Source of the DNA: an uncultured Actinomycetes bacterium | Lineage (GTDB): Bacteria; Actinomycetota; CADDZG01; WHSQ01 | Assembly (NCBI GenBank): GCA_937863385.1 | Contig: CALMBW010000018.1 | Span: 1 to 64,000 of the forward strand | DNA: 64,000 nucleotides | Reading direction: 5' to 3' | Shown here: piece after piece, positions 1-64,000 of the stretch | Numbering within the stretch: the first letter of the stretch is position 1 | Layout: each line of letters begins with the position of its first letter | Notes under the pieces: generated by a model | What the model saw: the letters and a program-made list of their open reading frames with translations, nothing else | The model's database searches: none | Told to the model about the DNA's origin: nothing | Translations under genes and position numbers: made by a program

Positions 1-29
1 TATCAGCCGCGAGGGCAAGGTTGACGAGT

Positions 30-72
30 GTCCACTATGCTCCGCGACACCCGTCCACCATGCCCCGCGACA
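30..72. repeat. Two 20-bp imperfect direct repeats
   Basis: Positions 30-49 and 53-72 are two copies of a 20-base unit (GTCCACYATGCYCCGCGACA) that differ at two positions and are spaced 23 bases apart. They lie beside tRNA-Leu at the very edge of the window. Short tandem copies beginning TGT on the other strand resemble the multiple terminal repeats of some insertion sequences (for example IS21-type), but no transposase is visible, so their origin is open. Confidence 0.5.
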
Positions 73-81
73 TCACACTCG

Positions 82-164
82 TGCGGTGGGGGGGATTTGA
101 ACCCCCACACCCTTGCGGGCACTAGCCCCTCAAGCTAGCGTGTCTGCCATTCCACCACCACCGC
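82..164 (-). tRNA. tRNA-Leu (anticodon GAG)
   Basis: The reverse complement folds as a class II tRNA. The acceptor stem GCGGUGG pairs with CCACCGC plus discriminator A. The anticodon stem CUAGC/GCUAG encloses the seven-base loop UUGAGGG, giving anticodon GAG (CUC/CUU leucine codons). A long variable arm typical of leucine tRNAs follows, then a T arm containing GGUUCAAAUC. No CCA end is encoded. The following stretch up to 245 shows no further gene. Confidence 0.95.
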
Positions 165-245
165 ATGACGCCGGTCCGCTGCTGCGAGCTAGGGCGTAAA
201 CAAAGCCCCGGAGTCGTCCAGGGCTCGATCCGAGTATAGCCACCC

Positions 246-1451
246 TTAGGGCAGCCACCAGCTCTCAAGAGTCGTCAGCGGGCGTGATCCGCCCCACCCG
301 ATACCTTCGATATCGCCGCTCCAGGCGATGTACGAGCGCACCCTGCTCAAAGCAACCGTTCCTGGAGCCGCTCCTTGTGTCCGCAGTAGGCGCGCCTCGG
401 CCGGTGACCTCTCTCTCCAACTACCGTAGAAGGTCGCAACATCGGTCTCCAATTGATCCATGCGCACGCCACGGTCGGCGAGTTGGATCTGGATGGCGCG
501 TTGTAAAAGAGCCAGAAGTTCATCTCCATGGGGAACTGCGAGCGCGAATCCTGGCGGTAGCTTGCCGGTGGCGCGACGACCCAAAACATCGCCGTCTTCA
601 CGCAACAGGTCCGCGCCCAGCGCCTCTTCGTCGACCGCGCCAGCCAAAGCCCGTGCGGATGGACCGTCAAAGACGATGCGTTCTCCAACAAAGCGGGCGG
701 TCGAACCTAGCCCCGCACGATCGAGCCGTTGCTCGAGATTGACTGTCGATGGGACCCAGGCAACATCCAGTCGCTTCAAGCGGAGCAGTTCCAGCATGAT
801 CTCGACCGAATCGATGTGTTGGATCACAACCCTCTCTAGGAGAGCTTCGTCCCCCCACCATCCCGGCGATCTCTCCAGGGTGATGCCGGATCCTCTTCGC
901 CGATCGACGATCTCGAAAGGGCCACCAGTTACTCGGGGATCGAAGCTGCCCATCGGAAGTACCGGAGCGTCGGTAGCCAGCACTTCTTCCCAGTTCTCGG
1001 CCGTTCCAGTAGCTACAACCGTGCGAGCGCCGTCTGTTCGCATGTCCTGCACAACAGAGAATCCGGACCCCTTTCGGGAGCGTCTCCACGAGGCCACCAC
1101 ATCATGTGCAGTGATCGGCGCGCCGTTGGTCCATCGCGCGTCTTCGCGCAGAGAGATAACGACCTCCTCGCCACTGATGGTGATGCCCTCTGCAAGCTCA
1201 GGTGCAGTTGTTCTGTCCGGGTTGAAGGTGAACAGTGACGGGTAGAGCGGATCGACGATCGCGTATGTGAGATCCGATGCTTGCCGCGAGTAGGGATCGA
1301 GGGTCTTCGGCTCCCCCAGAACCCCGAACGTGATCGAACCGCCTGGCCGTGGCTGGTTCCCACCTGGACCCATCGAGGGGTCAAGGGCTCGTTCTTCGGG
1401 TGTGCAAGAGATCAGTGCCGCCATGAAGAGTGCGGCGACTACGACTTTCAC
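246..1451 (-). CDS. ABC-type oligopeptide-binding lipoprotein (SBP_bac_5 family), short form
   Basis: The 401-residue protein begins with a signal peptide ending in a lipobox (LISC, Cys at about 16), so it is probably a membrane-anchored solute-binding lipoprotein. The features GSITFGVLGEPKTLDP, a DARWTNGAPITAHDV segment and GGPFEI are typical of the peptide/nickel-binding family. It is shorter than the usual 500-550 residues and the C-terminal lobe is weakly conserved. The GTG start overlaps the stop of the preceding binding-protein gene by four bases (GTGA), so the two are probably translationally coupled. No permease or ATPase genes lie nearby; the substrate cannot be told from the sequence. 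Confidence 0.8.
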   Translation of the reverse strand: MKVVVAALFMAALISCTPEERALDPSMGPGGNQPRPGGSITFGVLGEPKTLDPYSRQASDLTYAIVDPLYPSLFTFNPDRTTAPELAEGITISGEEVVISLREDARWTNGAPITAHDVVASWRRSRKGSGFSVVQDMRTDGARTVVATGTAENWEEVLATDAPVLPMGSFDPRVTGGPFEIVDRRRGSGITLERSPGWWGDEALLERVVIQHIDSVEIMLELLRLKRLDVAWVPSTVNLEQRLDRAGLGSTARFVGERIVFDGPSARALAGAVDEEALGADLLREDGDVLGRRATGKLPPGFALAVPHGDELLALLQRAIQIQLADRGVRMDQLETDVATFYGSWRERSPAEARLLRTQGAAPGTVALSRVRSYIAWSGDIEGIGWGGSRPLTTLESWWLP

Positions 1452-3079
1452 TCTCCCGTCAGCGAGACCGATACCGCGTCGAATCCGCCCATGACATCAA
1501 AGACGATGCCCTCTACGCGGCTCTGAGCAGCCCAATGCGTAACGAAGGAGCCGATGGGCACGATTGGCACCTGGTCCAGGATCTCCTTCTCGGCCTGGAC
1601 GTAAAGCTGCGAACGGCGCCCAGATGAGCTTTCCCTGCGAGCTTGGTCCAAGAGACGGTCGACCTTTCTTGAGGAGAAGCCCGAGTGATTATCGGGAGAG
1701 TTGGATCCGAAGAGGCCTTGTAGGAACACATCGGCTGTCGGATATTCCGCAAGCCAACTCAATCTGTACATATCTTGGTCCCGATCCGTGAGCAGCTCGA
1801 TGAACTTCGGGAACCGATAACCCTTCATCTGGACATCCAGACCCGCTGCTTCGAGATCGTCTCGGATAGAACGTGCCACCTGTCCGTGCGGCTCTCCGAA
1901 GGTGAAATCGATCCTGACTTTCCGTTTGGCGGGCGGAAGGCCGGCCACGATCGTTGCCGCCTGTTCTGGGTCGTAGCTACACAGATCGCCGCAGACATTC
2001 TCTGAGAATCCCGGCATCCCGGCGGGAACGATCCCACGCGGCTCGAGCATCGTGGACTTATAGATCCGAGTTGCGATCCTGCTTCGATCGATAGCGATCG
2101 ATATCGCCCTTCGAAGGCTCCTGGATCTCAGATAGGGCGACCCGACATTGAGCCCGAAACTGTAGGACGCCAAGAACGGTTGGAAACCTCTCTCCCCGAA
2201 CGCCTCCGCTGCAGCGTCCGTTTGCCCCACCGGCACTTCAGCGACATCGAACTCTCCATCAACGAATCGCAGCCATGAGGTGGCTGCATCCGGGAAAGGC
2301 AGGAAGCGGATCCCCTCCAGTGGCGCCGTACGAACGAATCCCTCAAACCTCCTGAGCAGAACCGGCCCACCAGGAGCCCAAGGCTCCGCCATCTGGAACG
2401 GCCCGTTACCTATCGGCGCCGCAAGGAACCCCTCCTCGTCCTGGACCGCCGACTCGGGTAATGGCACCAATCCCGGATGTGTGAGGACGGCGGGAAACTC
2501 CATGAACGGTTCGGTGAGCTCGATCACAAGAGTGAGGTCATCGGGAGTCTTGATACCTCTGAGAGACCGAGCATCTCCCGTCTGATTCACCTCGATGAAG
2601 CCGTCAACTCGGTCGAGGGTGTATGCCAGCTGGGAAGCGTTCTGGCGAGCAGCTATGCGATCGAATGCGAAAGCGAAGTCGCGTGACGTGACAGGCGTTC
2701 CGTCATGGAATGTCATTCCCTGGCGCAAGGTGAATATGAACCGACGTCCACCCTCGGCAACCTCCCAGGATTCTGCAGCCGCCGGCACGACCTCCTCGGT
2801 CGATTGATCCCATGCGGTGAGCGACTCGAAGAGCTGGCGCGCGATCAACACAGAGCCGGGGTCTTGGATCCTCATCGGGTCAAGGGTCGAGGGTTCTGTG
2901 ATCGCTACGTCGAGAACGTCGTCGTCGTCTGAGAAACCCCCAAGTGAAGGAGACAGCGACGGCACTGCAGTGTCGTCAAGGGTGGCACTCGCCTCTGGGT
3001 CTACGTCTCCCCCGCTATCGCCCGTACAGGCACCCAAGAGAACCAGGCAGGCAAGGCAAAGAGCCACCCTGGCTCGCAT
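1448..3079 (-). CDS. ABC-type peptide-binding lipoprotein (SBP_bac_5 family)
   Basis: This is a 543-residue extracytoplasmic binding protein. The reading frame is open far upstream, but the start at 3079 is chosen because it is followed directly by a lipoprotein signal peptide with lipobox LLGAC; longer versions would run back through secG. Family hallmarks include an EPSTLDP segment, LRQGMTFHDGTPVTSRDF, and a C-terminal region around DMYRLSWLAEYPTADVFLQ. Length is normal for the family. It lies just downstream of secG and is coupled to a second, shorter binding protein. Transport genes are absent here, so the partner transporter must be elsewhere or these act as orphan receptors. Confidence 0.85.
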   Translation of the reverse strand: MRARVALCLACLVLLGACTGDSGGDVDPEASATLDDTAVPSLSPSLGGFSDDDDVLDVAITEPSTLDPMRIQDPGSVLIARQLFESLTAWDQSTEEVVPAAAESWEVAEGGRRFIFTLRQGMTFHDGTPVTSRDFAFAFDRIAARQNASQLAYTLDRVDGFIEVNQTGDARSLRGIKTPDDLTLVIELTEPFMEFPAVLTHPGLVPLPESAVQDEEGFLAAPIGNGPFQMAEPWAPGGPVLLRRFEGFVRTAPLEGIRFLPFPDAATSWLRFVDGEFDVAEVPVGQTDAAAEAFGERGFQPFLASYSFGLNVGSPYLRSRSLRRAISIAIDRSRIATRIYKSTMLEPRGIVPAGMPGFSENVCGDLCSYDPEQAATIVAGLPPAKRKVRIDFTFGEPHGQVARSIRDDLEAAGLDVQMKGYRFPKFIELLTDRDQDMYRLSWLAEYPTADVFLQGLFGSNSPDNHSGFSSRKVDRLLDQARRESSSGRRSQLYVQAEKEILDQVPIVPIGSFVTHWAAQSRVEGIVFDVMGGFDAVSVSLTGE

Positions 3080-3093
3080 CGGGGTGGATCCGC

Positions 3094-3330
3094 TCAGGAG
3101 AGTCTGAAGGCGAGGAGGATCGTGGTACCGGTGAAAACGATGGCCGTGACGATCGTTATCCGGTCGAGGTTCTTCTCCATGACGGTGGAACCCATGGCCT
3201 GGGTCTGCATCCCCCCACCGAACATCTCGGACACACCGCCGCCACGGCCAGCGTGGAGAAGGATGAAGAGGATCAACATCAGGGATGCGATCACGTGGAT
3301 GATCACCAAGATCGGGGTCAACAACAACAC
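3094..3330 (-). CDS. secG: Protein translocase subunit SecG
   Basis: A 78-residue inner-membrane protein with two hydrophobic helices (about residues 1-24 and 55-76) separated by a Gly-rich loop (HAGRGGGVSEMFGG). This layout and motif are characteristic of SecG, the accessory subunit of the SecYEG channel that assists SecA-driven export. It sits a few genes downstream of apgM, tpiA, pgk and gap in the usual actinobacterial order, although the BlaI/M56 pair is inserted between. The 65 bases upstream hold no other visible gene. Confidence 0.93.
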   Translation of the reverse strand: MLLLTPILVIIHVIASLMLILFILLHAGRGGGVSEMFGGGMQTQAMGSTVMEKNLDRITIVTAIVFTGTTILLAFRLS

Positions 3331-3395
3331 CTCGTTCGTTCTTTAGCTGGGCTGGAGCCCCTAGCGTAGCGCAGGACGCCGGTGTCCGGACGCCT

Positions 3396-4799
3396 TCAGA
3401 GCTGCTGCTGGATCCGGTAGATCCCGATGCCCGACCCCCCCACTTGGGAGATGATCGGCTCGGCAAGCCAGTTCTGGCGGGCTTCCCATCGCACCGTGGC
3501 GGAGCTGATGCCCTGGATCCTCTGGCCAACGGCATCTATCCAGGCCTGCAGGTCTGACGGCTTGACCCTCACGGTTGGAGACAGGGGCTTACCCAAGACC
3601 CTCACCGGAAGTGCGAGGTCACGCTTGTTCCGAGCACGGGTGGACACCGTTGCACCAGGAGGGACCGTGTTGGTCTTCGCCAACCGTTTGGGAACCTCAT
3701 AGAACTCCCCTTCGATGGGCGACGGGTCGCCCCACACGATCGCGAATGCGTTCGATCTTTCGTCGACGATCCGCTCAGCGACCTGCAGGCCGACCAGAGC
3801 CACGATCAAGGCAGCAACCATGAATGGGATCTTGCTCATCGATGCAACGCTTGCTCGTCCGTCGGCCACCGCGATCAGATCCGACACCCGCTTGGAGATG
3901 CGGTACCCGGGCCTCCAGAACGCTAGAACGGCGCGTTGCTGCAAGGTCCTCCTGTGCTTGGCTATCTCGACGATCTTCAAGAGACCAGATGCCACAGCGA
4001 GTGGATCACCGGTTAGGGCTGCTGCCCTCCGGTCCGCTTCAAACTCACGATCGTGGATCAGCCTTCGTAGAGCGATATGAGCTATCGGGTTCCACGCGAC
4101 GAGATCTCGGAACACTCCGGCGACAACCACGACAGGGACATCGCGGGACTGGAGGTGCGCGACTTCGTGGGCCACGATCGCATCAAGTTCCTCCTGATCG
4201 AAGACGTGCAGAAGATCCTCGGACACAAGGATCGACCCTCGCCGCATCCCAGCTGCGAAAACTCCGGTGACCCCAGGGGGCAGCATCATGACTCTGGGCA
4301 GGCAACGGAGGTTCGCCCTCCTCGACATCTCGGCGACGCTCGCAAGCAGGCGGGGGTCTCCAGCCGGCCGGCACCTAGAGATAAGCCTGCGCACCATGTA
4401 CATCCCGGCGCCACGACGAAAGAGCATGAACGAAACCACGAAGAGCCCGATGAGCAATATCCATGGACCCGCCCGCCCTGAGATCGCATAGGGAACGATG
4501 GCGTTGCCATCGTTGACCATCAAGAGATGGAACAAGGATTGAGAATGATCCATCAGGGCCAAACCCAAGGGGCGCATCACCGAGATCTCAGGCAGTAGTC
4601 CCCGCTGATAGACGATCCCGGCTACCAAAGGCAGCACCAGCGGGGTGACCAACAACAGACTCGAGGCGAGACCACCCGGACGAGCGAGCAGCTGACGAAG
4701 CAGGAGCGCGCAAACGAGTGTCGCCAGTGAGACCGCCATGATGACCATCCAGGCGGAATCGGTCTCTAGTGTCAGAACTGTGGGCGCTGCCCAGGTCAC
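3396..4799 (-). CDS. BlaR1-like M56 family membrane metallopeptidase
   Basis: The 467-residue protein has N-terminal transmembrane helices and a cytoplasmic zinc-protease domain with HEVAH (about residues 213-217) and a downstream EFEADRRAA segment that probably supplies the third zinc ligand. In the BlaR1/MecR1 family this protease inactivates a BlaI-type repressor. The partner repressor is the immediately upstream gene, overlapping by four bases, so the two form one unit. No penicillin-binding sensor domain is recognisable; the C-terminal part after about residue 330 is a short extracytoplasmic region of unknown ligand. Confidence 0.85.
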   Translation of the reverse strand: MTWAAPTVLTLETDSAWMVIMAVSLATLVCALLLRQLLARPGGLASSLLLVTPLVLPLVAGIVYQRGLLPEISVMRPLGLALMDHSQSLFHLLMVNDGNAIVPYAISGRAGPWILLIGLFVVSFMLFRRGAGMYMVRRLISRCRPAGDPRLLASVAEMSRRANLRCLPRVMMLPPGVTGVFAAGMRRGSILVSEDLLHVFDQEELDAIVAHEVAHLQSRDVPVVVVAGVFRDLVAWNPIAHIALRRLIHDREFEADRRAAALTGDPLAVASGLLKIVEIAKHRRTLQQRAVLAFWRPGYRISKRVSDLIAVADGRASVASMSKIPFMVAALIVALVGLQVAERIVDERSNAFAIVWGDPSPIEGEFYEVPKRLAKTNTVPPGATVSTRARNKRDLALPVRVLGKPLSPTVRVKPSDLQAWIDAVGQRIQGISSATVRWEARQNWLAEPIISQVGGSGIGIYRIQQQL

Positions 4800-5206
4800 C
4801 TCGCGCGCTTTCGATCCTCTATCGCCCGTCTAAGACGGTCGATGACCTCATCGTCTTCTTCCCCCACCCGGTCAACGAAGTATGCAACCGCCGGATCTGG
4901 GAAGTGATCTACCAACCAATCGACAACATTCTTGACCGTCGAGCGCGCATACTGATCGCGCGTAACGACAGCTTCGTAGTGGTGAGCAGGATGCTCCTCT
5001 ATCCGTCGCAGGAATCCCTTGTCTGCGAGGCGGCCGAGGGTTGTCATGACAGTGGTGTAGGCGATCGGGCGACGAGCCTCCAAGGACGAGTGAACGTCCC
5101 TCACGGTTACATCCCCGGTCTCCCAGACGACTTCCATGATCTCGTTCTCGAGAGGCCCGAGGACCTCTGCCAACGAATGCCTGCGGCGTGCAGCGCTCAA
5201 GAACAA
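4796..5206 (-). CDS. BlaI/MecI/CopY-family transcriptional repressor
   Basis: A 136-residue winged-helix repressor. LGPLENEIMEVVWETGDVTV and AYTTVMTTLGRLADKGFL are the family DNA-binding signature, and the C-terminal third provides the dimerisation helix. The start is TTG at 5206, supported by a strong GGAGGGGG ribosome-binding site seven bases upstream. A palindromic operator lies just upstream, so autoregulation is likely. It is coupled to the M56 protease gene, as in bla and mec sensors. The inducing signal and any distant targets are unknown. Confidence 0.9.
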   Translation of the reverse strand: MFLSAARRRHSLAEVLGPLENEIMEVVWETGDVTVRDVHSSLEARRPIAYTTVMTTLGRLADKGFLRRIEEHPAHHYEAVVTRDQYARSTVKNVVDWLVDHFPDPAVAYFVDRVGEEDDEVIDRLRRAIEDRKRAR

Positions 5207-5222
5207 GCCCCCTCCGTGTGCC

Positions 5223-5238
5223 TACTAATGGGATAGTA
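5223..5238. promoter_or_regulatory. Putative BlaI operator
   Basis: TACTAATGGGATAGTA is an inverted repeat with perfect five-base arms (TACTA/TAGTA) and a six-base spacer. It lies 17 bases upstream of the repressor start codon. The arms match the kind of palindrome bound by BlaI-family proteins in actinobacteria and firmicutes, so it probably mediates autorepression. Confidence 0.65.
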
Positions 5239-5269
5239 ATACCGCCCCGGCAACAAAGCCAGTGAGCCG

Positions 5270-6556
5270 TTACCCTTTCGCCAGCTTCACGAGATTCGGC
5301 ATGATCTGGGGGCCGAGAAGGTGGCCCAGCCCTCCTCTGCGAGCGGCAGTCTCTCCATAAACATCGACCGCGTCGGATGAGACCCCGCCGCCGGAAACCA
5401 CCAAAGGAACCGGACCATCCGTGTGCGCCTTACGAGCACAAGAAGTCGAATGATCGGCGGTCACGGCAACTACGCTGCGCCGCAGATCGATCCCGTCCAG
5501 CAGTATCGAGAAGAAGACTTCGTCGATCAGCGCGATATTCGCCATCTTGGCTTCGTGGTCGCCATCGTGGGCCGGTACGTCTGGTCCCTTGATGTGGATG
5601 TAGAGCCCGCCAAAGCCCTCGATCGCGTCCACGGCCAGATTCGCCCAAGCCTCGTATTGCTCGGCCTCAGGTATCCCGGCGGGTGCGTCCACGACTCCCA
5701 TATCCATCAGGCGCGCGATACCCAGTTCAACCGGCATCTCGACGAAACATCCCATCTGAAGCCCGAACTTCTTGGCGAAAGGCACGAGGTCTGGGACGTG
5801 GTCACCGCCGTCACGAGTCAGGATGAAGTTGCCGGCGAGCTTTCCTTCTGCTCGCCTCCGCGCATTCACTTCAGATGCCTCAAGAACCTCGTACGCTCCT
5901 TCAAGCCAGGCGTTCGTGAGCTCTGAGGCGCGCTGGGCCCGCGGGTCATCTTCGTTGCCTGGGATTGGGCCCACGGTCACCACGTAGTTGTCGAAAGTCT
6001 CGAGGGCAACCCCGAGTGCCCCTTGGCGAGCGTAAGCAGGGTCCGAGTTCTGCACTTCAGCGGAAAGGGGCCCGTCGTGCGAACGCAACACCAGGCATCC
6101 TCGATGCCCGATCGTTGCCTTGAACTCGAAATCGGCCCCCGGCAACGACACCTTGGCCTGGACCTCGTCCGCCAGCTGACGGGCCTCCTCCGAACTGAGA
6201 TCACGTCCCACACGTCGATCGAGGATCGCGTATCGGTCACCTTCTCGCTCGACGGTTGCGAAGTTCACTCGATAGGCGAGATCGCCGTTGTTCACGGTAA
6301 GTCCCGAACCGATCGATTCGAGGGGGCCACGACCGGTGTGGTGCTCGTGCGGGTCATAGCCCAGGATCGAGAAGACGGCGATATCGGATTCAGGCGCGAT
6401 CCCCTCGCCGACAGTTGTCACGTAGCCGTTGAGACCCTCTCGTGCAAGACGGTCAAGATTGGGCGTGCGGGCAGCTTCCAGAGGGGTCTTTCCGTCGAGC
6501 TGCGGCAATGGATCGTCACCGAGCCCGTCGAGGATCACATAGAAGACATTCTTCAC
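5270..6556 (-). CDS. apgM: Cofactor-independent phosphoglycerate mutase, archaeal type (ApgM)
   Basis: The 428-residue enzyme interconverts 3- and 2-phosphoglycerate in glycolysis and gluconeogenesis. The alkaline-phosphatase-fold motifs are visible: the N-terminal DGLGD metal site, ESDIAVFSILGYDP with the likely nucleophile serine, and a C-terminal AVTADHSTS segment. It belongs to the archaeal-type 2,3-BPG-independent family rather than the GpmI or GpmA types. Its stop-start context overlaps tpiA by four bases, so it is the distal gene of a pgk-tpiA-apgM unit. Confidence 0.92.
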   Translation of the reverse strand: MKNVFYVILDGLGDDPLPQLDGKTPLEAARTPNLDRLAREGLNGYVTTVGEGIAPESDIAVFSILGYDPHEHHTGRGPLESIGSGLTVNNGDLAYRVNFATVEREGDRYAILDRRVGRDLSSEEARQLADEVQAKVSLPGADFEFKATIGHRGCLVLRSHDGPLSAEVQNSDPAYARQGALGVALETFDNYVVTVGPIPGNEDDPRAQRASELTNAWLEGAYEVLEASEVNARRRAEGKLAGNFILTRDGGDHVPDLVPFAKKFGLQMGCFVEMPVELGIARLMDMGVVDAPAGIPEAEQYEAWANLAVDAIEGFGGLYIHIKGPDVPAHDGDHEAKMANIALIDEVFFSILLDGIDLRRSVVAVTADHSTSCARKAHTDGPVPLVVSGGGVSSDAVDVYGETAARRGGLGHLLGPQIMPNLVKLAKG

Positions 6557-7320
6557 GGTGCCGCCTTGACGATCTGGGCGAACTCGCCAGCTTCCAGCGA
6601 AGCTCCGCCGACCAATCCCCCATCGATGTCCGGTTGCCCAAAGAGGGACGCGGCGTTGCCCGCCTTCACGCTGCCCCCATAGAGGATCCGCACGGCGTCG
6701 GCTACCTCCGGTCCATGAGCAGAACGCAGCACGTAACGGATGTGGGCGATGGTCGATTGAGCATCTTCGGGCGTGGCCGTCTTACCGGTGCCGATCGCCC
6801 AGATCGGTTCGTAGGCCACTACCGTGGCTGCGACTCGTTCGTTCGAGAGACCTTCGAGCCCCTGTGTTACCTGAGTTTCCACCTTGCTCTGGGTTCTCCC
6901 TGCCTCGCGCTCCTCGTCGGTCTCTCCACAACACATGATGGGCACCAGGCCATGTTCGAAAGCCGCCTTCATCTTGCGATTGACGATCTCATCTGTCTCA
7001 AAGAAAAGCTCACGGCGTTCCGAGTGTCCGAGCACGACGTAGTCACAACGCAGGGCTTTCAACATCGGCGGCGATACCTCACCCGTAAATGCTCCGTCGC
7101 TTTCCCAATGCATGTTCTGTGCCCCGAGACCGAACTCTTGATGCCGATCCTCGGTCGTTGTCTGGACCGACCGCAAGGCGGTGAAGGGGGGAACGAGAAC
7201 CACCTCTACTCGGTCCTGATCGAAGTCTGCGAGATGGTGACCTAGCTCCTCGACGAAATGGATCGCGTCAAGATGCGTCTTGTTCATCTTCCAGTTGCCC
7301 GCCACTAGCGGCTTCCTCAT
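6553..7320 (-). CDS. tpiA: Triosephosphate isomerase
   Basis: A 255-residue TIM barrel that interconverts dihydroxyacetone phosphate and glyceraldehyde 3-phosphate. It has the N-terminal AGNWKMN, the catalytic His in LGHSERRELF and the catalytic-Glu signature AYEPIWAIGTG, with the phosphate-binding YGGSV near the end. The start at 7320 is chosen because it immediately precedes the conserved N-terminus; a longer frame would run into pgk. It overlaps pgk and apgM by four bases each. Confidence 0.96.
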   Translation of the reverse strand: MRKPLVAGNWKMNKTHLDAIHFVEELGHHLADFDQDRVEVVLVPPFTALRSVQTTTEDRHQEFGLGAQNMHWESDGAFTGEVSPPMLKALRCDYVVLGHSERRELFFETDEIVNRKMKAAFEHGLVPIMCCGETDEEREAGRTQSKVETQVTQGLEGLSNERVAATVVAYEPIWAIGTGKTATPEDAQSTIAHIRYVLRSAHGPEVADAVRILYGGSVKAGNAASLFGQPDIDGGLVGGASLEAGEFAQIVKAAP

Positions 7321-8528
7321 CCGTTTCTCCTTTGGTTCCTGAGCGCTTGGATACCCGGCAGCTCTTTGCCCTCCAGCAGTTCCAAAGAGGCCCCGCCACC
7401 GGTGGAAAGGTGTGAAACACGTTCGGTCCAACCCAGCTCCTTCAAAGCGGCTGCGGAGTCACCGCCCCCGACCACCGAGTACGCACCAGCCTCGGTCGCG
7501 GAAACGACGGCTTGGGCGACCCCCCGTGTCCCCTGTGAAAACTCTTCGATCTCAAAGATCCCCATGGGCCCGTTCCAGAGGATGGTCTTTGCCCCGGCGA
7601 TCGCGTCGGCAAAGAGTTCGGTAGTGCGAGGTCCGATGTCGACACCCATGCGCTCACCGATCTCGGCGAGCGTCACTGCTTCATGCGCTGCGCCTTTGTG
7701 GGGGGAATCAGCCGCGATCACATCCACAGGCACCAAGATCTCTACCTTCGCCTGGGCGGCACGGTCGAGGACCTCGCGAACCTCTTCGATCCGGTCATCT
7801 TCCACCAACGAGCGACCCACATCGTGCCCCTGGGCCTTCAGTAACGTGAACGCCATCGCGCCGCCGATGCACATCGCATCCACGACGCGAAGGAGGTTGC
7901 CGATCACCGCCAACTTGTCCGACACCTTCGCGCCACCGAGGATCGCCACGTAGGGGCGCTCTGGAGCTGCCAAGACCTTCTCGAGCTTCTCCACCTCGTT
8001 CTGGAGGAGCAAGCCCGCCGCCGACGGAAGCAATTCAGAAACCCCTACCACCGACGCATGAGCTCGGTGAGCAGATCCGAATGCATCGAGGACGAACGCG
8101 TCGGCTAACTGCGCATAGGCCCGGGCGAGATCAGGGTCGTTCTTGGTCTCCCCAGGCTCGAAGCGAACGTTCTCCAACAAGATGATGTCGGCATTCGACA
8201 TAGACGCGGCTACAGCCTCGTTACCGACCACGGTATCGAGTACCTCAACGTGCTGACCAAGAAGTTGCTCTAGCCGCCGGCCCACCGGAGCGAGCCGCAG
8301 CGATCCATCGACCTCTCCTTTGGGTCGGCCCAGATGGCTGCAGAGGAGAACGCGCGCGCCCTTCTCCAGCAGTGATTCGATCGTGGGCAAGGCAGACCGG
8401 ATCCGAAGATCGTCGATGATCTCCGAACCGGAAAGCGGCACGTTGAAGTCGCATCTGACCAACACCCGCTTACCGGTTACGTGCCCGGCTTCGTGAAGGT
8501 CATCGATCGTGGGGAGTCGGGTTGTCAT
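7317..8528 (-). CDS. pgk: Phosphoglycerate kinase
   Basis: A 403-residue glycolytic kinase that makes ATP from 1,3-bisphosphoglycerate. It shows the family signature RVLVRCDFNVP near residue 20, a SHLGRP motif, the nucleotide-binding GGAKVSDK and the C-terminal GGGDSAAA. Length is normal. It is followed by tpiA with a four-base overlap. Upstream, 160 bases separate it from gap; I see no clear terminator there. Confidence 0.97.
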   Translation of the reverse strand: MTTRLPTIDDLHEAGHVTGKRVLVRCDFNVPLSGSEIIDDLRIRSALPTIESLLEKGARVLLCSHLGRPKGEVDGSLRLAPVGRRLEQLLGQHVEVLDTVVGNEAVAASMSNADIILLENVRFEPGETKNDPDLARAYAQLADAFVLDAFGSAHRAHASVVGVSELLPSAAGLLLQNEVEKLEKVLAAPERPYVAILGGAKVSDKLAVIGNLLRVVDAMCIGGAMAFTLLKAQGHDVGRSLVEDDRIEEVREVLDRAAQAKVEILVPVDVIAADSPHKGAAHEAVTLAEIGERMGVDIGPRTTELFADAIAGAKTILWNGPMGIFEIEEFSQGTRGVAQAVVSATEAGAYSVVGGGDSAAALKELGWTERVSHLSTGGGASLELLEGKELPGIQALRNQRRNG

Positions 8529-8689
8529 GGGGGTCGAGTGTAACCAGTACCCTCTCGCTCAAGTAGTGCCGGCGGCGGGCAACTACCCGCGACCCAAGTC
8601 CTCGATCGAACGCCTCTGGAACACCGAGATATGACGATCGGCCGCGAATCAGCCACGCGATAAACCCTCTAGTGCTAGACCACTGGGCC

Positions 8690-9745
<1,056 letters not shown>

Positions 9746-9801
9746 CTAAGCAACCGCGCGCAGTGTGCGGCGTGGATGCTCGCTACGGTCATCGCACGGG
9801 G

Positions 9802-10683
9802 TCAAAGTGACCGAAGAACCTCCGCCAAGGCTCGAGGATCATGGCCTCCATCGCTCCTGGCCACATCAGCCTCGATCAGCTTGACGTCGGGGAAGCGCCA
9901 TGCGTGAGGGTTGAGAGGGACACCGTCGAGCGCAAGGACCGGCGACTGAACCAGGGCGACGTCGAGGCTCCCCTGCCCGACATGGCCGAGGAATGCCCGA
10001 ACATGAGAGACCGCGTCAAGCCCCTCGGTCTCGCCGGGTTGTTGGCGCGAGTTCACGACCAAGACCCTCTGGGCGTCGGTGTCTCGCAACGCTTGACCGA
10101 TCCCGGGCACCAGCAGGGTCGCGATCATGCTCGTGAAGAGGCTGCCGGGCCCGATGACGATCTGGTCGGCTCCAAGGATCGCGTAGACCGCCTCCCGATT
10201 AGCGGCTGGAGTGGAAGGGCGGAGATGCACAGATCGGATCCTCTTATCGGTCTGGGCGACGGCCACCTGACCATCGACGACGCCACCCTCGACGATCGCG
10301 GAAAGGGTGACTACCTCGGTCGTTGCGGGATGCACGCGACCTTCGGCTTGCAACAATCGTCCAGCCTCTTGGACCCCCGCGGCGAAGTCCCCCATCTCTT
10401 TCACCAAGGCAGCGATGATCAGATTGCCGATCGGATGCCCTTCAAGTGTCCCTTCGCTGAACCGGTGTTGAAAGATATGAGCAAGGGTGGAGTCGTTCGC
10501 AAGGGCCACAAGACAGTTCCGGATGTCCCCGGGGGCCGGGATGCCCAGCTCAGCAGTCAAGCGACCCGAGGATCCTCCGTCATCTGCGACCGTTACGACA
10601 GCGGATACCTCCGATGCGTAGAGGCGCGCCGCTCTAAGGGTCGTTGCTAAACCGTGGCCGCCGCCGATACCAACAACTTTCAT
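9802..10683 (-). CDS. yvcK: YvcK/CofD-like gluconeogenesis factor
   Basis: A 293-residue Rossmann-like protein with GGGHGLATTLRAARLY at the N-terminus and ADDGGSSGRL, both typical of YvcK (also called CuvA in mycobacteria). The family binds UDP-sugars and links central metabolism to cell-wall synthesis. CofD paralogues act in F420 synthesis, but linkage to rapZ and uvrC supports the YvcK assignment. The gene overlaps rapZ by four bases. Confidence 0.9.
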   Translation of the reverse strand: MKVVGIGGGHGLATTLRAARLYASEVSAVVTVADDGGSSGRLTAELGIPAPGDIRNCLVALANDSTLAHIFQHRFSEGTLEGHPIGNLIIAALVKEMGDFAAGVQEAGRLLQAEGRVHPATTEVVTLSAIVEGGVVDGQVAVAQTDKRIRSVHLRPSTPAANREAVYAILGADQIVIGPGSLFTSMIATLLVPGIGQALRDTDAQRVLVVNSRQQPGETEGLDAVSHVRAFLGHVGQGSLDVALVQSPVLALDGVPLNPHAWRFPDVKLIEADVARSDGGHDPRALAEVLRSL

Positions 10684-11564
10684 CGATGTGCCACCGGTGA
10701 CCGATCGACATCACGGTGCACCACATTTACCGGAAGGCCTTTCTCACGGATGAACGAACCGATCTCCTCAGACAGCACGACCGATCGATGGCGTCCCCCC
10801 GTGCACCCCACTGCGATCGTCAAGAAATGCCGGCCTTCGTCTTGGTATCCAGGCAAGACTGTCGTCAACAGGTCACGTAGCCGGGTGAGAAACTCGGTGG
10901 TCGCTTCCTTGTCCAGCACGTAGTCGCGGATCTGTTGGTCACGGCCATCGAACGGACGAAGGTCCTCGATCCAATGCGGGTTAGGAAGAAAGCGAACATC
11001 CAGCACGATGTCCGCGTCGATAGGAAGGCCGTACTTGTAGCCGAATGAAACGATCGTGGTACGCATGTCGTCACCCTGCTGCCCACCGAAATAGCCCGCC
11101 ATCTTCTGGCGCAGGTCCCGCGACGACATCAAGGACGTATCGATGATCAGGTCCGCCTTGTTCTTGAACCAACCCATAGCGCGGCGTTCTTCTTTGATCC
11201 CCGACAGAAGATCGTCGCCCTCTGCCAGAGGATGACGCCTTCGGGTGGCATCGAAACGACGCACAAGCACCTCGTCATCTGCCTCCAGGAAAACAAGCTT
11301 GTACGCGATTGTCGCTTCAAGTGCCTCCAATGCGGCCTCAGCCTCTTTGAAGAAAGACCCGTTGCGGGCATCGATGACGAGTGCGATACGAGCGATCAGA
11401 TTGCCGGGCTGCAATGACAGCTGGATCATCTGGCCTATCAACTGTGGCGGAAGGTTATCGATCACGTACCAGCCGAGATCCTCTAGGGCCTTAGCGGCCT
11501 CTGATCGTCCCGCTCCAGATAGGCCGCTGATGACCGTTATCTCGACATGCCGTTCGACCGTCAA
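10680..11564 (-). CDS. rapZ: RNase adapter / nucleotide-binding protein RapZ
   Basis: A 294-residue protein with an N-terminal P-loop (ISGLSGAGRSEAA), YVIDNLPPQL and a C-terminal GCTGGRHRSV motif, all typical of the RapZ/YvcJ family. In E. coli RapZ controls glucosamine-6-phosphate synthesis through small-RNA decay; in actinobacteria the role is less clear and may involve cell-wall precursor control together with YvcK. It is sandwiched between uvrC and yvcK with four-base overlaps on both sides. Confidence 0.94.
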   Translation of the reverse strand: MTVERHVEITVISGLSGAGRSEAAKALEDLGWYVIDNLPPQLIGQMIQLSLQPGNLIARIALVIDARNGSFFKEAEAALEALEATIAYKLVFLEADDEVLVRRFDATRRRHPLAEGDDLLSGIKEERRAMGWFKNKADLIIDTSLMSSRDLRQKMAGYFGGQQGDDMRTTIVSFGYKYGLPIDADIVLDVRFLPNPHWIEDLRPFDGRDQQIRDYVLDKEATTEFLTRLRDLLTTVLPGYQDEGRHFLTIAVGCTGGRHRSVVLSEEIGSFIREKGLPVNVVHRDVDRSPVAHR

Positions 11565-13438
11565 GATGCCTCCCTTTCCCCCGGTGTGTTCCCATTCAAC
11601 GTGTCGTGGATGGCTCTTGCGACCGATACCGGGATCCCAGGGACCGCTTGGATATCCTCCAGAGAAGCCTCGCGCATGCGCTTGACGGAACCGAAGGTTT
11701 TCAGCAACTTCTTGCGTCTTGCCTCTCCGAGGCCTGTGATTCCATCAAGCACCGAGGCCGTCATCTTCTTTCCTCGCCTCAGTCGGTGGTAGGTAAGAGC
11801 GAACCGATGTGCCTCGTCTCTGATCTGCTGTAGGAGATATAGGGCTTCGGAACCCCGGGGTATCAAGACCGGGTCCCTGCGATTCGGGAGAAAGACCTCC
11901 TCCATCCGCTTCGCCAGAGAGACGGTGGTCACGTCGGTGATCCCAAGCTCGTCCATGACCTCAACGGCTCGCTTCAATTGTCCCTTACCCCCATCGATCA
12001 CGACCAGGCTAGGCGGGTAGGCGAAGCGACCGGAGCGGGCCTCTTCGGAGCTTTCCATGTCCTTCAGATAGCGGGTGAACCTGCGGCGGATCACCTCACC
12101 CATGTTGGCAAAGTCGTCCTGGCGATCGTTCCACTTGATCTTGAATCTCCGATAGTCGGAGCGCTTGGGTAGACCGTCTTCGAAGACAACCATGGACCCC
12201 ACCGCCTCGGAGGGGCCCGTGTTGGAGATATCGAAGCACTCGATGCGCAAGGGTGCGTCTTCCATCCCTAGATATCGCTGCAACTCCTGGAGTTGTTTGG
12301 CTCGAGCAGCGAAGTCACTCGAGCGCTTCAGCTTGTGCCGGGCGAACGCCTCTCGCGCGTTCTCTTGAACCGTTTCGATCAACTTCCGCTTACTTCCCCT
12401 CTGGGGGACGACGATCCTCACTTTTGATCCGCGCGATTCTCCCAACCACTCCTCTAACAACTTCGCATCCTCGACCTCGGATGTTACGTAGACGCTTTTC
12501 GGTACCTCTTGGTCGAGGTAGAGGCGTTGCAGGAACCGCCCTATCAGCTCGGGAGTCGTGAGTTCCTCCACCTTGTCGACAACGAAGCCTTTCCTGCCGG
12601 TCACTCTTCCGCGGCGAACGAAAAAGACCTGGAATGCCGCTTCGATGTCATCTTCAGCGAGGCCGATCACGTCCAGATCCTCCGGGCGCTCCGACACCAT
12701 CTCTTGCCGCTCGACCGCTTTCCGAACACTTGTCAACTGATCTCGATATTTGGCGGCAAGTTCGTACTCTTGCGTACCCGCATGCCGCTTCATCTCTTCT
12801 TCGAGGCGGGAGATAACCGTATCGGTGTCCCCATCGAGGAAGGCGCATAACTCATCAACTGTCTGGCGGTGTTCTTCTGCATCAACAGCCCCGACACACG
12901 GCCCGGAACATCTCTCGATATGAAACAGCAAGCAAGGACGCCCGCGTCTGGCACACCTATCGAAGACCCCCTGCGAACAGGTACGCACGGGAAACGTGCG
13001 TAGCAGAAGATCGAGCGTGTCGCGGATGGCATACGCGTGGGCGAAAGGCCCGTAGTAACGGACCCCCTTCTTCTTAGGGCCCCTGAGGACCCGAGCCCTA
13101 GGGATCTCTTCATCCAAAGTGATCGCGAGATACGGGTAGCTCTTGTCGTCGCGATACCTAACGTTGTAGCGGGGCCGATGTTCTTTGATCAAACTCAGCT
13201 CCAGATGCAGAGCTTCGAGTTCACTTGCCGTCACTATCCATTCGACATCGGTTGCCGTTTGAACCATGGCAGCCGTCCTGGGATGGAGATCGGTCGCGAA
13301 GTAGTTCGACAACCGCGAACGAAGCGACTTGGCCTTTCCCGCATAGATGACTCGTCCCTGAGCGTCTCGGAACAGGTACGCCCCGGGCTTGTCCGGGATC
13401 GACCCCTGTTCGGGACGGTTCAATCTGGTTCGCCGCAT
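11561..13438 (-). CDS. uvrC: Excinuclease ABC subunit C
   Basis: The 625-residue nuclease makes the two incisions in nucleotide-excision repair. From N to C it shows a GIY-YIG domain (GAYLFRDAQGRVIYAGKAKSL, at about 19-38), a UVR motif region near residues 195-235, the RNase H-like second nuclease domain (RIECFDISN, VVIDGGKGQL) and a C-terminal helix-hairpin-helix (DGITGLGEARRKKLL). The start ATG at 13438 gives the usual length. It is the first gene of the uvrC-rapZ-yvcK unit. Confidence 0.97.
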   Translation of the reverse strand: MRRTRLNRPEQGSIPDKPGAYLFRDAQGRVIYAGKAKSLRSRLSNYFATDLHPRTAAMVQTATDVEWIVTASELEALHLELSLIKEHRPRYNVRYRDDKSYPYLAITLDEEIPRARVLRGPKKKGVRYYGPFAHAYAIRDTLDLLLRTFPVRTCSQGVFDRCARRGRPCLLFHIERCSGPCVGAVDAEEHRQTVDELCAFLDGDTDTVISRLEEEMKRHAGTQEYELAAKYRDQLTSVRKAVERQEMVSERPEDLDVIGLAEDDIEAAFQVFFVRRGRVTGRKGFVVDKVEELTTPELIGRFLQRLYLDQEVPKSVYVTSEVEDAKLLEEWLGESRGSKVRIVVPQRGSKRKLIETVQENAREAFARHKLKRSSDFAARAKQLQELQRYLGMEDAPLRIECFDISNTGPSEAVGSMVVFEDGLPKRSDYRRFKIKWNDRQDDFANMGEVIRRRFTRYLKDMESSEEARSGRFAYPPSLVVIDGGKGQLKRAVEVMDELGITDVTTVSLAKRMEEVFLPNRRDPVLIPRGSEALYLLQQIRDEAHRFALTYHRLRRGKKMTASVLDGITGLGEARRKKLLKTFGSVKRMREASLEDIQAVPGIPVSVARAIHDTLNGNTPGEREAS

Positions 13439-13506
13439 GGCTCAATCATCCCGCAGCACCGGTTGCCCCCGAGCAGCCGACACGTGCAGCTTGTGGGGGT
13501 GCTCGG

Positions 13507-15147
13507 TCAGTTGCCGGCTGCTTCGCTGTGGCGGTCTTCAGGCGGCAGGCCCGTGAAGAGTGCACCCCCAGGCAGATATGGCAGCGGGTCGACGGGTGTC
13601 GTTTTGATCCTGATCTCGAAGTGAAGGTTGTCCCCGGTACAGCTTCCTGTGCACCCGACGGCTCCGAGCAGATCGCCTGCTTCTACCTTTTGTCCCCTGC
13701 GAACCCCGATCTTGGAGAGGTGCGCATAAAGGGAGGAGTAGCCATTGCTGTGCTCGATCACCACGACGTTCCCGTAGCCTCCCGGGTTGTAACCCGCGGT
13801 TACAACGGTCCCAGACGCGGCGGCTACCACGGGAGCACCGGCGAGACCATCGATGTCTATCCCTGTATGTAGCCGGTCATCGCGGGGGCCGAAGTAGGAG
13901 GTCACGGCACCGTCCGCCGGCCATGAGAAGACCACCGGCGAGCCGCGGTCGTCCGCCGATGAACCGAATTCCAGCCCGACGGTATCTAAACCCTGGCGGT
14001 AGTCGTCTGCATAGGTCTCAAGAGCGGCGAGGAGAGAATCGGTCATGACACTCGAAGCTGCCTGAGCTTGTTCACACTTGTAGCCGACCGGCACCCTTCG
14101 TTCCTCTCGAAGGTGAGGAAGCCGCTCGTACTTGAGAGGGAGTGGGTACTTGCAAGGCCAGAACTCTTCACGTTCGTCAGCCCTTACCAATCCAACCCTG
14201 ATCCTGTAGAACGTGCTGCCATCTGGGTTACGCCAGGGAACCGACGACTCTTCGATCGCTCGTAGGAAATCGGGTGTGTACTCCAGGGACTGGATGACAC
14301 TGTCCTTGGAATCGAGTTGGAACTCGGTGAATCCGGCCAACGACTCGATCCCGTCGCGCAAAGACTGGCCCGACTCGGCCAGCAACTCCAGACCCTCCCG
14401 TGCGAGCCGGTCGTTCGCAGCTAGGAAGGCGCGCGTTTCCTCGGGTTCGTCCCCAAGCCCTTCGAACACGCTATCTGCCGCTTCGATGGCTGCGGCGAAG
14501 GCATCTTTAGTCCTAAGGAACTCGGCCCCCGCTTGGGTCGAGTTGTCTAGCAGGGACTTCTGCTCGGAGGCGACCGAGGCAAACGCATCAGAGAGGGTCC
14601 CCAATGATTCGAGGATCGTAGCTATCTCCTCTTCTCTCCCTCCGAGCCCCCCTGCTAGTTCTTCGATCACCCGCGCCGTCTGTTCCGGAGACACGTCGAC
14701 CAGAACCTTGTCCAGCGACTGGAGGAGCGCCTGGAAATCGACAGGGAGGCTGGTTCGAGAGCGCTCGATCACATCACCGTCCTTGAGTGTCTCTTCGTTG
14801 TCGCTCAGAGGAGTCAGGTTAACGAACTGCTCCCCCACGGCACTCTTACTACGAACACTGGCCGAAACGTCGGACGGGATCCTGTCCGCCCACTCTGGCC
14901 CGATCACCAACTCGATATCAACGCCGTCGTCGTTCAACGTCATGTCGCCAACCTGGCCGACCAAGACGCCGCGGTAGGTCACCTCTTGATTGGTGAAAAC
15001 ACCACCGGAAGCCGCGAAATCCGCCGTCACCGTGTAGGGCTTGTTGGTGCCGACGCCGACGAGACTGAAGAACACCCAGGCAACCATCCCGATAGCCAAC
15101 ACACCTACGGTTATGAGGTTGATAAGGAGCTTGCGCTTGGGAGTCAT
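13507..15147 (-). CDS. MCE-family protein fused to a LytM/M23 peptidase-like domain (mceF position)
   Basis: The 546-residue protein has one N-terminal membrane helix (about 9-31), an MCE domain (about 37-115, VTYRGVLVGQVGDM) and long helical segments, then a C-terminal LytM/M23 domain (about 420-530: SYFGPRDDRLHTGIDI, YAHLS, GDNLHFEIR). MCE proteins form envelope-spanning lipid-transport channels; LytM domains bind or cut peptidoglycan. In the HxH metal/catalytic motif the first His is Asn (NLH), so the domain is probably non-catalytic or altered, as in EnvC-like activators. It is the last gene of the mce operon and overlaps the preceding one by four bases. I do not know of this fusion from characterised Mce systems. 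Confidence 0.85.
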   Translation of the reverse strand: MTPKRKLLINLITVGVLAIGMVAWVFFSLVGVGTNKPYTVTADFAASGGVFTNQEVTYRGVLVGQVGDMTLNDDGVDIELVIGPEWADRIPSDVSASVRSKSAVGEQFVNLTPLSDNEETLKDGDVIERSRTSLPVDFQALLQSLDKVLVDVSPEQTARVIEELAGGLGGREEEIATILESLGTLSDAFASVASEQKSLLDNSTQAGAEFLRTKDAFAAAIEAADSVFEGLGDEPEETRAFLAANDRLAREGLELLAESGQSLRDGIESLAGFTEFQLDSKDSVIQSLEYTPDFLRAIEESSVPWRNPDGSTFYRIRVGLVRADEREEFWPCKYPLPLKYERLPHLREERRVPVGYKCEQAQAASSVMTDSLLAALETYADDYRQGLDTVGLEFGSSADDRGSPVVFSWPADGAVTSYFGPRDDRLHTGIDIDGLAGAPVVAAASGTVVTAGYNPGGYGNVVVIEHSNGYSSLYAHLSKIGVRRGQKVEAGDLLGAVGCTGSCTGDNLHFEIRIKTTPVDPLPYLPGGALFTGLPPEDRHSEAAGN

Positions 15148-16157
15148 CGGCCACTCCCCTCCCCGGGGACGTCGCCCTTCTCACCGTTGGTGTTGCAGTT
15201 CGCTAGGGCTTCACAGATCACTGCTTGGACCTGGATGTAGTCACCTTTGCCGGCGCCCCCCGGGCCGCCCCCGAGACTCTTCGTGAACAACTCCAAGAAG
15301 GTCGCGAGCTGCCCGATGTCCGCACGAAGTTCTCCGTCCGCTCCTGCGATGGCCTGAAGGACGGGCCTGAGAGCACGGAACTGCCGGTCGATGGCGGATT
15401 CATGGTCCGAGAGGAAGCGGGAACTGACAGTGCCGAAGCGCCGAAGCGAGCTGAAGAGCAGCCGCAGTTCGTCTCCTTGATCGGCCAATAGGACATTGGC
15501 CTCCTCTAGGGAGTCCAGGAAGCTGTCTAGCGTGGCTGTATTCGCGGCAAGAGTCTCACCGGCGCCTGCCAGATGATCGATGGCTGAAGCGATGTCGAGT
15601 TTCCGGTCAGCCAGAACCGAGGTGAATCGCTCGAGTTCCTCGATCGTGTCACCGAACCGCTGCCCGCGCTCCTCGAGGATCAAGGCCTGAGCGTGCGTGA
15701 ACCGGTTGAGATCTTCTAACGCTCCGCTCCCTACGAATGATGAGAGATCGGACAGGAAGGTCTCGATGTCGACCCGGCGGTCGGTCTCTGACACTTCGAT
15801 CACCGTCCCGGTGGCGCCTATGAACGGTGGGCCATCCGACCCCGGGACGAGTTCGAGGAACTGCTCTCCCAGGAGGGAGGTTTGCCGGATGACGGCAGAA
15901 ACGCCATCAGCGGGAATGTCGGCCTTCGGATCGAGGGCCATCGTCACCTTGGCGAGCATCGTCCCGTCGCGTAGCTCGTATGCGATCTCGTTGATGATCC
16001 CGATCTCGACATCCAGCATCTGGACGTTGGCACCCTGAACTAGATCCCCTGCATCTTCGAAGTACGCAACAACCTCGTTACCGTCGGCACTTCCTGTCAG
16101 GGCGCAGCCGGAGAAGGAAAACCCAGCAACGATGGCCAGCGATAAGAAACGCTTCAT
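15144..16157 (-). CDS. MCE-family lipoprotein (mceE/LprN position)
   Basis: A 337-residue protein with a lipoprotein signal peptide (SFSGC, Cys at about 18) followed by an MCE domain (QMLDVEIGIINEIAY, SLLGEQFLELVPG) and extended helical segments. The fifth gene of actinobacterial mce operons is usually a lipoprotein (LprN-like), and this one is fifth of six, so it is the likely counterpart. It overlaps its neighbours on both sides by four bases, showing tight co-translation. Confidence 0.88.
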   Translation of the reverse strand: MKRFLSLAIVAGFSFSGCALTGSADGNEVVAYFEDAGDLVQGANVQMLDVEIGIINEIAYELRDGTMLAKVTMALDPKADIPADGVSAVIRQTSLLGEQFLELVPGSDGPPFIGATGTVIEVSETDRRVDIETFLSDLSSFVGSGALEDLNRFTHAQALILEERGQRFGDTIEELERFTSVLADRKLDIASAIDHLAGAGETLAANTATLDSFLDSLEEANVLLADQGDELRLLFSSLRRFGTVSSRFLSDHESAIDRQFRALRPVLQAIAGADGELRADIGQLATFLELFTKSLGGGPGGAGKGDYIQVQAVICEALANCNTNGEKGDVPGEGSGR

Positions 16158-17443
16158 GGCGCGTCCCCCGCGACGCCCTCAACCAACCAGCGACCGATGA
16201 AGCCGAGGAAGGCGTCCTCTCCAACCTCATCGGCGATGGCCTGAAGTTTCTCAACCGTTTGAGCATCGACCGTCGTTGCACCGGGAAGGACCACGCAGTC
16301 CCTGATCAGGATGTCGATAAGGAACGAGAGGTCGTCGTCGTACGGGTCTGGGATGTAACTCAGTGCAGTCTCGAGGATGTCCGTGTAGTCCGCCAAAGGC
16401 GTGACCGCCGTAACAGTGTCCGCAACGTTCTGCAGGCGCTCGCAACTGTTCGTATCTCTCGAATCGATCCGGTAGTTGTACTCCGAGCCCGCAGTACCAG
16501 GTGCAGCCTGGCGACCCGTGTAGGCGTAAAGCCCCCTGCCGGAAGCATCGGTCGCGCCGAGCGTTTGAGCGATCACGTTGCTCCATTGGATGCCTCGTTC
16601 GAGATCATCCTGGTTTCGAAGCAGCACCCGCAACACTTTGGACAACCTCTCGAAGGAGCTACCGATCTGCTCACCGGAGCTGTTCAATACCTGAGCCGTC
16701 TGATCGCTCAGGAAGGTCAGATTCTCGATCGTTCCCTCGAGATTGTCCTGGTCGGCCAGGAGAGCTTCGGCGACCAACTGGAAGCGCTCGTTGACGATCG
16801 CTATCTCGCTCGATCGATTCGCTAGAGACAAGAAGAGCCGGTCGAGGTTCTGGATCAACCCTGTGAGGTTCTGATCGGAATCGGCGAGGTTCTCGAGTAC
16901 GGTCGCCCCCCCCTCAAGGGTCCCGGCAAGCTCATCGCTACGCCCCGCGAATGCCGTATCCAAACTGTCGATCAAACGTGCCAGAGATCCTTGTTCTCGA
17001 TCGTTGCGGGGCTCGAGCGCCTCGAGCAACCCTTGCAACTGAGTCAACACATCGTCCAGTTCTGCGGGGATGGATGTGCGGCCCAGTGGGATGTGGTCCC
17101 CCGCTGCAAGGGTCGCTCCACCCGAGTAGGCCGGGAAGAACTGCACGTAGCGGTCCGAGATGACGGTGACGGGGATCACGGCAAGGTCGGCATCGGCGGG
17201 GATCTTGGTCCCCTCTTGGATCTCCATGGTCAAGCGAACCCCCTCGGGTCGGGGCTCGACACCGGTGATGTGACCGACCTCGATCCCTCTAACCATGACC
17301 CGGCCTCCCTTAAAGAGGTTCGGGGCCTGATCGATATCGGCCGTCACGGTGTACGTGGCCGGTCCTTTGCCCGCCACGGAGTATGCAACGAGCACGCCGC
17401 CCAACACGGCAACGGTTGCGATGAGACCCGTCACCCTCTTCAT
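16154..17443 (-). CDS. MCE-family protein (mceD position)
   Basis: A 429-residue protein with one N-terminal membrane helix and an MCE domain (about 32-110, MVRGIEVGHITGVEP and SDRYVQFFP). A long alpha-helical region (about 125-290) follows, and the final part contains two cysteines in a less conserved tail. By analogy with mycobacterial Mce proteins it is a subunit of a hexameric lipid-import tube. It is fourth in the operon with overlaps at both ends. The substrate is unknown. Confidence 0.88.
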   Translation of the reverse strand: MKRVTGLIATVAVLGGVLVAYSVAGKGPATYTVTADIDQAPNLFKGGRVMVRGIEVGHITGVEPRPEGVRLTMEIQEGTKIPADADLAVIPVTVISDRYVQFFPAYSGGATLAAGDHIPLGRTSIPAELDDVLTQLQGLLEALEPRNDREQGSLARLIDSLDTAFAGRSDELAGTLEGGATVLENLADSDQNLTGLIQNLDRLFLSLANRSSEIAIVNERFQLVAEALLADQDNLEGTIENLTFLSDQTAQVLNSSGEQIGSSFERLSKVLRVLLRNQDDLERGIQWSNVIAQTLGATDASGRGLYAYTGRQAAPGTAGSEYNYRIDSRDTNSCERLQNVADTVTAVTPLADYTDILETALSYIPDPYDDDLSFLIDILIRDCVVLPGATTVDAQTVEKLQAIADEVGEDAFLGFIGRWLVEGVAGDAP

Positions 17444-18537
17444 GGGAGCACCCTCGCCGGCATCGGGGTCGGCTGTATCCCATGAACCGGAAGGCCGGGG
17501 TTCTGTGGCGAGCTATACGGAACACAAGTGTCCTCACTGGTCACCGCACACACATGTCCTTCGATGAAACGACCGATAGCACCCGGGCGTGCGAAGAGCG
17601 ATTGGGCGTCACCGAGATTCTGGATCGCGATCTCTAAGGACTTCAGCTCCGACTGCGCGGCCGCCAAGAGCGAGTTGAAGTCGGCGAAACCAAGCTCGAT
17701 GTCACCCTTCGCTACCTGGATCAGCGTTCCCAGGTTTCGGCCGAGGTCCTCCGTCGCGGCTAACAAACCGGTTATCGAACTGCGGTTCTCGGCGAGGGTG
17801 GCCAATACCTCAGCGGAGCGTCCGAGGATGCCTTCTAGGTCTTCGCCGCTATCCCCAAGGGTCTTGGTCACATCCTCTGTGTGTTCGAGCAATCGCGATA
17901 TCTCGGTGCTCTTGGAACCCAGCACATCGCCGAGATCGTCTAGATTCACCAATGCATCGCGCAACTCATCGGCGGAACGTCCGAAAGTGCCGGCCAAGAC
18001 ATTGAGCAACTGACGAAGAGCCTTCTTGTCGATCTCCTCGAGCACCGCTGTTCCTTCGGTCGCGGCCTGATAGATGTCGAACGGGATGCGCGTCTGATCC
18101 ATGGGGATGACGTCACCGTTCTCGAGGAAACCCTCTCCCTGCGCTATCGGATCCTCGCCTGCAGCTCGGGCCGCCAGGAGAGAACGTGGCATCTGAAGGT
18201 CGATGAACTTCTGCCCGAGGAGAGTTTTGAGTTTGACCTCTAGCCGGGTAGACCGAGGCAGGATGATGTCGTTCGCGATCTCCATCTTGACGCGTGCAGC
18301 GGTCTCGGTCAGCTCAACACCGGTAACCTGGCCCACCTTCACGCCGGCCACCCGGACCTCGTTGCCGGAACGCAGTCCTGCCGCGTCCTCAAGGTCGGCG
18401 TAGATGCTGTAAACGCCCCGAAGTCCCGGAACCTTGTTGATCGAGAACGCCGCCCCAAGACCGGCTGCGATCAGAGTGATCGAAACGAGCCCGACGGCGA
18501 TAGGAGAGCGCTCGCGGAACGACTTCACGGCATCCAC
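17440..18537 (-). CDS. MCE-family protein (mceC position)
   Basis: A 365-residue protein with an N-terminal helix (about 14-34), an MCE domain (VRVAGVKVGQVTGVEL, KTLLGQKFIDL) and a long helical region with repeated heptad-like spacing (about 150-320). It ends in a short Pro-rich tail (GLPVHGIQPTP). It overlaps the mceB-position gene by 13 bases and the mceD-position gene by four. The role is inferred from the family: one of six subunits of an envelope lipid transporter. Confidence 0.88.
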   Translation of the reverse strand: MDAVKSFRERSPIAVGLVSITLIAAGLGAAFSINKVPGLRGVYSIYADLEDAAGLRSGNEVRVAGVKVGQVTGVELTETAARVKMEIANDIILPRSTRLEVKLKTLLGQKFIDLQMPRSLLAARAAGEDPIAQGEGFLENGDVIPMDQTRIPFDIYQAATEGTAVLEEIDKKALRQLLNVLAGTFGRSADELRDALVNLDDLGDVLGSKSTEISRLLEHTEDVTKTLGDSGEDLEGILGRSAEVLATLAENRSSITGLLAATEDLGRNLGTLIQVAKGDIELGFADFNSLLAAAQSELKSLEIAIQNLGDAQSLFARPGAIGRFIEGHVCAVTSEDTCVPYSSPQNPGLPVHGIQPTPMPARVLP

Positions 18538-19520
18538 CGCCGTCCACAGGTTCCAGAATCGTCCCTACAAACGTCGATCAGGTGGATGTTTCCCCACTGA
18601 CCATAGTTGCTGACCCTCTTGACACCGATCGTGAAGCCGGGTAGCGCCTTGATCGCCTTTCGAAGCTGAGCACGCTTGTCGTTAACGGCGTCGAAGATCG
18701 TAGCCAGATCGGCCAGCTCGGCCTGGATGTCGGAGTCCCGTCTTTCGATGATCCTGCCGAAGCGTGTGGCCGCGTTGTCGAGCGTTTGAAGAGCGACCGC
18801 TAGGTCGTCTTTGCTTGCGGCGAGATCGCCCATGAATGAATTGAGCGCACCGAGGGTCGTTTGGAGCTGCTGGTCCCTTCCGGCTAGATCGGCCGTGACG
18901 ATGTTAAGGCTATCGAGCATCGTAGCGATCTGCTCGTCCTTCGTGGCAAGTGTGGCAGCTAGTTCGGAGATGTTCGCCAAGAAACCTTCGACGTCGGCAC
19001 TCCTACCCTTCAGTGCCTGAACGAGTTCCCGCGAGACGAGATTGATATCGGCCGGATCGGTGGAACGGATAAGTGGACGTAACCCGTTGAATAAAGCACT
19101 CAGGTCGAATGCCGGCGAAGTTCGATCAAGCGGGATGATGTCGCCCTCTTCCATCAGGCCCGTAGACGGCACATCGTCGTTCGCCACCAGCGTGACCATC
19201 CGTTGACCGACGAGGTTCCGGAAGCGGATCTCGGCATCGAGGTTGTCTGGAAGCTCGACCTCCTCATGGATCGTCATCTTTACAACCGCTACTCCGTCCT
19301 GGATCTCGATCGTGGAAACGCGACCGACCGTGACTCCGGCGGCTTTAACGACATCTCCGTTCAGCACGCCCGTCGCGTCGGTGAATTCGGCCGTGATCTC
19401 GTATGGGCTCTTGAAGAACTGCAGGTTGCCGATGATCGCTGCCAACCAAGTTGTCACGATGACCGTGACGACGGTAAAGATGCCGAGTTTGACCGCGGTC
19501 CAGCGGATGCTCCCGATCAT
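18525..19520 (-). CDS. MCE-family protein (mceB position)
   Basis: A 331-residue protein with a membrane helix (about 10-32) and an MCE domain (KAAGVTVGRVSTIEI, RNLVGQRMVTLV). Helical segments follow, and a Cys-containing C-terminus ends in a basic RRWMP tail. The gene order, size and single-helix layout match the second subunit of mce operons. It overlaps the upstream subunit gene by four bases. Confidence 0.88.
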   Translation of the reverse strand: MIGSIRWTAVKLGIFTVVTVIVTTWLAAIIGNLQFFKSPYEITAEFTDATGVLNGDVVKAAGVTVGRVSTIEIQDGVAVVKMTIHEEVELPDNLDAEIRFRNLVGQRMVTLVANDDVPSTGLMEEGDIIPLDRTSPAFDLSALFNGLRPLIRSTDPADINLVSRELVQALKGRSADVEGFLANISELAATLATKDEQIATMLDSLNIVTADLAGRDQQLQTTLGALNSFMGDLAASKDDLAVALQTLDNAATRFGRIIERRDSDIQAELADLATIFDAVNDKRAQLRKAIKALPGFTIGVKRVSNYGQWGNIHLIDVCRDDSGTCGRRWMP

Positions 19521-20746
19521 CGGCTACCACCCGGATCGATCACGGGGCCAAGGACGATACGAGCCAGATCCGAAACCTTGGCGTCGCCGGCAAGTGCATC
19601 GATGAGGGCGTCCAGAGCGCCGGCCGAGGATGGCGTACCCCGGAAGTTCGGGTCTCCGGGCTCGTTCGAATCCGGTGACTGCCCATCCCGGTACATCCCT
19701 CGGTTCTCTAACCCAGGGGGTTGGTAGACCTGCCAACACGTCATGTTCTGTTCGTATAGTCCGCCGCACGGCTGACTCAAGCCCGAGTTCCAGACGGTGG
19801 TGAATGCTTGGAGATTCACGATCAGATCGCGCAGATCTTGGTCCCGATCTGCGACCAACTCGGTCAGGGTTGCTCCGTCCTCCACGAGAACCGACAAGTC
19901 ACCTTCGATGTCTTCTTGGAATCGGGCAAGTTCATCGAAGAAGACTGGAACGGACTGAAGGTTAGAGCGCAGTTCGGGTGCGGCCCCCACAAGAGCGCGG
20001 TTCGCAGAGTCAAGCGAGTTCATGAATGAAAGTAGGGAGTTGTCATTGTCATCGAGCCATGCCGAGAACTCGGCGAGTTGCCGGAGGGCAAGATCGAATT
20101 CGGCCGAACGCGAGTTCACAGCGCGAAGCGCCACGATCCCCCGGTCGATGGCTGTAGCAGCATCTTCCTCTTGGCCCGAGAATCCCTCGGCCAACGTCCG
20201 GAAAACCTCGGAGAGATCATCGAGGGGGATCTGAGAGAGCAGGTCGGACCCCAGCTCGAGAGCGCGTTCGAGCTCCAGAGGCTCGATCGTGCGCTCGTCT
20301 GGGATCTCGCTGCCTGCGGCAAGGAAGGGACCATCGTTGTTTTCGGGGGGGATCAGTTCGATCCACTTCTGACCGAAGACCGTCTTGCTACGGATCTCGG
20401 CCGTAGATGATTCGGGGATCTCTTGGCTTTCGTCGAGCCGCATCTCGATGACGGCCTTCCCGTCCTCGATAGCCACGTCCCCGATGTAACCGACCAACAC
20501 GCCGCGGATCTTGACGTCGCCGCCCTCCGGCAATTGCTGCCCAACGCCGGGAGCCGAAAAAACGGCGCGCACGGGCGTCCCTCCTTGGAACCCTCCCTGG
20601 AGGAAGGTCCACGTTAGCCATATCGAGCCAGCGAACAATGCGATGGCAAGGACGCCCAACAGGGCGTGACGGCCGCGCGTACTCAAGTGTCCAACTCCGA
20701 TACGAAGATCAGCGCTTCCCCCCCCGGAACTGTCCGAGATGTCCAT
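19517..20746 (-). CDS. MCE-family protein (mceA position, first of operon)
   Basis: This subunit carries a cytoplasmic N-terminal tail, one membrane helix, an MCE domain (VKIRGVLVGYIGDVAIEDG, KTVFGQKWIEL) and long helices. The frame opens at a GTG at 20785, but ATG at 20746 is preferred because an AAGAGG ribosome-binding site lies just ahead of it; that gives 409 residues. It is the first gene of the mce unit. The yrbE-type permease genes and the mkl/mceG ATPase, normally upstream or elsewhere, are not in this window. Confidence 0.85.
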   Translation of the reverse strand: MDISDSSGGGSADLRIGVGHLSTRGRHALLGVLAIALFAGSIWLTWTFLQGGFQGGTPVRAVFSAPGVGQQLPEGGDVKIRGVLVGYIGDVAIEDGKAVIEMRLDESQEIPESSTAEIRSKTVFGQKWIELIPPENNDGPFLAAGSEIPDERTIEPLELERALELGSDLLSQIPLDDLSEVFRTLAEGFSGQEEDAATAIDRGIVALRAVNSRSAEFDLALRQLAEFSAWLDDNDNSLLSFMNSLDSANRALVGAAPELRSNLQSVPVFFDELARFQEDIEGDLSVLVEDGATLTELVADRDQDLRDLIVNLQAFTTVWNSGLSQPCGGLYEQNMTCWQVYQPPGLENRGMYRDGQSPDSNEPGDPNFRGTPSSAGALDALIDALAGDAKVSDLARIVLGPVIDPGGSR

Positions 20747-20806
20747 CTCATCCTCTTGCACATGGGTTTCACCGTCTATAGACACTCTTGCCTAGTCCCG
20801 CATATA

Positions 20807-20836
20807 GAACGAGGCGCCCGTGAGGGCGCCTCGTTC
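20807..20836 (-). terminator. Hairpin terminator upstream of the mce operon
   Basis: A perfect 13-bp stem (GAACGAGGCGCCC with GGGCGCCTCGTTC) closes on a four-base loop, 22 bases after the stop of the preceding secreted-protein gene. The tail on the minus strand is only weakly U-rich (TATATG). It probably separates that gene's transcript from the mce operon. Confidence 0.65.
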
Positions 20837-20857
20837 CAGGAGATGCTTTGCGTCCCG

Positions 20858-21412
20858 TTACTGGCCGAGCAGAACGAAGTTCGCGTCACCCTCGCCGCCA
20901 CCATCAGCCGTGCAGGTGAAGGTCAGCGGAGCGGTCACGGTCAGTCCGTTACCCAAGCCCACGAACTCGTTCGGGCTGGCAGCGTTGACCCGGAACTTCA
21001 GAAGAGGAAGTTGGCCACCGCCCACCGCCTGCGACGTGACGGTGATCCTTCCGTCGGTGCCCGTCATGATGATGCCGGTCACGATGGCGTTGGAGATGTC
21101 GACCGCATTCGACAGTCCGTCGGCTTGAGTCGTGGTGCAGTCACCCGCAGCCAGGAAGCCACCGCCACCAGCAAAGGTGCGGACGGCTAGAGCGCCATCG
21201 CTTCCCTCAGCCTGCAAGATGCCCATCGGACCTACGGGCTCCGACTCGATCGTGGATCCCAGCGAATCGGCGATCTTGACTTTGCCCTTCACTTTGACGG
21301 TTTGCGTGGCTGCTTCTACCGCAGGCGGCGCCAGCACAACAACGACAAAGGCGAGAGCCAAAGCTCCAGCCAATGCCCTGAACTTTTCACGACGCGATAC
21401 ATCGACGTTCAA
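20858..21412 (-). CDS. Secreted protein of unknown function
   Basis: The 184-residue product has a signal peptide (hydrophobic 14-31, ending around VEAA) and a mature part rich in Gly, Thr and Ala with two cysteines in separate loops; predicted mostly beta. I do not recognise a family. The start is TTG at 21412, supported by an AAGGAGGG ribosome-binding site eight bases upstream. It lies between trmD and the mce operon, followed by its own hairpin terminator, so it is probably a single-gene unit. Confidence 0.75.
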   Translation of the reverse strand: MNVDVSRREKFRALAGALALAFVVVVLAPPAVEAATQTVKVKGKVKIADSLGSTIESEPVGPMGILQAEGSDGALAVRTFAGGGGFLAAGDCTTTQADGLSNAVDISNAIVTGIIMTGTDGRITVTSQAVGGGQLPLLKFRVNAASPNEFVGLGNGLTVTAPLTFTCTADGGGEGDANFVLLGQ

Positions 21413-21577
21413 GATTCTTCCCTCCTTCAGAAATGGAACTACCCTCCAAGCCGCAACCTATTGAATCCCCCCACAAATATCTAGACCTTTGCGTCGATTA
21501 CGGGGAGGAAACCCCTGGGAAACGGCCCCTTAACCATTCAGAACGACGCGTTTCGACGTTGGTTACCGGACCCCCAC

Positions 21578-22237
21578 CTACGAGAACCTTCTCTCCGTGG
21601 TAGTGGCCGCCGCGCGCTCACGACGCCACCGCTCGATCTCGGCATGATCGCCCGATAGCAAGATGTCCGGAACCCGATATCCCTGGAACTCAGCAGGGCG
21701 CGTGTACTGCGGGTACTCGAGTTGGCCGTCCGAGTGCGATTCCTGCGATAGTGAGTCCGGATTGCCCAGAACACCTGGGATGTGCCGGGAAACGGCTTCG
21801 ATCACCGTCAGCGCGGCAACCTCCCCGCCATGCAGCACGAAGTCACCGATCGACAGCTCCTCATCGCAGAGATGATCGGCCACCCTTTGGTCGACCCCCT
21901 CGTAACGGCCGCAGAGCAAGATCAGATGGCTATGCTTGCTGAGCTCGATCACCTTTTCGTGCACCAAGCGTCGACCCCGTGCAGACAGCAGGATGCGATG
22001 CGGCTCCCTCCCGCCGATCTCCTCGACCGCCTCGAAGAAGGGTTCCGGACGCATCACCATCCCCGGCCCGCCTCCATAGGGCTCGTCATCCACGGAACGG
22101 TGCTTACCTAGACCGTGCTTCCGGAGGTCGTGAACCTCGACCTGGATGATGTCCTCCCGCACCGCTTTCCCTACTAACCCAACCTCGAGATGGGGCAGTA
22201 TCAGATCGGGAAAGACCGTGACGACATCGACCCTCAC
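21578..22237 (-). CDS. trmD: tRNA (guanine-N1)-methyltransferase TrmD
   Basis: A 219-residue SPOUT-family enzyme that methylates G37 of tRNAs. It has DVVTVFPDLI at the N-terminus, the trefoil-knot SAM site (LLCGRYEGVDQR, ELSIGDFVLHGGE) and the linker and C-terminal helices that bind tRNA. It overlaps rimM by four bases in the usual rpsP-khpA-rimM-trmD cluster. The expected rplS gene is not downstream. Confidence 0.96.
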   Translation of the reverse strand: MRVDVVTVFPDLILPHLEVGLVGKAVREDIIQVEVHDLRKHGLGKHRSVDDEPYGGGPGMVMRPEPFFEAVEEIGGREPHRILLSARGRRLVHEKVIELSKHSHLILLCGRYEGVDQRVADHLCDEELSIGDFVLHGGEVAALTVIEAVSRHIPGVLGNPDSLSQESHSDGQLEYPQYTRPAEFQGYRVPDILLSGDHAEIERWRRERAAATTTERRFS

Positions 22238-22719
22238 TCGAAGAGTCCTTCGGGGGGATCCACGACGATGCTCTTAGCGTTGACGTCCACCGACGCGATG
22301 AGGGCACCCACCATCGGCACGTAGTGCTGCCCATCGACGATCAGGAGATCCTGGGCACCATTGGACGTAACGTCGGTAACGATCCCGATCCTCGTTCCGT
22401 CGGTGTGGCTAACCACACACCCGATGAGATCGTCGGGCCAGTACTCATCTTTCTGGAGATCTCTCCGGTCGCCCCTATCGACGTAAAGGGCCCCTCTTGC
22501 ACCCTGGGCCGACTCGCGGTCACCGATCGCTTCGAACTTGACCAGCAATCGGTCGCGATGGGGTCGAGCGGATTCCACGATGAGGACCCGGCCATCCTCA
22601 TGAAGCAACCGTGCGCCGGTCTCGAAGCGCCTGGGATCGTCGGAGATCTTCATGACGTAGACCTCTCCCCGGACCCCATGGGGTTTGCCGATCTGTCCTG
22701 CCAGAAGACGACCCTCCAC
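22234..22719 (-). CDS. rimM: Ribosome maturation factor RimM
   Basis: A 161-residue protein with the N-terminal RimM motif (GQIGKPHGVRGEVYV) and a C-terminal PRC-barrel (DEYWPDDLIGCVV, AQDLLIV, YVPMV). It assists 30S head assembly by binding S19. Length is normal. It sits between khpA and trmD. Confidence 0.95.
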   Translation of the reverse strand: MEGRLLAGQIGKPHGVRGEVYVMKISDDPRRFETGARLLHEDGRVLIVESARPHRDRLLVKFEAIGDRESAQGARGALYVDRGDRRDLQKDEYWPDDLIGCVVSHTDGTRIGIVTDVTSNGAQDLLIVDGQHYVPMVGALIASVDVNAKSIVVDPPEGLFE

Positions 22720-22732
22720 CGGAGGCTCAGTT

Positions 22733-22972
22733 CTAGTCGACGACTTCGACGGAGGCTGGGCGGTCCTCGCCCTGGGATGCGGCCCTAGTCAGGGTGCGAA
22801 GAGATCTGATGATCCGTCCCCGCTTGCCGATCACCTTGCCCATGTCCTCGGGGTGAACGGAGATCTCATAAACGACGTGGTCGTTATCGCCTTCGGATTC
22901 GGTTATCTCGACGTCGTCCGGATGGTCCACGAGGTGCGGCAGGACGTAGTCGATGAAGGCTCTGGAGCCCAT
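22733..22972 (-). CDS. khpA: KH-domain RNA-binding protein KhpA
   Basis: A 79-residue single KH domain with the GKVIGKRGRIIRSLR signature, where GKRG forms the GxxG RNA-binding loop. Homologues (KhpA, YlqC) bind RNA with KhpB and influence cell elongation. The stop of rpsP abuts its start codon, consistent with co-expression with the ribosomal gene. Confidence 0.92.
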   Translation of the reverse strand: MGSRAFIDYVLPHLVDHPDDVEITESEGDNDHVVYEISVHPEDMGKVIGKRGRIIRSLRTLTRAASQGEDRPASVEVVD

Positions 22973-23488
22973 CTAGCTCTTGCCTTCGTCCGTCGCCTCG
23001 GCCTCCGTCGCGGGAGCCTCTTCGCCCGAGGCGTCGGTCCTTGCCTGACCTTCGGATCCGTCTGCCACTGCATCTGGAGCGGCCGGGGCTTGATCGGTGG
23101 CCTCGGGGGTCTCAGCCGGGGGAGCATCAGCAACCTCGGGGGCTTCGTTGGCTGTCACGGATGCTGCCGGAGTCGCCTTTACCGAACCCGCAGGCGTGGC
23201 CTTCTTCGGGGAGGCGGCCTTGGAAGCCACCGGCTTCCCGGTGAAGTCGGTCCAGGCTCCGCTCAGTTCGAGCAGCTTTCGGGCTTGTTCGGTCGGCTGG
23301 GCGCCCACTTTCAGCCAGTGGAGGGCCCGATCGTTGTCGATCACGATCTCGGATGGCTCCTGGCGAGGCTGATAGTGGCCGATCGACTCGATGATCCTGC
23401 CGTCACGCGGGAAGCGAGAATCAGCCACAACGACGCGGTACGACGGCTGCTTCTTCTTGCCGACGCGCTTCAGACGGATCTTTACCAA
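22973..23488 (-). CDS. rpsP: 30S ribosomal protein bS16 with long acidic C-terminal extension
   Basis: The first ~80 residues are canonical bS16 ([39 protein letters not shown]). The start is TTG at 23488, supported by AAGGAG six bases ahead; a longer frame would add residues not found in the family. After residue ~95 comes an Ala/Pro/Glu-rich, disordered tail of about 75 residues. Actinobacterial bS16 often has tails, though this one is fairly long. It leads the khpA-rimM-trmD set. Confidence 0.93.
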
Positions 23489-23575
23489 CGGTTTCTCCTT
23501 GTTGCTCGCTGAGGACGGGCGCGCCGCGAGGGCGCCACGAGGCACGCAGATGCTACCAGATGGACGGCCGCCTCT

Positions 23576-24913
23576 CTAAAAGCCCATCCCCGGCGGGAGC
23601 TTCATCCCAGGGGGGAGCTTGGCTTTCTTCCCACTCATGGAGCGCACCATCTTGCGTACCTGCTCGAACTGCTTCACGAGCTTGTTCACATCCTGGATCG
23701 AGGACCCGGATCCCTTCGCGATCCGCTGACGCCGCGAGCCCTTGATAACGGTGGGATCATTGCGCTCAGCTGGGGTCATCGACCGGATCATGGCCTCGAC
23801 CTTTGGGAGCTGGGAATCGATCTGGGAGGGGTCGAGGGGCATCTTTCCCATCCCGGGGAGCATGCCTAAGATCTGGCTCATCGGACCCATCTTCTTCAGG
23901 GCCTGCATCTGATCCAGGAAATCCTCGAACGTGAAGTCTGCTTTCCGAAGCTTCTCTTCCATCTTGCGAGCCTCGGCCTCGTCAAAGGCCGACTCTGCCT
24001 TCTCGATAAGCGTGAGCACGTCCCCCATTCCGAGGATGCGCGAGGCCATTCGGTCGGGATGGAAAGGCTCGAGGTCACCCAGCTTCTCCCCCACTCCGGC
24101 GAACTTGATCGGACGTTGAGTGACAAATGACATCGAAAGTGCCGCTCCACCTCGGGCGTCACCATCCAACTTGGTGAGAACGATGCCGCTTACTTCCACT
24201 TCCTGAAGGAATGCTTCAGCCACATTGACCGCATCCTGACCGGTCATCGCATCGCACACGAGCAAGGTTTCCGTTGGGGAGACGACGCTAGCCACCCTTC
24301 CCAACTCGGCCATCAGGTCGGCGTCGACGTTCATCCGCCCAGCGGTGTCCACGATGAGGTCGGTGAAGCCTTCGTTACGGGCCTCTTGCAACGCGCCCGC
24401 CGCAACCACCTCGGGCTCAGCAGCACCTTCGAAGAAGTGAACCGGGACCCCGACCTGTTCACCGAGCAACTGGAGCTGGCGGATCGCTGCCGGCCTTCGC
24501 AGATCACAGGCGGCCAATAGTGGTTTGCGGCCCTGGCCCTTCAGCAACTTGGCAAGCTTCGCCGAGGCGGTGGTCTTACCCGAACCCTGCAGGCCGGCCA
24601 TCAGGATCACTCGCGGAGGTCTGTCGGTGTGTTTCAGACCGGCGGTTTCGTGCCCGAGGATGTCGATCAACGCTTGGTTCACGATCTTGATGACCTGTTG
24701 AGCGGGCGTGAGGCTCGTGTGGATCTCGGCCCCTGCTGCCCTCTCTCGAACGTCCACCACGAAGGCTTTGACCACTTTCAATGACACATCAGCCTCGAGG
24801 AGCGCGAGCCGTATCTCGCGCAGAACTTCGTCGATCTGCTTCTCGCTGAGCCTGCCCTTGCTCCGAAGACGGGTGAAGATCTCATCGAGACGACTGGAAA
24901 GAGAATCGAACAT
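23576..24913 (-). CDS. ffh: Signal recognition particle protein Ffh
   Basis: A 445-residue SRP GTPase that binds signal peptides and 4.5S RNA and docks with FtsY. It has an N-domain helix bundle, the G-domain P-loop (GLQGSGKTTASAKLA), DTAGRM, TKLDGDARGGA, and a C-terminal Met-rich M domain ending MKLPPGMGF. Length is normal. Confidence 0.97.
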   Translation of the reverse strand: MFDSLSSRLDEIFTRLRSKGRLSEKQIDEVLREIRLALLEADVSLKVVKAFVVDVRERAAGAEIHTSLTPAQQVIKIVNQALIDILGHETAGLKHTDRPPRVILMAGLQGSGKTTASAKLAKLLKGQGRKPLLAACDLRRPAAIRQLQLLGEQVGVPVHFFEGAAEPEVVAAGALQEARNEGFTDLIVDTAGRMNVDADLMAELGRVASVVSPTETLLVCDAMTGQDAVNVAEAFLQEVEVSGIVLTKLDGDARGGAALSMSFVTQRPIKFAGVGEKLGDLEPFHPDRMASRILGMGDVLTLIEKAESAFDEAEARKMEEKLRKADFTFEDFLDQMQALKKMGPMSQILGMLPGMGKMPLDPSQIDSQLPKVEAMIRSMTPAERNDPTVIKGSRRQRIAKGSGSSIQDVNKLVKQFEQVRKMVRSMSGKKAKLPPGMKLPPGMGF

Positions 24914-24923
24914 GACCAGAACC

Positions 24924-25202
24924 CTAGGTGAGGATCATCACGAGGCCGGTTACGACAAGCCCCAGGCCGAGGATCGTCTGGCCCACCTGAAGAAGCCCGG
25001 ATCGATCGCGACGCCATGTTCCGTATCGAGTCACGACCGCGTAGGCGACGAGCAGGAAGCCGAAGCCAATGAACGCAGAGGCGACCACGCCGTGACTCGA
25101 TTCAACCCCTCGATAGATCAGGTAGGCGATACCCACCATGACCACACGGAGCAGGATCACGCCACGCTCGGGTATCACCGGTTGCTGGTCGGCTCTTCTC
25201 AT
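24924..25202 (-). CDS. Small membrane protein of unknown function
   Basis: A 92-residue protein with three hydrophobic segments (about 15-31, 38-58 and 71-91) and a charged linker (TRYGTWRRDR). Its start overlaps the stop of the upstream epimerase-like gene by four bases, so the two are co-translated. No conserved catalytic motif is visible and I do not recognise the family. Confidence 0.75.
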   Translation of the reverse strand: MRRADQQPVIPERGVILLRVVMVGIAYLIYRGVESSHGVVASAFIGFGFLLVAYAVVTRYGTWRRDRSGLLQVGQTILGLGLVVTGLVMILT

Positions 25203-26104
25203 CTTGCGAGGTACCTCCGGAGTCCTTCGGCGAGTGCAATCGGGTCGATACCAAGCGTCTCGCGGACGGCGCTCGTGTCGACCAGACCGTCCTGGACGGC
25301 GAACTCTATGCCTTGCGGTGACATCGGCGGCTTAGGCAGCATCATCAGCGGGGCCGTTCCAAGCTTGGCCATCCAGGTCGGCACTGGGACCACCCACCGC
25401 CGGCGACCAACGACGTCGAGCAACGTTCGGATGATCTCGTCCATCGTCATGATGTCCGGGCCGCCGATCTCAAAAACATTTCCCCATGAGCCCTTCACCG
25501 CAAAGATCCTCTCAAAGGTGGCTGCGATATCGCCGCAGTACACGGGCTGTACGCGTTGGGGCCGTAGACCGAGACGAGGAACGAATGGCGAGAATCGACT
25601 GATCAACTCGAACTTGTTCAACGCCTTGTCCTCTGGCCCATATGCCCATGATGGTCTAACGATGGTCCACTGCAATCCGGAATCGCGCAGGTATCGCTCC
25701 GCTGCCCCCTTCGCTCGATACCAAGACTTGTCGCTGGTCAGGTCAGCTCCGGCCCCGCTCAGGTAAACGAAACGCTCGACGCCTGCGTCCACAGCCTCGT
25801 TCACGAGGTTCTGAGTGCCTTGCCTGTCGTAGACGTCGTACGTCAGATCCTTTCTCGGTACCTCAACGGGGTGGCCTGGGAATTGCACGGCCCCCACTAC
25901 GGCGTCGATGCCCTCCATCGAGCCCTTCAGAGAGTGCTGATCCGTGACATCACCCCGAATGGCTCTCGCACCTTTCAACTGCGGGATGGTCGCCACCTTA
26001 GAGGGGTCACGCCCCAGGACGGCGATTTCATGACCGGCTGTCATGAGGGCGGCAGCGATGTGGCGGCCGAGGAAACCGGTTCCCCCCGCTACGAGGATGT
26101 TCAT
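25199..26104 (-). CDS. NAD(P)-binding epimerase/NmrA-like protein (complex I NDUFA9-like)
   Basis: A 301-residue short-chain dehydrogenase-type protein with the Rossmann motif GGTGFLGRHIAAAL at the N-terminus and a conserved YLSGAGAD region. Sequence features (GDVTD, WTIVRPSWAYGP) fit the atypical SDR group that includes NDUFA9 homologues and NAD-dependent epimerases. The usual catalytic YxxxK is not obvious (YRAKGAAE is the nearest), so the substrate is uncertain. It lies between ftsY and a small membrane protein. Confidence 0.82.
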   Translation of the reverse strand: MNILVAGGTGFLGRHIAAALMTAGHEIAVLGRDPSKVATIPQLKGARAIRGDVTDQHSLKGSMEGIDAVVGAVQFPGHPVEVPRKDLTYDVYDRQGTQNLVNEAVDAGVERFVYLSGAGADLTSDKSWYRAKGAAERYLRDSGLQWTIVRPSWAYGPEDKALNKFELISRFSPFVPRLGLRPQRVQPVYCGDIAATFERIFAVKGSWGNVFEIGGPDIMTMDEIIRTLLDVVGRRRWVVPVPTWMAKLGTAPLMMLPKPPMSPQGIEFAVQDGLVDTSAVRETLGIDPIALAEGLRRYLAR

Positions 26105-26107
26105 TCG

Positions 26108-27229
26108 CTAAGAGAGCAGTGCATCGACGAACGCCTTAGGTTCGAATGGCTCGAGATCGTCGATCCCCTCGCCCACCCCGATCAGCTTCACGGGCAACCC
26201 CAGTGTGTGTTCGATCGCTAGAACGATGCCGCCCTTGGCGCTCCCGTCTAGTTTCGTAAGCACGACTCCCGTAACTCCCGATGCTTCGGAGAACTCTTTA
26301 GCCTGCACCAAACCGTTCTGGCCTGCCGTGGCGTCGATGACCAGCAAGGCCTCATGGACCTTGCCTTCCTTCTCGATGACCCGCCTGATCTTCGACAACT
26401 CATCCATGAGCGGGGTCTTGGTGTGCAAGCGTCCAGCGGTATCGATCACCAACACATCGACGTCCCGAGCGGCTGCGAATCGATACGCATCGAACGCCAC
26501 CGCACCGGGATCGGCTCCGGGTTGATGCTTCACCATCTGGGATCCGGTTCGCTCCGCCCACACCGCCAATTGCTCATCTGCCGCAGCGCGGAAGGTGTCG
26601 GCGGCAGCGAGCGCCACCGAATGGCCGCGCTCGCGCAGATCGTTTGCAAGTTTTCCAATGGTCGTTGTCTTGCCGGTCCCATTGACCCCCACGATCATCC
26701 AAACCGTTGGCGATTCCGGAGCGAAGACGAGGTCGCGGTCGCGCTGGGCATCGAAGAGCTCGATCAGCTCGTCGGCCAACAATGCCTTTATCTCCTCGCC
26801 AGACGATGACCGCGACGCCTTGGCCTTGATGTCGGCCGTGATACGCGAAGCGATCTCCACTCCGATATCCGCCTGGATGAGCATCGCTTCGAGGTCGTCA
26901 AAGACGTCCTCATCGACCCCTCCGCTGAGCACATCGGCAAGGCGGTCGCTGAAGAACTTGCGGCTGCGGCTCAGACGATCCTTGAGACTGGGGCGGACAG
27001 ACGTCGATGGGGTGGTCGGGGGCTCTGATGGGACCGGCACTGCCTCGGTACGGTCCAAGATGGGTTCGGTTGAAAGGTCAGGAGCCTGAGTTGATCCCGG
27101 CGAGCGTTGGGGCCGGGACGGAGACGGCCGCTCTTTGCTCGGAACGCGTGTCTTGGAGCGACGGACGACAAGGAACGCGCCACCCACCACTACGACGAGA
27201 GCCAACAGGACGATCAGCGATTCAGGCAC
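26108..27229 (-). CDS. ftsY: Signal recognition particle receptor FtsY
   Basis: A 373-residue SRP receptor. An N-terminal membrane anchor (about 5-22) is followed by a charged linker, then the NG domain with GVNGTGKTTTIGKLA, DTAGRLH and TKLDGSAKGG. It docks the Ffh-ribosome complex at SecYEG. It follows smc and precedes ffh, the usual actinobacterial arrangement with two genes inserted. Confidence 0.96.
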   Translation of the reverse strand: MPESLIVLLALVVVVGGAFLVVRRSKTRVPSKERPSPSRPQRSPGSTQAPDLSTEPILDRTEAVPVPSEPPTTPSTSVRPSLKDRLSRSRKFFSDRLADVLSGGVDEDVFDDLEAMLIQADIGVEIASRITADIKAKASRSSSGEEIKALLADELIELFDAQRDRDLVFAPESPTVWMIVGVNGTGKTTTIGKLANDLRERGHSVALAAADTFRAAADEQLAVWAERTGSQMVKHQPGADPGAVAFDAYRFAAARDVDVLVIDTAGRLHTKTPLMDELSKIRRVIEKEGKVHEALLVIDATAGQNGLVQAKEFSEASGVTGVVLTKLDGSAKGGIVLAIEHTLGLPVKLIGVGEGIDDLEPFEPKAFVDALLS

Positions 27230-27269
27230 GGGTCCCCTCTGAAACTAGACGGCGAAAACGAAGACGTCG

Positions 27270-30200
27270 CTAGGCTAGAACCTCTTGCATCTTGCGAGCG
27301 ACAACCTTCGAAACGCCATCCTTACCCATGCTCACTCCATAAAGCACGTCCCCGGCCTCCATGGTTCGCTTCTGGTGCGTAACGATCAGGATCTGAGCAC
27401 TCTCCTCTAGTTCATCCACCAACTGGATGAAGCGCTGGAGATTGAAATCGTCCAATGCAGCTTCGACCTCGTCCAGCAGGTAGAAGGGCGAGGGGCGGGA
27501 GCGAAAGATCGAAAAGAGGAAGGCGAGCGCCACCAGTGACCTCTCGCCACCCGACAGCAGGGACAGTTTGCGAACGTTCTTACCTGGCGGGCGGGCTTCG
27601 ATCTCGATACCGGTGTTAAGCATGTCGCCCGGGTTAGTGAGTTTCATGCGACCGTCTCCACCTGGGAAAAGGCGCTTGAAAACCTCCGAGAACTCCTGGG
27701 CGACATCTTCGTACGCCTGACTGAAGACTTCGACGATCGTTCGGTCGACCTCATCGACCACCTTCATCAGGTCTCGCTTACTGGACCGCAGATCCTCCAT
27801 CTGCTCGACGAGGAACGTTTCGCGCTCGGCCAACTCCGCATACTCCTGCGCGGCCCGAGGGTTGATGATCCCGATACGCTTCATCTGTCGATCCAGCTTC
27901 TCGACGCGCATCCTTACCTCGGGAAACTCTTGCTCGCTGAAAGGCTCCAAGGTTCCCAGAGCGTCGCGGGAAAGTCCCCACTCCTCCATCGCTCTCTCGC
28001 AGAGGGAATCGATCCGGGCACGAACCTCAGCACGCTTGACTTCGGCGTCATTTCGCCTTCGTACGAGATCGTCCAGAGAATCCTTCAGCTCCCGCTCGCG
28101 GGTCCTCAAGCCGGTTACCTGGCGCTCACCTTCAGCAGCCGACTCGCGGGCCGCCAAAGCACGCCGTTCGGAATCGATAGCCCAGCCCTCCGCCTGGGTG
28201 GCAGCCTCGATCGAGGCCTCGGCCACGGCGCGGGCGCGGGTCCTCTGCGCTTCGAGATTGGAACGGAGGTCGGCAAGGCCTTCGAGTGCACTGCGCGCGT
28301 CTGCTATCCCGCCCTCGGCTTCCTCCAAACGAAGCTGCGCCGCAAGCGAGCGTTCCTCGGCCCCCCTCGCCTCAAGCTCTGCATCCCGCATCTGTGCGGC
28401 CGCTTCCGCGGAAGCGGCCCTTGCTCTCGCAACTCCGGCTTCTGCAGCCTCTCGCTCAGCTTGCTTCTCCTGGAGGGTTGCCCGGTGCTGCGGCAACTGG
28501 GCGCGCTCTTCCGCCGCTGACGTCTCCGCGTACGCCAACTGTTCACGAGAACGCGAGATCTCTTCATCGAGGGCCGACAACTCGATCTCACGTTGTTCAT
28601 GACCGCGCCTGGCTCCACCGAGTCGTTCGGCCGCCCCATTCATGAGGGCATCTAGCTTGCGAAGTTCCTCGTCGAGTCTGGCAACCTCGTGCCACCGTTG
28701 TTCCACTCGCTGCTCGGCTGCTTCGAGGATCGAGCGCGCTTGCTCTTCCCCTGCACCGGCAAGCTGTGCTGCAGAGCGAGCCTGACGTGCGGGTTCGGCG
28801 AGGCGGGACCGGGCAACCTCGATGTCGGCCAGGACCTCGAGGACCTCGTCGAGCGTGCTGGCCCGGGCTTCGGCTGCGGCTCGCTGCGCATGACTCACCC
28901 CAAGCTGCTGACGCAGACGCCGCACCTCTTCGCGGGCCGCATCGTGAGCAACCTCCGCAATCGCGGCGGCCTCGGTTAGACGATCGAGATCTGCTTCGAT
29001 CGCCCGGATCTCATGTTCCGCCTTATCTAAAGCCGCTAGATCCGCACGCAACGACCCTTCAAGGACCTTGCGCTTCTCCATCACGGCGTTAACACGGGCC
29101 TCGATCGATCCGATCGTTGCGCGTCCGGCAGCCTCGCTGCCTTCCGCACGAACCAACGCCTGAGCAGCCGAAGTCTCTAGAGCTCTGGCCTCTGCGAGCG
29201 CCCGCTCCGCTTCGTCAAGCGCCGCGCGTGCCTGATCGGCCTTCTGTCTCAGAGAATCTGCCTTCGCTCTTGCTACGCGAGCCCCTTCCGAGAGTGCTGC
29301 GGTTTCCGAGGAGAAACGCTCGCGTTCATTCTCGAGCAAGCGGATCCGCTCGCGGTATCCCTCTTCTGTCTCTGCGGCAAGGCGGGCCTCGATCGTGGCA
29401 GCCCGCTCGGAGGCAAGCCGCCCGAGTCCGGCCAGTCGATCCGCCCCACGGGCTATCCGGTGGGCCAGCTCGCGAGCCGTTTCTGCGTCACCGACCAAGC
29501 GCTCCCTTTCAGTGGAAGCCGTCGACAGCCGGGCGCGGACGCTACGAAGTTCGTCATCGAGCAGGTCGATCCGATGTTGCTCTTCTTGTGGGTCGCCCGC
29601 TGTACGGGGATCGCTCAAGGTCCGGATGTCGTGTGCAACCAGTCGCTGGCGAAGCTCGCGGTGCTCTTCTGACAGCTCCGTGAACGCTTCGGCCGCCGTC
29701 GCTTGACGCTTGAGCGGGCGGATGGAGCGGCGTAGCTCGGCTAACACATCGTTGAGACGGGTCAGGTTGTCTTCGACCCGCTCGATCTTCTTCAAGGCAC
29801 GGTCCTTGCGGCGTCTGAATTTGCCTACCTGAGCTGCCTCTTCGATGAATACCCTGCGATCCTCAGGCTTAGCCTGGAGAACGGCATCTAGATTCCCCTG
29901 GCCGACGATCGTGTGCATACTTCGGCCCACGCCCGTATCGCTAAGGAGTTCCTGGATATCGAGGAGACGGCACGGTGCTCCGTTGATGCGGTATTCGGAA
30001 GCGCCGGTTCGGTCCGCGTACCGGGCGATCTCGACCTCGTTGAGGTCGAGTGGGAGGACCCTTGCAGTGTTGTCCAACGTAAGGCGAACCTCGGCCATCG
30101 GTTGCTGAGGCCGTCCCTGAGAACCGGCAAAGATCACATCTTCCATCGACGCGCCGCGCAGGCTCGACGGAGCTTGGGACCCAAGTACCCAAGCCAAGGC

Positions 30201-30326
30201 ATCCGAGATGTTCGATTTGCCCGAGCCATTCGGGCCGACGATCACGTTTACCCCGGAAACGAATTCCAAGATGGTGGGGTCGGCGAACGACTTGAAGCCC
30301 GCGACCCGCAGACTCTTTACGTACAT
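27270..30326 (-). CDS. smc: Chromosome segregation SMC protein, apparently without hinge domain
   Basis: The 1018-residue protein has an SMC N-terminal ATPase (LRVAGFKSF, Walker A GPNGSGKSN at about 32-40) and C-terminal half with the signature LSLLSGGERSLVALAF and Walker B PFYLLDEVEAALDD. Between them runs continuous coiled coil (about 160-850). No conserved globular hinge segment is recognisable, and the protein is about 150 residues shorter than typical SMCs, roughly a hinge's length. The ATG at 30326 directly precedes the conserved N-terminus. It sits in the canonical rnc-mutM-smc-ftsY order. The scpAB partners are not in the window. Confidence 0.9.
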   Translation of the reverse strand: MYVKSLRVAGFKSFADPTILEFVSGVNVIVGPNGSGKSNISDALAWVLGSQAPSSLRGASMEDVIFAGSQGRPQQPMAEVRLTLDNTARVLPLDLNEVEIARYADRTGASEYRINGAPCRLLDIQELLSDTGVGRSMHTIVGQGNLDAVLQAKPEDRRVFIEEAAQVGKFRRRKDRALKKIERVEDNLTRLNDVLAELRRSIRPLKRQATAAEAFTELSEEHRELRQRLVAHDIRTLSDPRTAGDPQEEQHRIDLLDDELRSVRARLSTASTERERLVGDAETARELAHRIARGADRLAGLGRLASERAATIEARLAAETEEGYRERIRLLENERERFSSETAALSEGARVARAKADSLRQKADQARAALDEAERALAEARALETSAAQALVRAEGSEAAGRATIGSIEARVNAVMEKRKVLEGSLRADLAALDKAEHEIRAIEADLDRLTEAAAIAEVAHDAAREEVRRLRQQLGVSHAQRAAAEARASTLDEVLEVLADIEVARSRLAEPARQARSAAQLAGAGEEQARSILEAAEQRVEQRWHEVARLDEELRKLDALMNGAAERLGGARRGHEQREIELSALDEEISRSREQLAYAETSAAEERAQLPQHRATLQEKQAEREAAEAGVARARAASAEAAAQMRDAELEARGAEERSLAAQLRLEEAEGGIADARSALEGLADLRSNLEAQRTRARAVAEASIEAATQAEGWAIDSERRALAARESAAEGERQVTGLRTRERELKDSLDDLVRRRNDAEVKRAEVRARIDSLCERAMEEWGLSRDALGTLEPFSEQEFPEVRMRVEKLDRQMKRIGIINPRAAQEYAELAERETFLVEQMEDLRSSKRDLMKVVDEVDRTIVEVFSQAYEDVAQEFSEVFKRLFPGGDGRMKLTNPGDMLNTGIEIEARPPGKNVRKLSLLSGGERSLVALAFLFSIFRSRPSPFYLLDEVEAALDDFNLQRFIQLVDELEESAQILIVTHQKRTMEAGDVLYGVSMGKDGVSKVVARKMQEVLA

Positions 30327-30480
30327 AAGCAATCACCATAGCTGCGACAGAGGTGACCAACGCGTCTATCCGAGGGCCTGAGTCGTCCTTTCCCATAGGC
30401 ACTTTCGCGAACCTAAGGCGGGTATGGTCGGACGGTGCCGCCGACCGCGGCAGACCCACAGGACTATCCAGGAGGTACCG

Positions 30481-30924
30481 ATGGCAACCACCCGCACCGC
30501 CCGAGCGAACTGGAAAGGTGGCCTGTTCGACGGCGAAGGAACGGTCGACCTGGTCAGCAGTCAGATCCTTTCGGGTGCCGGCGTTTCATGGCCGTCACGC
30601 ACGGAGGAAGCGGGAGGAAAGACGAGCCCCGAGGAGCTGATAGCAGCAGCCCACGCAGCCTGCTTCGCCATGGCTTTCAGCAAGCAACTCAACGACAGGG
30701 AAGCTGCCCCTGACAGCCTGAAGGTGGAAGCGACCTCCTCCTTCGAGAAGACCGACGCCGGCTTCCGGCTGACGAAGATGCATCTTTCCGCCGTGGCAGC
30801 GGCACCCGGGATAGATGAAGCTGCCTTCCAAGAAGCAGCAACCGCGGCCAAAGAGGGATGCCCGGTCAGCAACGCGCTTAAAGGAAACGTAGAGATCACT
30901 TTGGACGCGCGGCTCGAGTCTTAA
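30481..30924 (+). CDS. OsmC-family peroxiredoxin-like protein
   Basis: A 147-residue OsmC/Ohr-fold protein that probably reduces organic hydroperoxides. The two redox cysteines are present in AAHAACFAMAF and EGCPVSNAL. The start at 30481 follows a strong CAGGAGG ribosome-binding site. It is the only plus-strand gene in this neighbourhood and is flanked by minus-strand genes, so it is independently transcribed. Close resemblance to OsmC rather than Ohr is suggested by GxxxSPEELIAAAHAAC spacing. Confidence 0.9.
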   Translation: MATTRTARANWKGGLFDGEGTVDLVSSQILSGAGVSWPSRTEEAGGKTSPEELIAAAHAACFAMAFSKQLNDREAAPDSLKVEATSSFEKTDAGFRLTKMHLSAVAAAPGIDEAAFQEAATAAKEGCPVSNALKGNVEITLDARLES

Positions 30925-30934
30925 ACCACAGCTG

Positions 30935-31213
30935 CTACTTCTTTATCTTGAAACTCTTGTCGTTCTTCGGAGGCTCTCTGTCCACCTGCACCGCATCGAC
31001 CTTTGCACCGTTAGGGCCCGCCCGGCAGAGACCGACGACACGGTAAACCTCGTCGCGAGGCCCTTCGATGACGGCCTCTATCCGGCCGTCAGACAGGTCC
31101 TTCACCCAGCCGACGACACCTTGTTCGTCCGCCTTCTCCTTGATCGATTCCTTGAATCCCTTCCCCTGAACGTCTCCGTTCACGAAGACATGGACCCGGG
31201 TCCTATCCTCCAA
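30935..31213 (-). CDS. Acylphosphatase-like protein with altered catalytic residues
   Basis: The 92-residue protein has the acylphosphatase fold motifs VQGKGFKES and VVGWVKDLSDG. In active enzymes these read VQGVGFR and GWVxN, with Arg and Asn doing the chemistry. Here Arg is Lys and Asn is Asp, so activity is doubtful. It occupies the usual acyP place between smc and mutM, suggesting descent from a true acylphosphatase. The neighbouring mutM-like gene has also lost catalytic residues. Confidence 0.85.
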   Translation of the reverse strand: MEDRTRVHVFVNGDVQGKGFKESIKEKADEQGVVGWVKDLSDGRIEAVIEGPRDEVYRVVGLCRAGPNGAKVDAVQVDREPPKNDKSFKIKK

Positions 31214-31231
31214 CTTCGTCCCTCCTGGTCC

Positions 31232-32080
31232 TCATGACTGGCACTGTGGGCAGAAATAGGTCGTCATGTCGTCGAACTCTTCCTTCACGATCTCGTGCCT
31301 GCACCGCCTGCAAGATTCACCCTCTCGTTGGTACACCTTCAATTCCTCTTCGAACGACCCCGACTCACCATGCAGGTCCGTGTACTCACCTTCGTCGTCA
31401 CTTGCCGGGGCTACACCACGCGCCTTGATCGCGTCTTGCAACGTTTCGATCAGGGCGCGGTAGAGCCTGCGGACGTCCTGCGAGGAGAGCTTGCTGCTGA
31501 GGCGGTCCGCTCGGAGCCCGGACGCGAACAGGATCTCGTCAGAGTAGATGTCGCCCAGACCAACGATGAAAGAGTCGTCCATCAACAGCTTCTTCATCGG
31601 AGTGTTGCGGCTAGCCAGCAGCTCAGAGAATCGGGGCCATGCGATCTGCTCGCCTAGGGGATCCATGAGGAACTCTTTTCCGTCCCCCTTCACCTCATCG
31701 CTCGGGGCGATATAGATCTCGCCGGTGCGATTGGGGTCGACGAATCGAAGTTGGCCCCCGATCGTGAACCCGATGATCAAGTGGGTGTGTGGAACCACGT
31801 CGTCTGACGCCGAGGTTTTGTGCAGCTGACCCGAGGCACCCAGATCGATAAGCATGACGTGGCCGTTGTCGAGCTCGAAGTGCAAACGCATACCGACCCG
31901 GTCTACCCGCTCTACCTTGACCCCCTCGAGAAGATCCTGGATCTCCTTCCGGCGGCCGTGACGGGGAAACACCTTCATCGCGTTGCTGCCCGCCCGCACA
32001 TCGACGTCTTTGATCCGCCGGCCGACGATCTCTTTCTCCAGATCCCTTCGGATCACCTCGACCTCAACTAGCGCGGGCAT
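31232..32080 (-). CDS. MutM/Fpg-like DNA glycosylase homologue, probably inactive
   Basis: The 282-residue protein aligns throughout with formamidopyrimidine-DNA glycosylase: an N-terminal MPALVEVE, the H2TH region (IVGLGDIYSDEILFASG) and a C-terminal Cys4 zinc finger (CRRC...CPQCQ). The start at 32080 is chosen for the conserved Met-Pro. Key residues are changed: the glutamate after Pro is Ala, the helix lysine in RRxKY is Met (DRVGMR) and the zinc-finger arginine is Met (DDMTTYFC). It may therefore bind DNA without base-excision activity, or act differently. It occupies the canonical mutM locus between rnc and smc. Confidence 0.85.
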   Translation of the reverse strand: MPALVEVEVIRRDLEKEIVGRRIKDVDVRAGSNAMKVFPRHGRRKEIQDLLEGVKVERVDRVGMRLHFELDNGHVMLIDLGASGQLHKTSASDDVVPHTHLIIGFTIGGQLRFVDPNRTGEIYIAPSDEVKGDGKEFLMDPLGEQIAWPRFSELLASRNTPMKKLLMDDSFIVGLGDIYSDEILFASGLRADRLSSKLSSQDVRRLYRALIETLQDAIKARGVAPASDDEGEYTDLHGESGSFEEELKVYQREGESCRRCRHEIVKEEFDDMTTYFCPQCQS

Positions 32081-32843
32081 CCGTTCCACCCCCCTCACTC
32101 GAAGCCGGATATTCCTCTTCCATCCGGTCGAGGGCCTCTCGAGCGGCGTTGTACTCGGCTTCTTTCTTGCTGCGGCCCGTACCCGATCCCATCAATCTCT
32201 CCTCGACATAAACATCAGCGGTGAACCGCTTGTCGTGGTCTGGCCCACTTGACGACACCCGGTAACGAGGCTGGTCGCCTGCCTCCCTGACCGCGACTTC
32301 CTGAAGGGCGGTCTTTGCGTCGTAACGGTCACCACGAGCGATCGAGTGCTGGATACGTTCCCTGAACAAGGGTGTAAGGGCATCGCGGACGGCGTCGATC
32401 CCCCGGTCGATATACACAGCACCCACCACTGCTTCGAAGGTGTTGGCTAGAAGCGAAGGCTTTGAGCGCCCGCCCGAAGCCTCTTCGCCCTTACCGAGAA
32501 GGATGTGGTCGCCGAGCCCCAGATCAGATGCTAGATGGGCCAGGGCGTGAGTATTGACGACCGAAGCGCGCAAGCGAGCCATCTCGCCCTCCGCGAGATC
32601 GGGATTGTCGCGATAGATCAAGTCCGTAACGACGGCCTCCAAGATGGCATCACCCAAGAATTCAAGTCTTTCGTTATTGGCCGAGACCTCCGGCTGCTCG
32701 AACGCGAACGACCTATGCGTTAGAGCTAGCTCGTAGATCGGGCCCCCCTCGGATGGAACACCGAGCGATCCAAGTGCTGACGTGGCTCTACTCCGTTTCG
32801 ACTGCTGTACGGCCTGCGTAGTGACCACAGTTAGGGCACACAC
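32064..32843 (-). CDS. rnc: Ribonuclease III
   Basis: A 259-residue double-strand-specific RNase that processes rRNA precursors. The signature NERLEFLGDAIL and a second ENFEAVV-like site (NTFEAVVGAVYID) supply the metal ligands; a C-terminal dsRBD (about 165-235) follows. All in-frame GTG starts (32843, 32828) lie inside rpmF, so the first 15-20 residues overlap that gene and the exact start is unsettled. The long processing stem around 23S is a likely substrate. Confidence 0.92.
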   Translation of the reverse strand: MCALTVVTTQAVQQSKRSRATSALGSLGVPSEGGPIYELALTHRSFAFEQPEVSANNERLEFLGDAILEAVVTDLIYRDNPDLAEGEMARLRASVVNTHALAHLASDLGLGDHILLGKGEEASGGRSKPSLLANTFEAVVGAVYIDRGIDAVRDALTPLFRERIQHSIARGDRYDAKTALQEVAVREAGDQPRYRVSSSGPDHDKRFTADVYVEERLMGSGTGRSKKEAEYNAAREALDRMEEEYPASSEGGGTDARAS

Positions 32844-32964
32844 GGTGCGGCATCTTGGGCTGACGACACTGGGGGCACGAGGCGTAAGTCGGGGCCTTCG
32901 CCTTCCAATGGGCGCGCCTCATGCGCATCTTGCTTCCCGTCTTGCGACGCTTGGGAACTGCCAT
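32788..32964 (-). CDS. rpmF: 50S ribosomal protein bL32
   Basis: A 58-residue basic protein with MAVPKRRKTGSKMRMRRAHW at the N-terminus and a zinc ribbon (CPQCRQPKMPHRVCPNCG). The ATG at 32964 lies behind AGGAGG. It overlaps the start of rnc. Its place after yceD is conserved in many bacteria. Confidence 0.97.
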   Translation of the reverse strand: MAVPKRRKTGSKMRMRRAHWKAKAPTYASCPQCRQPKMPHRVCPNCGHYAGRTAVETE

Positions 32965-32975
32965 GTCTCCTCCTT

Positions 32976-33491
32976 CTATCCAAGCCTGTCCCGCAGCTCG
33001 GACAGAGCCGCCCAGCGGGGATCGATCTCTTCTTGCCTGCAACTGCAGGGACCCTCGTTCAAGTCCTTGCCACAGTGAGCGCACAAGCCCTTGCAATCTG
33101 ACCGGCACAACGGATTGAGCGGCAAAGCAAGCGTCACTGCATCTCGTAGCATCGGCTCGAGGTCGATCTCGAAACCTTCGACCTCATAAACCTCGTCTTC
33201 ATCCGGCACCTCGTGGCCTTCGCCAACGAAAAGCTCGACCACCTCCAGCGAGATCTCCTCGTTCACTTCCCTCAAACAGCGGGCGCAACTAGCATCGACC
33301 ATGGTCGCAACGTCCCCCGTTACGAGCACTCCTTCGACGACCGCTTCAGCGCGAAGCCGGCCACGCAGGGGGAGATCCGCCTCGTGCACCAATGCGTTTC
33401 CCACCTGAGTGAGCTCGGCGTCGATCGAGATATCCCGGAAATTGCCGGGGTGACCCAGGATCTCGGCGACCGAAACCTTCAGACCGTGCAC
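32976..33491 (-). CDS. yceD: YceD/DUF177 family protein
   Basis: A 171-residue protein with two cysteine pairs: CARCLRE in the middle and CRSDCKGLCAHCGKDLNEGPC near the C-terminus. This pattern is the DUF177 hallmark and the gene nearly always precedes rpmF. The family is linked to 23S rRNA accumulation. The GTG start at 33491 is the only good candidate. The 145 bases upstream contain a GC-rich inverted repeat (about 33523-33558) of unknown role. Confidence 0.9.
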   Translation of the reverse strand: MHGLKVSVAEILGHPGNFRDISIDAELTQVGNALVHEADLPLRGRLRAEAVVEGVLVTGDVATMVDASCARCLREVNEEISLEVVELFVGEGHEVPDEDEVYEVEGFEIDLEPMLRDAVTLALPLNPLCRSDCKGLCAHCGKDLNEGPCSCRQEEIDPRWAALSELRDRLG

Positions 33492-33636
33492 GCGCGCTTG
33501 CTTGACTCCTCACTAGTTGGCCGGCCGGGCTGGCGACCGGGCCGCCCACCGGCCAGCAATCATAGCAGATGGGGGCATTTTCCCAGGTCAGAGGGCATTT
33601 TGAGGGCTCGAAGCTCCTCAAGCAGGCCTAGCACGC

Positions 33637-34161
33637 CTACGGAAGCTGGTCCTCGAGTTCTTGGGGCCCGATCTGGTTGTCCATCTCGCCGGTCCCCATC
33701 TGCACGGAAGACATGGGAGCTTCTCCGGTAAGTTGCTCCCTGCCTCTGGCTACGGTCGTCAACGTCTTGTTGAGCAGGATCTCGAAAGCGGCCAGCTTCT
33801 GGTCGATGTAATCCTCGGCTTCGGCCCGCATCCGTGCCGCCTTGTCACGGGCATCGTCGAGGATCCGCTCGGCTTCTCGCTCGGCCGCGTGCACGATCTC
33901 GGTCCGTGACAGCAAGCGATCCCTCTGCTCCTGGGCTTCAGCTATCACTCGCTCGGCCTCTTTGCGAGCCCTAGCGAGAAGTTCTTCGCGGTCGCGAGAC
34001 ATCCAGCGGGCCTGGCGGACCTCGTCTGGAATCTCCTCTTTGAGCTGGGCTAGAAGCTCGAGTAGCTCTTCTCGGTTAACGACTGCACTCGATGAAAGAG
34101 GTACTGACTTGGCCTCTTCGATGAGCACCTGCAGCTCGTCGATCCTCTCGATGAGGTCCAT
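33637..34161 (-). CDS. DivIVA-like coiled-coil protein
   Basis: A 174-residue, highly charged, almost entirely helical protein (about residues 1-145) rich in Glu, Arg and Ala, ending in an acidic tail. It looks like the DivIVA/Wag31-like or ATP-synthase-b-like coiled-coil proteins that actinobacteria encode beside coaD and yceD. No membrane segment is present. The role is inferred only from context and form. Confidence 0.75.
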   Translation of the reverse strand: MDLIERIDELQVLIEEAKSVPLSSSAVVNREELLELLAQLKEEIPDEVRQARWMSRDREELLARARKEAERVIAEAQEQRDRLLSRTEIVHAAEREAERILDDARDKAARMRAEAEDYIDQKLAAFEILLNKTLTTVARGREQLTGEAPMSSVQMGTGEMDNQIGPQELEDQLP

Positions 34162-34278
34162 TGGGCGTGCCTTTCTAGAACGGAGCGCTGATCATGGTCT
34201 TATCCGCCGGGAGGCGGGGCTGGATATCCTGCCACTTTTTCCCCACTGTCACCACCACCCACATCCCCAAGCGGTAGA

Positions 34279-34758
34279 TCAGCCGGATGCCCGAGCCTTC
34301 AGAGCCGCAACGACGACCGGAGCAACCATCCCGTCCACGGCCCCCCCATACTTGGCCACCTGCTTGACCAGACTTGACGACAGAAACGCCCAAGAGGGGT
34401 TCGCGTTCACGAACAGCGTGTCCAATCCCGGAGAAAGAGCCTGGTTCATCTGAGCCATCTGGAGTTCGTACTCGAAATCTGAGACGGCCCTCAAGCCCTT
34501 CACGATCACGTCCAGGTGGTGCTCGCGGGCGAAATCGACGAGGAGGCCGTCGAACGAAGCGATCTCCACATTGTCGAGATGTCCCAGGATCTCGCGGAGC
34601 ATCTCTTTACGCTCGTCCAGGGAAAAAAGTGGTTGCTTGGACGGGTTCGCGATAACGGCCACGCAAACGCGGTCGAAGTAGCGTGCGGAGCGTTCTATGA
34701 CATCGATGTGACCGTTGGTGGGCGGGTCGAAAGAGCCGGGACAGAGCGCCGACGGCAA
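34279..34758 (-). CDS. coaD: Phosphopantetheine adenylyltransferase
   Basis: A 159-residue nucleotidyltransferase for coenzyme A synthesis. It has CPGSFDPPTNGHIDVIERS with the T/HxGH-type motif TNGH, VKGLRAVSDFEYE and FLSSSLVKQV. The start is TTG at 34758, two bases after the rsmD stop; a longer frame would overlap rsmD and not match the family. The length is typical. Confidence 0.95.
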   Translation of the reverse strand: MPSALCPGSFDPPTNGHIDVIERSARYFDRVCVAVIANPSKQPLFSLDERKEMLREILGHLDNVEIASFDGLLVDFAREHHLDVIVKGLRAVSDFEYELQMAQMNQALSPGLDTLFVNANPSWAFLSSSLVKQVAKYGGAVDGMVAPVVVAALKARASG

Positions 34759-34760
34759 GC

Positions 34761-35321
34761 CTAATTCCCTTCCTCTTCGTCTTCGTGCGTGAAGAGGTAG
34801 ACACGGGACTGACCGAAATCGCGATCCCAAACCACCTTGAGTCCGAGAGGAACGAGATCGGATTCCTTACCCGGCCGATGCACGAGGATCTTGCCCTCGT
34901 CTGACAGGTACCCATGCATGACAAGCGCCTCGCAGTCGGATCTGACGGAAGCGGCGGTCATGTTGTAAGGGGGGTCGACGAAGATCAGATCGAAGCGTTG
35001 CTCCGGGATCGACTGCAGGGCCGCCTTGACGTCGATCCACGAGATCTCGCACCGGTCGCCCATGCCTGTGGTTTCGACATTCTGTTCCAGTTTCACGATG
35101 GCGTCACGGGAGTTCTCGATGAAAAGAGCGTGCGAGGCTCCTCGCGAGAGAGCTTCGAGACCAAGCGAACCCGAACCCGCGTACAGGTCGAGAACACGGA
35201 TCCCCTCGAACTCCCCCAGGGCCGAAAAGACGGATTCCTTCATCCGGTCCATCATGGGCCGGGTACCCGTCGTGGGCGATTTCAAGCGCAGCCCCTTGGC
35301 CGTACCCGCGATAACACGCAT
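34761..35321 (-). CDS. rsmD: 16S rRNA (guanine966-N2)-methyltransferase RsmD
   Basis: A 186-residue SAM-dependent methyltransferase. It shows KGLRLKSP and a glycine-rich SAM site (LDLYAGSGSLGLEALSRGA) and the catalytic DPPY (FVDPPYN). It is followed two bases later by coaD, a common pairing. Confidence 0.94.
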   Translation of the reverse strand: MRVIAGTAKGLRLKSPTTGTRPMMDRMKESVFSALGEFEGIRVLDLYAGSGSLGLEALSRGASHALFIENSRDAIVKLEQNVETTGMGDRCEISWIDVKAALQSIPEQRFDLIFVDPPYNMTAASVRSDCEALVMHGYLSDEGKILVHRPGKESDLVPLGLKVVWDRDFGQSRVYLFTHEDEEEGN

Positions 35322-35381
35322 ATCCCTAACTTAGCGTGCCGGAGAGATCGGCGCAGGTCGAAACGCTAGACGCACCTTCGC

Positions 35382-37616
35382 TCAGCCAGAAGCAACCACG
35401 TCAAGGGTCTCCTCGGGGAAGCGGAAGCGCATCTCTCGTTGTAGCTCGCGATTCTCCCAAGCCCTTAGCTCTGGGTCCACGTCCAAGACCTCCAGGGCGA
35501 TCTCCCTAGCGGCCACGAGGATGTCTTGGTGTTCCAGAACCCTTGCCAGCTTCAACTGCGGGATCCCCGACTGCCGTGCTCCAAAGAGCTGGCCTTCCCC
35601 TCTCTGCCTTAGATCCACAAGGGCCAACCTGAATCCGTCCTGAGTCGAGGCGACAGCTTGGAGCCGTTCTAACGCCAGAGCGATCGTGGGCTCGGTTGCG
35701 GCCTTGGTTGGATCCAGATCCGTCAGCAACATGCAGTAAGAAGGGTGCGCACCACGCCCGATACGCCCCCTCAACTGATGCAGTTGCGCTAACCCGAAGC
35801 GCTCGGCGGCCTCTATAACCATCACGGTGGCATTGGGAACGTCGACCCCTACCTCGATCACCGTCGTCGCGACGAGAACCTGCGTCTTGCCGTCCCTGAA
35901 CGCAGTCATCGCCGCTTCTTTCTCGGCGCTCTTCATGTCGCCGTGAACGAGCCCCACCACGAGGTCGGGGAACACCTCGGTGGCCAACCGTTTCGACTCT
36001 GCCTTTGCGGACTTCAAGTCGGTCTTCTCGGATTCATCGCGCAGTGCGTAAACAACGAACGCCTGACGCCCGCTGCGAACCTCCTCTCGGATCAGGTCGT
36101 AAGCGGTTTGTCGTGCCTCGGAGGCGAGCCCCACCTTCGTTGTGATGGGCTGCCGGCCCTTGGGTAGTTCATCGAGGATCGAGACATCGAGGTCTCCATA
36201 TATCGTGACCGCAAGCGTGCGCGGGATGGGTGTGGCGGTCATCACCAGGATGTCGGGCTCCCCTGCCTCTCCCTTTTCCCTCAGGGCCTTGCGTTGATGC
36301 ACGCCGAAGCGGTGCTGTTCGTCGACAACGGCCAGAGATAGATCCGCGAAGGCCACGACGTCCTGGATAAGTGAATGGGTACCTATCAGGAGGTCCACCT
36401 CGCCCGCCGCAACCGCTGCCAAGATCTCTTCTTTCTGGGTGGTGGGAGTCGACCCGGTCAGCAGTCGGACGATGGGCCGCTTGCTTACCGCGGCGAACAG
36501 ATTGACTGCCTCGTCCTCCCCAAAGGCACGATCGAGGAGTTCATTCACGGTGAGGTGATGCTGTTCGGCGAGCACTTCTGTGGGGGCCATCAACGCTGCT
36601 TGGTGACCATTTCCGATCGCTACCAAGCATGCATAGAGCGCGACCACCGTCTTCCCGGAACCCACTTCACCTTCGACCATGCGGTGCATCGGGTACGGCT
36701 TGCCCATATCCGACAGAACCTCGTCGCAAGCTCGGCGTTGGGCCGCCGTTAGGGCAAAGGGCAGCTCGGCCGCGAATGTCTCGGCCAGGGAGTCCTGCTT
36801 CGGTAGCTCGTGCCGGATCCCTTGCACGGTGCGTTCGAGCTGGCGCTTCCGGTAGACGAGCCCCAGCTGCAAGGTGAACACCTCATCGAAAACGATCCGG
36901 CGACGCGCCTGGATCACCTCTTGCTTCTCGTCGGGAAAATGGATCAACCGGATAGCATCGGAGCGAGACATGAGACCCATCCGTCGAGCGATCGGCTCTG
37001 GGATCGGATCCAAGATCTGCTGGCTGGCTGCGAGCGTGTCCCACATGAGCCTTCGGATCTGATCCGTGGAAAGGTCGGCCGTCGCTGGGTAGATGGGGAT
37101 GATGCGCCCTACGTTGAAGGGCTCCGTCCCCGTCCTTACCTTCTCGAAGCGCGGGGCGCTCATCTGGAGCTTCCCCCGGAATGAGGAGATCTTCCCGAAG
37201 AAGAAAGCTTCGGTTCCTTCCTTCAATGCCTTGCTCACCCAGGGCTGGTTGAACCAAGTCACATCGACCGAGCCCGTCTCGTCCGCTATCACGGCCTTGG
37301 TGATCGTTAGCTTCTTGGCCCGTTGACCGGGTTTCGACCGAGGAGAGAAAGACGGTGCCATCTTGCGTACGCGAGCCAGGACAGAGACCTCTGCATCGGA
37401 TCCGTTCTCAAGGACTTCCCCCAGTTGAGAGATCGTTCGAAGCTGGGTTCTGTCGATGTGATAGCGCGGATAGTGCTGGAAGAGATCTTGGACGCTCCTG
37501 ATCCCGAGCTTGTCCAGCCCTCGTAACCGGGCACCGCTTATCCGAAGCGGTGTAGCCAACCGTGGCGGGGCATACAGCTCTAGCCCTCTAGCCGGGGCTG
37601 CGACGACGTCAGGCAT
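35382..37616 (-). CDS. recG: ATP-dependent DNA helicase RecG
   Basis: A 744-residue superfamily-2 helicase that remodels stalled forks and branched DNA. From N to C: a wedge OB domain (about 80-175), Walker A (GEVGSGKTVVAL), DEQH box (VVDEQHRFG), TATPIPRTL and the C-terminal helicase motifs (VGLVHGDMKSAEKE, QLRGRIGRG). Length is normal. It is divergent from rpmB. Confidence 0.96.
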   Translation of the reverse strand: MPDVVAAPARGLELYAPPRLATPLRISGARLRGLDKLGIRSVQDLFQHYPRYHIDRTQLRTISQLGEVLENGSDAEVSVLARVRKMAPSFSPRSKPGQRAKKLTITKAVIADETGSVDVTWFNQPWVSKALKEGTEAFFFGKISSFRGKLQMSAPRFEKVRTGTEPFNVGRIIPIYPATADLSTDQIRRLMWDTLAASQQILDPIPEPIARRMGLMSRSDAIRLIHFPDEKQEVIQARRRIVFDEVFTLQLGLVYRKRQLERTVQGIRHELPKQDSLAETFAAELPFALTAAQRRACDEVLSDMGKPYPMHRMVEGEVGSGKTVVALYACLVAIGNGHQAALMAPTEVLAEQHHLTVNELLDRAFGEDEAVNLFAAVSKRPIVRLLTGSTPTTQKEEILAAVAAGEVDLLIGTHSLIQDVVAFADLSLAVVDEQHRFGVHQRKALREKGEAGEPDILVMTATPIPRTLAVTIYGDLDVSILDELPKGRQPITTKVGLASEARQTAYDLIREEVRSGRQAFVVYALRDESEKTDLKSAKAESKRLATEVFPDLVVGLVHGDMKSAEKEAAMTAFRDGKTQVLVATTVIEVGVDVPNATVMVIEAAERFGLAQLHQLRGRIGRGAHPSYCMLLTDLDPTKAATEPTIALALERLQAVASTQDGFRLALVDLRQRGEGQLFGARQSGIPQLKLARVLEHQDILVAAREIALEVLDVDPELRAWENRELQREMRFRFPEETLDVVASG

Positions 37617-37692
37617 ACCCGCTTACTTTAGTGCCGCTGATGAGACAGCTTGGGGCTTTCCCCTCGCCCTGATTTGGTATCGTGTGCGGGTT

Positions 37693-37884
37693 ATGGCATC
37701 CGTTTGTGACATCTGTGGAAAGACTCCCGGCTTCGGGAACAAAATCTCGCACTCGCACCGACGCTCGCGCCGGCGCTGGAATCCGAACATCCAGCGGATG
37801 CGCGTGGTGCTGAACGGTGCCCCCAAGCGGGTCAACGTCTGCACCAAGTGCCTCAAAGCCAACAAGGTTTCCAAGGCAGGCTGA
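37693..37884 (+). CDS. rpmB: 50S ribosomal protein bL28
   Basis: A 63-residue zinc-type bL28 with two cysteine pairs (CDICGKTP and CTKCLKA) and a basic SHSHRRSRRRWNPNIQ segment. The start ATG at 37693 gives the canonical MASVCDICG. It is divergently arranged from recG, the usual partner, with 76 bases between. Confidence 0.95.
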   Translation: MASVCDICGKTPGFGNKISHSHRRSRRRWNPNIQRMRVVLNGAPKRVNVCTKCLKANKVSKAG

Positions 37885-37937
37885 GCGCAAGTCGGCATCT
37901 CCAGTTAGTCCCTGCTCTGCTGGGGTAATCCTGAGAT

Positions 37938-38849
37938 GTGCAACAAGCCCAGCGACTCGTAGCGAAGATCCAGCTCAACATCGAGCGCGCCCGCGCGCGC
38001 TCATCTGCGGTCGACGTAACGATCCAAACCTTCAAGAGCTTCTCCGCAGCAGACGGGAGCAGCTACACCGCCGCTCTCACCTATTACTTCTTCTTCTCGA
38101 TCTTTCCGTTGCTCTTGGCTACCGCTGCGATCCTCGGTTACCTCACGCTCGGGAACGAATCGCTTCGTCAGACGCTGTTGGACGCCGGACTCAGATCGGT
38201 TCCTCTCCTTCAGAGCATCCTGTCGAAGGAGACCTTGGAAACGATCGAGGCCCAGCGTCAAAGCATGGCTGCGACGGCAGTGGTCCTTGCCCTGTATACG
38301 GGAACCGGGTCGGTTGTTGCCCTCGAACACGCCTTGAACAAGATCCACGGCGTGAGCGAAGAAGGCAGCTTCCTCACCAAGAGATTGGCCGCGCTCAAGT
38401 GGCTCGTCTTCCTGGGCGGTGCCACGATCGTGTCGTTGGCATTGGGGGCTCTGTCGGGATACGCCACTGAGGTTTTCGATGGCACCGTGGCGGTCACATT
38501 GGGGTGGGCGCTGGGCCACGTGGCCGGGGGCGCCGTCGGCGTCCTGATATTCGCCACCGCCTACAAGGTGCTTCCGGCGCGGGTCGCCGGTTGGCGGGAT
38601 GTCCTGCCCGGAGCGATCTGCGCTGCGATCGCCTTCGAGGTCCTCAAAGAGGTTGGTACCTGGTACCTGGAAAGGGGTGCGCAGGGTCGGGCAGAAACCT
38701 TCGGTACCCTGGCTGCAGCAGCAGGGTTCCTCGTTGCTTCATTCTTGATCGCACAGGTGACCTTGCTGTCCGCAACTCTGAACGACGTGCTGGCCCAGCG
38801 ACGGCTCACTAGGCAGTCGATGGGTGAAGGAGAGGATCGAGATGGCTGA
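37938..38849 (+). CDS. YihY/BrkB-family inner-membrane protein
   Basis: A 303-residue membrane protein with about six hydrophobic segments. Features such as SSYTAALTYYFFFSIFPLLL and a Gly/Ala-rich helix near the end fit the YihY family (formerly misnamed ribonuclease BN). The starting codon is GTG at 37938. The gene overlaps the next by a few bases. Its function is not established. Confidence 0.87.
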   Translation: MQQAQRLVAKIQLNIERARARSSAVDVTIQTFKSFSAADGSSYTAALTYYFFFSIFPLLLATAAILGYLTLGNESLRQTLLDAGLRSVPLLQSILSKETLETIEAQRQSMAATAVVLALYTGTGSVVALEHALNKIHGVSEEGSFLTKRLAALKWLVFLGGATIVSLALGALSGYATEVFDGTVAVTLGWALGHVAGGAVGVLIFATAYKVLPARVAGWRDVLPGAICAAIAFEVLKEVGTWYLERGAQGRAETFGTLAAAAGFLVASFLIAQVTLLSATLNDVLAQRRLTRQSMGEGEDRDG

Positions 38850-39270
38850 ACGCGTAAGGACCGAAGACCTTTACAAGGCCAACGGGTCCGGGGCGGGAAA
38901 GAGCGCCGGACAGCTGGTCAAGGAAGTGACCGAAGATCTGTCTTCGCTGGTCAGGCAAGAGATCGAGCTCGCCAAGCAGGAACTCGGGACCGCCGTATCA
39001 GAGAAGCTCAAGGGTGTCGCGATCCTCGTGGTCATAGGGGTGATCGGATTCTTCATCCTGATCTTCTTGCTCCTGACCATCCGAGATGCTTTCACCGAGC
39101 TGTGGGCACCTTGGATCTCCGACCTGGCCACCATAGGGGTCATGGCCTTGGTTTCCGCCGGGGGGTTCCTTGTCGCACGCAAGAAGCTAGCCACCCCGAT
39201 CACGGCCGAGATCACCAAGAGATCGGTCAAGGAGGACGTCGAGATGATGAAGTCCTTCGGGAAGCGCTAA
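38842..39270 (+). CDS. Phage-holin-like actinobacterial membrane protein (DUF1469/holin-X type)
   Basis: The 142-residue protein carries an N-terminal amphipathic region (SSLVRQEIELAKQELG), two membrane helices (about 60-85 and 97-120) and a basic C-terminus. This layout matches the putative actinobacterial holin-X superfamily. The start at 38842 is preferred because AAGGAG lies upstream and the longer frame overlaps the YihY gene more. It is followed by a DUF3618-like gene, a common pair. Confidence 0.8.
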   Translation: MAERVRTEDLYKANGSGAGKSAGQLVKEVTEDLSSLVRQEIELAKQELGTAVSEKLKGVAILVVIGVIGFFILIFLLLTIRDAFTELWAPWISDLATIGVMALVSAGGFLVARKKLATPITAEITKRSVKEDVEMMKSFGKR

Positions 39271-39290
39271 GCGACTATCCTGTAGCCATC

Positions 39291-39485
39291 ATGGGAAATG
39301 ACCCTCGCGCCACCGCGAACGAGATCGAGCAGACCAGGGAGGACCTTGCGCGCAAGGTTGACCTCCTGGTCGAGCAGGCAAAGGTTGAAGCCGCCCAGGT
39401 CGGCAAGAAGCTCGCCATCGCTGCAGTTGCATTCGCCGGTCTTCTACTCGTCGGCACCATCGCCAAGCGACGCGTCAGGGGCTAG
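39291..39485 (+). CDS. DUF3618-like small membrane protein
   Basis: A 64-residue protein with an N-terminal helical segment (IEQTREDLARKVDLLVEQ) and one hydrophobic helix (about 42-58), ending in RRVRG. The IEQTREDLA motif is the DUF3618 signature. The start ATG at 39291 is chosen because the motif begins nearby. It belongs to the same short plus-strand run as the holin-like gene, 20 bases upstream. Confidence 0.78.
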   Translation: MGNDPRATANEIEQTREDLARKVDLLVEQAKVEAAQVGKKLAIAAVAFAGLLLVGTIAKRRVRG

Positions 39486-39527
39486 TACCACGGTGCAGGC
39501 TTACCCTCAACGCGCGACACCGACCGT

Positions 39528-40574
39528 ATGAACGACGGGCAAGCTGTCCCCGAGCAAGAGCAGGGGCCATATCGTCTCGGCCCCCTGCTGGCCACGTCGT
39601 GGCGGTTCTACTCAGCCCGATTCTCCGGCTTGTTCGGGCTTTTCGTCCTGGTGAACCTGCCGTTCGCTGCACTAGCTCTGGTTCGGATCTCGGATATCCC
39701 CGAACGAACCTTGATCCTCATCAACACGGTGATCTTCATAGTTCAGACCATCTGGGTCAGCCTCGCGGTGGGGGTTGCCGCAAACATGCTCGAAGGGTAC
39801 CTGCGCGACGAGATCGTCGGTCCGTTCGAAGGCTGGAAGCGGCTTCGTCAGAACATGCTTCCCGCTCTCGCCGCCGGGATGATTTCTTCCTTCCTGGCCA
39901 TATTCACCGGTCAACTCTTCCCACCCCTGTTAGCGCTCGTCTACGGCCCTCCGATGTTGATGCAGGTGATCGCAGTGGAGGGGGCACGCTCTTTGACCGA
40001 TGCCTGGCGGAAGACCAAAACCCTCATGGTCGGCCATTGGATGCGCGTCATCTCCTACCTCATGACGGCTGTGTTGGGTGCCTTCGTCATCTTCAACCTC
40101 GCCGCCTCACTCGTCATCAGCATCACCGGAGATGTGTCTGAAGATGCCGAGCAGGCCATGCTGACAGCACTTATCGCAGGTATCGCTGCCTTCACGTATC
40201 CGTTCATCGCAACCGTTCAGTACGTCGCTTACGCTGACATCGCTGCGCTCGACGGCGTGACACATCCGGCTTCCTCTCGTCGCAAGACGCTCAGCGGCGA
40301 TACGGACGACGGGACGGAAGTGATCGAGACGACCGAGGACATGCCGGAAGTCGTCACTCTTTACGATGCCCTGGGGGTGCGCCCAACCGCAACCCAGAAG
40401 CAGATCCGCAGGGCTTACGACACTCGGATGAAGCTGACGGACCCCGCCCGCCACGAGCAGCTTGACGCCGACGCGGTTGCCGACATGGAGCGCAAGCGAT
40501 CGGAGGCGCAGCAGGCATTCGAAACACTCTCAGACCCAGTAGCCCGGGCCGAGTATGACGAGCAACTCCGCTAA
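39528..40574 (+). CDS. Membrane protein with C-terminal J-like domain lacking HPD
   Basis: The 348-residue protein has an N-terminal membrane region with about five to six helices (residues ~30-250) and a C-terminal J-like domain (about 277-348). The J helix II and III pattern is recognisable (LYDALGVRPTATQKQIRRAY, QQAFETLSDPVARAEYDEQL). The HPD tripeptide required to stimulate DnaK is missing; LTDPARHEQ stands there. Any chaperone link is therefore doubtful. The membrane part resembles no family I can name. Confidence 0.8.
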   Translation: MNDGQAVPEQEQGPYRLGPLLATSWRFYSARFSGLFGLFVLVNLPFAALALVRISDIPERTLILINTVIFIVQTIWVSLAVGVAANMLEGYLRDEIVGPFEGWKRLRQNMLPALAAGMISSFLAIFTGQLFPPLLALVYGPPMLMQVIAVEGARSLTDAWRKTKTLMVGHWMRVISYLMTAVLGAFVIFNLAASLVISITGDVSEDAEQAMLTALIAGIAAFTYPFIATVQYVAYADIAALDGVTHPASSRRKTLSGDTDDGTEVIETTEDMPEVVTLYDALGVRPTATQKQIRRAYDTRMKLTDPARHEQLDADAVADMERKRSEAQQAFETLSDPVARAEYDEQLR

Positions 40575-40585
40575 CCTCCCGAGCA

Positions 40586-41404
40586 CTAGTCCAGTTCGAG
40601 GTTCCATCCCGGGTTGACCGGCCCGTACCCCGACCCGATCCGGATCCCCCGCTCGATCGCTCCCGAGATGAATCCCTTGGCGAAGCGCACCGCATCAATG
40701 ATCTCGTCGCCGCGGGCGAGGCGAGCAGCGATAGCGGCCGACAAGGTGCAACCGGTTCCGTGAGTGTCCTCGGTGTCGAACCTAGGGCCCGTCACTTCCA
40801 CGGCGCCCGAAGGATCGAGATAGATATCTATCGCCTCACTGGTGCCCAGATGTCCTCCCTTGATCAGGACCGCCCGAGGACCGAGAGCTAGAAGCTGTTC
40901 GGCTGCTCGTCTCATATCGTCAAGTGTTTCGACCTCGCGGCCGGTAAGTGCACCGGCCTCGAAGAGATTCGGCGTGACAACCGATGCAAGTGGAAAGAGT
41001 TCTTGCCGCAACGCATCCACGGCGTCCTCGGCTAGGAGTCTGTTGCGATGCTTGGAAACGAAGACGGGATCGACCACCAGGGGGATCTGCCGCTCCGAGA
41101 GCTCAGCCGCCACAGCAGTGACGATGCCGGATGACGCAAGCATCCCAGTTTTCGCAGCATCAACCCCGATGTCATCGGCAACCGCGACGATCTGATCGCG
41201 AACCAGCGCAGCAGGGATCTCGTGTACCCCCGTAACGGCCACCGTGTTCTGTGCTGTGACCGCGGTGAGAGCGCTGGTCCCATGACACCCCAAGGCGAAG
41301 AACACCTTGAGGTCCGCTTGGATGCCGGCTCCTCCCCCGCTGTCGGACCCGGCTATCGTCAGCGCGATGGGAAGCCCTTCTACCGGCCGCGCAAGTGATC
41401 CCAA
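40586..41404 (-). CDS. thiD: Hydroxymethylpyrimidine/phosphomethylpyrimidine kinase
   Basis: A 272-residue ribokinase-like kinase of the thiamine pathway. It has ALTIAGSDSGGGAGIQADLK, an ADDIGVDAAKTGML segment and the catalytic GTGCTLSAAIA. It overlaps the end of thiL by about 25 bases, so both are co-expressed. Confidence 0.95.
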   Translation of the reverse strand: MGSLARPVEGLPIALTIAGSDSGGGAGIQADLKVFFALGCHGTSALTAVTAQNTVAVTGVHEIPAALVRDQIVAVADDIGVDAAKTGMLASSGIVTAVAAELSERQIPLVVDPVFVSKHRNRLLAEDAVDALRQELFPLASVVTPNLFEAGALTGREVETLDDMRRAAEQLLALGPRAVLIKGGHLGTSEAIDIYLDPSGAVEVTGPRFDTEDTHGTGCTLSAAIAARLARGDEIIDAVRFAKGFISGAIERGIRIGSGYGPVNPGWNLELD

Positions 41405-42375
41405 CCCTGATCCTCCCCTTGAAGCGGCGTATCACCCAGGCGCTTCTCGCCGGGCGTGACCTCACCCACCGCCGTGACCGGACACCCGATCTCGCCCAGG
41501 ATCATCTTGGCCTCCTGGTAACGATCACGATGGATAGTAAAGAGCAACTCGAAATCCTCGCCGCCGGCAAGAGCGAGATCGAGCGGTGCGGGTGAGTCGG
41601 CCACCATCATCTCTAGCTCTTCAAGTCCCGGGTCTCTCGGGATGGTGGCCGGCTCGACGATGCACCCAACCTGCGACGCCGTCAGGAGTCTCCATAGATC
41701 GAGTGCGAAACCATCCGATACGTCGATCATCGAAGTCGCTCCCAAGGACGCCAAACGCAGTCCTTCCTTGATACGCGGTCGAGGACGCAGATGGCGTCTG
41801 ATCATCTCGTCTATCGCATGGTCGCGACCACGGATCTCCTTCTGGAGTGCGAATAGCCCGCCGGCCGAACCTCCAAGGCTTCCCGTCACACAGATCGCAT
41901 CCCCAACTCGTGCGCCGGTGCGCAGCACAGGGTCGCCATCAGTAGCCCCCGTCATAGCGACGGAGACCCATAGCTCGCTCGCCCTCGAGATGTCGCCACC
42001 AACGACAGCGATCCGCATCTCGGTTGCCGCATCCGCGAGGCCATCCAGCACACTGGCGAACGTTGCCAGCTCCATGTCGGGCCGGAGACCCACGGTCACC
42101 ACAGCATGGAAAGGAAAGCCGCCCATCGCCGCCATGTCCGACGCGTTGACGGCCAGAGCTCGGTAGCCGATATCTGCGCCTGACGCGTAAGCGAGATCGA
42201 AATCCACGTTCTCAACGATCGCGTCCGTGGCGAACAACATCTTGTCGCGCGCGACGCGGATCACAGCTGCGTCGTCGCCCACCCACACTTCGCCGGGTCC
42301 GGCAGGAGCCAGGCGCTCTTTGATAAGGGCAAGTAAGCCCGATTCACCGACATCTGAGACTGAAGGGTCTCGGAT
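41380..42375 (-). CDS. thiL: Thiamine-monophosphate kinase with non-standard start codon
   Basis: The protein phosphorylates thiamine monophosphate to pyrophosphate. Its metal-binding and nucleotide motifs are VGDDAAVI, NVDFDL, NASDMAAMGG and VVGGDISR, with a C-terminal LALAGGEDFELLF. A conventional start (GTG at 42288) would lose the family's first helix, but the frame upstream clearly encodes SDVGESGLLALIKERLAP. No ATG, GTG or TTG lies in frame there. An ATC at 42375, behind an AGGGG at the pckA stop, is the likely start. Coordinates are given from that ATC. Confidence 0.8.
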   Translation of the reverse strand: MRDPSVSDVGESGLLALIKERLAPAGPGEVWVGDDAAVIRVARDKMLFATDAIVENVDFDLAYASGADIGYRALAVNASDMAAMGGFPFHAVVTVGLRPDMELATFASVLDGLADAATEMRIAVVGGDISRASELWVSVAMTGATDGDPVLRTGARVGDAICVTGSLGGSAGGLFALQKEIRGRDHAIDEMIRRHLRPRPRIKEGLRLASLGATSMIDVSDGFALDLWRLLTASQVGCIVEPATIPRDPGLEELEMMVADSPAPLDLALAGGEDFELLFTIHRDRYQEAKMILGEIGCPVTAVGEVTPGEKRLGDTPLQGEDQGWDHLRGR

Positions 42376-42388
42376 AGTAGCTGGACCC

Positions 42389-43960
42389 CTACTCGATGCT
42401 GGGGCCGGCTGCCACCACTTCGGGGGAAACCATCGCTGCGAACCGATCGAAGTTCTTCACGAACATCGCGGCGAGTTCGGACGCCTTCTCGTCGTAGGCC
42501 CCTGGATCGTCCCAAGTGGAGCGGGGATCTAAGACTTCATCGGGTACGTCAGGGACCGAAACCGGGATATCTACCTTGAAGATCGGGTGTTTGACCGTCT
42601 CTACACCACGAAGGGCACCCGACGTGGCCGCCGCCACCATCGCCCGCGTATAGGGCAAGGACATCCGCTTCCCTACACCATAGGGACCTCCGGTCCAACC
42701 CGTGTTGACGAGATAGACCTCGGAATCGTGCTTCGCGATCTTCTCGCCGAGCATCTCGGCGTAGACGCTGGCCGGAAGAGGAAGGAAGGGCGACCCGAAA
42801 CACGTCGAGAAGGTGGCCTCTGGCTCGGTTACGCCGGCCTCTGTACCCGCAAGTTTGGACGTGAACCCTGAGAGGAAGTGATACATGGCCGCTTCACGGG
42901 TCAGCTTGGCGATAGGGGGAAGAACACCGAAAGCGTCGGCCGTAAGGAACACAACCGTGTTGGGGTGCCCGCCGCGACCCTCGGGCACATGATTGGAGAT
43001 GAATTCGAGCGGATAGGCAGCTCTGGTGTTCTCGGTCAGTGAGTCATCGGCGTAATCCACATGACCCGACTCGTCCATAACCACGTTCTCTAGAACGGCA
43101 CCCGAGCGGATGGCTCGAAAGATCTGCGGCTCCCGCTCCTCAGAGAGATCTATGCACTTCGCGTAGCATCCGCCCTCGAAATTGAAGATGCCGGAGTCAG
43201 ACCACCCGTGTTCGTCATCTCCGATCAAGCGACGTTGTGGATCGGCAGAGAGCGTCGTCTTTCCTGTACCAGACAGACCGAAGAAGAGTGCAACGTCGTC
43301 GTTGGGCCCGATATTGGCCGAGCAGTGCATCGAGAGAACGCCTTGCTGAGGAAAGAGATAGTTGCCGGCGGAGAAGATCGACTTCTTCATCTCACCTGCA
43401 TAGTGGGTTCCGATAACCAAGACTCGTCTACGCTCGAGATCCAGGCCGATGAACGCCTCGGAATCGATCCCCTCCAAGGAAGGGTCGGCTTGCATCGTGG
43501 GGGCCGCGAGGATCTCGAACTCTGGTTCGAACCCCGCGAGCTCCTCCTCGGTAGGTCGACGGAACAGTTGTTTGCAGAAAAGAGCGTGCCAAGCGAACTC
43601 AGCGATGACCCGCAACTTGATCTGGTGGTTGGGATCGGCCCCCACGTAACCATCGATCACGAACAGGTCTTTGCCCACTAAGTGATTGCGAGCCTTGGCA
43701 TCAAGCACATCGAAGACTTCAGGAGTGACCGGCTTGTTGACTGCACCCCAGTCGATCTTGCTTTTCGACGCTCCATGCGCCACGAGGAACCGATCTTTGG
43801 GGGAACGGCCGGTCCTTGTCCCCGTTTGAGTTACGAGAGCGCCGGTATCCGAGAGCCTCCCTTCGTGGCGTGCGAGGCTCTGCTCGACTAGCTCTTGCAC
43901 GCTTGGATTCAGAAAGATCTTGCCGGGGTCCTCGATCCCGGCGAACGCCTCGGACGACAT
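42389..43960 (-). CDS. pckA: Phosphoenolpyruvate carboxykinase (ATP)
   Basis: A 523-residue ATP-type enzyme that makes PEP from oxaloacetate in gluconeogenesis. It has [24 protein letters not shown], the lysine-containing [12 protein letters not shown] and the [12 protein letters not shown] segment. The start at 43960 is preferred over the preceding TTG. It sits 13 bases upstream of thiL. Most actinobacteria use the GTP enzyme, so the ATP type is a lineage clue. Confidence 0.94.
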
Positions 43961-44106
43961 CAATGCCCAACTCCTTGAGTGATCAGTTCAGGAAATCTAG
44001 GGTCTGCGGCGGCAGACCGTGCCCCGAATGCTACCGTGCCGAAACACCGGGCTGGCCGGACGGGTACACTCGCCGTGTTCTCGGGTGAACTCAAGGAGGG
44101 TGACCA

Positions 44107-44346
44107 GTGGCGGAGGTTCAGGCATACATCCTGATCCAGACAGAGGTCGGCAAGGCAGCTCAGGTTGCGAGCTCGGTGAGAGACATCGATGGTGTCGACG
44201 CTGCCGAAGACGTAACCGGACCCTACGACGTGATAGTGAGGGCCAGCGCCGGCAATGTGGATGATCTCGGCAAGCTCGTCGTGGCCAAGATCCAAGCGGT
44301 CGAAGGGATCACCAGAACCCTCACCTGCCCGGTCGTGCACCTCTAA
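44107..44346 (+). CDS. Lrp/AsnC-type ligand-binding (RAM) domain protein
   Basis: A stand-alone 79-residue RAM/ASNC domain: AYILIQTEVGKAAQVAS, VTGPYDVIVR and a conserved VEGITRTLTCPVVHL end. No DNA-binding domain is present. Such small proteins may act as amino-acid sensors or modulate Lrp partners. The GTG start at 44107 has a strong GGAGGGTG ribosome-binding site. It is divergent from pckA. Confidence 0.87.
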   Translation: MAEVQAYILIQTEVGKAAQVASSVRDIDGVDAAEDVTGPYDVIVRASAGNVDDLGKLVVAKIQAVEGITRTLTCPVVHL

Positions 44347-44410
44347 CTACCCGGCAGATAGGGATCGACAAGGGCCTGCCAGAAGGGGCCTGTCGCCGCG
44401 GGCCTGTCGT

Positions 44411-45454
44411 CTAACTCTCGGGAGGCGTCATCGAGACCCCCTCGAACTCTGCCCTCACCTCTCGAGAGAGTAGGTCTCTAACCATCTCGTCAACCGACGC
44501 TCCTTCATGGCAGATCTGAACGACGTTCTCGGTTATCGGCATCCACACATCGCGCTCTCGCCCGAGTTCGTAGATCGGCTTGCAGCTCTTTACGCCCTCG
44601 GCGACCATGCTCATCGACGAGATGATGTCTTCGATGGAACGCCCCTTCCCGAGTTCGATACCAACCGTGTGATTGCGCGACTGCGGACTCGCACAGGTAG
44701 CCATCAGATCGCCCACTCCCGCTAGCCCAAGAAGCGTCAGAGGTTGTGCACCGAAGGCCACCCCGAAGCGGGCCATCTCGGCCAGACCTCGAGTCACCAC
44801 CGTTGCCTTCGTGTTATCACCGAATCCGAGCCCATCGGCGATGCCGGCCGCGATAGCAACTACGTTCTTCAGCGCCCCGCCGATCTCGGAACCGGCCACA
44901 TCTGTGTTGCGGTAGCAACGGAATCGGTCGGTGTGGATGAGTTCCTGCAGAAAGGTGGCCCTTTCGTCGTCAGCGCAAGCGATCGTGGAAGCAGCCGGGA
45001 ACCCTTGAGCGATCTCCTTGGCTAGGTTCGGCCCGGTCAGTACGGCGACGTCGCGAGGGTGGACATCCTGGACCACGTCGGAGATCACCTCAGACATGCG
45101 TTTGCGCGTGTCTACCTCAAGCCCTTTGGTGAGGCTGACGTAGCAGCACGGCGCACCGTCCACGATCTCTGCGACCTCGGTCAGGACGGCACGAAAACCG
45201 TGCGACGGCACGGCCATCACAACGACTTCCGCCCCCTCAAGTACTTCCTCTAGGTCATTGGAAGCGCGGAGGCTTTCGGGAAGGATGATGTCCGGAAGAT
45301 ACGGCGGATTCTCGTGGTACAGGTTGATCGTCTCGGCTAGCTCGGCACGCCTAGCCCAGATCATCACTTCGGCTTCGCCCTTGCCTGCTACAACGGAGGC
45401 CATGCTCGTTCCCCAGGAACCAGCCCCCACGAAAGCAACACGTGGCCTGCTCAC
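44411..45454 (-). CDS. gpsA: Glycerol-3-phosphate dehydrogenase [NAD(P)+]
   Basis: A 347-residue enzyme that makes glycerol 3-phosphate for phospholipids. It shows the Rossmann GAGSWGTSMA, VLTGPNLAKEIAQG and the catalytic-lysine region NVVAIAAGIADGLGFGDNTKA. It overlaps the upstream plsC by four bases. GpsA and PlsC act in successive lipid-synthesis steps. Confidence 0.95.
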   Translation of the reverse strand: MSRPRVAFVGAGSWGTSMASVVAGKGEAEVMIWARRAELAETINLYHENPPYLPDIILPESLRASNDLEEVLEGAEVVVMAVPSHGFRAVLTEVAEIVDGAPCCYVSLTKGLEVDTRKRMSEVISDVVQDVHPRDVAVLTGPNLAKEIAQGFPAASTIACADDERATFLQELIHTDRFRCYRNTDVAGSEIGGALKNVVAIAAGIADGLGFGDNTKATVVTRGLAEMARFGVAFGAQPLTLLGLAGVGDLMATCASPQSRNHTVGIELGKGRSIEDIISSMSMVAEGVKSCKPIYELGRERDVWMPITENVVQICHEGASVDEMVRDLLSREVRAEFEGVSMTPPES

Positions 45455-46134
45455 GCGACCCTCTGAACTTTGCGCCGATCAGGGATCATCGGCCTGAGCC
45501 CTGCAAGCAGTAGCGAGATCTCGTTCATGATCCGAGTCCCCGCCACTTCCCAATCGTGCGGTGATTCCGGATCGCCGTCTATCTGCATCGGGGTACCGAT
45601 CCGAACGCAGATATCCTGACGTGGCGGCCACCAGTGCTTCTTCGTTCCCTTACCCCAGATGTTCGCCGTCCCCCATATCGCTGCGGGGATGACCGGGGCC
45701 CCCGTCCTGAGAGCCATCCTTGAGATACCGGTCTTCGCTTTCATCGGCTGTAGATCGCGATCCGTGGTGATGGTGCCCTCAGGGAAGATCGCTACGATCT
45801 CGCCGCGATCTAGCGCCTGCAAGGCCTTGTCGAGTGCAGCCGGTGCATCCCTTGTCCCCCGATGAACTGGGATCTGGCCGGCTCCTTTGAGGATCCACCC
45901 GATCCTGCGGTCGGCGAACAGCTCGGCTTTACCTAAGAACCGAGGTCTACGATGAGCTTCGTCGATCACGTACGCAGCCGCGAGCGGGTCGAGGTAGGCG
46001 ATGTGATTGAAAGCTAGGACCGCTCCACCACTCGCCGGGACGTTGGTCAAACCCTCGATGGTCCACCTGAACCAAGCCCTCAGCGGCACCTTCAGAAGGG
46101 TGCGCGCCAAGATGTAGGTCGGTTCCAAGTTCAC
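45451..46134 (-). CDS. plsC: 1-acyl-sn-glycerol-3-phosphate acyltransferase
   Basis: A 227-residue membrane-associated acyltransferase with NHIAYLDPLAA (the HX4D-type block), FPEGTITTD and a VIPAAIWGT segment. It adds the second acyl chain in phospholipid synthesis. It is coupled to gpsA by a four-base overlap. Confidence 0.92.
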   Translation of the reverse strand: MNLEPTYILARTLLKVPLRAWFRWTIEGLTNVPASGGAVLAFNHIAYLDPLAAAYVIDEAHRRPRFLGKAELFADRRIGWILKGAGQIPVHRGTRDAPAALDKALQALDRGEIVAIFPEGTITTDRDLQPMKAKTGISRMALRTGAPVIPAAIWGTANIWGKGTKKHWWPPRQDICVRIGTPMQIDGDPESPHDWEVAGTRIMNEISLLLAGLRPMIPDRRKVQRVA

Positions 46135-46234
46135 CCCCCAGTGACTCAGTCGTTGCCGTAGAAGATTCCGGCACCCTTACTATACGGAGCGACCGGCATC
46201 CGGGCAGAACCGGCACAAGTCAATTGGGGGCAGC

Positions 46235-47071
46235 TTGAACCGACGGAGTCTCACGATCGCTCAGATCTCGGACATCCACTGCGGGCACCCGATGTTCGAC
46301 GAAGAGCTCCTCGACCACGCGATGACAGAGATCAAGGATCTGCGACCCGACCTCGTTGTCGTCGCCGGCGATCTCACATCAGAGGGCTACGCGCCGCAGT
46401 ACCGGCAAGCGAAACGGTATCTCGATCGGCTCGAAGGACTCGAGATGATCGTTATCCCCGGCAATCACGACCTGATGAACGTCGGATTCTTGCACTTCCG
46501 GGACGCGTTCGGAAAATCCGAGCGTGTGGTGCGCCTCCCCTTCCGCAACTCTGACGGGACGGCACCGGACCGCTGGGCCACGATCGTGGCAGTGAACTCG
46601 TCGAAGCCCGACCTTGCGGAGGGCGAAGTCGGGCACCAGCGCTACGACTGGATCCGGCAGGCCTACGAATGGCCGGATGACTACCGGATCTTCGTGCTCC
46701 ACCACCATCTGGTCTCCGTTCCCGGGACCGGGAGGGAACGCAACATCGTTTGGGACGCGGGCGACATGCTGGCACTACTCACGGAGTTGAACGTCGAGAT
46801 GGTATTGGCGGGACACAAGCATGTCCCCAACGTGTGGCAGTTCGGCGAGATGCTATTGATCAATTCGGGCACCGCATCGAGCCACCGCGTTAGGGGTTAC
46901 ACGCGCCCCTCCTACAACGTGATCGAGATCTACGACGAAGTGGTCCGCGTGGTGCAGCGCTATCCCGGGTTGGGCGAGATCGTTGCTGCTAACTATGCCC
47001 GCGACGAACGCAAACTCACTCTCCACCCTCAGCTAACGGGCATGTTCAATCGAGGCAAGTGGACCGTATGA
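46235..47071 (+). CDS. Calcineurin-like metallophosphoesterase
   Basis: A 278-residue enzyme with all the class motifs: ISDIHCG, GDLTSEG, IPGNHDLM, LHHHLVS and AGHKHVPN. It probably acts as a cyclic nucleotide phosphodiesterase or related phosphatase; the substrate is not predictable from sequence. The TTG start at 46235 lies behind GGGGG. It is divergent from plsC and followed by a small hypothetical gene. Confidence 0.88.
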   Translation: MNRRSLTIAQISDIHCGHPMFDEELLDHAMTEIKDLRPDLVVVAGDLTSEGYAPQYRQAKRYLDRLEGLEMIVIPGNHDLMNVGFLHFRDAFGKSERVVRLPFRNSDGTAPDRWATIVAVNSSKPDLAEGEVGHQRYDWIRQAYEWPDDYRIFVLHHHLVSVPGTGRERNIVWDAGDMLALLTELNVEMVLAGHKHVPNVWQFGEMLLINSGTASSHRVRGYTRPSYNVIEIYDEVVRVVQRYPGLGEIVAANYARDERKLTLHPQLTGMFNRGKWTV

Positions 47072-47102
47072 CACAGGCCGTCGAACGGAAAGGCAGCACT
47101 AG

Positions 47103-47411
47103 ATGATCATCCGGATGTTCGATACTGCCCTTGACCCAGAAGACGTCGAGAAGGCGAAGGGTCTGTTCCGCGATCAGGTTCAACCCGCATTCGAGGGGTT
47201 CGTAGGGTGTCACGGGATCGAGATGTTCCTAGGACTCGAACCACATTCCGGCGGTCTGGTCGATGTTGCCGCAATCTCTCGATGGGGATCGATGAGCGAC
47301 ATCGAGAAAGCCTTCGACTCCGAGGACTACCAGAACGCCATGAGCGAGCTCAAGAAGCTCTTCGCTCAAGCGCCGATCGTCCGCCACTTCGAATCTCTCG
47401 ATTGGCGGTGA
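47103..47411 (+). CDS. Small alpha/beta-barrel (ABM-like) protein of unknown function
   Basis: A 102-residue protein that begins MIIRMFDTALDPEDVEKAKGL and contains GCHGIEMFLG and a VVAAISRWGSMSD-like block. The pattern suggests a dimeric ferredoxin-like (ABM) fold, seen in monooxygenases and stress proteins, but no catalytic residue is evident. It lies between the metallophosphatase and the F420-like gene, convergent with the latter. Confidence 0.75.
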   Translation: MIIRMFDTALDPEDVEKAKGLFRDQVQPAFEGFVGCHGIEMFLGLEPHSGGLVDVAAISRWGSMSDIEKAFDSEDYQNAMSELKKLFAQAPIVRHFESLDWR

Positions 47412-47414
47412 GGA

Positions 47415-48563
47415 TCAGGCGTTCTCGGCTTCGAACTGCTTCCTGATCTCGATCGTCGGGAACCGGGTCTGCCAATGAGGGTCACCAGGTTTCACCCGCT
47501 CGCGCTGCTTGGTTGCCAGCCGCATCATCACTTCCAACGCTTTCGGCTCTTGTTCCGCGTCACGTAGCTCCAACACTCCTGCAGCGGCAGCTTCCTTCAG
47601 ATACTCGTCCCCTCGCTCGGAGCGCACGAGGATCATCGTCCACCCCTCCATGCCTAGTCCTCCACACGAAAGATCCGCATGTTCGGCTGCGAAGTCCGGG
47701 CAGTGGTGACACCATTCGTTAGCGAACGGGCGGCACTCCTTCAATGGGATGTTGATGTCGCGCCCGTCCTTGAGGGTGACGATCACCTTTCCCTTGACGT
47801 TGATCTTGGTGATGTCCTCGAGCTCTATGCCAAGTTCGTGACGGAGTTTTCCCACCACGAAAGCCTCGTAGTCGAATGTCTCGGTGCACATCAGGCCCAG
47901 GATGAGACTGACGTTGCGGGTCCATCTCTTGATGCCTGCGGCCGCGATCTGCCGAACGGCCGTTGACTCGCACGAAACACCGACCAACGCCACCTTCTTG
48001 CACTTCTCGGCTGCCGCCTGCTTGAGGCCGAGCGGGGTGGCGCAGTAGGTGTAGCGGGACCCAGCAGTGGCAAGTAGCTCGTCCGTGCTGCGGACCAGTC
48101 GAGGTTCGTCCAGCCACGGCACGTCTTGCGATGGGGCTGCCACCACAGCGCCATCGAGGCGGTCGGTGTCGAAGCCCCAGGAGATCAGAGCCCCCACTGC
48201 GCCGCCATCTTGACCCCGGTTCAAGAAGCGCTCATCGGTCGCTCGGGCGAGTGTCTTGTAGCGATACGGCCCCTCGGGCTTGTCGTAGGGGCGCTGAACC
48301 CCTTCGCCATGCACCAGAGCCTCGATCGCATCGACGGTCGGGTCTAACCGCGGGCACGCCATCGCACAGAGCGAACACCCTTCCTCGCCGTGCCAGCAGT
48401 TGTCGAATGGCGAGCGAGCGTCGGTCTGAACGGGGTCGAAATCGTTGAGTTCCAACACCTTGTGTGGGCAGGCGACGACGCAGGCCGAGCACGAGCAACA
48501 GATCTCGGTGGCGACGATCTCCTCGTACAGATGCTTCCAGTGCTTGCGCTCGGTGTCTGCCAA
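47415..48563 (-). CDS. Coenzyme F420 hydrogenase/dehydrogenase beta-subunit family protein
   Basis: A 382-residue protein with an N-terminal pair of iron-sulfur cysteine clusters (CCSCSACVVACP, CSLCAMACP) and the C-terminal FrhB/FdhB-type domain (VALVGVSCESTAVRQI, CTETFDYEAF, CHHCPDFAAEHADLSCGG). The family reduces or oxidises F420. It is divergent from cofC, which makes the F420 precursor; this supports an F420-linked redox role. The electron partner is not visible. Confidence 0.88.
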   Translation of the reverse strand: MADTERKHWKHLYEEIVATEICCSCSACVVACPHKVLELNDFDPVQTDARSPFDNCWHGEEGCSLCAMACPRLDPTVDAIEALVHGEGVQRPYDKPEGPYRYKTLARATDERFLNRGQDGGAVGALISWGFDTDRLDGAVVAAPSQDVPWLDEPRLVRSTDELLATAGSRYTYCATPLGLKQAAAEKCKKVALVGVSCESTAVRQIAAAGIKRWTRNVSLILGLMCTETFDYEAFVVGKLRHELGIELEDITKINVKGKVIVTLKDGRDINIPLKECRPFANEWCHHCPDFAAEHADLSCGGLGMEGWTMILVRSERGDEYLKEAAAAGVLELRDAEQEPKALEVMMRLATKQRERVKPGDPHWQTRFPTIEIRKQFEAENA

Positions 48564-48646
48564 CTATCGGACTCCTTCACGTCCCAAGGGTCGGGGGCGA
48601 CTCCGTCGGCGCCGGTTGGGCAGACTACCCCGCTACGCTTCGAGAT

Positions 48647-49288
48647 ATGGACGCAGGCATCGTGCCGATAAGAACGCCCAGGGCTGGGAAGCAACGCCTG
48701 TTGGCGAAGCTTGTCGATAGCGAACGCGAGGCAGTGGCGCGTGCCCTCATCGATGATGCTTTCGACCTGATGCAGGGGTGCCCGGAGCTCGGCTGGCTGG
48801 TCGTAAGCGATGACGAAGACGTCCTGGAACGAGCCGTCTCGTCTGGGCACCTCCCGGTACGCGACGCGGGGAACGATCTGAACGCGGCCCTTGCCTCGGC
48901 GCTTCGCAAGGCCGGTGAAGAGGGTGCAGAAGGTGCCCTGATCTTGCCCGCGGACCTCCCGATGGCAACACCGCACGATGTCGCTCTGATCATGGAAACT
49001 GCTGCCACGTCTGAGATCGTCATAGTTCCTTCCGGCGGAGACGGCGGAACGAATGGTCTCTACCTCAGCCCGGTAGATGCCCTAGCGCCTGCCTTCGGGG
49101 CGGCCAGCTTGACGGCTCACATCGCGGACGCCGAAGCGCTGAAGCTCAGAGCAACGGTTCTGCCGCTCGAGCGATTGGCGATCGACCTCGACTCACCCGA
49201 GGACATCGAACGACTCCTTGAGCGGGCAGAGACCAACGAGGGTCACACGATGCGGTTGCTGCGTTCCATCGCTGCTACTGATGCGTAG
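48647..49288 (+). CDS. cofC: 2-phospho-L-lactate guanylyltransferase (F420 biosynthesis)
   Basis: A 213-residue nucleotidyltransferase (also called FbiD). It shows VPIRTPRAGKQRLL, LILPADLPMATPHDV and GTNGLYLSP, typical of CofC. The start at 48647 is chosen because the longer frame has no family match. It acts early in F420 synthesis; CofD, CofE and other pathway genes are not in the window. Confidence 0.88.
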   Translation: MDAGIVPIRTPRAGKQRLLAKLVDSEREAVARALIDDAFDLMQGCPELGWLVVSDDEDVLERAVSSGHLPVRDAGNDLNAALASALRKAGEEGAEGALILPADLPMATPHDVALIMETAATSEIVIVPSGGDGGTNGLYLSPVDALAPAFGAASLTAHIADAEALKLRATVLPLERLAIDLDSPEDIERLLERAETNEGHTMRLLRSIAATDA

Positions 49289-49301
49289 ACAGTGGCGTCG
49301 C

Positions 49302-49682
49302 TTAGGTCTGGACGTCTGCTTCGGGATCCTCTTCCATCACGATCGGCATCGCACCCGCCTCCTCCATCTCACGCAGTCGTGCGGGCGTCAGCAATCGCAC
49401 ACCACCATCGGTCTGCAGGCCCAGAGCTCCACCCAGAGCAGCGAGTCCGAGCACGATCAGCACAACGGTCTGGGAGGTCGCGGGTGGCCGAGGAGTGCTG
49501 AGGGCATCTGCTGCTTCAACGCCATCATCGAAGCCGGAACGAACCCCGTACGCGTAGCCGGCGAAGCACAGCAGTGCTGCAGCGATAAGCACGAGCATGC
49601 CCTGCATGAATCGGATCGTACGCCGCTGCCTCCCGACACCCACCGGACCCCTGTAAGCGCCACCAACCATGCCTCTTTTCAT
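49302..49682 (-). CDS. Small membrane protein of unknown function
   Basis: A 126-residue protein with two hydrophobic helices (about 27-46 and 72-89), a linker with charged residues (RSGFDDGVEAADA) and an acidic tail. Convergent with cofC, 13 bases apart. No recognised family. It lies next to the HU gene but upstream of its terminator. Confidence 0.65.
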   Translation of the reverse strand: MKRGMVGGAYRGPVGVGRQRRTIRFMQGMLVLIAAALLCFAGYAYGVRSGFDDGVEAADALSTPRPPATSQTVVLIVLGLAALGGALGLQTDGGVRLLTPARLREMEEAGAMPIVMEEDPEADVQT

Positions 49683-49714
49683 GCCGCAACACTAAGGCGA
49701 TGACGATGCAACGA

Positions 49715-49747
49715 GAAAAGGCCCCGGGCATACCGCCCGGGGCCTTT
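49715..49747 (-). terminator. Intrinsic terminator of the HU gene
   Basis: A perfect ten-base-pair GC-rich stem (GGCCCCGGGC / GCCCGGGGCC) with a five-base loop is followed on the minus strand by TTTTCTCGTT. It lies 14 bases downstream of the HU stop and would end minus-strand transcription ahead of the small membrane gene. Confidence 0.85.
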
Positions 49748-49761
49748 CGAACCTTCTATTC

Positions 49762-50037
49762 CTAGCCGTTGACGAAGCTCTTGAAGCCGGCGCCCGGCTT
49801 GAAGGCCGGCACATCGGCAGCCGCGACTTGGATCGTCTCACCCGTCTGTGGGTTACGACCGGTGCGTGCGTTGCGGTGACGCTTCTCGAAGGTGCCGAAC
49901 CCGGGCAGTGAAACCTTGTTGCCCGCCTTGACTTCCTTCTGCACGTGATCGATCAGAGAATCCAGCACATCGCCGACCACGCGCTTGCTCTCACCAGTGC
50001 CTGCAGCGATGGCGTCGATCAGCTCACCCTTGTTCAA
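49762..50037 (-). CDS. hup: HU-type DNA-binding protein
   Basis: A 91-residue histone-like protein: NKGELIDAIAAGTGESKR, VSLPGFGTFEKRHR and the conserved RNPQTGETI arm (R56-P-x-T-G type). The TTG start at 50037 follows GAGGAG; a longer frame is not family-like. It lacks the Lys/Ala-rich tail often seen in actinobacterial HU. Its own terminator follows. Confidence 0.95.
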   Translation of the reverse strand: MNKGELIDAIAAGTGESKRVVGDVLDSLIDHVQKEVKAGNKVSLPGFGTFEKRHRNARTGRNPQTGETIQVAAADVPAFKPGAGFKSFVNG

Positions 50038-50186
50038 TGCAAACTCCTCCTCGCCTCTGGGAACGTTTCGCAGCGGCCACCTTATAGGCGCGACCCCGTG
50101 CCCGACAGGCAATATCGCCCTTCCGACGGGACATTTCGCCTTTCTGAAGCCCCTTTCACCCGATTTCTGGAACTATCTGGCAACCT

Positions 50187-50588
50187 CTAGGGAACCTCCA
50201 TCGGTCTTGCCACCGATTCCACGGCCACCGGCACACTCTCGATGCCCACCAACCCGAGGAAAGTCGTATCCACGGCTCCCCTCAGCACCACCGTTATCGA
50301 GGCATCGTCCACGACGATCGAGGAAAGGGCGTCGAAGCCACGCATCCGCAGAGCTGCGGCGGCAGCTGCCACCGCGCTTTCTTGATCCAGTCGAACCGGT
50401 CCACGATGGTAGATGCGTTCGACATCGAGGGCGTCTGCCGCCTGAAGCGCTGCAGCATCAGCCACGTTCTGCAGCGACCGGCGGAGCAACATCGCACGCG
50501 TCCCATCGACCGCCAAGCCTGTCACCGCCAGCACCACGAGGGCCAGACCAAGTGCGAAGAGGCTTACCTGCCCACGTTGGTCAGTCAC
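50187..50588 (-). CDS. TadG-like pilus-assembly protein
   Basis: A 133-residue protein with one membrane helix (about 6-30), beginning RGQVSLFALGLALV and followed by DGTRAMLLRRSLQNVADAAALQAADALD, a typical TadG-like N-terminal (Flp pilus minor) segment. The rest is short and not conserved. It is last in a four-gene pilin-type run, overlapping the previous gene by a few bases. Confidence 0.75.
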   Translation of the reverse strand: MTDQRGQVSLFALGLALVVLAVTGLAVDGTRAMLLRRSLQNVADAAALQAADALDVERIYHRGPVRLDQESAVAAAAAALRMRGFDALSSIVVDDASITVVLRGAVDTTFLGLVGIESVPVAVESVARPMEVP

Positions 50589-51018
50589 GACTGAGGTATC
50601 TCTGCATCGGAGCTTGGTGTATGGCTTCTATCCGGATGGCCGGGCCCACAGAAGCATCCAAGAAGGGCATCTGAAAGACCTCAACCGGATAGGAAACCCG
50701 GATCTCAACGGTGGCTCCTCTTTCCGGCACGCCCGACCAGCTCACCCGTATCAAAGACGGATCGAGGTCGTGAGCTCGAAAAGCTTCGACGACGGCACTT
50801 GATATCCGCTCTTCGACCTCTATGACGTCACCAGCAGAGGCGATCTGACTCCCGGCGTCACGTACCGCCGCAGTCGCAGCAAGAGCGGACCTGTGCAGCT
50901 CTGACAGGACGCCCAACATCCAGACGACTGGGATCAGCAGTATCAGTCCCAATAGCAGCGATTCAACGACGGCGATCCCTTTGTGATCGCTTGCTGCTCG
51001 CTCCAACGAGGATGTCAC
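50581..51018 (-). CDS. TadE-like minor pilin
   Basis: A 145-residue protein with an N-terminal pilin-like helix (GIAVVESLLLGLILLIPVVWML), preceded by a basic region, and a beta-rich C-terminus. The Glu in VVES stands at the place that pairs with the Tad peptidase. Overlaps the next two genes by small steps. Confidence 0.72.
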   Translation of the reverse strand: MTSSLERAASDHKGIAVVESLLLGLILLIPVVWMLGVLSELHRSALAATAAVRDAGSQIASAGDVIEVEERISSAVVEAFRAHDLDPSLIRVSWSGVPERGATVEIRVSYPVEVFQMPFLDASVGPAIRIEAIHQAPMQRYLSRD

Positions 51019-51413
51019 GGCAGCGGGCTCGGCCGGCTGGAGCTCGCCCGAGCCGTCACAGATATGGGCAATGGGATGATCCCAACGTCCTTCAAGCTGG
51101 CCCGAACGACGACATCGAACCGATCTTGCTGTTCTAGTGTGACCTCCGTTACCTCCACGTCTATGTCTGTAGCCAGCCCACCCACCGCATCTGAAACCGC
51201 GGCGGCCGCTACTTGCTCGGCCTCGTGGAGTGACCGTCCGAGCTCTACAGCAGCGCGAGCACCCTCATGGGCAGACGCCAACACGACGTTTCGTGCATAA
51301 AGCGTTAGCGCGACCTGGATGATGCCGAGCGCAAGGAATAGCACCAGTGCGATCGCGAATACCGACTCCACCGGAGCCGATCCCCGCTCGTTCAGCAGCC
51401 GACGCTGCCACAT
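51015..51413 (-). CDS. TadE-like minor pilin
   Basis: A 132-residue protein with NERGSAPVESVFAIALVLFLALGII, the TadE N-terminal hydrophobic segment with a conserved Glu. It overlaps the following TadE-like gene by four bases, and the preceding Flp-like gene by 22 bases. Together these form a minor-pilin set without nearby tadA, tadB or tadC. Confidence 0.75.
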   Translation of the reverse strand: MWQRRLLNERGSAPVESVFAIALVLFLALGIIQVALTLYARNVVLASAHEGARAAVELGRSLHEAEQVAAAAVSDAVGGLATDIDVEVTEVTLEQQDRFDVVVRASLKDVGIIPLPISVTARASSSRPSPLP

Positions 51414-51541
51414 ACTGAATCGAGAGACGCCCGAACGATGTCTACCAGCCGATCCTGCGCAACCGTCCAGATGGCCACAACCAGGGCTGAAGTCATCAAC
51501 ACGACCAGAACGTAGCCAAGTACCTCAGCGTTAGCGTCCAA
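51392..51541 (-). CDS. Small Flp/pilin-like hydrophobic peptide
   Basis: A 49-residue frame starting at TTG 51541: a short acidic start (DANAEVLGY), one hydrophobic helix (VLVVLMTSALVVAIW) and an amphipathic end. This fits a Flp-type pilin of the same cluster, but no ribosome-binding site is obvious and the start is unsure; the frame is open back to 51682. It is antisense to the N-terminal part of a broken HTH gene, which could partly explain the poor context. Confidence 0.5.
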   Translation of the reverse strand: MDANAEVLGYVLVVLMTSALVVAIWTVAQDRLVDIVRASLDSVCGSVGC

Positions 51542-51709
51542 CAGGTCTATTCGCTGGTGCGCAGCGGGGACCTTCCCGCGATAAAGATCGGGGGTCGCGG
51601 AGTGTGGCGCGTCGACAAGAAGCAGCTCGAGGCCTACGTCGACAGGATGCACGAAGAAACCAGGCAGTGGGCGCTTGAGCATCCGCTTAACCCGCGCGAC
51701 CGAGCCTGA
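51491..51709 (+). pseudogene. Excisionase/BldC-like HTH protein lacking a start codon
   Basis: In the plus frame 51491-51709, 72 codons read NVAKYLSVSVQQVYSLVRSG, DLPAIKIGGRGVWRVDKKQL and an HEETRQWALEHPLN tail before a stop. This is a MerR-like winged HTH as found in BldC and excisionases. The frame begins after a TGA at 51488, with no ATG, GTG or TTG ahead of the HTH, so the first residues appear lost. Nothing else in the genome segment replaces it. It could use an unusual start, so pseudogene is an inference. Confidence 0.6.
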
Positions 51710-52175
51710 TCAAGCTGACCGCCCCCATCGAAACGATGGTCGCGTTCCTGTTCCGCTCTACCTCGATGTGATCTTCGGCCACCCGGGTCAGTGGCCCCTC
51801 CCATAGCTCCCCCATGAGATCGGTTACTTGAACCGTCGCCGAAACCCGCGCCCACCTGCGCAAACGCGCCACTAGGTCGATCTCCGTCAACATGACCGGA
51901 GGACCTTCGCTTCGCGTTGCCACCACGCGATGCAATGGGGCCAGGAGTGTGCCCTCCAAGGCGACCACATGGTCGGTTGCGATCTCCTGCACTGGGACGA
52001 TCAAACCCTCTCCAAGGTGCCAGTTCGCGCCGGGCCAGCGAGCAAGCGCTCGAGCAAGAGTGAACCCCTGACTGAGTGAGTAAGCGAGATCGTTGGCCGC
52101 TTCATCGTCGGAAGCGGCGATGGCCGCGTCGAAAGAGGTGTCAAGCCCCCCCAAGACACGGTTGATGTCCGCCAT
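51687..52175 (-). CDS. Protein of unknown function in the pilus cluster
   Basis: A 162-residue protein with a helical N-terminal half (SFDAAIAASDDEAANDLAYSL) and a beta-rich C-terminal half (VARLRRWARVSATVQV...VSMGAVSLI). No signal peptide or membrane helix. The start at 52175 is preferred because GGGAG lies close; the frame is open to 52226. It converges with and overlaps the broken HTH gene by about 23 bases. The family is not recognised. Confidence 0.6.
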   Translation of the reverse strand: MADINRVLGGLDTSFDAAIAASDDEAANDLAYSLSQGFTLARALARWPGANWHLGEGLIVPVQEIATDHVVALEGTLLAPLHRVVATRSEGPPVMLTEIDLVARLRRWARVSATVQVTDLMGELWEGPLTRVAEDHIEVERNRNATIVSMGAVSLIRLGRAG

Positions 52176-52253
52176 GGCTCCCGCCCTAGGCCTGGAAAAC
52201 GATTCCTGCAAGACTCCCACATCCATATTTTTCAGGCAAATCGGTCGAATCGC

Positions 52254-52282
52254 TTGACAGCGTTCTATGGAGGCGTTAGAAC
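52254..52282 (+). promoter_or_regulatory. Sigma70-type promoter of the LysM operon
   Basis: A perfect -35 TTGACA at 52254-52259 and a -10 TAGAAC at 52277-52282, spaced 17 bases. Transcription would begin near 52290 and run into the LysM gene at 52323, whose start has a GGAGG site. The TTG of this -35 is the start of an artefactual longer frame. Confidence 0.65.
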
Positions 52283-52322
52283 GTTGTCATACGCAAACCG
52301 ATGTAAACGGAGGTCTCCGGGG

Positions 52323-53042
52323 ATGAATATAGGCACAATCGAGCATGCTGGCTACACGGCACTTCTCTTATTCGCAACGGGCGTTTCGCTCATACTTGGT
52401 GGGGCTCTACTGATGTCGCTGGCAACGCGCGTGAGGATCCGCATCCGTCGACCCCGTTTGGCATTGCCTGCGTGGGGAGGCCTGTGGTCCCTGGGTTGCG
52501 CCCTTGCCCTTTCCACTCCCGCTGCGGCAGGATCCCGGCGCCCCTCCTCTCTCCCTCGCCGGGACCCCGTTGCTGCCCAACCTTGGCTGGGGGTCTCCCG
52601 TCCCTCCCCTGATAGGGAGGCCCCCGCCGAGGCCCCACCCTGGAAAGCCGCCATCCATCCGGCCATCCATCCCGACCGCCAAGGCCAACCACACGGTCGT
52701 CTGTTTCCCAGAGCCAACCGCTGCAGCGACGAGAAGCACGCGTGCATGCGGCGTCATCCCGCCGGCAAGGGCCTCTCGAAATCGCCGCCACCGCCGGGCG
52801 TCACCCATGGTCGTGCCGTGAAGCGTGTCGGTTCGTCTCGACCCGATCCACTACGCCGGTGGGTGGTTCAGGAGGGCGACTCGCTGTGGGGCATCGCCGC
52901 AGCAGCCTTGGGAAAGTCCGATGCCGCTGCGGTCGCTCGCTACTGGCCGAAGATCCACAGACACAACAGAGAACTGATCGGCACCGACCCGAACCTCCTC
53001 TATCCGGGTCAGGTTCTCGAGCTGCCGGCTTTCGATCGATGA
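52323..53042 (+). CDS. LysM-domain envelope protein
   Basis: A 239-residue protein with a hydrophobic N-terminus (two helices, about 10-35 and 52-68), a Pro/Arg-rich middle and a C-terminal LysM domain (about 179-235: VVQEGDSLWGIAAAALG, LLYPGQVLELP). LysM binds peptidoglycan. The start at 52323 follows GGAGG. It overlaps the next gene by four bases (ATGA). The middle region is of low complexity and its frame is less certain. Confidence 0.78.
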   Translation: MNIGTIEHAGYTALLLFATGVSLILGGALLMSLATRVRIRIRRPRLALPAWGGLWSLGCALALSTPAAAGSRRPSSLPRRDPVAAQPWLGVSRPSPDREAPAEAPPWKAAIHPAIHPDRQGQPHGRLFPRANRCSDEKHACMRRHPAGKGLSKSPPPPGVTHGRAVKRVGSSRPDPLRRWVVQEGDSLWGIAAAALGKSDAAAVARYWPKIHRHNRELIGTDPNLLYPGQVLELPAFDR

Positions 53043-53581
53043 GCTTCGAGAGGTCCTGGGGGAGGTCGCCACGAGAAGCGGCCCCGGTTGTGCGGAACCA
53101 GACCCGTTCGGCGGTCCTCCTCCAGGGAACCACCCTATTGCGCGGCCGCGGAAAGATCGCCGCCGCCGCCGCAGTCATAGGGATCACTGGATCCTCGATC
53201 GTGTCGTCCAGCCCTGAAGCAGCAAGCGGTCCCCCCAAGCCTCAGGTCGTGACAGCTTCCCCTTCTCCTCAGGTTCCCGCCCCTCCCGGCGCTTCAGACC
53301 GGGCGAACTACTACCTGTCGGCTCCCGAGGTCGACGGATTGCCCACGGAGATCGCGCCCTGGACCCAGATCGAACTCTGGGTCGCTTGGGACCCGCCTAT
53401 CACCGACGAACCGAGCCTCAACAAGCTGGTGACGGATGCCTACATCGAAGCGGTGCTAGCGCCTATCGCTCCGGAATCCCCCTACACCCTGAAGCTTTCC
53501 ATCCGTCGCCGCGACATCTCCGACCTCCTCTATGCCGACCGATACGGAAGTCTCAGCGCTATCGTGATCGCCGACTCGTAA
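53039..53581 (+). CDS. Exported protein of unknown function, coupled to the LysM gene
   Basis: A 180-residue protein with a hydrophobic segment (about 41-60), a Pro/Ser-rich linker, and a C-terminal region with IELWVAWDPP and LKLSIRRRDISDLLY. Start codon overlaps the LysM stop, suggesting a joint role in the envelope. No family is recognised. Confidence 0.65.
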   Translation: MSFERSWGRSPREAAPVVRNQTRSAVLLQGTTLLRGRGKIAAAAAVIGITGSSIVSSSPEAASGPPKPQVVTASPSPQVPAPPGASDRANYYLSAPEVDGLPTEIAPWTQIELWVAWDPPITDEPSLNKLVTDAYIEAVLAPIAPESPYTLKLSIRRRDISDLLYADRYGSLSAIVIADS

Positions 53582-53669
53582 CCTTTGCTTGCTTCTGTAC
53601 GTTGCCCTTCCTGATGGCTGCTGAATGAACTGGCTCTTAGCGCCGAAACGGACATAGGGTAGCGACACG

Positions 53670-54599
53670 ATGAGCGAGGAAACCAGAACTAGCACTCGGC
53701 TAGACCGGGCTATAGCAACCTTCACGTTGCTTGCCCTGATCGGCGCGTCAGCATCGATGCTCCTAGGTCTCACCACAGCAGGAGCCCAAGAACCTCCCCC
53801 TCCCACCGTGACGGTTACCGACCCCCTGGAAGGCGAAACCACCTTCTCACCGGCAGTGATCGATGTGCCCCTCAACGGTCAGCTGGAGTTCGTGCTCGCC
53901 AGCGGGGACGCCAGTGGCACCTCGATCGATTCAACCGATCCTCTGTTCGCGTTCGACGGGTTCTGTTTCTTATCGGCTGCCAACCCGTCCTGCACCGTGA
54001 CGGTTATCGACCAGAACGCCGCGGGCCAGGTCGAATACGCCGAAACGGCCGACACCAGCACGACCGGCCTCATCAACGTGACGACCGGAACCCCAAGCCC
54101 CTCCTCAAGCGCCAGCCCCAGCACCTCGTCCAGTCCCAGCGCTTCTCCCTCCGCGTCCCCGACGGGGTCACCAACCGCTTCTCCCTCTCCTTCCACATCG
54201 CCCACGGCAGACCCAAGCACATCACCGACGGCTTCACCGAGCGCGAGCCCTTCACCCAGCACTTCCCCTTCCCCGCAGCCAACGGTCCACCCTCGGACAT
54301 TGACCATCGAACTACGTGGCGCTCTGATCGTCAGCGGGACGCTGTCCTCTGATGATCCGGGCTGCTACAGGGGAGCTCCGGTGGACGTGCAGAAGCGGGT
54401 GGTGAAGAAACGCAACGGCAAGAAGGTCGTGCGGTGGAAGAAGATCACCCGCGACATCACAAACTTCGATGGCGAGTACGAAGCAGCTATCGCGCCCAAG
54501 AAGGGCCGCTACCGAACGCGGTCTATCAGATACTCGGATGACACCGGCATGCAGATCTGTGCGTTCGTCGTGTCCGCGGTGCGGCGCTACAGACCTTAG
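53670..54599 (+). CDS. Secreted protein with Ser/Pro-rich repeat linker
   Basis: A 309-residue exported protein: signal helix (about 17-37), an N-terminal domain with VPLNGQLEFVLASG, a ~60-residue linker of SPS/SPT/SAS repeats (about 140-205), and a C-terminal basic beta-domain (TIELRGALIVSGTL, KKGRYRTRSIRYSDD) ending in two cysteines region (MQICAF). The gene has a close paralogue downstream with the same layout, so they likely arose by duplication. It may be a cell-wall-anchored or surface protein. Confidence 0.75.
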   Translation: MSEETRTSTRLDRAIATFTLLALIGASASMLLGLTTAGAQEPPPPTVTVTDPLEGETTFSPAVIDVPLNGQLEFVLASGDASGTSIDSTDPLFAFDGFCFLSAANPSCTVTVIDQNAAGQVEYAETADTSTTGLINVTTGTPSPSSSASPSTSSSPSASPSASPTGSPTASPSPSTSPTADPSTSPTASPSASPSPSTSPSPQPTVHPRTLTIELRGALIVSGTLSSDDPGCYRGAPVDVQKRVVKKRNGKKVVRWKKITRDITNFDGEYEAAIAPKKGRYRTRSIRYSDDTGMQICAFVVSAVRRYRP

Positions 54600-54747
54600 A
54601 CCCCGGCGAAAAGATCCACCTCAGGTAAGGCGTGCTTCGTCCGATTTCGGTAGGTAATCGCCGGGTCTGTCCTGATGGTCTTGACCGCGAACCTCTGATA
54701 GACCTCATAGTCACTTAGACCTATCCCTTACTAACCGTGGAGAGTTG

Positions 54748-55734
54748 ATGCCTCGAGCCAGGGCGACAGATGGCAGGTTCGACCGCACCATAGCGGTCTT
54801 CCTGCTTGTAGCCATGGCGTCGGCTATCACCTACATGTTCTTCTGGTGGGCGCCCTCCGCTCGTTCCGGGCCGGCAGCAACCAAGACGATCACCATCTCC
54901 AGCTTGCTCGCCCTGAGCCCACTCACGGAAACCATGACCACTGCCGATACGCTAAACGTCACCAACGAACATCCGCTGATAGCCCAAACGCTGGTTCTGA
55001 CCCCTGCGAACGGTGGGTCGTCCACGGATGTGTCGGTTCCAGCTGCTCAAACCACTACTGCGCCTGCGCTATCGGCGGGAACGTACTCCTACGCCTGCAA
55101 CCCCGCCTGCACCAACGGGCCCGGCTCCCTCACCGTTACGGCACTACAAACCGCGTCTCCAACCCCCAGCCCGAGCCCGACCGAAGAATGTCCCCTCCCG
55201 GTTCCCCTGCCCGCTGTTTGCGAGGAGCCGCCACCCTCATCACCCTCTGCCTCGCCAAGCGCCACCGCTTCACCGAGTGCCTCGGCGTCTCCCAGCGCGT
55301 CTCCCACCGCTTCGGCGAGTCCCACGGCGAGTCCCAGTCCTTCTGCCTCACCTTCTACATCTCCCTCCCCATCTCCATCGACAAGTCCCTCTACCTCTCC
55401 GACGCCGAGCCCTAGTCCAACGATCGGACCTCCCACAGATCGCCGCGTGACGCTCAATCTGCGTAGGCACCTGAAGGCTCGAGGCAAGATCACGGCCGAG
55501 CAGGCCGCCTCCACGGATTGCTATTCCAACGTGACGGTGGATATCCAGCGAAAGACCAAGAGCGGATGGAGAACCATCAAGTTCGCTACGACGAACGACG
55601 AAGGGTCGTACAAGACCAAGCTGAAGGATCGCAAAGGCAAGTACCGGGCGCTCGTAAACGAGCTAGTCGTCAATGACGTCCTCGTCTGCTCTAGTGACGT
55701 TTCACCTATCAGCCGCCACAGACACCGCAAGTAA
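54748..55734 (+). CDS. Secreted Ser/Pro-rich protein, paralogue of the upstream gene
   Basis: A 328-residue protein sharing layout with the gene ending at 54599: signal helix (about 15-36), N-terminal domain with a CNPACTNGPG motif, a long SPS/TPS/SAS linker (about 140-230), and a C-terminal domain (VTLNLRRHLKARGKI, KGKYRALVNEL). Start at 54748 rather than the TTG three bases before. Convergent with the 5S gene; a shared hairpin lies between. Confidence 0.75.
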   Translation: MPRARATDGRFDRTIAVFLLVAMASAITYMFFWWAPSARSGPAATKTITISSLLALSPLTETMTTADTLNVTNEHPLIAQTLVLTPANGGSSTDVSVPAAQTTTAPALSAGTYSYACNPACTNGPGSLTVTALQTASPTPSPSPTEECPLPVPLPAVCEEPPPSSPSASPSATASPSASASPSASPTASASPTASPSPSASPSTSPSPSPSTSPSTSPTPSPSPTIGPPTDRRVTLNLRRHLKARGKITAEQAASTDCYSNVTVDIQRKTKSGWRTIKFATTNDEGSYKTKLKDRKGKYRALVNELVVNDVLVCSSDVSPISRHRHRK

Positions 55735-55760
55735 CGTCCTCTGGGACTTGCTGTGAACGC

Positions 55761-55789
55761 GAAGAAGCCGCCCCAGGGGCGGCTTCTTC
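55761..55789. terminator. Bidirectional hairpin between the secreted gene and 5S
   Basis: A 14-bp stem (GAAGAAGCCGCCCC / GGGGCGGCTTCTTC) around a single-base loop lies between the two converging transcripts. Its tails on either strand are only weakly U-rich, so it may act bidirectionally or as a simple block. Confidence 0.6.
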
Positions 55790-55798
55790 GAGAAAAGA

Positions 55799-55915
55799 TG
55801 CGGCGGCGTCCTACTCTCCCACCCAGTCACCCGGGCAGTACCATCGGCGCTGGAAGGCTTAACTTCTGGGTTCGGAATGGAGCCAGGTGTGACCCTTCCG
55901 CCATAGCCACCGCAA
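55799..55915 (-). rRNA. rrf: 5S ribosomal RNA
   Basis: The minus strand reads GCGGTGGCTATGGCGG at the 5' end, GAACCCAGAAGTTAAGCC in loop B/helix III and ends GACGCCGCCGC, which pairs with the start. Length is about 117 bases. It follows 23S by about 112 bases of spacer. Confidence 0.95.
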
Positions 55916-55993
55916 ACCAGCGGTTCTTGTTCTTAAGTTGTCATGGTTCATCTCGTCGCCGCAGCGATCCGATCTCTCGGATACCACGACAAC

Positions 55994-56033
55994 GACCTTG
56001 GAACCTCTACAGCGAGCACGAGCAAAACCAAGC
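55994..56033 (-). other. 3' strand of the 23S processing stem
   Basis: This segment is complementary to 61126-61168: GACCTTGGAA with TTCCAAGGTC, AGCGAGCACGAGCA with TGCTCGTGCTCGCT, and ACCAAGC with GCTTGGT. The stem closes the 23S precursor and is a natural RNase III substrate, defining the mature ends. Confidence 0.88.
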
Positions 56034-56319
56034 CCTCGGCCTATTAGTACCGGTCGCCTAAATACATTGCTGCACTTACAGCTCCGGCCTATCAACCTTG
56101 TGGTCTAGCAAGGGGCCTTACCGGGTTAACCCCGTGGGAAACCTCATCTTGAAGTCGGCTTCGCACTTAGATGCTTTCAGCGCTTATCCGATCCGCACGT
56201 AGCTAAGCAGCCTGCCGTTGGCACGACAACTGCCACACTAGAGGTGCGTCCGTCCCGGTCCTCTCGTACTAGGGACAGCTCTTCTCAAGTTTCCTACGCC
56301 CGCAGAGGATAGGGACCGA

Positions 56320-57043
56320 CACATCTGTTACTCCCGATCCGCATCGATCGAGGGCCAAGTCGTTTCTGTTCCGCTTGGCTCCCCATGTCGCCATGGGGGT
56401 CGGACCATATCTTCACGAATCTGGTGGATCCGTGTCTGGCGTATGGCCTCTGAGGATTCTGGTTGACCAATCTTCTCTTCTATAGCGGCCACCTCCGTTC
56501 ATCTGAGTAGCCTCTTGAAGCAAGCGGTGGAATCCGTCCTCTTCGAGGTGGTCACCCCGCTCCATTGCTCTCACGATCGCTGCGAAAGTCTCAAACTCGC
56601 GCTGCTTCTCGCTGAGAAGGGGGTGCTGTTCAAAGAAGGGAATCACTCTCTCGAGAAGATCCTTTCGCTTCCTTGCTACGTAAACCAGAGACTTGTCTCT
56701 CCCCCCTGCTCGTCCGTTCGCCTGGATGCGTCCGCATCCAAGTTGCCGTAGGAGAAGGCAAAGGGTCGAAGATCTCTCCGGATTCTGACTTACGTGGAAC
56801 TCTGGTACGAGTTGCCACTTCAATCTCGTAGAAGGGTTGCGTTGGATCGCCACGTGAAAGCTGCCTTCCCCGTCGACGTATCCCGCTAGATAATCATCCA
56901 GTCTTTCCTGCTGATCGTCCGCACCGGTCAGATTTTCACTGCTCATGTGCTCAGTCTGACAACGGCCTGAGACATAAACGAGTACTGCCGGATGCTCGGA
57001 TGTTCCAGCATTTAGCCAGATTTATAGACAGCGCGGTCATCTC
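56320..57043 (-). mobile_element. Group I intron in 23S after position 2604, with LAGLIDADG ORF
   Basis: The 724-base intron interrupts exon sequence GACAGU|UCGGUC. Its 5' exon pairs with GCUGUC inside the intron, giving P1 with a U.G pair at the splice site; the last base is G. The core has the P7 strands GGCCAU and AUGGUCC, a P9 hairpin with a GCGA loop and further 3' hairpins. An endonuclease gene fills most of the interior. It is a close sibling of the intron at 58375-59070. Confidence 0.93.
56413..56946 (-). CDS. LAGLIDADG homing endonuclease in 23S intron (position 2604)
   Basis: A 177-residue single-motif LAGLIDADG protein, likely a homodimer. The motif is LAGYVDGEGSFHVAI at about 18-32, and the C-terminal region has ERVIPFFEQHPLLSEKQREF, typical of this group. 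The reading frame is inside the intron and its end runs through the ribozyme core (the 5' strand of P7 is coding; the stop lies just before the P7 3' strand). Its first residues, MSSEN and GADDQQER, are nearly the same as those of the endonuclease at 58397, so the two are recent relatives. Confidence 0.92.
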   Translation of the reverse strand: MSSENLTGADDQQERLDDYLAGYVDGEGSFHVAIQRNPSTRLKWQLVPEFHVSQNPERSSTLCLLLRQLGCGRIQANGRAGGRDKSLVYVARKRKDLLERVIPFFEQHPLLSEKQREFETFAAIVRAMERGDHLEEDGFHRLLQEATQMNGGGRYRREDWSTRILRGHTPDTDPPDS

Positions 57044-57062
57044 ACTGTCTCACGACGTTCTA

Positions 57063-57114
<52 letters not shown>

Positions 57115-57147
57115 GCTCCGGCCCCAGGATGCGACGAGCCGACATCG

Positions 57148-57451
57148 CACGATGTCCCACTGTTTCCAGTGGCGCAGACTATGTCTTCACCCTGCCTGAT
57201 CAGAGGCGAGGGGTCGGCGTGTTGTGGCGTCTATAGATTTGACCTGTCGGTCAGAGATCGCCACCGGATCTGAAAGATCTCAGTCGTTACGGGGTCACGC
57301 ACTGGTCACTGCTACTGATCTACCGTCTGTGCGGACTTCCCACGGCGTTGCCTTTCTGTACGTCCTGGGTGGATCTTTGCGCGTACAGCGAAGGGTTCGC
57401 CGTTATAAGCCGATGCTGTGAACAACGTTTCCGTTGCTCCACCCCAAATTG
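57148..57451 (-). mobile_element. Group I intron in 23S after position 2500, no ORF
   Basis: A 304-base intron inserted in GGCACCU|CGAUGUC. The 5' exon CACCU pairs with GGGUG in the intron (U.G at the splice site) and the last base is G. It contains AAGACATAGTCTG, a canonical P7 3' strand, and a P9 hairpin CCACTG/CAGTGG with GAAA loop. No coding frame of note. It seems unrelated in detail to the other three, so it was probably acquired separately. Confidence 0.88.
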
Positions 57452-57972
57452 AGGTGCCAAACCCTGCCGTCGATATGGACTCTTGGGCAGGATCAGCCTG
57501 TTATCCCTAGGGTACCTTTTAGCCGATGAGCGACGGCCCTACCACGAGGTGCCGCCGGATCACTAACTCCTACTTTCGTACCTGCTTGACTTGTGGGTCT
57601 CGCAGTCAAGCTCCCTTGTGCGTTTGCACTCAACTCCCGATGGCCGACCGGGATGAGGGAACCTTTGAACACCTCCGTTACATTTTAGGAGGTCACCGCC
57701 CCAGTGAAACTACCCACCTGACACTGTCCCCGAACCGGATAACGGTCCCGGGTTAGAAGTTCAGAACAAGCAGGGCGGTATTTCAAGGGTGGCTCCACCG
57801 ACACCGGAGTGCCAGCTTCAAAGCCTCCCGCCTATCCTACGCAACCTGCCCCAAACTCCAATATCAAGCTGTAGTAAAGGTCCTAGGGTCTTTCCGTCCT
57901 TCTGCGGGAAACGAGCATCTTTACTCGTACTGCAATTTCGCCGAGTCTCTGGTTGAGACAGTGCCCAAGTCG

Positions 57973-58019
<47 letters not shown>

Positions 58020-58354
58020 GAAGCTGTTACTTCCAGACTCGCTGTGCACTGATGAGTCTGGCGGGCCGGTCATTTCTGCCGACCTCCTCACGTCGCCGTG
58101 AGGATCGGACCATCTCTTCATCTCAAGTCGCTGATCGAGATGGCTGGCGTATGGTCTCTGAGGATCCCGCCGAAGCGGTTTCCTGCGGGTTTTCCGGCGT
58201 GGTCAACGATCAACCACCCGCCGTCGGATTGTTACTGCCTCAAAGAGGCGAGTACCGAACGGATACACCGGGTTTTCCTGCATACAGCCAGCTGCACTCA
58301 CCAGTGTCACCACCGGGAGGGGCAGCACCCCAAGCTGCACACCTGGGGATTCCT
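58020..58354 (-). mobile_element. Group I intron in 23S after position 1931, no ORF
   Basis: A 335-base intron in CUAAGGU|AGCGAAAU. Core elements include the P7 pair GACCAU/AUGGUC, a P8 hairpin CATCTC/GAGATG, and a P9 stem CCTCACG/CGTGAGG with GCGA loop, close to those of the two ORF-containing introns. GGU with the next two intron bases can pair with CUGCC. The exact 3' end is not fixed: a cut after U1931 leaves a terminal C on the intron, a cut after G1933 leaves a terminal G. Confidence 0.88.
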
Positions 58355-58374
58355 ACCTTAGGACGGTTATAGTT
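58355..58374 (-). other. 20-nt 23S exon between two group I introns
   Basis: The bases read AACTATAACCGTCCTAAGGT on the minus strand and correspond to 23S positions 1912-1931, which form the loop and 3' strand of helix 69 and the start of helix 71. Introns border it on both sides, so both must be excised for a working intersubunit bridge B2a. Confidence 0.9.
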
Positions 58375-59070
58375 CAGCACCGTCATCCCCGTATCGCTAC
58401 GGGGTCTGGACCATCTCTTCATCCACAAGCTTCAATTGTGGAGCTCTGCGTATGGCCTCTGAGGATTCCAAGAACCGAGATGGCTTCCTGTGATTCATGG
58501 TCTGCGCGATCTTTGCGATCCGAGTAAGACCCTCCACCGTTAGGTGAAGCCTCATCCTCATCATCTGTACAACCGTCGCAAACTTCTGAAACTCAGTTGC
58601 TTTTGCGGTCCGTAGTGGATTCGCCTCAAAGAACGGAATGATCACCGAATGTAGGTACGCCCGATTCCGGACGCTGTACCTATAGAGATGCTCACGATGA
58701 TTGTCGTAGCGGCGATTGACATACACATCACCGCAACCGAAGAACTGCTTCATCTCGTGGAGTACATCCACGCTCCGCGCTCCCTGAACGACCACAAAGT
58801 CCGGTTGAACCTGCCACCCGAGCTTGTAGGTCGTGTTCTTGAAGATCGGAACACTGAAGCAGCCTTCGCCGTCGACGAAGCCGACGATCCACTGCTCGAT
58901 ACTTGGTCTTTCCTGCTGATTGTCCGCACCGGGCGGATTTTCACTGCTCATGTCTTCAACCTAAAGAGAAGGTGTGACATGAACGAGTACCGCCGGATAC
59001 TCGGAGTTTCCAGCAAATAGCAGAGTTGTTGTCTAGACGATCACTCGTCTAGGGCGGCAACTATTACCTT
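58375..59070 (-). mobile_element. Group I intron in 23S after position 1911, with LAGLIDADG ORF
   Basis: A 696-base intron in GGCGGCGGU|AACUAUAACC. P1 is formed by exon GGCGGU with intron GCCGCC (U.G at the splice site) and the last base is G. The core has P7 (GGCCAU/AUGGUCC), P8 (CCACAA/TTGTGG) and a P9 stem CCCCGTA/TACGGGG with a GCGA loop. It encodes an endonuclease related to that of the 2604 intron. Confidence 0.93.
58397..58951 (-). CDS. LAGLIDADG homing endonuclease in 23S intron (position 1911)
   Basis: A 184-residue single-motif homing endonuclease. The motif is IVGFVDGEGCFSVPI (about 21-35), followed by YRYSVRNRAYLHSVIIPFF and a basic C-terminus. The ORF starts MSSENPPGADNQQER and ends in MVQTP, with the reading frame passing through the core of the intron including both P7 strands. 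It would be expected to cut an intron-less 23S gene near position 1911. Only ~20 bp downstream lies the site of the 1931 intron, so that intron may alter its target. Confidence 0.92.
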   Translation of the reverse strand: MSSENPPGADNQQERPSIEQWIVGFVDGEGCFSVPIFKNTTYKLGWQVQPDFVVVQGARSVDVLHEMKQFFGCGDVYVNRRYDNHREHLYRYSVRNRAYLHSVIIPFFEANPLRTAKATEFQKFATVVQMMRMRLHLTVEGLTRIAKIAQTMNHRKPSRFLESSEAIRRAPQLKLVDEEMVQTP

Positions 59071-59947
59071 ACCGCCGCCGTTTACCGGGGCTTAGGTTCA
59101 GAGCTTCGCCTTACGGCTAACCCTTCCCCGTAACCTTCCGGCACCGGGCAGGCGTCAGTGCGTATACGGCGCCTTACGGCTTAGCACGCACCTGTGTTTT
59201 TAGTAAACAGTCGCTAGGGCCTGGTTTCTGCGACCATAGTCAGCTTCGGGAGCAAGTCCCTACACCAACCATGGCGCCGCTTATCCCGAAGTTACGCGGC
59301 CAATTTGCCGAGTTCCTTAACCAGAGTTCACTCGATCGCCTCGGTATGCTCTACCTGTCCACCTGTGTCGGTTTGGGGTACGGGCACCACAGAAACTGGC
59401 TAGAGGCTTTTCTCGGGAGCATGGGCTCATCAGCTTCGGCTCAATCGCCTCGGCATCGTGTCTCAGGATTAACGATCCAACGGATTTGCCTATCGGATCT
59501 CCCTACGCACTTACCCCACGTCGACCAACGCGTGGGTCTGACTACCCTCCTCCGTCACCCCATTGCTACCCGCCACGTCTGGGTCGGTAGGCCCGAAGGC
59601 TTTCCTTAGCAAAACGTCTTGGGTTGGGCGCGTCTGTGGTGGTACTGGAATATCAACCAGTTGTCCATCGCCTACGCATCTCTGCCTCGGCTTAGGTCCC
59701 GACTTACCCTGGGCGGATTAACCTTCCCCAGGAACCCTTGGACATACGGCGTCGAAGTTTCTCGCTTCGATTTCGCTACTCATGCCGGCATTCGCACTTG
59801 TGCGCGCTCCACGGTTCCTTACAGTTCCGCTTCACAGCAGGCACAACGCTCCCCTACCGATCACACATAAATGTGCAATCCCGCAGCTTCGGTACTTCAC
59901 TTAGCCCCGCTACATTATCGGCGCGAAATCACTCGACCAGTGAGCTG

Positions 59948-59999
<52 letters not shown>

Positions 60000-60559
60000 A
60001 GCAACTTCACATCCTTTTCCACTTAGTGAAGATTTAGGGACCTTAGCTGGCGATCTGGGCTGTTTCCCTCTCGACTACGGAGCTTATCCCCCGCAGTCTC
60101 ACTGCCGTGCTCTGGAGTATGGGCATTCGGAGTTTGGCTGAGTTCGGTAACCTTGTTGGGCCCCTAGCCCATCCAGTGCTCTACCACCCATACTGAACGC
60201 ACGACGCTGCACCAAAATGCATTTCGGGGAGAACCAGCTATCACCGGGTTTGATTGGCCTTTCACCCCTATCCACAGGTCATCCCCCAGGTTTTCAACCC
60301 TGGTGGGTTCGGCCCTCCACGGAGTCTTACCTCCGCTTCAGCCTGCCCATGGATAGATCACCCGGCTTCGGGTCTAGGACATGCGACTGAACGCCTTATT
60401 AGGACTCGCTTTCGCTACGGCTTCGGCTCCACGCCTTAACCTCGCCACACATCGCTAACTCGCCGGCTCATTCTTCAAAAGGCACGCCGTCAGAGTGACA
60501 AGTCACTCCTTCGACTGTTTGTAAGCGCACGGTTTCAGGTGCTATTTCACTCCCCTCCC

Positions 60560-60590
<31 letters not shown>

Positions 60591-61125
60591 GGTTCACTAT
60601 CGGTCGATAGGTAGTAGTTAGCCTTACGGGGTGGGCCCCGCAGATTCACACGGAATTTCTCGGGCTCCGTGTTACTTGGGAACACCATCGGGAGATCAGT
60701 CGGCTTTCGCCTACAGGGCTATTACCTTCTGTGGCCTAACTTTCCAAGAAGTTCGGCTAACCGCTGATTTTGTAACTCCCTGCTCGGTCTTGCACCCGAA
60801 CAGATGGGTCCCACAACACCCCCTACGCAACGCTGCAAGGCTTTGACACGTAGAAGGTTTGGGCTGATCCCGTTTCGCTCGCCGCTACTCAGGGACTCGT
60901 TATTTACTTTCTCTTCCTCGGGTTACTTAGATGTTTCAATTCACCCGGTTCCCTCCACAGGCCCTATGTATTCAGACCTGGGTACCAGCGCATGACCGCT
61001 GGTGGGTTTCCCCATTCGGACATCCTCGGATCAAAGGTTGTTTGGCACCTCCCCGAGGCTTTTCGCAGCCTACCGCGTCCTTCGTCGGCTCCTATCGCCA
61101 AGGCATCCACCGTACGCTCTTAGTA

Positions 61126-61168
61126 GCTTGGTATCGATGCTCGTGCTCGCTATGGAGTTTCCAAGGTC
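61126..61168 (-). other. 5' strand of the 23S processing stem
   Basis: Pairs with 55994-56033 in three perfect blocks of 10, 14 and 7 base pairs. Its presence without a 16S part upstream shows that 23S is processed from its own precursor. Confidence 0.88.
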
Positions 61169-61215
61169 CATCTCGCTCGGATGACCGAGCTTTCCTTACT
61201 AACGACTTCCGAGGC

Positions 61216-61245
61216 AAAAAAAATCCGCCGGAACGTGGCCGGCGG
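61216..61245 (-). terminator. Intrinsic terminator between promoter and 23S gene
   Basis: On the minus strand, CCGCCGG pairs with CCGGCGG around a short loop, followed by A and eight T residues; this is a near-ideal rho-independent terminator. It lies about 90 bases downstream of the strong promoter at 61341-61369 and 85 bases before the mature 23S start. It would also end argH transcription. How 23S transcription passes it is unclear: antitermination or another promoter may exist. Confidence 0.85.
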
Positions 61246-61275
61246 GGTCACCTTCGAGCAAGACAAGTCTCGCCG

Positions 61276-61308
61276 CTAGGCTCGTACCCCTGTGGAGTTC
61301 GTTCGCAT
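61276..61308 (-). CDS. Possible 10-codon leader peptide
   Basis: A frame of ten codons (MRTNSTGVRA) and a stop begins at ATG 61308, behind a GGAGGAG ribosome-binding site six bases ahead. It sits between the promoter at 61341-61369 and the terminator at 61216-61245. The layout (promoter, short ORF, terminator) resembles a translation-controlled attenuator, but such a small frame may also occur by chance. Confidence 0.35.
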   Translation of the reverse strand: MRTNSTGVRA

Positions 61309-61340
61309 GGAGAGCTCCTCCGTGAGAGAACAACCCGCCA

Positions 61341-61369
61341 ATAATACGGACGCCCGGGTATCCAGTCAA
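61341..61369 (-). promoter_or_regulatory. Strong sigma70-type promoter for the 23S-5S unit
   Basis: On the minus strand, TTGACT (61369-61364) and TATTAT (61346-61341) are separated by 17 bases. Both boxes are near consensus. It lies between argH and 23S and is the best candidate for the rRNA promoter. The rest of 61370-61538 shows no further gene. Confidence 0.75.
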
Positions 61370-61538
61370 ACCAGTTGCCGAATCACCCACGCCCGTCCGG
61401 GCCATCGCAGACACTACATCAAACCCGCGGCTTACGTAGCCCCCCAAGGGCGGCCCGAAGTCCACCCTTTTGTCTCCTGCAGATCTACTTGCTCAGATCT
61501 TTATACGAACGATCAGAGCCTAGCCCTGCTCTGGCTCG

Positions 61539-62921
61539 CTAGAGAGCAGCGCGGAGCTTCTCGAGTTGCTCACGCACCCGGTCCGGCGCGGTACCTCCAG
61601 AGGAGTCGCGCGCCGCCATCGAGGCGCTAGCGTCATCGAGGGCTCGAACCTCGGTAGATAGTTCGGGATGGATGTCGGCGAGTAGATCGTCGGTGGCAGC
61701 AGATAGAGGAAGGTTGCGCTCTTCCAAGGCCGCCACGAGTCTTCCGGTAGCCGTGTGAGCGGTGCGGAACGGCACGCCTTTGCGTACGAGCCATTCCGCT
61801 ACGTCGGTAGCCCAGCTGCCGGCCGACGCGGCGGCGAGCGCCATGGTGTCGCGGTCGAAGGTGAGTTCTTGTACGCATCGGGTTGCGGCGGCCAGAGCGT
61901 CGTCACAACGATCCGCAGCTGCGAAGACGATCTGCTTGTCTTCTTGAAGGTCTCGGTCATAGGCCAGAGGAAGGCCTTTCAGCAGAACCAGCATCGACAT
62001 CAGGTCCCCGATCGCCGGGGCGCTGCGGCCTCGTAGTAGCTCGGCCATGTCCGGGTTCCTCTTCTGCGGCATCATGCTCGACCCGGTGGACCACCCGTCG
62101 CTGAACCTAGCGAACCCGAACTCAGAAGAGGTCCACAAGACCATCTCCTCTGCGAGGCGCGACAGGTGCACCCCGCACATCGCACACGCATAGATGAGGT
62201 CCGCCACGAAGTCTCTATCGGAAACGGCATCCATCGCGTTGTCGAAGGTTGACGCGAACCCCAGTTCCTCGGCAGGGACGGAGGGGTCGAGGTTCAACGT
62301 GTTGCCCGCAAGTGCGCCGGCCCCCAAGGTGCTCACGTCTGCGGCTGCCCCTGCCGCCTGGAACCTGATCACGTCTCGCTGGAGAGCAAAGCCATGAGCA
62401 CAGAGGTGGAAGGCCAAAGACACGGGCTGCGCTCGCTGCAGGTGCGTGTATCCCGGCATTACGGAATCCAGATGGTTGTCGGCGACGTCGCAGAGTGCTT
62501 CGACAAGAGTTCGCGCCGATCCGACCAGTCGGCGGGCTCGCTCTTTGCACCAGAGGCGCAGATCCGTGGCAACGAGGTCGTTGCGACTCCGGCCTGCGTG
62601 GATGCGTGCCCCCGTTTCTCCGAGTTGATCGGTCAGGAAGCGCTCCACGAAACTATGGACGTCTTCGTCCCCTTCAGGGGAGACGACACCGAGATGGAAT
62701 TGAGACAGTAGGGCCTGGCATACGTCATCGATCGCCCATAGCGCTTCTTCTTCCAGAAGCCCGGCCGCCACCAACGCCCTCGCGTGGGCGCGGGTGCTGG
62801 CCACGTCGCTGTCGAGGAGCCTGATATCTATCCCGATGGACGCGCTCTGACGCATCATCTCGGGATCCGGTCCGGACGAGAAGCGCCCGCCCCACAGCAT
62901 CTCGCCGCCTTGCTCTGTCAT
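61539..62921 (-). CDS. argH: Argininosuccinate lyase
   Basis: A 460-residue enzyme that releases arginine and fumarate from argininosuccinate. It shows LWGGRFSSGPDPEM, GYTHLQRAQPVSLAFH, and the fumarase-superfamily signature GSSMMPQKRNPD. Length is normal. It follows argG by nine bases and they form the last two steps of arginine synthesis. Confidence 0.96.
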   Translation of the reverse strand: MTEQGGEMLWGGRFSSGPDPEMMRQSASIGIDIRLLDSDVASTRAHARALVAAGLLEEEALWAIDDVCQALLSQFHLGVVSPEGDEDVHSFVERFLTDQLGETGARIHAGRSRNDLVATDLRLWCKERARRLVGSARTLVEALCDVADNHLDSVMPGYTHLQRAQPVSLAFHLCAHGFALQRDVIRFQAAGAAADVSTLGAGALAGNTLNLDPSVPAEELGFASTFDNAMDAVSDRDFVADLIYACAMCGVHLSRLAEEMVLWTSSEFGFARFSDGWSTGSSMMPQKRNPDMAELLRGRSAPAIGDLMSMLVLLKGLPLAYDRDLQEDKQIVFAAADRCDDALAAATRCVQELTFDRDTMALAAASAGSWATDVAEWLVRKGVPFRTAHTATGRLVAALEERNLPLSAATDDLLADIHPELSTEVRALDDASASMAARDSSGGTAPDRVREQLEKLRAAL

Positions 62922-62930
62922 GTGTCCAAA

Positions 62931-64000
62931 CTAGCGCCGTCTGCGCGCCTTCGCCCACTGAGTTGCGGGCATGCCCCACAACTTGATGAAGCCGGCGGCA
63001 TCGCTGTGGTCGAACTGATCGCCATCGTCGTACGTGGCAAGTCCCCTGTCGTAGAGACCTGTGGCCGACCTGCGACCGACGGGCAGGCAGCCGCCGGCGG
63101 TGAAGCGCAGACGGACCTCGCCGGTGACATAGTCCTGAGTGGAGGCGGCGAAAGCATCGAAAGCTTCACGGAGCGGCGAGAACCACAGCCCTTCGTAAAC
63201 GAGCTCGGACCACTTCGCATCGATGGCGCGCTTCTCGCGTGCAACCGACCTCTCGAGTGTGAGGTCCTCAAGATCTCTGTGCGCATCGATCAACGCCAAG
63301 GCCGCAGGTGCCTCGTAGATCTCTCTTGATTTGATACCAACCAGCCGGTCTTCGACCAGATCGACCCTCCCGTACCCGTAAGACCCCGCGATCTTGCCGA
63401 GCACGGCGATCACCTGGATCGGTGTCAGCGCCTCTCCATCGATGCCGGACGGCACGCCAGCTTCGAAACTGACCACGACATCGCGGTATCCGTCGGCTGT
63501 TTTCAGGTCGGTAAGCTCGTAGATGTCGTCGGGTGGACTCTCCCAAGGATCTTCGAGGATCCCGCACTCGATGCTGCGGCCCCAAAGGTTCTCGTCGATC
63601 GAGTAAGGCGATGATCTCGTCGTCGTCACCGGCAGAGAGCGCTCCTCCGCGTAGGCGATCGTCTGCTCGCGACTCATCCCCCAGTCACGCACCGGCGCGA
63701 GCACTTCTAGATCCGGAGCAAGCGCCTTCAACGACACTTCGAACCGAACCTGGTCGTTGCCCTTGCCGGTGCAGCCATGGGCAACCGCGTCCGCGCCGGT
63801 CTCTTCAGCGACCGCGACGAGGATCTCGGAGATCAGGGGCCGCGAGAGGGCCGAAACGAGTGGGTACCGTCCTTGGTACAACGCGTTCATCCTCAGGGCC
63901 GGCAGCGCGTACCTGTCGACGTAGTCTTGCTTCGCTTCGACGAGCCGAGCATCCACAGCCCCAAGGGGTGCAGCCCGATCCACTGCCGCCTGCAGGTCGC
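62931..64000 (-). CDS. argG: Argininosuccinate synthase, N-terminus beyond the window
   Basis: At least 356 residues, running off the window edge at 64000; the N-terminal nucleotide-binding loop is outside. The visible part contains AVAHGCTGKGNDQVRFE, SIDENLWGRSIECG and the C-terminal FTAGGCLPVGRRS region. It joins citrulline and aspartate using ATP. It is nine bases upstream of argH, so both share a transcript. Confidence 0.95.
   Translation of the reverse strand, partial: DLQAAVDRAAPLGAVDARLVEAKQDYVDRYALPALRMNALYQGRYPLVSALSRPLISEILVAVAEETGADAVAHGCTGKGNDQVRFEVSLKALAPDLEVLAPVRDWGMSREQTIAYAEERSLPVTTTRSSPYSIDENLWGRSIECGILEDPWESPPDDIYELTDLKTADGYRDVVVSFEAGVPSGIDGEALTPIQVIAVLGKIAGSYGYGRVDLVEDRLVGIKSREIYEAPAALALIDAHRDLEDLTLERSVAREKRAIDAKWSELVYEGLWFSPLREAFDAFAASTQDYVTGEVRLRFTAGGCLPVGRRSATGLYDRGLATYDDGDQFDHSDAAGFIKLWGMPATQWAKARRRR

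Follow-up and report, generated by a model that had tools for sequence, protein, structure and literature searches.

The hinge is regarded as both the dimerisation site and a gate of SMC rings. Can an SMC protein serve a bacterium without one? The question is raised by the smc gene at 27270–30326 on the minus strand of the 64,000-nucleotide stretch of DNA analysed here (the window), in whose product (1018 aa from the ATG) the initial annotation recognised two intact ATPase halves and no hinge. Its reading frame reaches a TTG at 30332 and contains neither stop nor frameshift (27270–30332); we prefer the ATG at 30326, which is residue 3 of the ORF and agrees with the coordinates given earlier. 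In the numbering of the 1020-aa ORF, and with all features on the minus strand, the N-terminal ATPase lobe (residues 3–170, 29823–30326) carries Walker A (GPNGSGKS, 30236–30213), SLRG and the Q-loop, and the C-terminal lobe (residues 801–1020, 27273–27932) carries the signature LSGGE (27557–27543), Walker B (FYLLDEVEAALDD, 27485–27447) and the H-loop. Every motif of the split ABC head is intact, as had been claimed for both halves, and the Pfam match to SMC_N spans residues 4–1008. Between the lobes lie an N-terminal coiled-coil arm (residues 171–477, 28902–29822), gap-free over ten species and helical in the AF2 model, a C-terminal arm delimited by alignment and AF2 (residues 529–800, 27933–28748), and between these the apex (residues 478–528, 28749–28901), the site of a hinge of ~140 aa in relatives.

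Profile searches gave no sign of a hinge. A PF06470 search of the protein found nothing at E≤10, and the source genome likewise gave no match, so that Pfam detects no free-standing hinge either. The protein scores 768.8 bits with NCBIfam TIGR02168 (SMC_prok_B; equivalog cut-off 567.35), the best stretch stopping at profile position 515, and its second half matches the sister model SMC_prok_A from position 680; the hinge stretch is thus skipped. Custom hinge HMMs, composed of same-class and other actinobacterial hinges and run without filters, matched no SMC of the source family, and a profile including the same-class hinges found no separate hinge protein in the source genome. Same-class relatives, themselves rows of these models, score 71–90 bits with the broad hinge HMM and 173–216 bits with the same-class one. 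The negative results with PF06470 and the unfiltered clade-specific HMMs lead us to reject a hidden or divergent hinge, and the lack of CXXC at the apex a zinc hook. The hinge that the initial annotation could not recognise in the coiled coil is therefore missing also by Pfam, by custom HMM and genome-wide, and the separate hinge-like protein it suggested looking for was not encountered with either PF06470 or the clade-specific profile.

The missing length corresponds to the missing domain. Between fixed head landmarks, the head-to-head span is 660–662 aa in ten species of the source family vs 799–806 aa in hinged same-class relatives, a difference of 137–146 residues, close to the shortening of about 150 residues estimated earlier. 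Because this shortfall is about one hinge (~140 aa), it points to excision of the hinge with the arms kept, and at the level of sequence the event is a near-exact one, preserving the heads and full-length arms. The alignment of these ten species, from nine genera, is free of gaps over columns 161–799. Such fixed arm length without indels is in keeping with the particular lengths that the arms of Bacillus subtilis Smc need (PMC5344682). A hinge profile matched in 0 of 16 genomes of the source family, and the apex has identical length in all 13 genomes where it was read; since it is read through there at constant length, sequence missing from the middle of the gene through faulty assembly is excluded. 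Strong purifying selection is indicated by a dN/dS of 0.088 for the closest pair, and the apex is the fastest-evolving and least constrained segment (0.18–0.43), all these ratios being rough because dS is high (1 or more). Prolines are frequent at columns 505 and 513 of the apex alignment.

The source genome is 99.8% complete and holds this single SMC and no second SMC paralogue. The locus rnc-mutM-acyP-smc-ftsY is conserved within the source family; in the window, where all of these genes lie on the minus strand, ftsY is the conserved neighbour downstream of smc (26108–27229), acyP (acylphosphatase, 30935–31213) is the upstream neighbour, and mutM (Fpg, 31232–32098) and rnc (RNase III, 32064–32843) complete the order. 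The ScpA and ScpB genes adjoin each other away from smc, and ParB is encoded as well. Locus, phylogeny and single copy support orthology to bacterial Smc, so that the protein is best read as the housekeeping Smc, for which orthology predicts a chromosome-organising role.

Hinge loss is common to the whole source family, and a minimum of four further families of the phylum show it too; the initial annotation had foreseen neither its family-wide extent nor its repeated origin. Within the same class, 7 of the 8 genomes from two other families have a hinge match, the eighth being only 64% complete; same-class hinges are weak with Pfam (20–36 bits, one missed), so that the hinge is already divergent there. 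These divergent hinges, at loci L031–L037 of the same-class families f2 and f3, seem to be without the usual GG motif and possibly represent a stage before loss. In a sample of 296 genomes from the phylum, PF06470 was found at E≤10 in 264 and above its cut-off in 244. From the interleaving of named actinobacterial loci with the sampled families in the tree, we infer that this phylum is Actinomycetota. Among the genomes with no match, short hinge-less SMCs occur in four of the sampled families (f6, 736–780 aa; f26, 885–893 aa; f31, 778–816 aa; f35, 916 aa), and the length of the middle varies between hinge-less clades. As in hinged relatives, rnc and ftsY flank smc in f6, f31 and f35; of the two, only rnc was seen beside smc in f26. 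ParB is encoded in all four families, and ScpA and ScpB were found in f6, the one of the four searched for them. In a tree of head domains the five hinge-less families fall apart and five changes are needed; a single origin was rejected by the AU test (p=0.00013), a tree and test to be read with the long branches and skewed composition, above all of f6 and f26, in mind. The f6 proteins (L040, L053, L184–L191) are rich in Lys, Asn and Ile, are encoded in rnc-smc-ftsY loci and come close to a natural "core-only" SMC. Families f4 and f19 were rejected as hinge-less, as their SMCs look short yet carry hinges, and so was L203 (IMGVR_UViG_3300002501_000058), an IMG/VR contig filed as viral and probably cellular, which encodes a complete, ordinary bacterial-type hinged SMC. 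The SMCs of f51 and f36 (L198, L199), of ~1115 aa and on very long branches, have a middle domain that escapes both PF06470 and the custom hinge HMM, and were left out of the hinge-less count because they are full length.

How might such a chain fold? The AF2 monomer shows both head lobes, long helices at 249–476 and 529–784, and a helical apex at 478–528. The pLDDT is low at this apex, which was modelled from hinged relatives or from the single sequence, without members of the source family. As an isolated fragment the apex is predicted to be all-helical and almost continuous, with a helix break at 477–481. Neither prediction has strands at the apex, in line with the hinge-less middle originally proposed. 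By Foldseek, the model matches the complete Smc heads 5h68_B, 5xg3 and 3zgx (target TM 0.79–0.86) over both of its halves, which fits a hairpin closed in cis. Arms and heads are homologous to and colinear with those of ordinary Smc, so that the simplest fold is an antiparallel hairpin with a cis-closed head.

The initial annotation reasoned that dimerisation must use an interface other than the hinge, or a different partner; we consider the inference of another interface sound. As to what replaces the hinge, we lean slightly towards a Smc-ScpAB condensin of hairpin chains that make a weak contact between apices or arms instead. Each chain would fold back at about 478–528 into an antiparallel hairpin with the ATPase head closed in cis, and two chains would form a complex with ScpA and ScpB that is loaded by ParB. 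ATP-dependent head engagement and bridging by ScpA would hold the dimer, a putative weak helical contact, apex-to-apex or arm-to-arm, standing in for the hinge; the fast evolution and low pLDDT of the apex give no hint of a strongly conserved dimer interface. The complex would act on chromosomal DNA as Smc-ScpAB does, by folding or extruding it. In hinged SMCs, the hinge channel lets obstacles tethered by single strands through; with no such channel, obstacles of this kind would not be bypassed here. Precedents come from engineered proteins: growth is normal when a Rad50 zinc hook replaces the hinge of B. subtilis Smc (PMC5344682), and a Wadjet core stripped of its hinge and outer arm cleaves plasmid DNA if dimerised by a disulphide, cannot bypass obstacles, and loses its activity once the disulphide is opened (PMC12647877). 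Together they make a hinge-less Smc plausible and underlie our proposal of a Smc-ScpAB with a weak contact and no hinge-gated bypass; the loss of Wadjet activity on opening suggests that some closure would be required. More tentatively, and with our expectation leaning against it, at least five actinobacterial lineages may possess a condensin with no apical dimerisation domain, held together by heads, kleisin and arm contacts only. If so, hinge and channel would be dispensable for chromosome organisation in these lineages.

The variable, poorly conserved apex also suits a different arrangement, an open V whose hinge-less hairpins are joined solely by the heads (in the ATP sandwich) and by ScpA and ScpB, and which would act on DNA with no closed compartment between its arms. 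The apex being the least conserved segment of the protein, the lack of a recognisable dimerisation fold or CXXC there, the differing length of the middle among hinge-less clades and the retention of ScpA and ScpB all speak for it; why arms without a closing role should stay full-length and free of indels, however, is difficult to see, and the Wadjet core is inactive after loss of closure (PMC12647877), so that we find this arrangement doubtful. We regard as unlikely a domain-swapped antiparallel dimer of long, rod-like chains, whose heads would form in trans by pairing an N lobe with the C lobe contributed by the partner chain. Once the hinge is gone, two chains could make the same arm-arm contact between them, and the nearly continuous helix predicted for the isolated apex would allow it, but a turn is favoured by the helix break at 477–481 and by the frequent prolines close to the midpoint (columns 505 and 513), and the AF2 monomer closes its head in cis. 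Rad50/SbcC and RecN are existing hinge-less coiled-coil ATPases of such layout, and the protein might accordingly be a repair ATPase of their kind, away from chromosome organisation, or else the product of a decaying gene. Either is improbable given that it is the sole SMC of its genome and sits at the smc locus, scores far above the TIGR02168 cut-off and far below those of the Rad50 and RecN models, lacks CXXC, is under strong purifying selection and keeps company with ScpAB and ParB. That assembly collapse, a frameshift or a hidden divergent hinge created the picture is very improbable even with draft assemblies, as length and architecture recur in many independent genomes, the frame is undisturbed, the unfiltered clade-specific HMMs are negative and the apex is without strands.

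The source Smc shares head motifs, arms, locus and ScpA/ScpB/ParB with canonical bacterial Smc (TIGR02168, B. subtilis type), and differs from it in the absence of PF06470 and, with it, of the known dimer interface and the hinge channel. By descent its gene is an orthologue of smc, but the protein is not of the canonical type that bears a hinge. Rad50/SbcC likewise combines an SMC-like head and coiled coil with no SMC hinge, but has the CXXC zinc hook that is absent here. RecN is a hinge-free SMC-like ATPase too; the arms of the source Smc are much longer and the RecN model gives 31.1 bits (cut-off 407.85). No MukB family was among the Pfam matches of the protein at E≤10. The zinc-hook Smc (PMC5344682) and the Wadjet core (PMC12647877) are, like the source Smc, without the native hinge, and the one functions as Smc while the other cleaves DNA; both, however, were given a substitute dimerisation device, and none is recognisable in the source Smc.

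Hinge-less SMCs as such are not new, a point that the initial annotation had likewise not foreseen. In 2025, abundant hinge-less SMCs without CXXC were described from metagenomic genes of oceanic Actinobacteria, the authors leaving undecided whether they are paralogues or belong to an unrecognised lineage (PMC12153180); the literature that we searched held no further report. By that description they resemble the source Smc in head and coiled coil, in lacking hinge and CXXC and in having no regular SMC alongside, whereas as metagenomic genes they came without locus, partners or a defined lineage. What is added here is the genomic setting of a hinge-less Smc, its presence in one copy and its partners, the near-exact excision of the hinge with the arms kept, and several independent losses that include short-armed forms. 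The full-armed (~1020 aa) and short-armed (736–780 aa) proteins offer natural counterparts to the complexes engineered by hinge swap or reduction to the core. Since whole clades have lost the hinge more than once in nature and still keep heads, arms, ScpAB and ParB, what the hinge is for becomes a directly testable question.

Other features of the window were noted in passing. Two long ORFs on the plus strand (53670–54599 and 54745–55734) have no Pfam match and may not be genes. A 348-aa protein (39528–40574, plus strand) carries a C-terminal DnaJ domain at residues 278–344, and its first ~277 residues have no match in Pfam. On the minus strand, 13510–15147 encodes an MCE-family protein (MlaD and Mce4_CUP1) with a C-terminal M23 peptidase domain fused to it, and five more MCE genes (15147–20785) adjoin this fusion gene.

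Follow-up and report, generated by a model that had tools for sequence, protein, structure and literature searches.

How does a 20-nt piece of 23S rRNA, taken from helix 69 (H69) and bordered by introns on both sides, find its place in the mature rRNA, and how did the two introns come to stand together? We addressed these questions for a 23S gene of an uncultured Actinomycetes bacterium, and used relatives of its introns to reconstruct how the pair may have arisen and may move.

Gene layout and intron boundaries

The window, by which we mean the whole analysed stretch of 64,000 nucleotides from contig CALMBW010000018.1, holds one 23S rRNA gene, on its minus strand, with the 5S gene behind it (Table 1). 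The H69 region has a single matching place in the whole genome (2.77 Mb, a 99.8% complete draft), i.e. one 23S copy. The 16S gene is also single and lies on another contig (G000 C21:124591-126118), unlinked from the 23S-5S pair. The 23S gene is immediately preceded by argH and argG, which share its strand (window 61133-63983), and two neighbouring secreted-looking proteins with Ser/Pro/Thr-rich repeats adjoin the rRNA genes at window 53670-55734.

Read 5' to 3', the minus strand runs ...AAACGGCGGCGGU / intron A / AACUAUAACCGUCCUAAGGU / intron B / AGCGAAAUUCC..., followed farther down by a third group I intron, C. The first-pass annotation had equated the short exon with 23S positions 1912-1931, including the H69 loop, and had placed introns on both sides; the spliced alignment returns exactly these coordinates, position mapping agrees on the loop (and adds the 3' strand of the helix), and two flanking group I introns are supported by splice-site pairing, by Rfam and by guide covariation in relatives. 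Against Rfam Intron_gpI, a family model that scores the conserved core P3-P8, intron B scores 51.2 bits (E 8e-12), above the gathering score of 50, while intron A reaches 25.2 bits (E 5e-4), under that score, because the inserted 184-codon ORF splits its core. The fold of intron B has z = -4.8 relative to shuffled sequences, and the first 157 nt of intron A are 87% identical to an ORF-less L1911 intron of 322 nt in G006, a genome of the same family.

Table 1. Features of the intron-bearing 23S rRNA gene, in window coordinates (23S positions in E. coli numbering)
Feature	Coordinates	Strand	Basis
23S rRNA, Rfam match; gene runs on past intron C to about 56030	57011..61133	-	RF02541, 2264.7 bits
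5' exon end GGCGGU (23S 1906-1911), H69 5' strand, P1 partner of intron A	59071..59076	-	sequence; 6/6 pairs with IGS GCCGCC including U1911.G at cut
Intron A, group I, after U1911 (L1911), 696 nt	58375..59070	-	spliced alignment; Rfam Intron_gpI
Internal guide (IGS) of intron A: AUAGUU (P10, with 3' exon 1912-1917) + GCCGCC (P1, with 5' exon 1906-1911)	59053..59064	-	pairing; in relatives, covaries with position 1909 of the exon
LAGLIDADG_1 homing endonuclease ORF in intron A, intact, 184 aa, L1931-type and not L1911-type	58397..58951	-	Pfam PF00961 E 1e-23; tree; AU test; diagnostic residues
GACGGU in intron A tail; can pair with exon 1919-1924 (ACCGUC, 58362-58367) as mimic of H69 5' strand	58379..58384	-	sequence, local fold
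20-nt exon, 23S 1912-1931: H69 loop and 3' strand plus 1925-1931	58355..58374	-	sequence; spliced alignment
Intron B, group I, 335 nt, lacking an ORF, after U1931 (L1931) with terminal C; with a 2-nt shift, after G1933	58020..58354	-	Rfam; fold; spliced alignment
IGS (CUGCC) of intron B: P1 with exon GGU + intron AG, P10 with 3' exon AG	58321..58325	-	pairing; fold
Intron C, group I, after U2604, 724 nt	56320..57043	-	junctions GACAGU/GAG...GUG/UCGGUC
LAGLIDADG_1 endonuclease ORF in intron C, 177 aa	56413..56946	-	PF00961 E 2e-17

The two parts of the intron A guide together match the joined exons GGCGGU-AACUAU over 12 bp (6+6), with U1911.G at the cut, and the last base of the intron is the expected G (omega-G). 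The arrangement is not due to chance, since the pairing in A extends over 6+6 bp and since the two-intron layout recurs in other genomes. Intron B likewise has a conserved U1931.G at the cut, and its P1 stem is recovered by an unconstrained fold. A conserved role for the pairing of the intron A tail with H69 was considered and rejected: the GACGGU is seen only in this genome and in G006, and is absent from other L1911 introns.

Origin of the endonuclease in intron A

The enzyme encoded in intron A is by sequence a match to I-PanMI of the PDB (E 4e-43). The tree places it in the L1931 clade (support 96/98), while five other L1911 endonucleases group elsewhere (100/98), and the AU test rejects a single clade of L1911 endonucleases (p-AU 0.016, or 0.005 when one long branch is left out). 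Its residue is of the L1931 kind at each of the 17 positions that tell the two classes apart. These include an insertion, NRR.DNHRE, in what is probably the DNA-binding region; the main L1931 class has this insertion, and all L1911 enzymes lack it. At the nucleotide level intron A is a mosaic, L1911-like at 1-160 and 601-696 and L1931-like at 161-600. The tree, the diagnostic residues and the mosaic together lead to the conclusion that the endonuclease gene entered intron A from an L1931 intron. An ORF-less L1911 intron like that of G006 likely represents the prior state, and the donor was perhaps the neighbouring intron B itself. Transfer of an endonuclease gene between adjacent introns, long proposed as a step in mobile-intron evolution, is thereby visible in sequence.

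From its relatives the enzyme would be expected to cut at 1931, although it may have been re-specialised. A genome-wide search found no intact 1931 target site in the host. The reading that we consider probable, and in which splicing in vivo, the target of the enzyme, co-mobility and protection are inferred parts, is that A and B are two separate self-splicing group I introns, with the exon between them rejoined, and form one mobile cassette. Each intron would excise itself through its own P1/P10 pairing, in either order, and the 20-nt exon would be ligated into the mature rRNA, rebuilding H69. Intron A, an L1911 ribozyme, would have taken over an L1931-type homing endonuclease, whose cut in 23S genes free of introns would fall at the 1931 site, 20 bp away from where A itself is inserted; repair from the donor would then copy A, exon and B together, only the 20-bp exon lying between the sites. 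Intron B, which has no endonuclease of its own, would shield the 1931 site of the host from the enzyme of A, and loss of B alone would be punished. A stricter form, to which we attach only tentative belief, makes the pair obligate: the L1931-specific enzyme in an L1911 intron would cut genes that lack B, and A, exon and B would both move and persist as one cassette.

Possible too, if on balance unlikely, is that the enzyme has been re-specialised to the 1911 site, which would leave A an ordinary self-mobile intron and B a mere neighbour. Such a change would presumably be favoured by selection for homing of A, and it would fit the integrity of the enzyme in a pair whose member B no longer carries one; against it, all 17 diagnostic positions, the NRR.DNHRE insertion included, are still L1931-like.

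Distribution of the introns among relatives

L1931 introns, recognised by their 3' junction, occur in 23 of 396 genomes of the phylum (about 6%). In nine of these 23 a second intron lies between 1911 and 1923, with a further one at 1951 in five of these nine cases. L1911 introns are rare, with nine stretches among 84,980 species genomes, and an L1931 intron is also present in at least 6 of the 12 known L1911 carriers (7 if a contig that is cut short is counted). One of the 12, the Afifella locus L034, has an ambiguous spliced alignment and was kept out of the IGS and endonuclease arguments; at locus L009 the intron is concealed inside the Rfam LSU match. The frequent co-occurrence of L1911 and L1931 fits the cassette, and could be explained more simply by hosts that are prone to introns. 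If the enzyme of A does cut the site of B, the two introns would be tied by mutual dependence, explaining why the rare L1911 intron is so often accompanied by L1931.

Several relatives are more crowded than the locus studied here. Between L1923 and L1931 introns, 8-nt 23S exons (CCUAAGGU, positions 1924-1931) were observed in G002, G003, G296 and G339, at loci L007 (1423-1430), L008 (2352-2359), L068 and L049. Three group I introns lie between 1911 and 1951 in L055, L009, L049, L016 and L052, leaving two exons of 8-20 nt each.

Order of splicing

The first-pass annotation had assigned the 5' part of the exon to the splicing of the upstream intron and the 3' part to P1 of the downstream one, and had taken this double use to suggest a constrained order of splicing. 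The assignments hold: AACUAU pairs with AUAGUU in P10 of intron A, and GGU pairs with GCC of the intron B guide. The constraint does not follow from them. Intron A uses 1912-1917 and intron B only 1929-1931, so that 11 nt separate the two pairings, which neither overlap nor compete; an overlap of P10 and P1 is thus ruled out as a cause of ordered splicing. That their shared need of one exon should nonetheless force one intron, whether A or B, to leave first is improbable. H69 is unable to form until A is out, both introns contact the exon, and the tail of A can hold exon positions 1919-1924, all of which would suit an enforced order; when the unspliced RNA is folded locally, however, the hairpin of that tail with 1919-1924 forms beside P1 of intron B, and this P1 requires just three exon bases. 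A forced order finds no support because the two intron-exon pairings do not block each other. Nor is 20 nt a lower limit, given the 8-nt exons at 1924-1931 in relatives, which likewise speak against a constraint imposed by exon length.

Ends of intron B

An AG is present at both ends of intron B, and the cut can therefore sit after U1931, A1932 or G1933. A cut after U1931 gives the exon of 20 nt, and the shifted cut one of 22 nt. The terminal base at the homologous place is C in place of the usual G; with the cut after G1933 it would be G. A terminal G is missing in five of 26 L1931 introns, namely those of this genome and G003 (both C) and of G082, G078 and G109 (A). All five start with AG, such that moving both cuts by two bases, to after G1933, would restore the G (hypergeometric p = 0.02 for the association of AG start and missing G, not corrected for relatedness). 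Either the splice sites have shifted by 2 nt or the terminal base is truly not G.

The C has a further possible consequence, that splicing of intron B is inefficient or fails altogether and that the ribosome uses a fragmented or intron-bearing 23S rRNA, as is reported for the Simkania intron, which sits at L1931. Everett 1999 (cited in PMC11270868) names in its title a group I intron of Chlamydiales 23S that stays unspliced, and the terminal C is shared by this genome and G003. We nevertheless regard failure to splice as quite improbable. The core and P1 of intron B are intact and stable, a second genus has the same terminal C, possibly by inheritance, the title of Raghavan 2007 reports a self-splicing Coxiella intron without omega-G, and the 2-nt shift would restore the G in any case.

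Fate of the exon

The H69 pair 1909:1921 is G:C here and C:G in most relatives, and the guides follow it. The IGS matches its own exon at this pair in all 11 L1911 introns compared (two with G1909, nine with C1909), and the guides of L1923 introns do the same in 6/6 cases (three and three). Guides that track the host pair are direct evidence that the introns read the exon as spliced. In all double-intron genomes the exon is at consensus apart from the compensated H69 pair; the exon-pattern matches among these were selected for exon identity, while this genome, G032, G089 and those with shorter exons came from other queries. In E. coli, changing any one of the loop positions 1912, 1917 and 1919 does severe harm and strongly inhibits translation (PMC1190176). 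Judging from these comparisons, the 20-nt exon is almost surely kept in the mature rRNA.

For removal of both introns as one unit with loss of the 20 nt, RT-PCR reports on Coxiella (a 34-nt exon) and on Twort orf142 (one of 23 nt) offer precedents (PMC10136302). As the predominant pathway this is extremely improbable here: no carrier departs from the exon consensus, compensated H69 pair included, changes in the loop are so harmful in E. coli, and the similarity between A and B is weak, 65 nt at 77%. Occasional skipping is likely to be a minor by-product, and may occur here by analogy with those systems.

Comparison with known systems

Group I introns separated by short exons are already known from this part of the 23S gene, and the locus adds a natural test case for the sharing of very short exons by several ribozymes at the site most critical to ribosome function. 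Among the known cases are the paired introns of Coxiella burnetii, between which, to our knowledge, no exchange of an endonuclease has been reported. According to secondary reports, this pair, L1917/L1951, consists of two group I introns around a very short exon in the same region (Raghavan 2007; Hicks 2011), and the title of the former indicates that one of them lacks omega-G; the sites (1917 and 1951), the exon length (34 nt) and the subgroups (IB2 and IA3) differ from the present case. A literature search on L1911 gave no match, which does not prove the site to be new; as far as the literature searched shows, there is no earlier description of the 1911 site, of exons of 8 nt or of the endonuclease exchange.

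Synechococcus sp. C9 has L1917, L1931 and L2593 introns with LAGLIDADG genes, the first two likewise around helix 69 and 14 nt apart, and its ORFs too extend through the ribozyme core (PMC1995217), but its first intron is at 1917 rather than 1911, and each endonuclease clusters with its own site. In CPR bacteria, rRNA insertions include LAGLIDADG_1 group I introns at 1917, 1931, 1952, 2593, 2604 and 2657; the text of that study does not list 1911 as a LAGLIDADG_1 site (PMC11270868). Introns 2 and 3 of phage Twort orf142 also enclose a short exon (23 nt), although in a protein gene, with two highly similar IA2 introns and an exon that is sometimes skipped (PMC10136302). For the proposed movement the nearest parallel is collaborative (trans) homing in T4-like phages, where an ORF-less intron is likewise moved by an endonuclease encoded elsewhere (PMC3984707); those enzymes are free-standing, whereas here the enzyme would reside in the neighbouring intron, 20 nt away.
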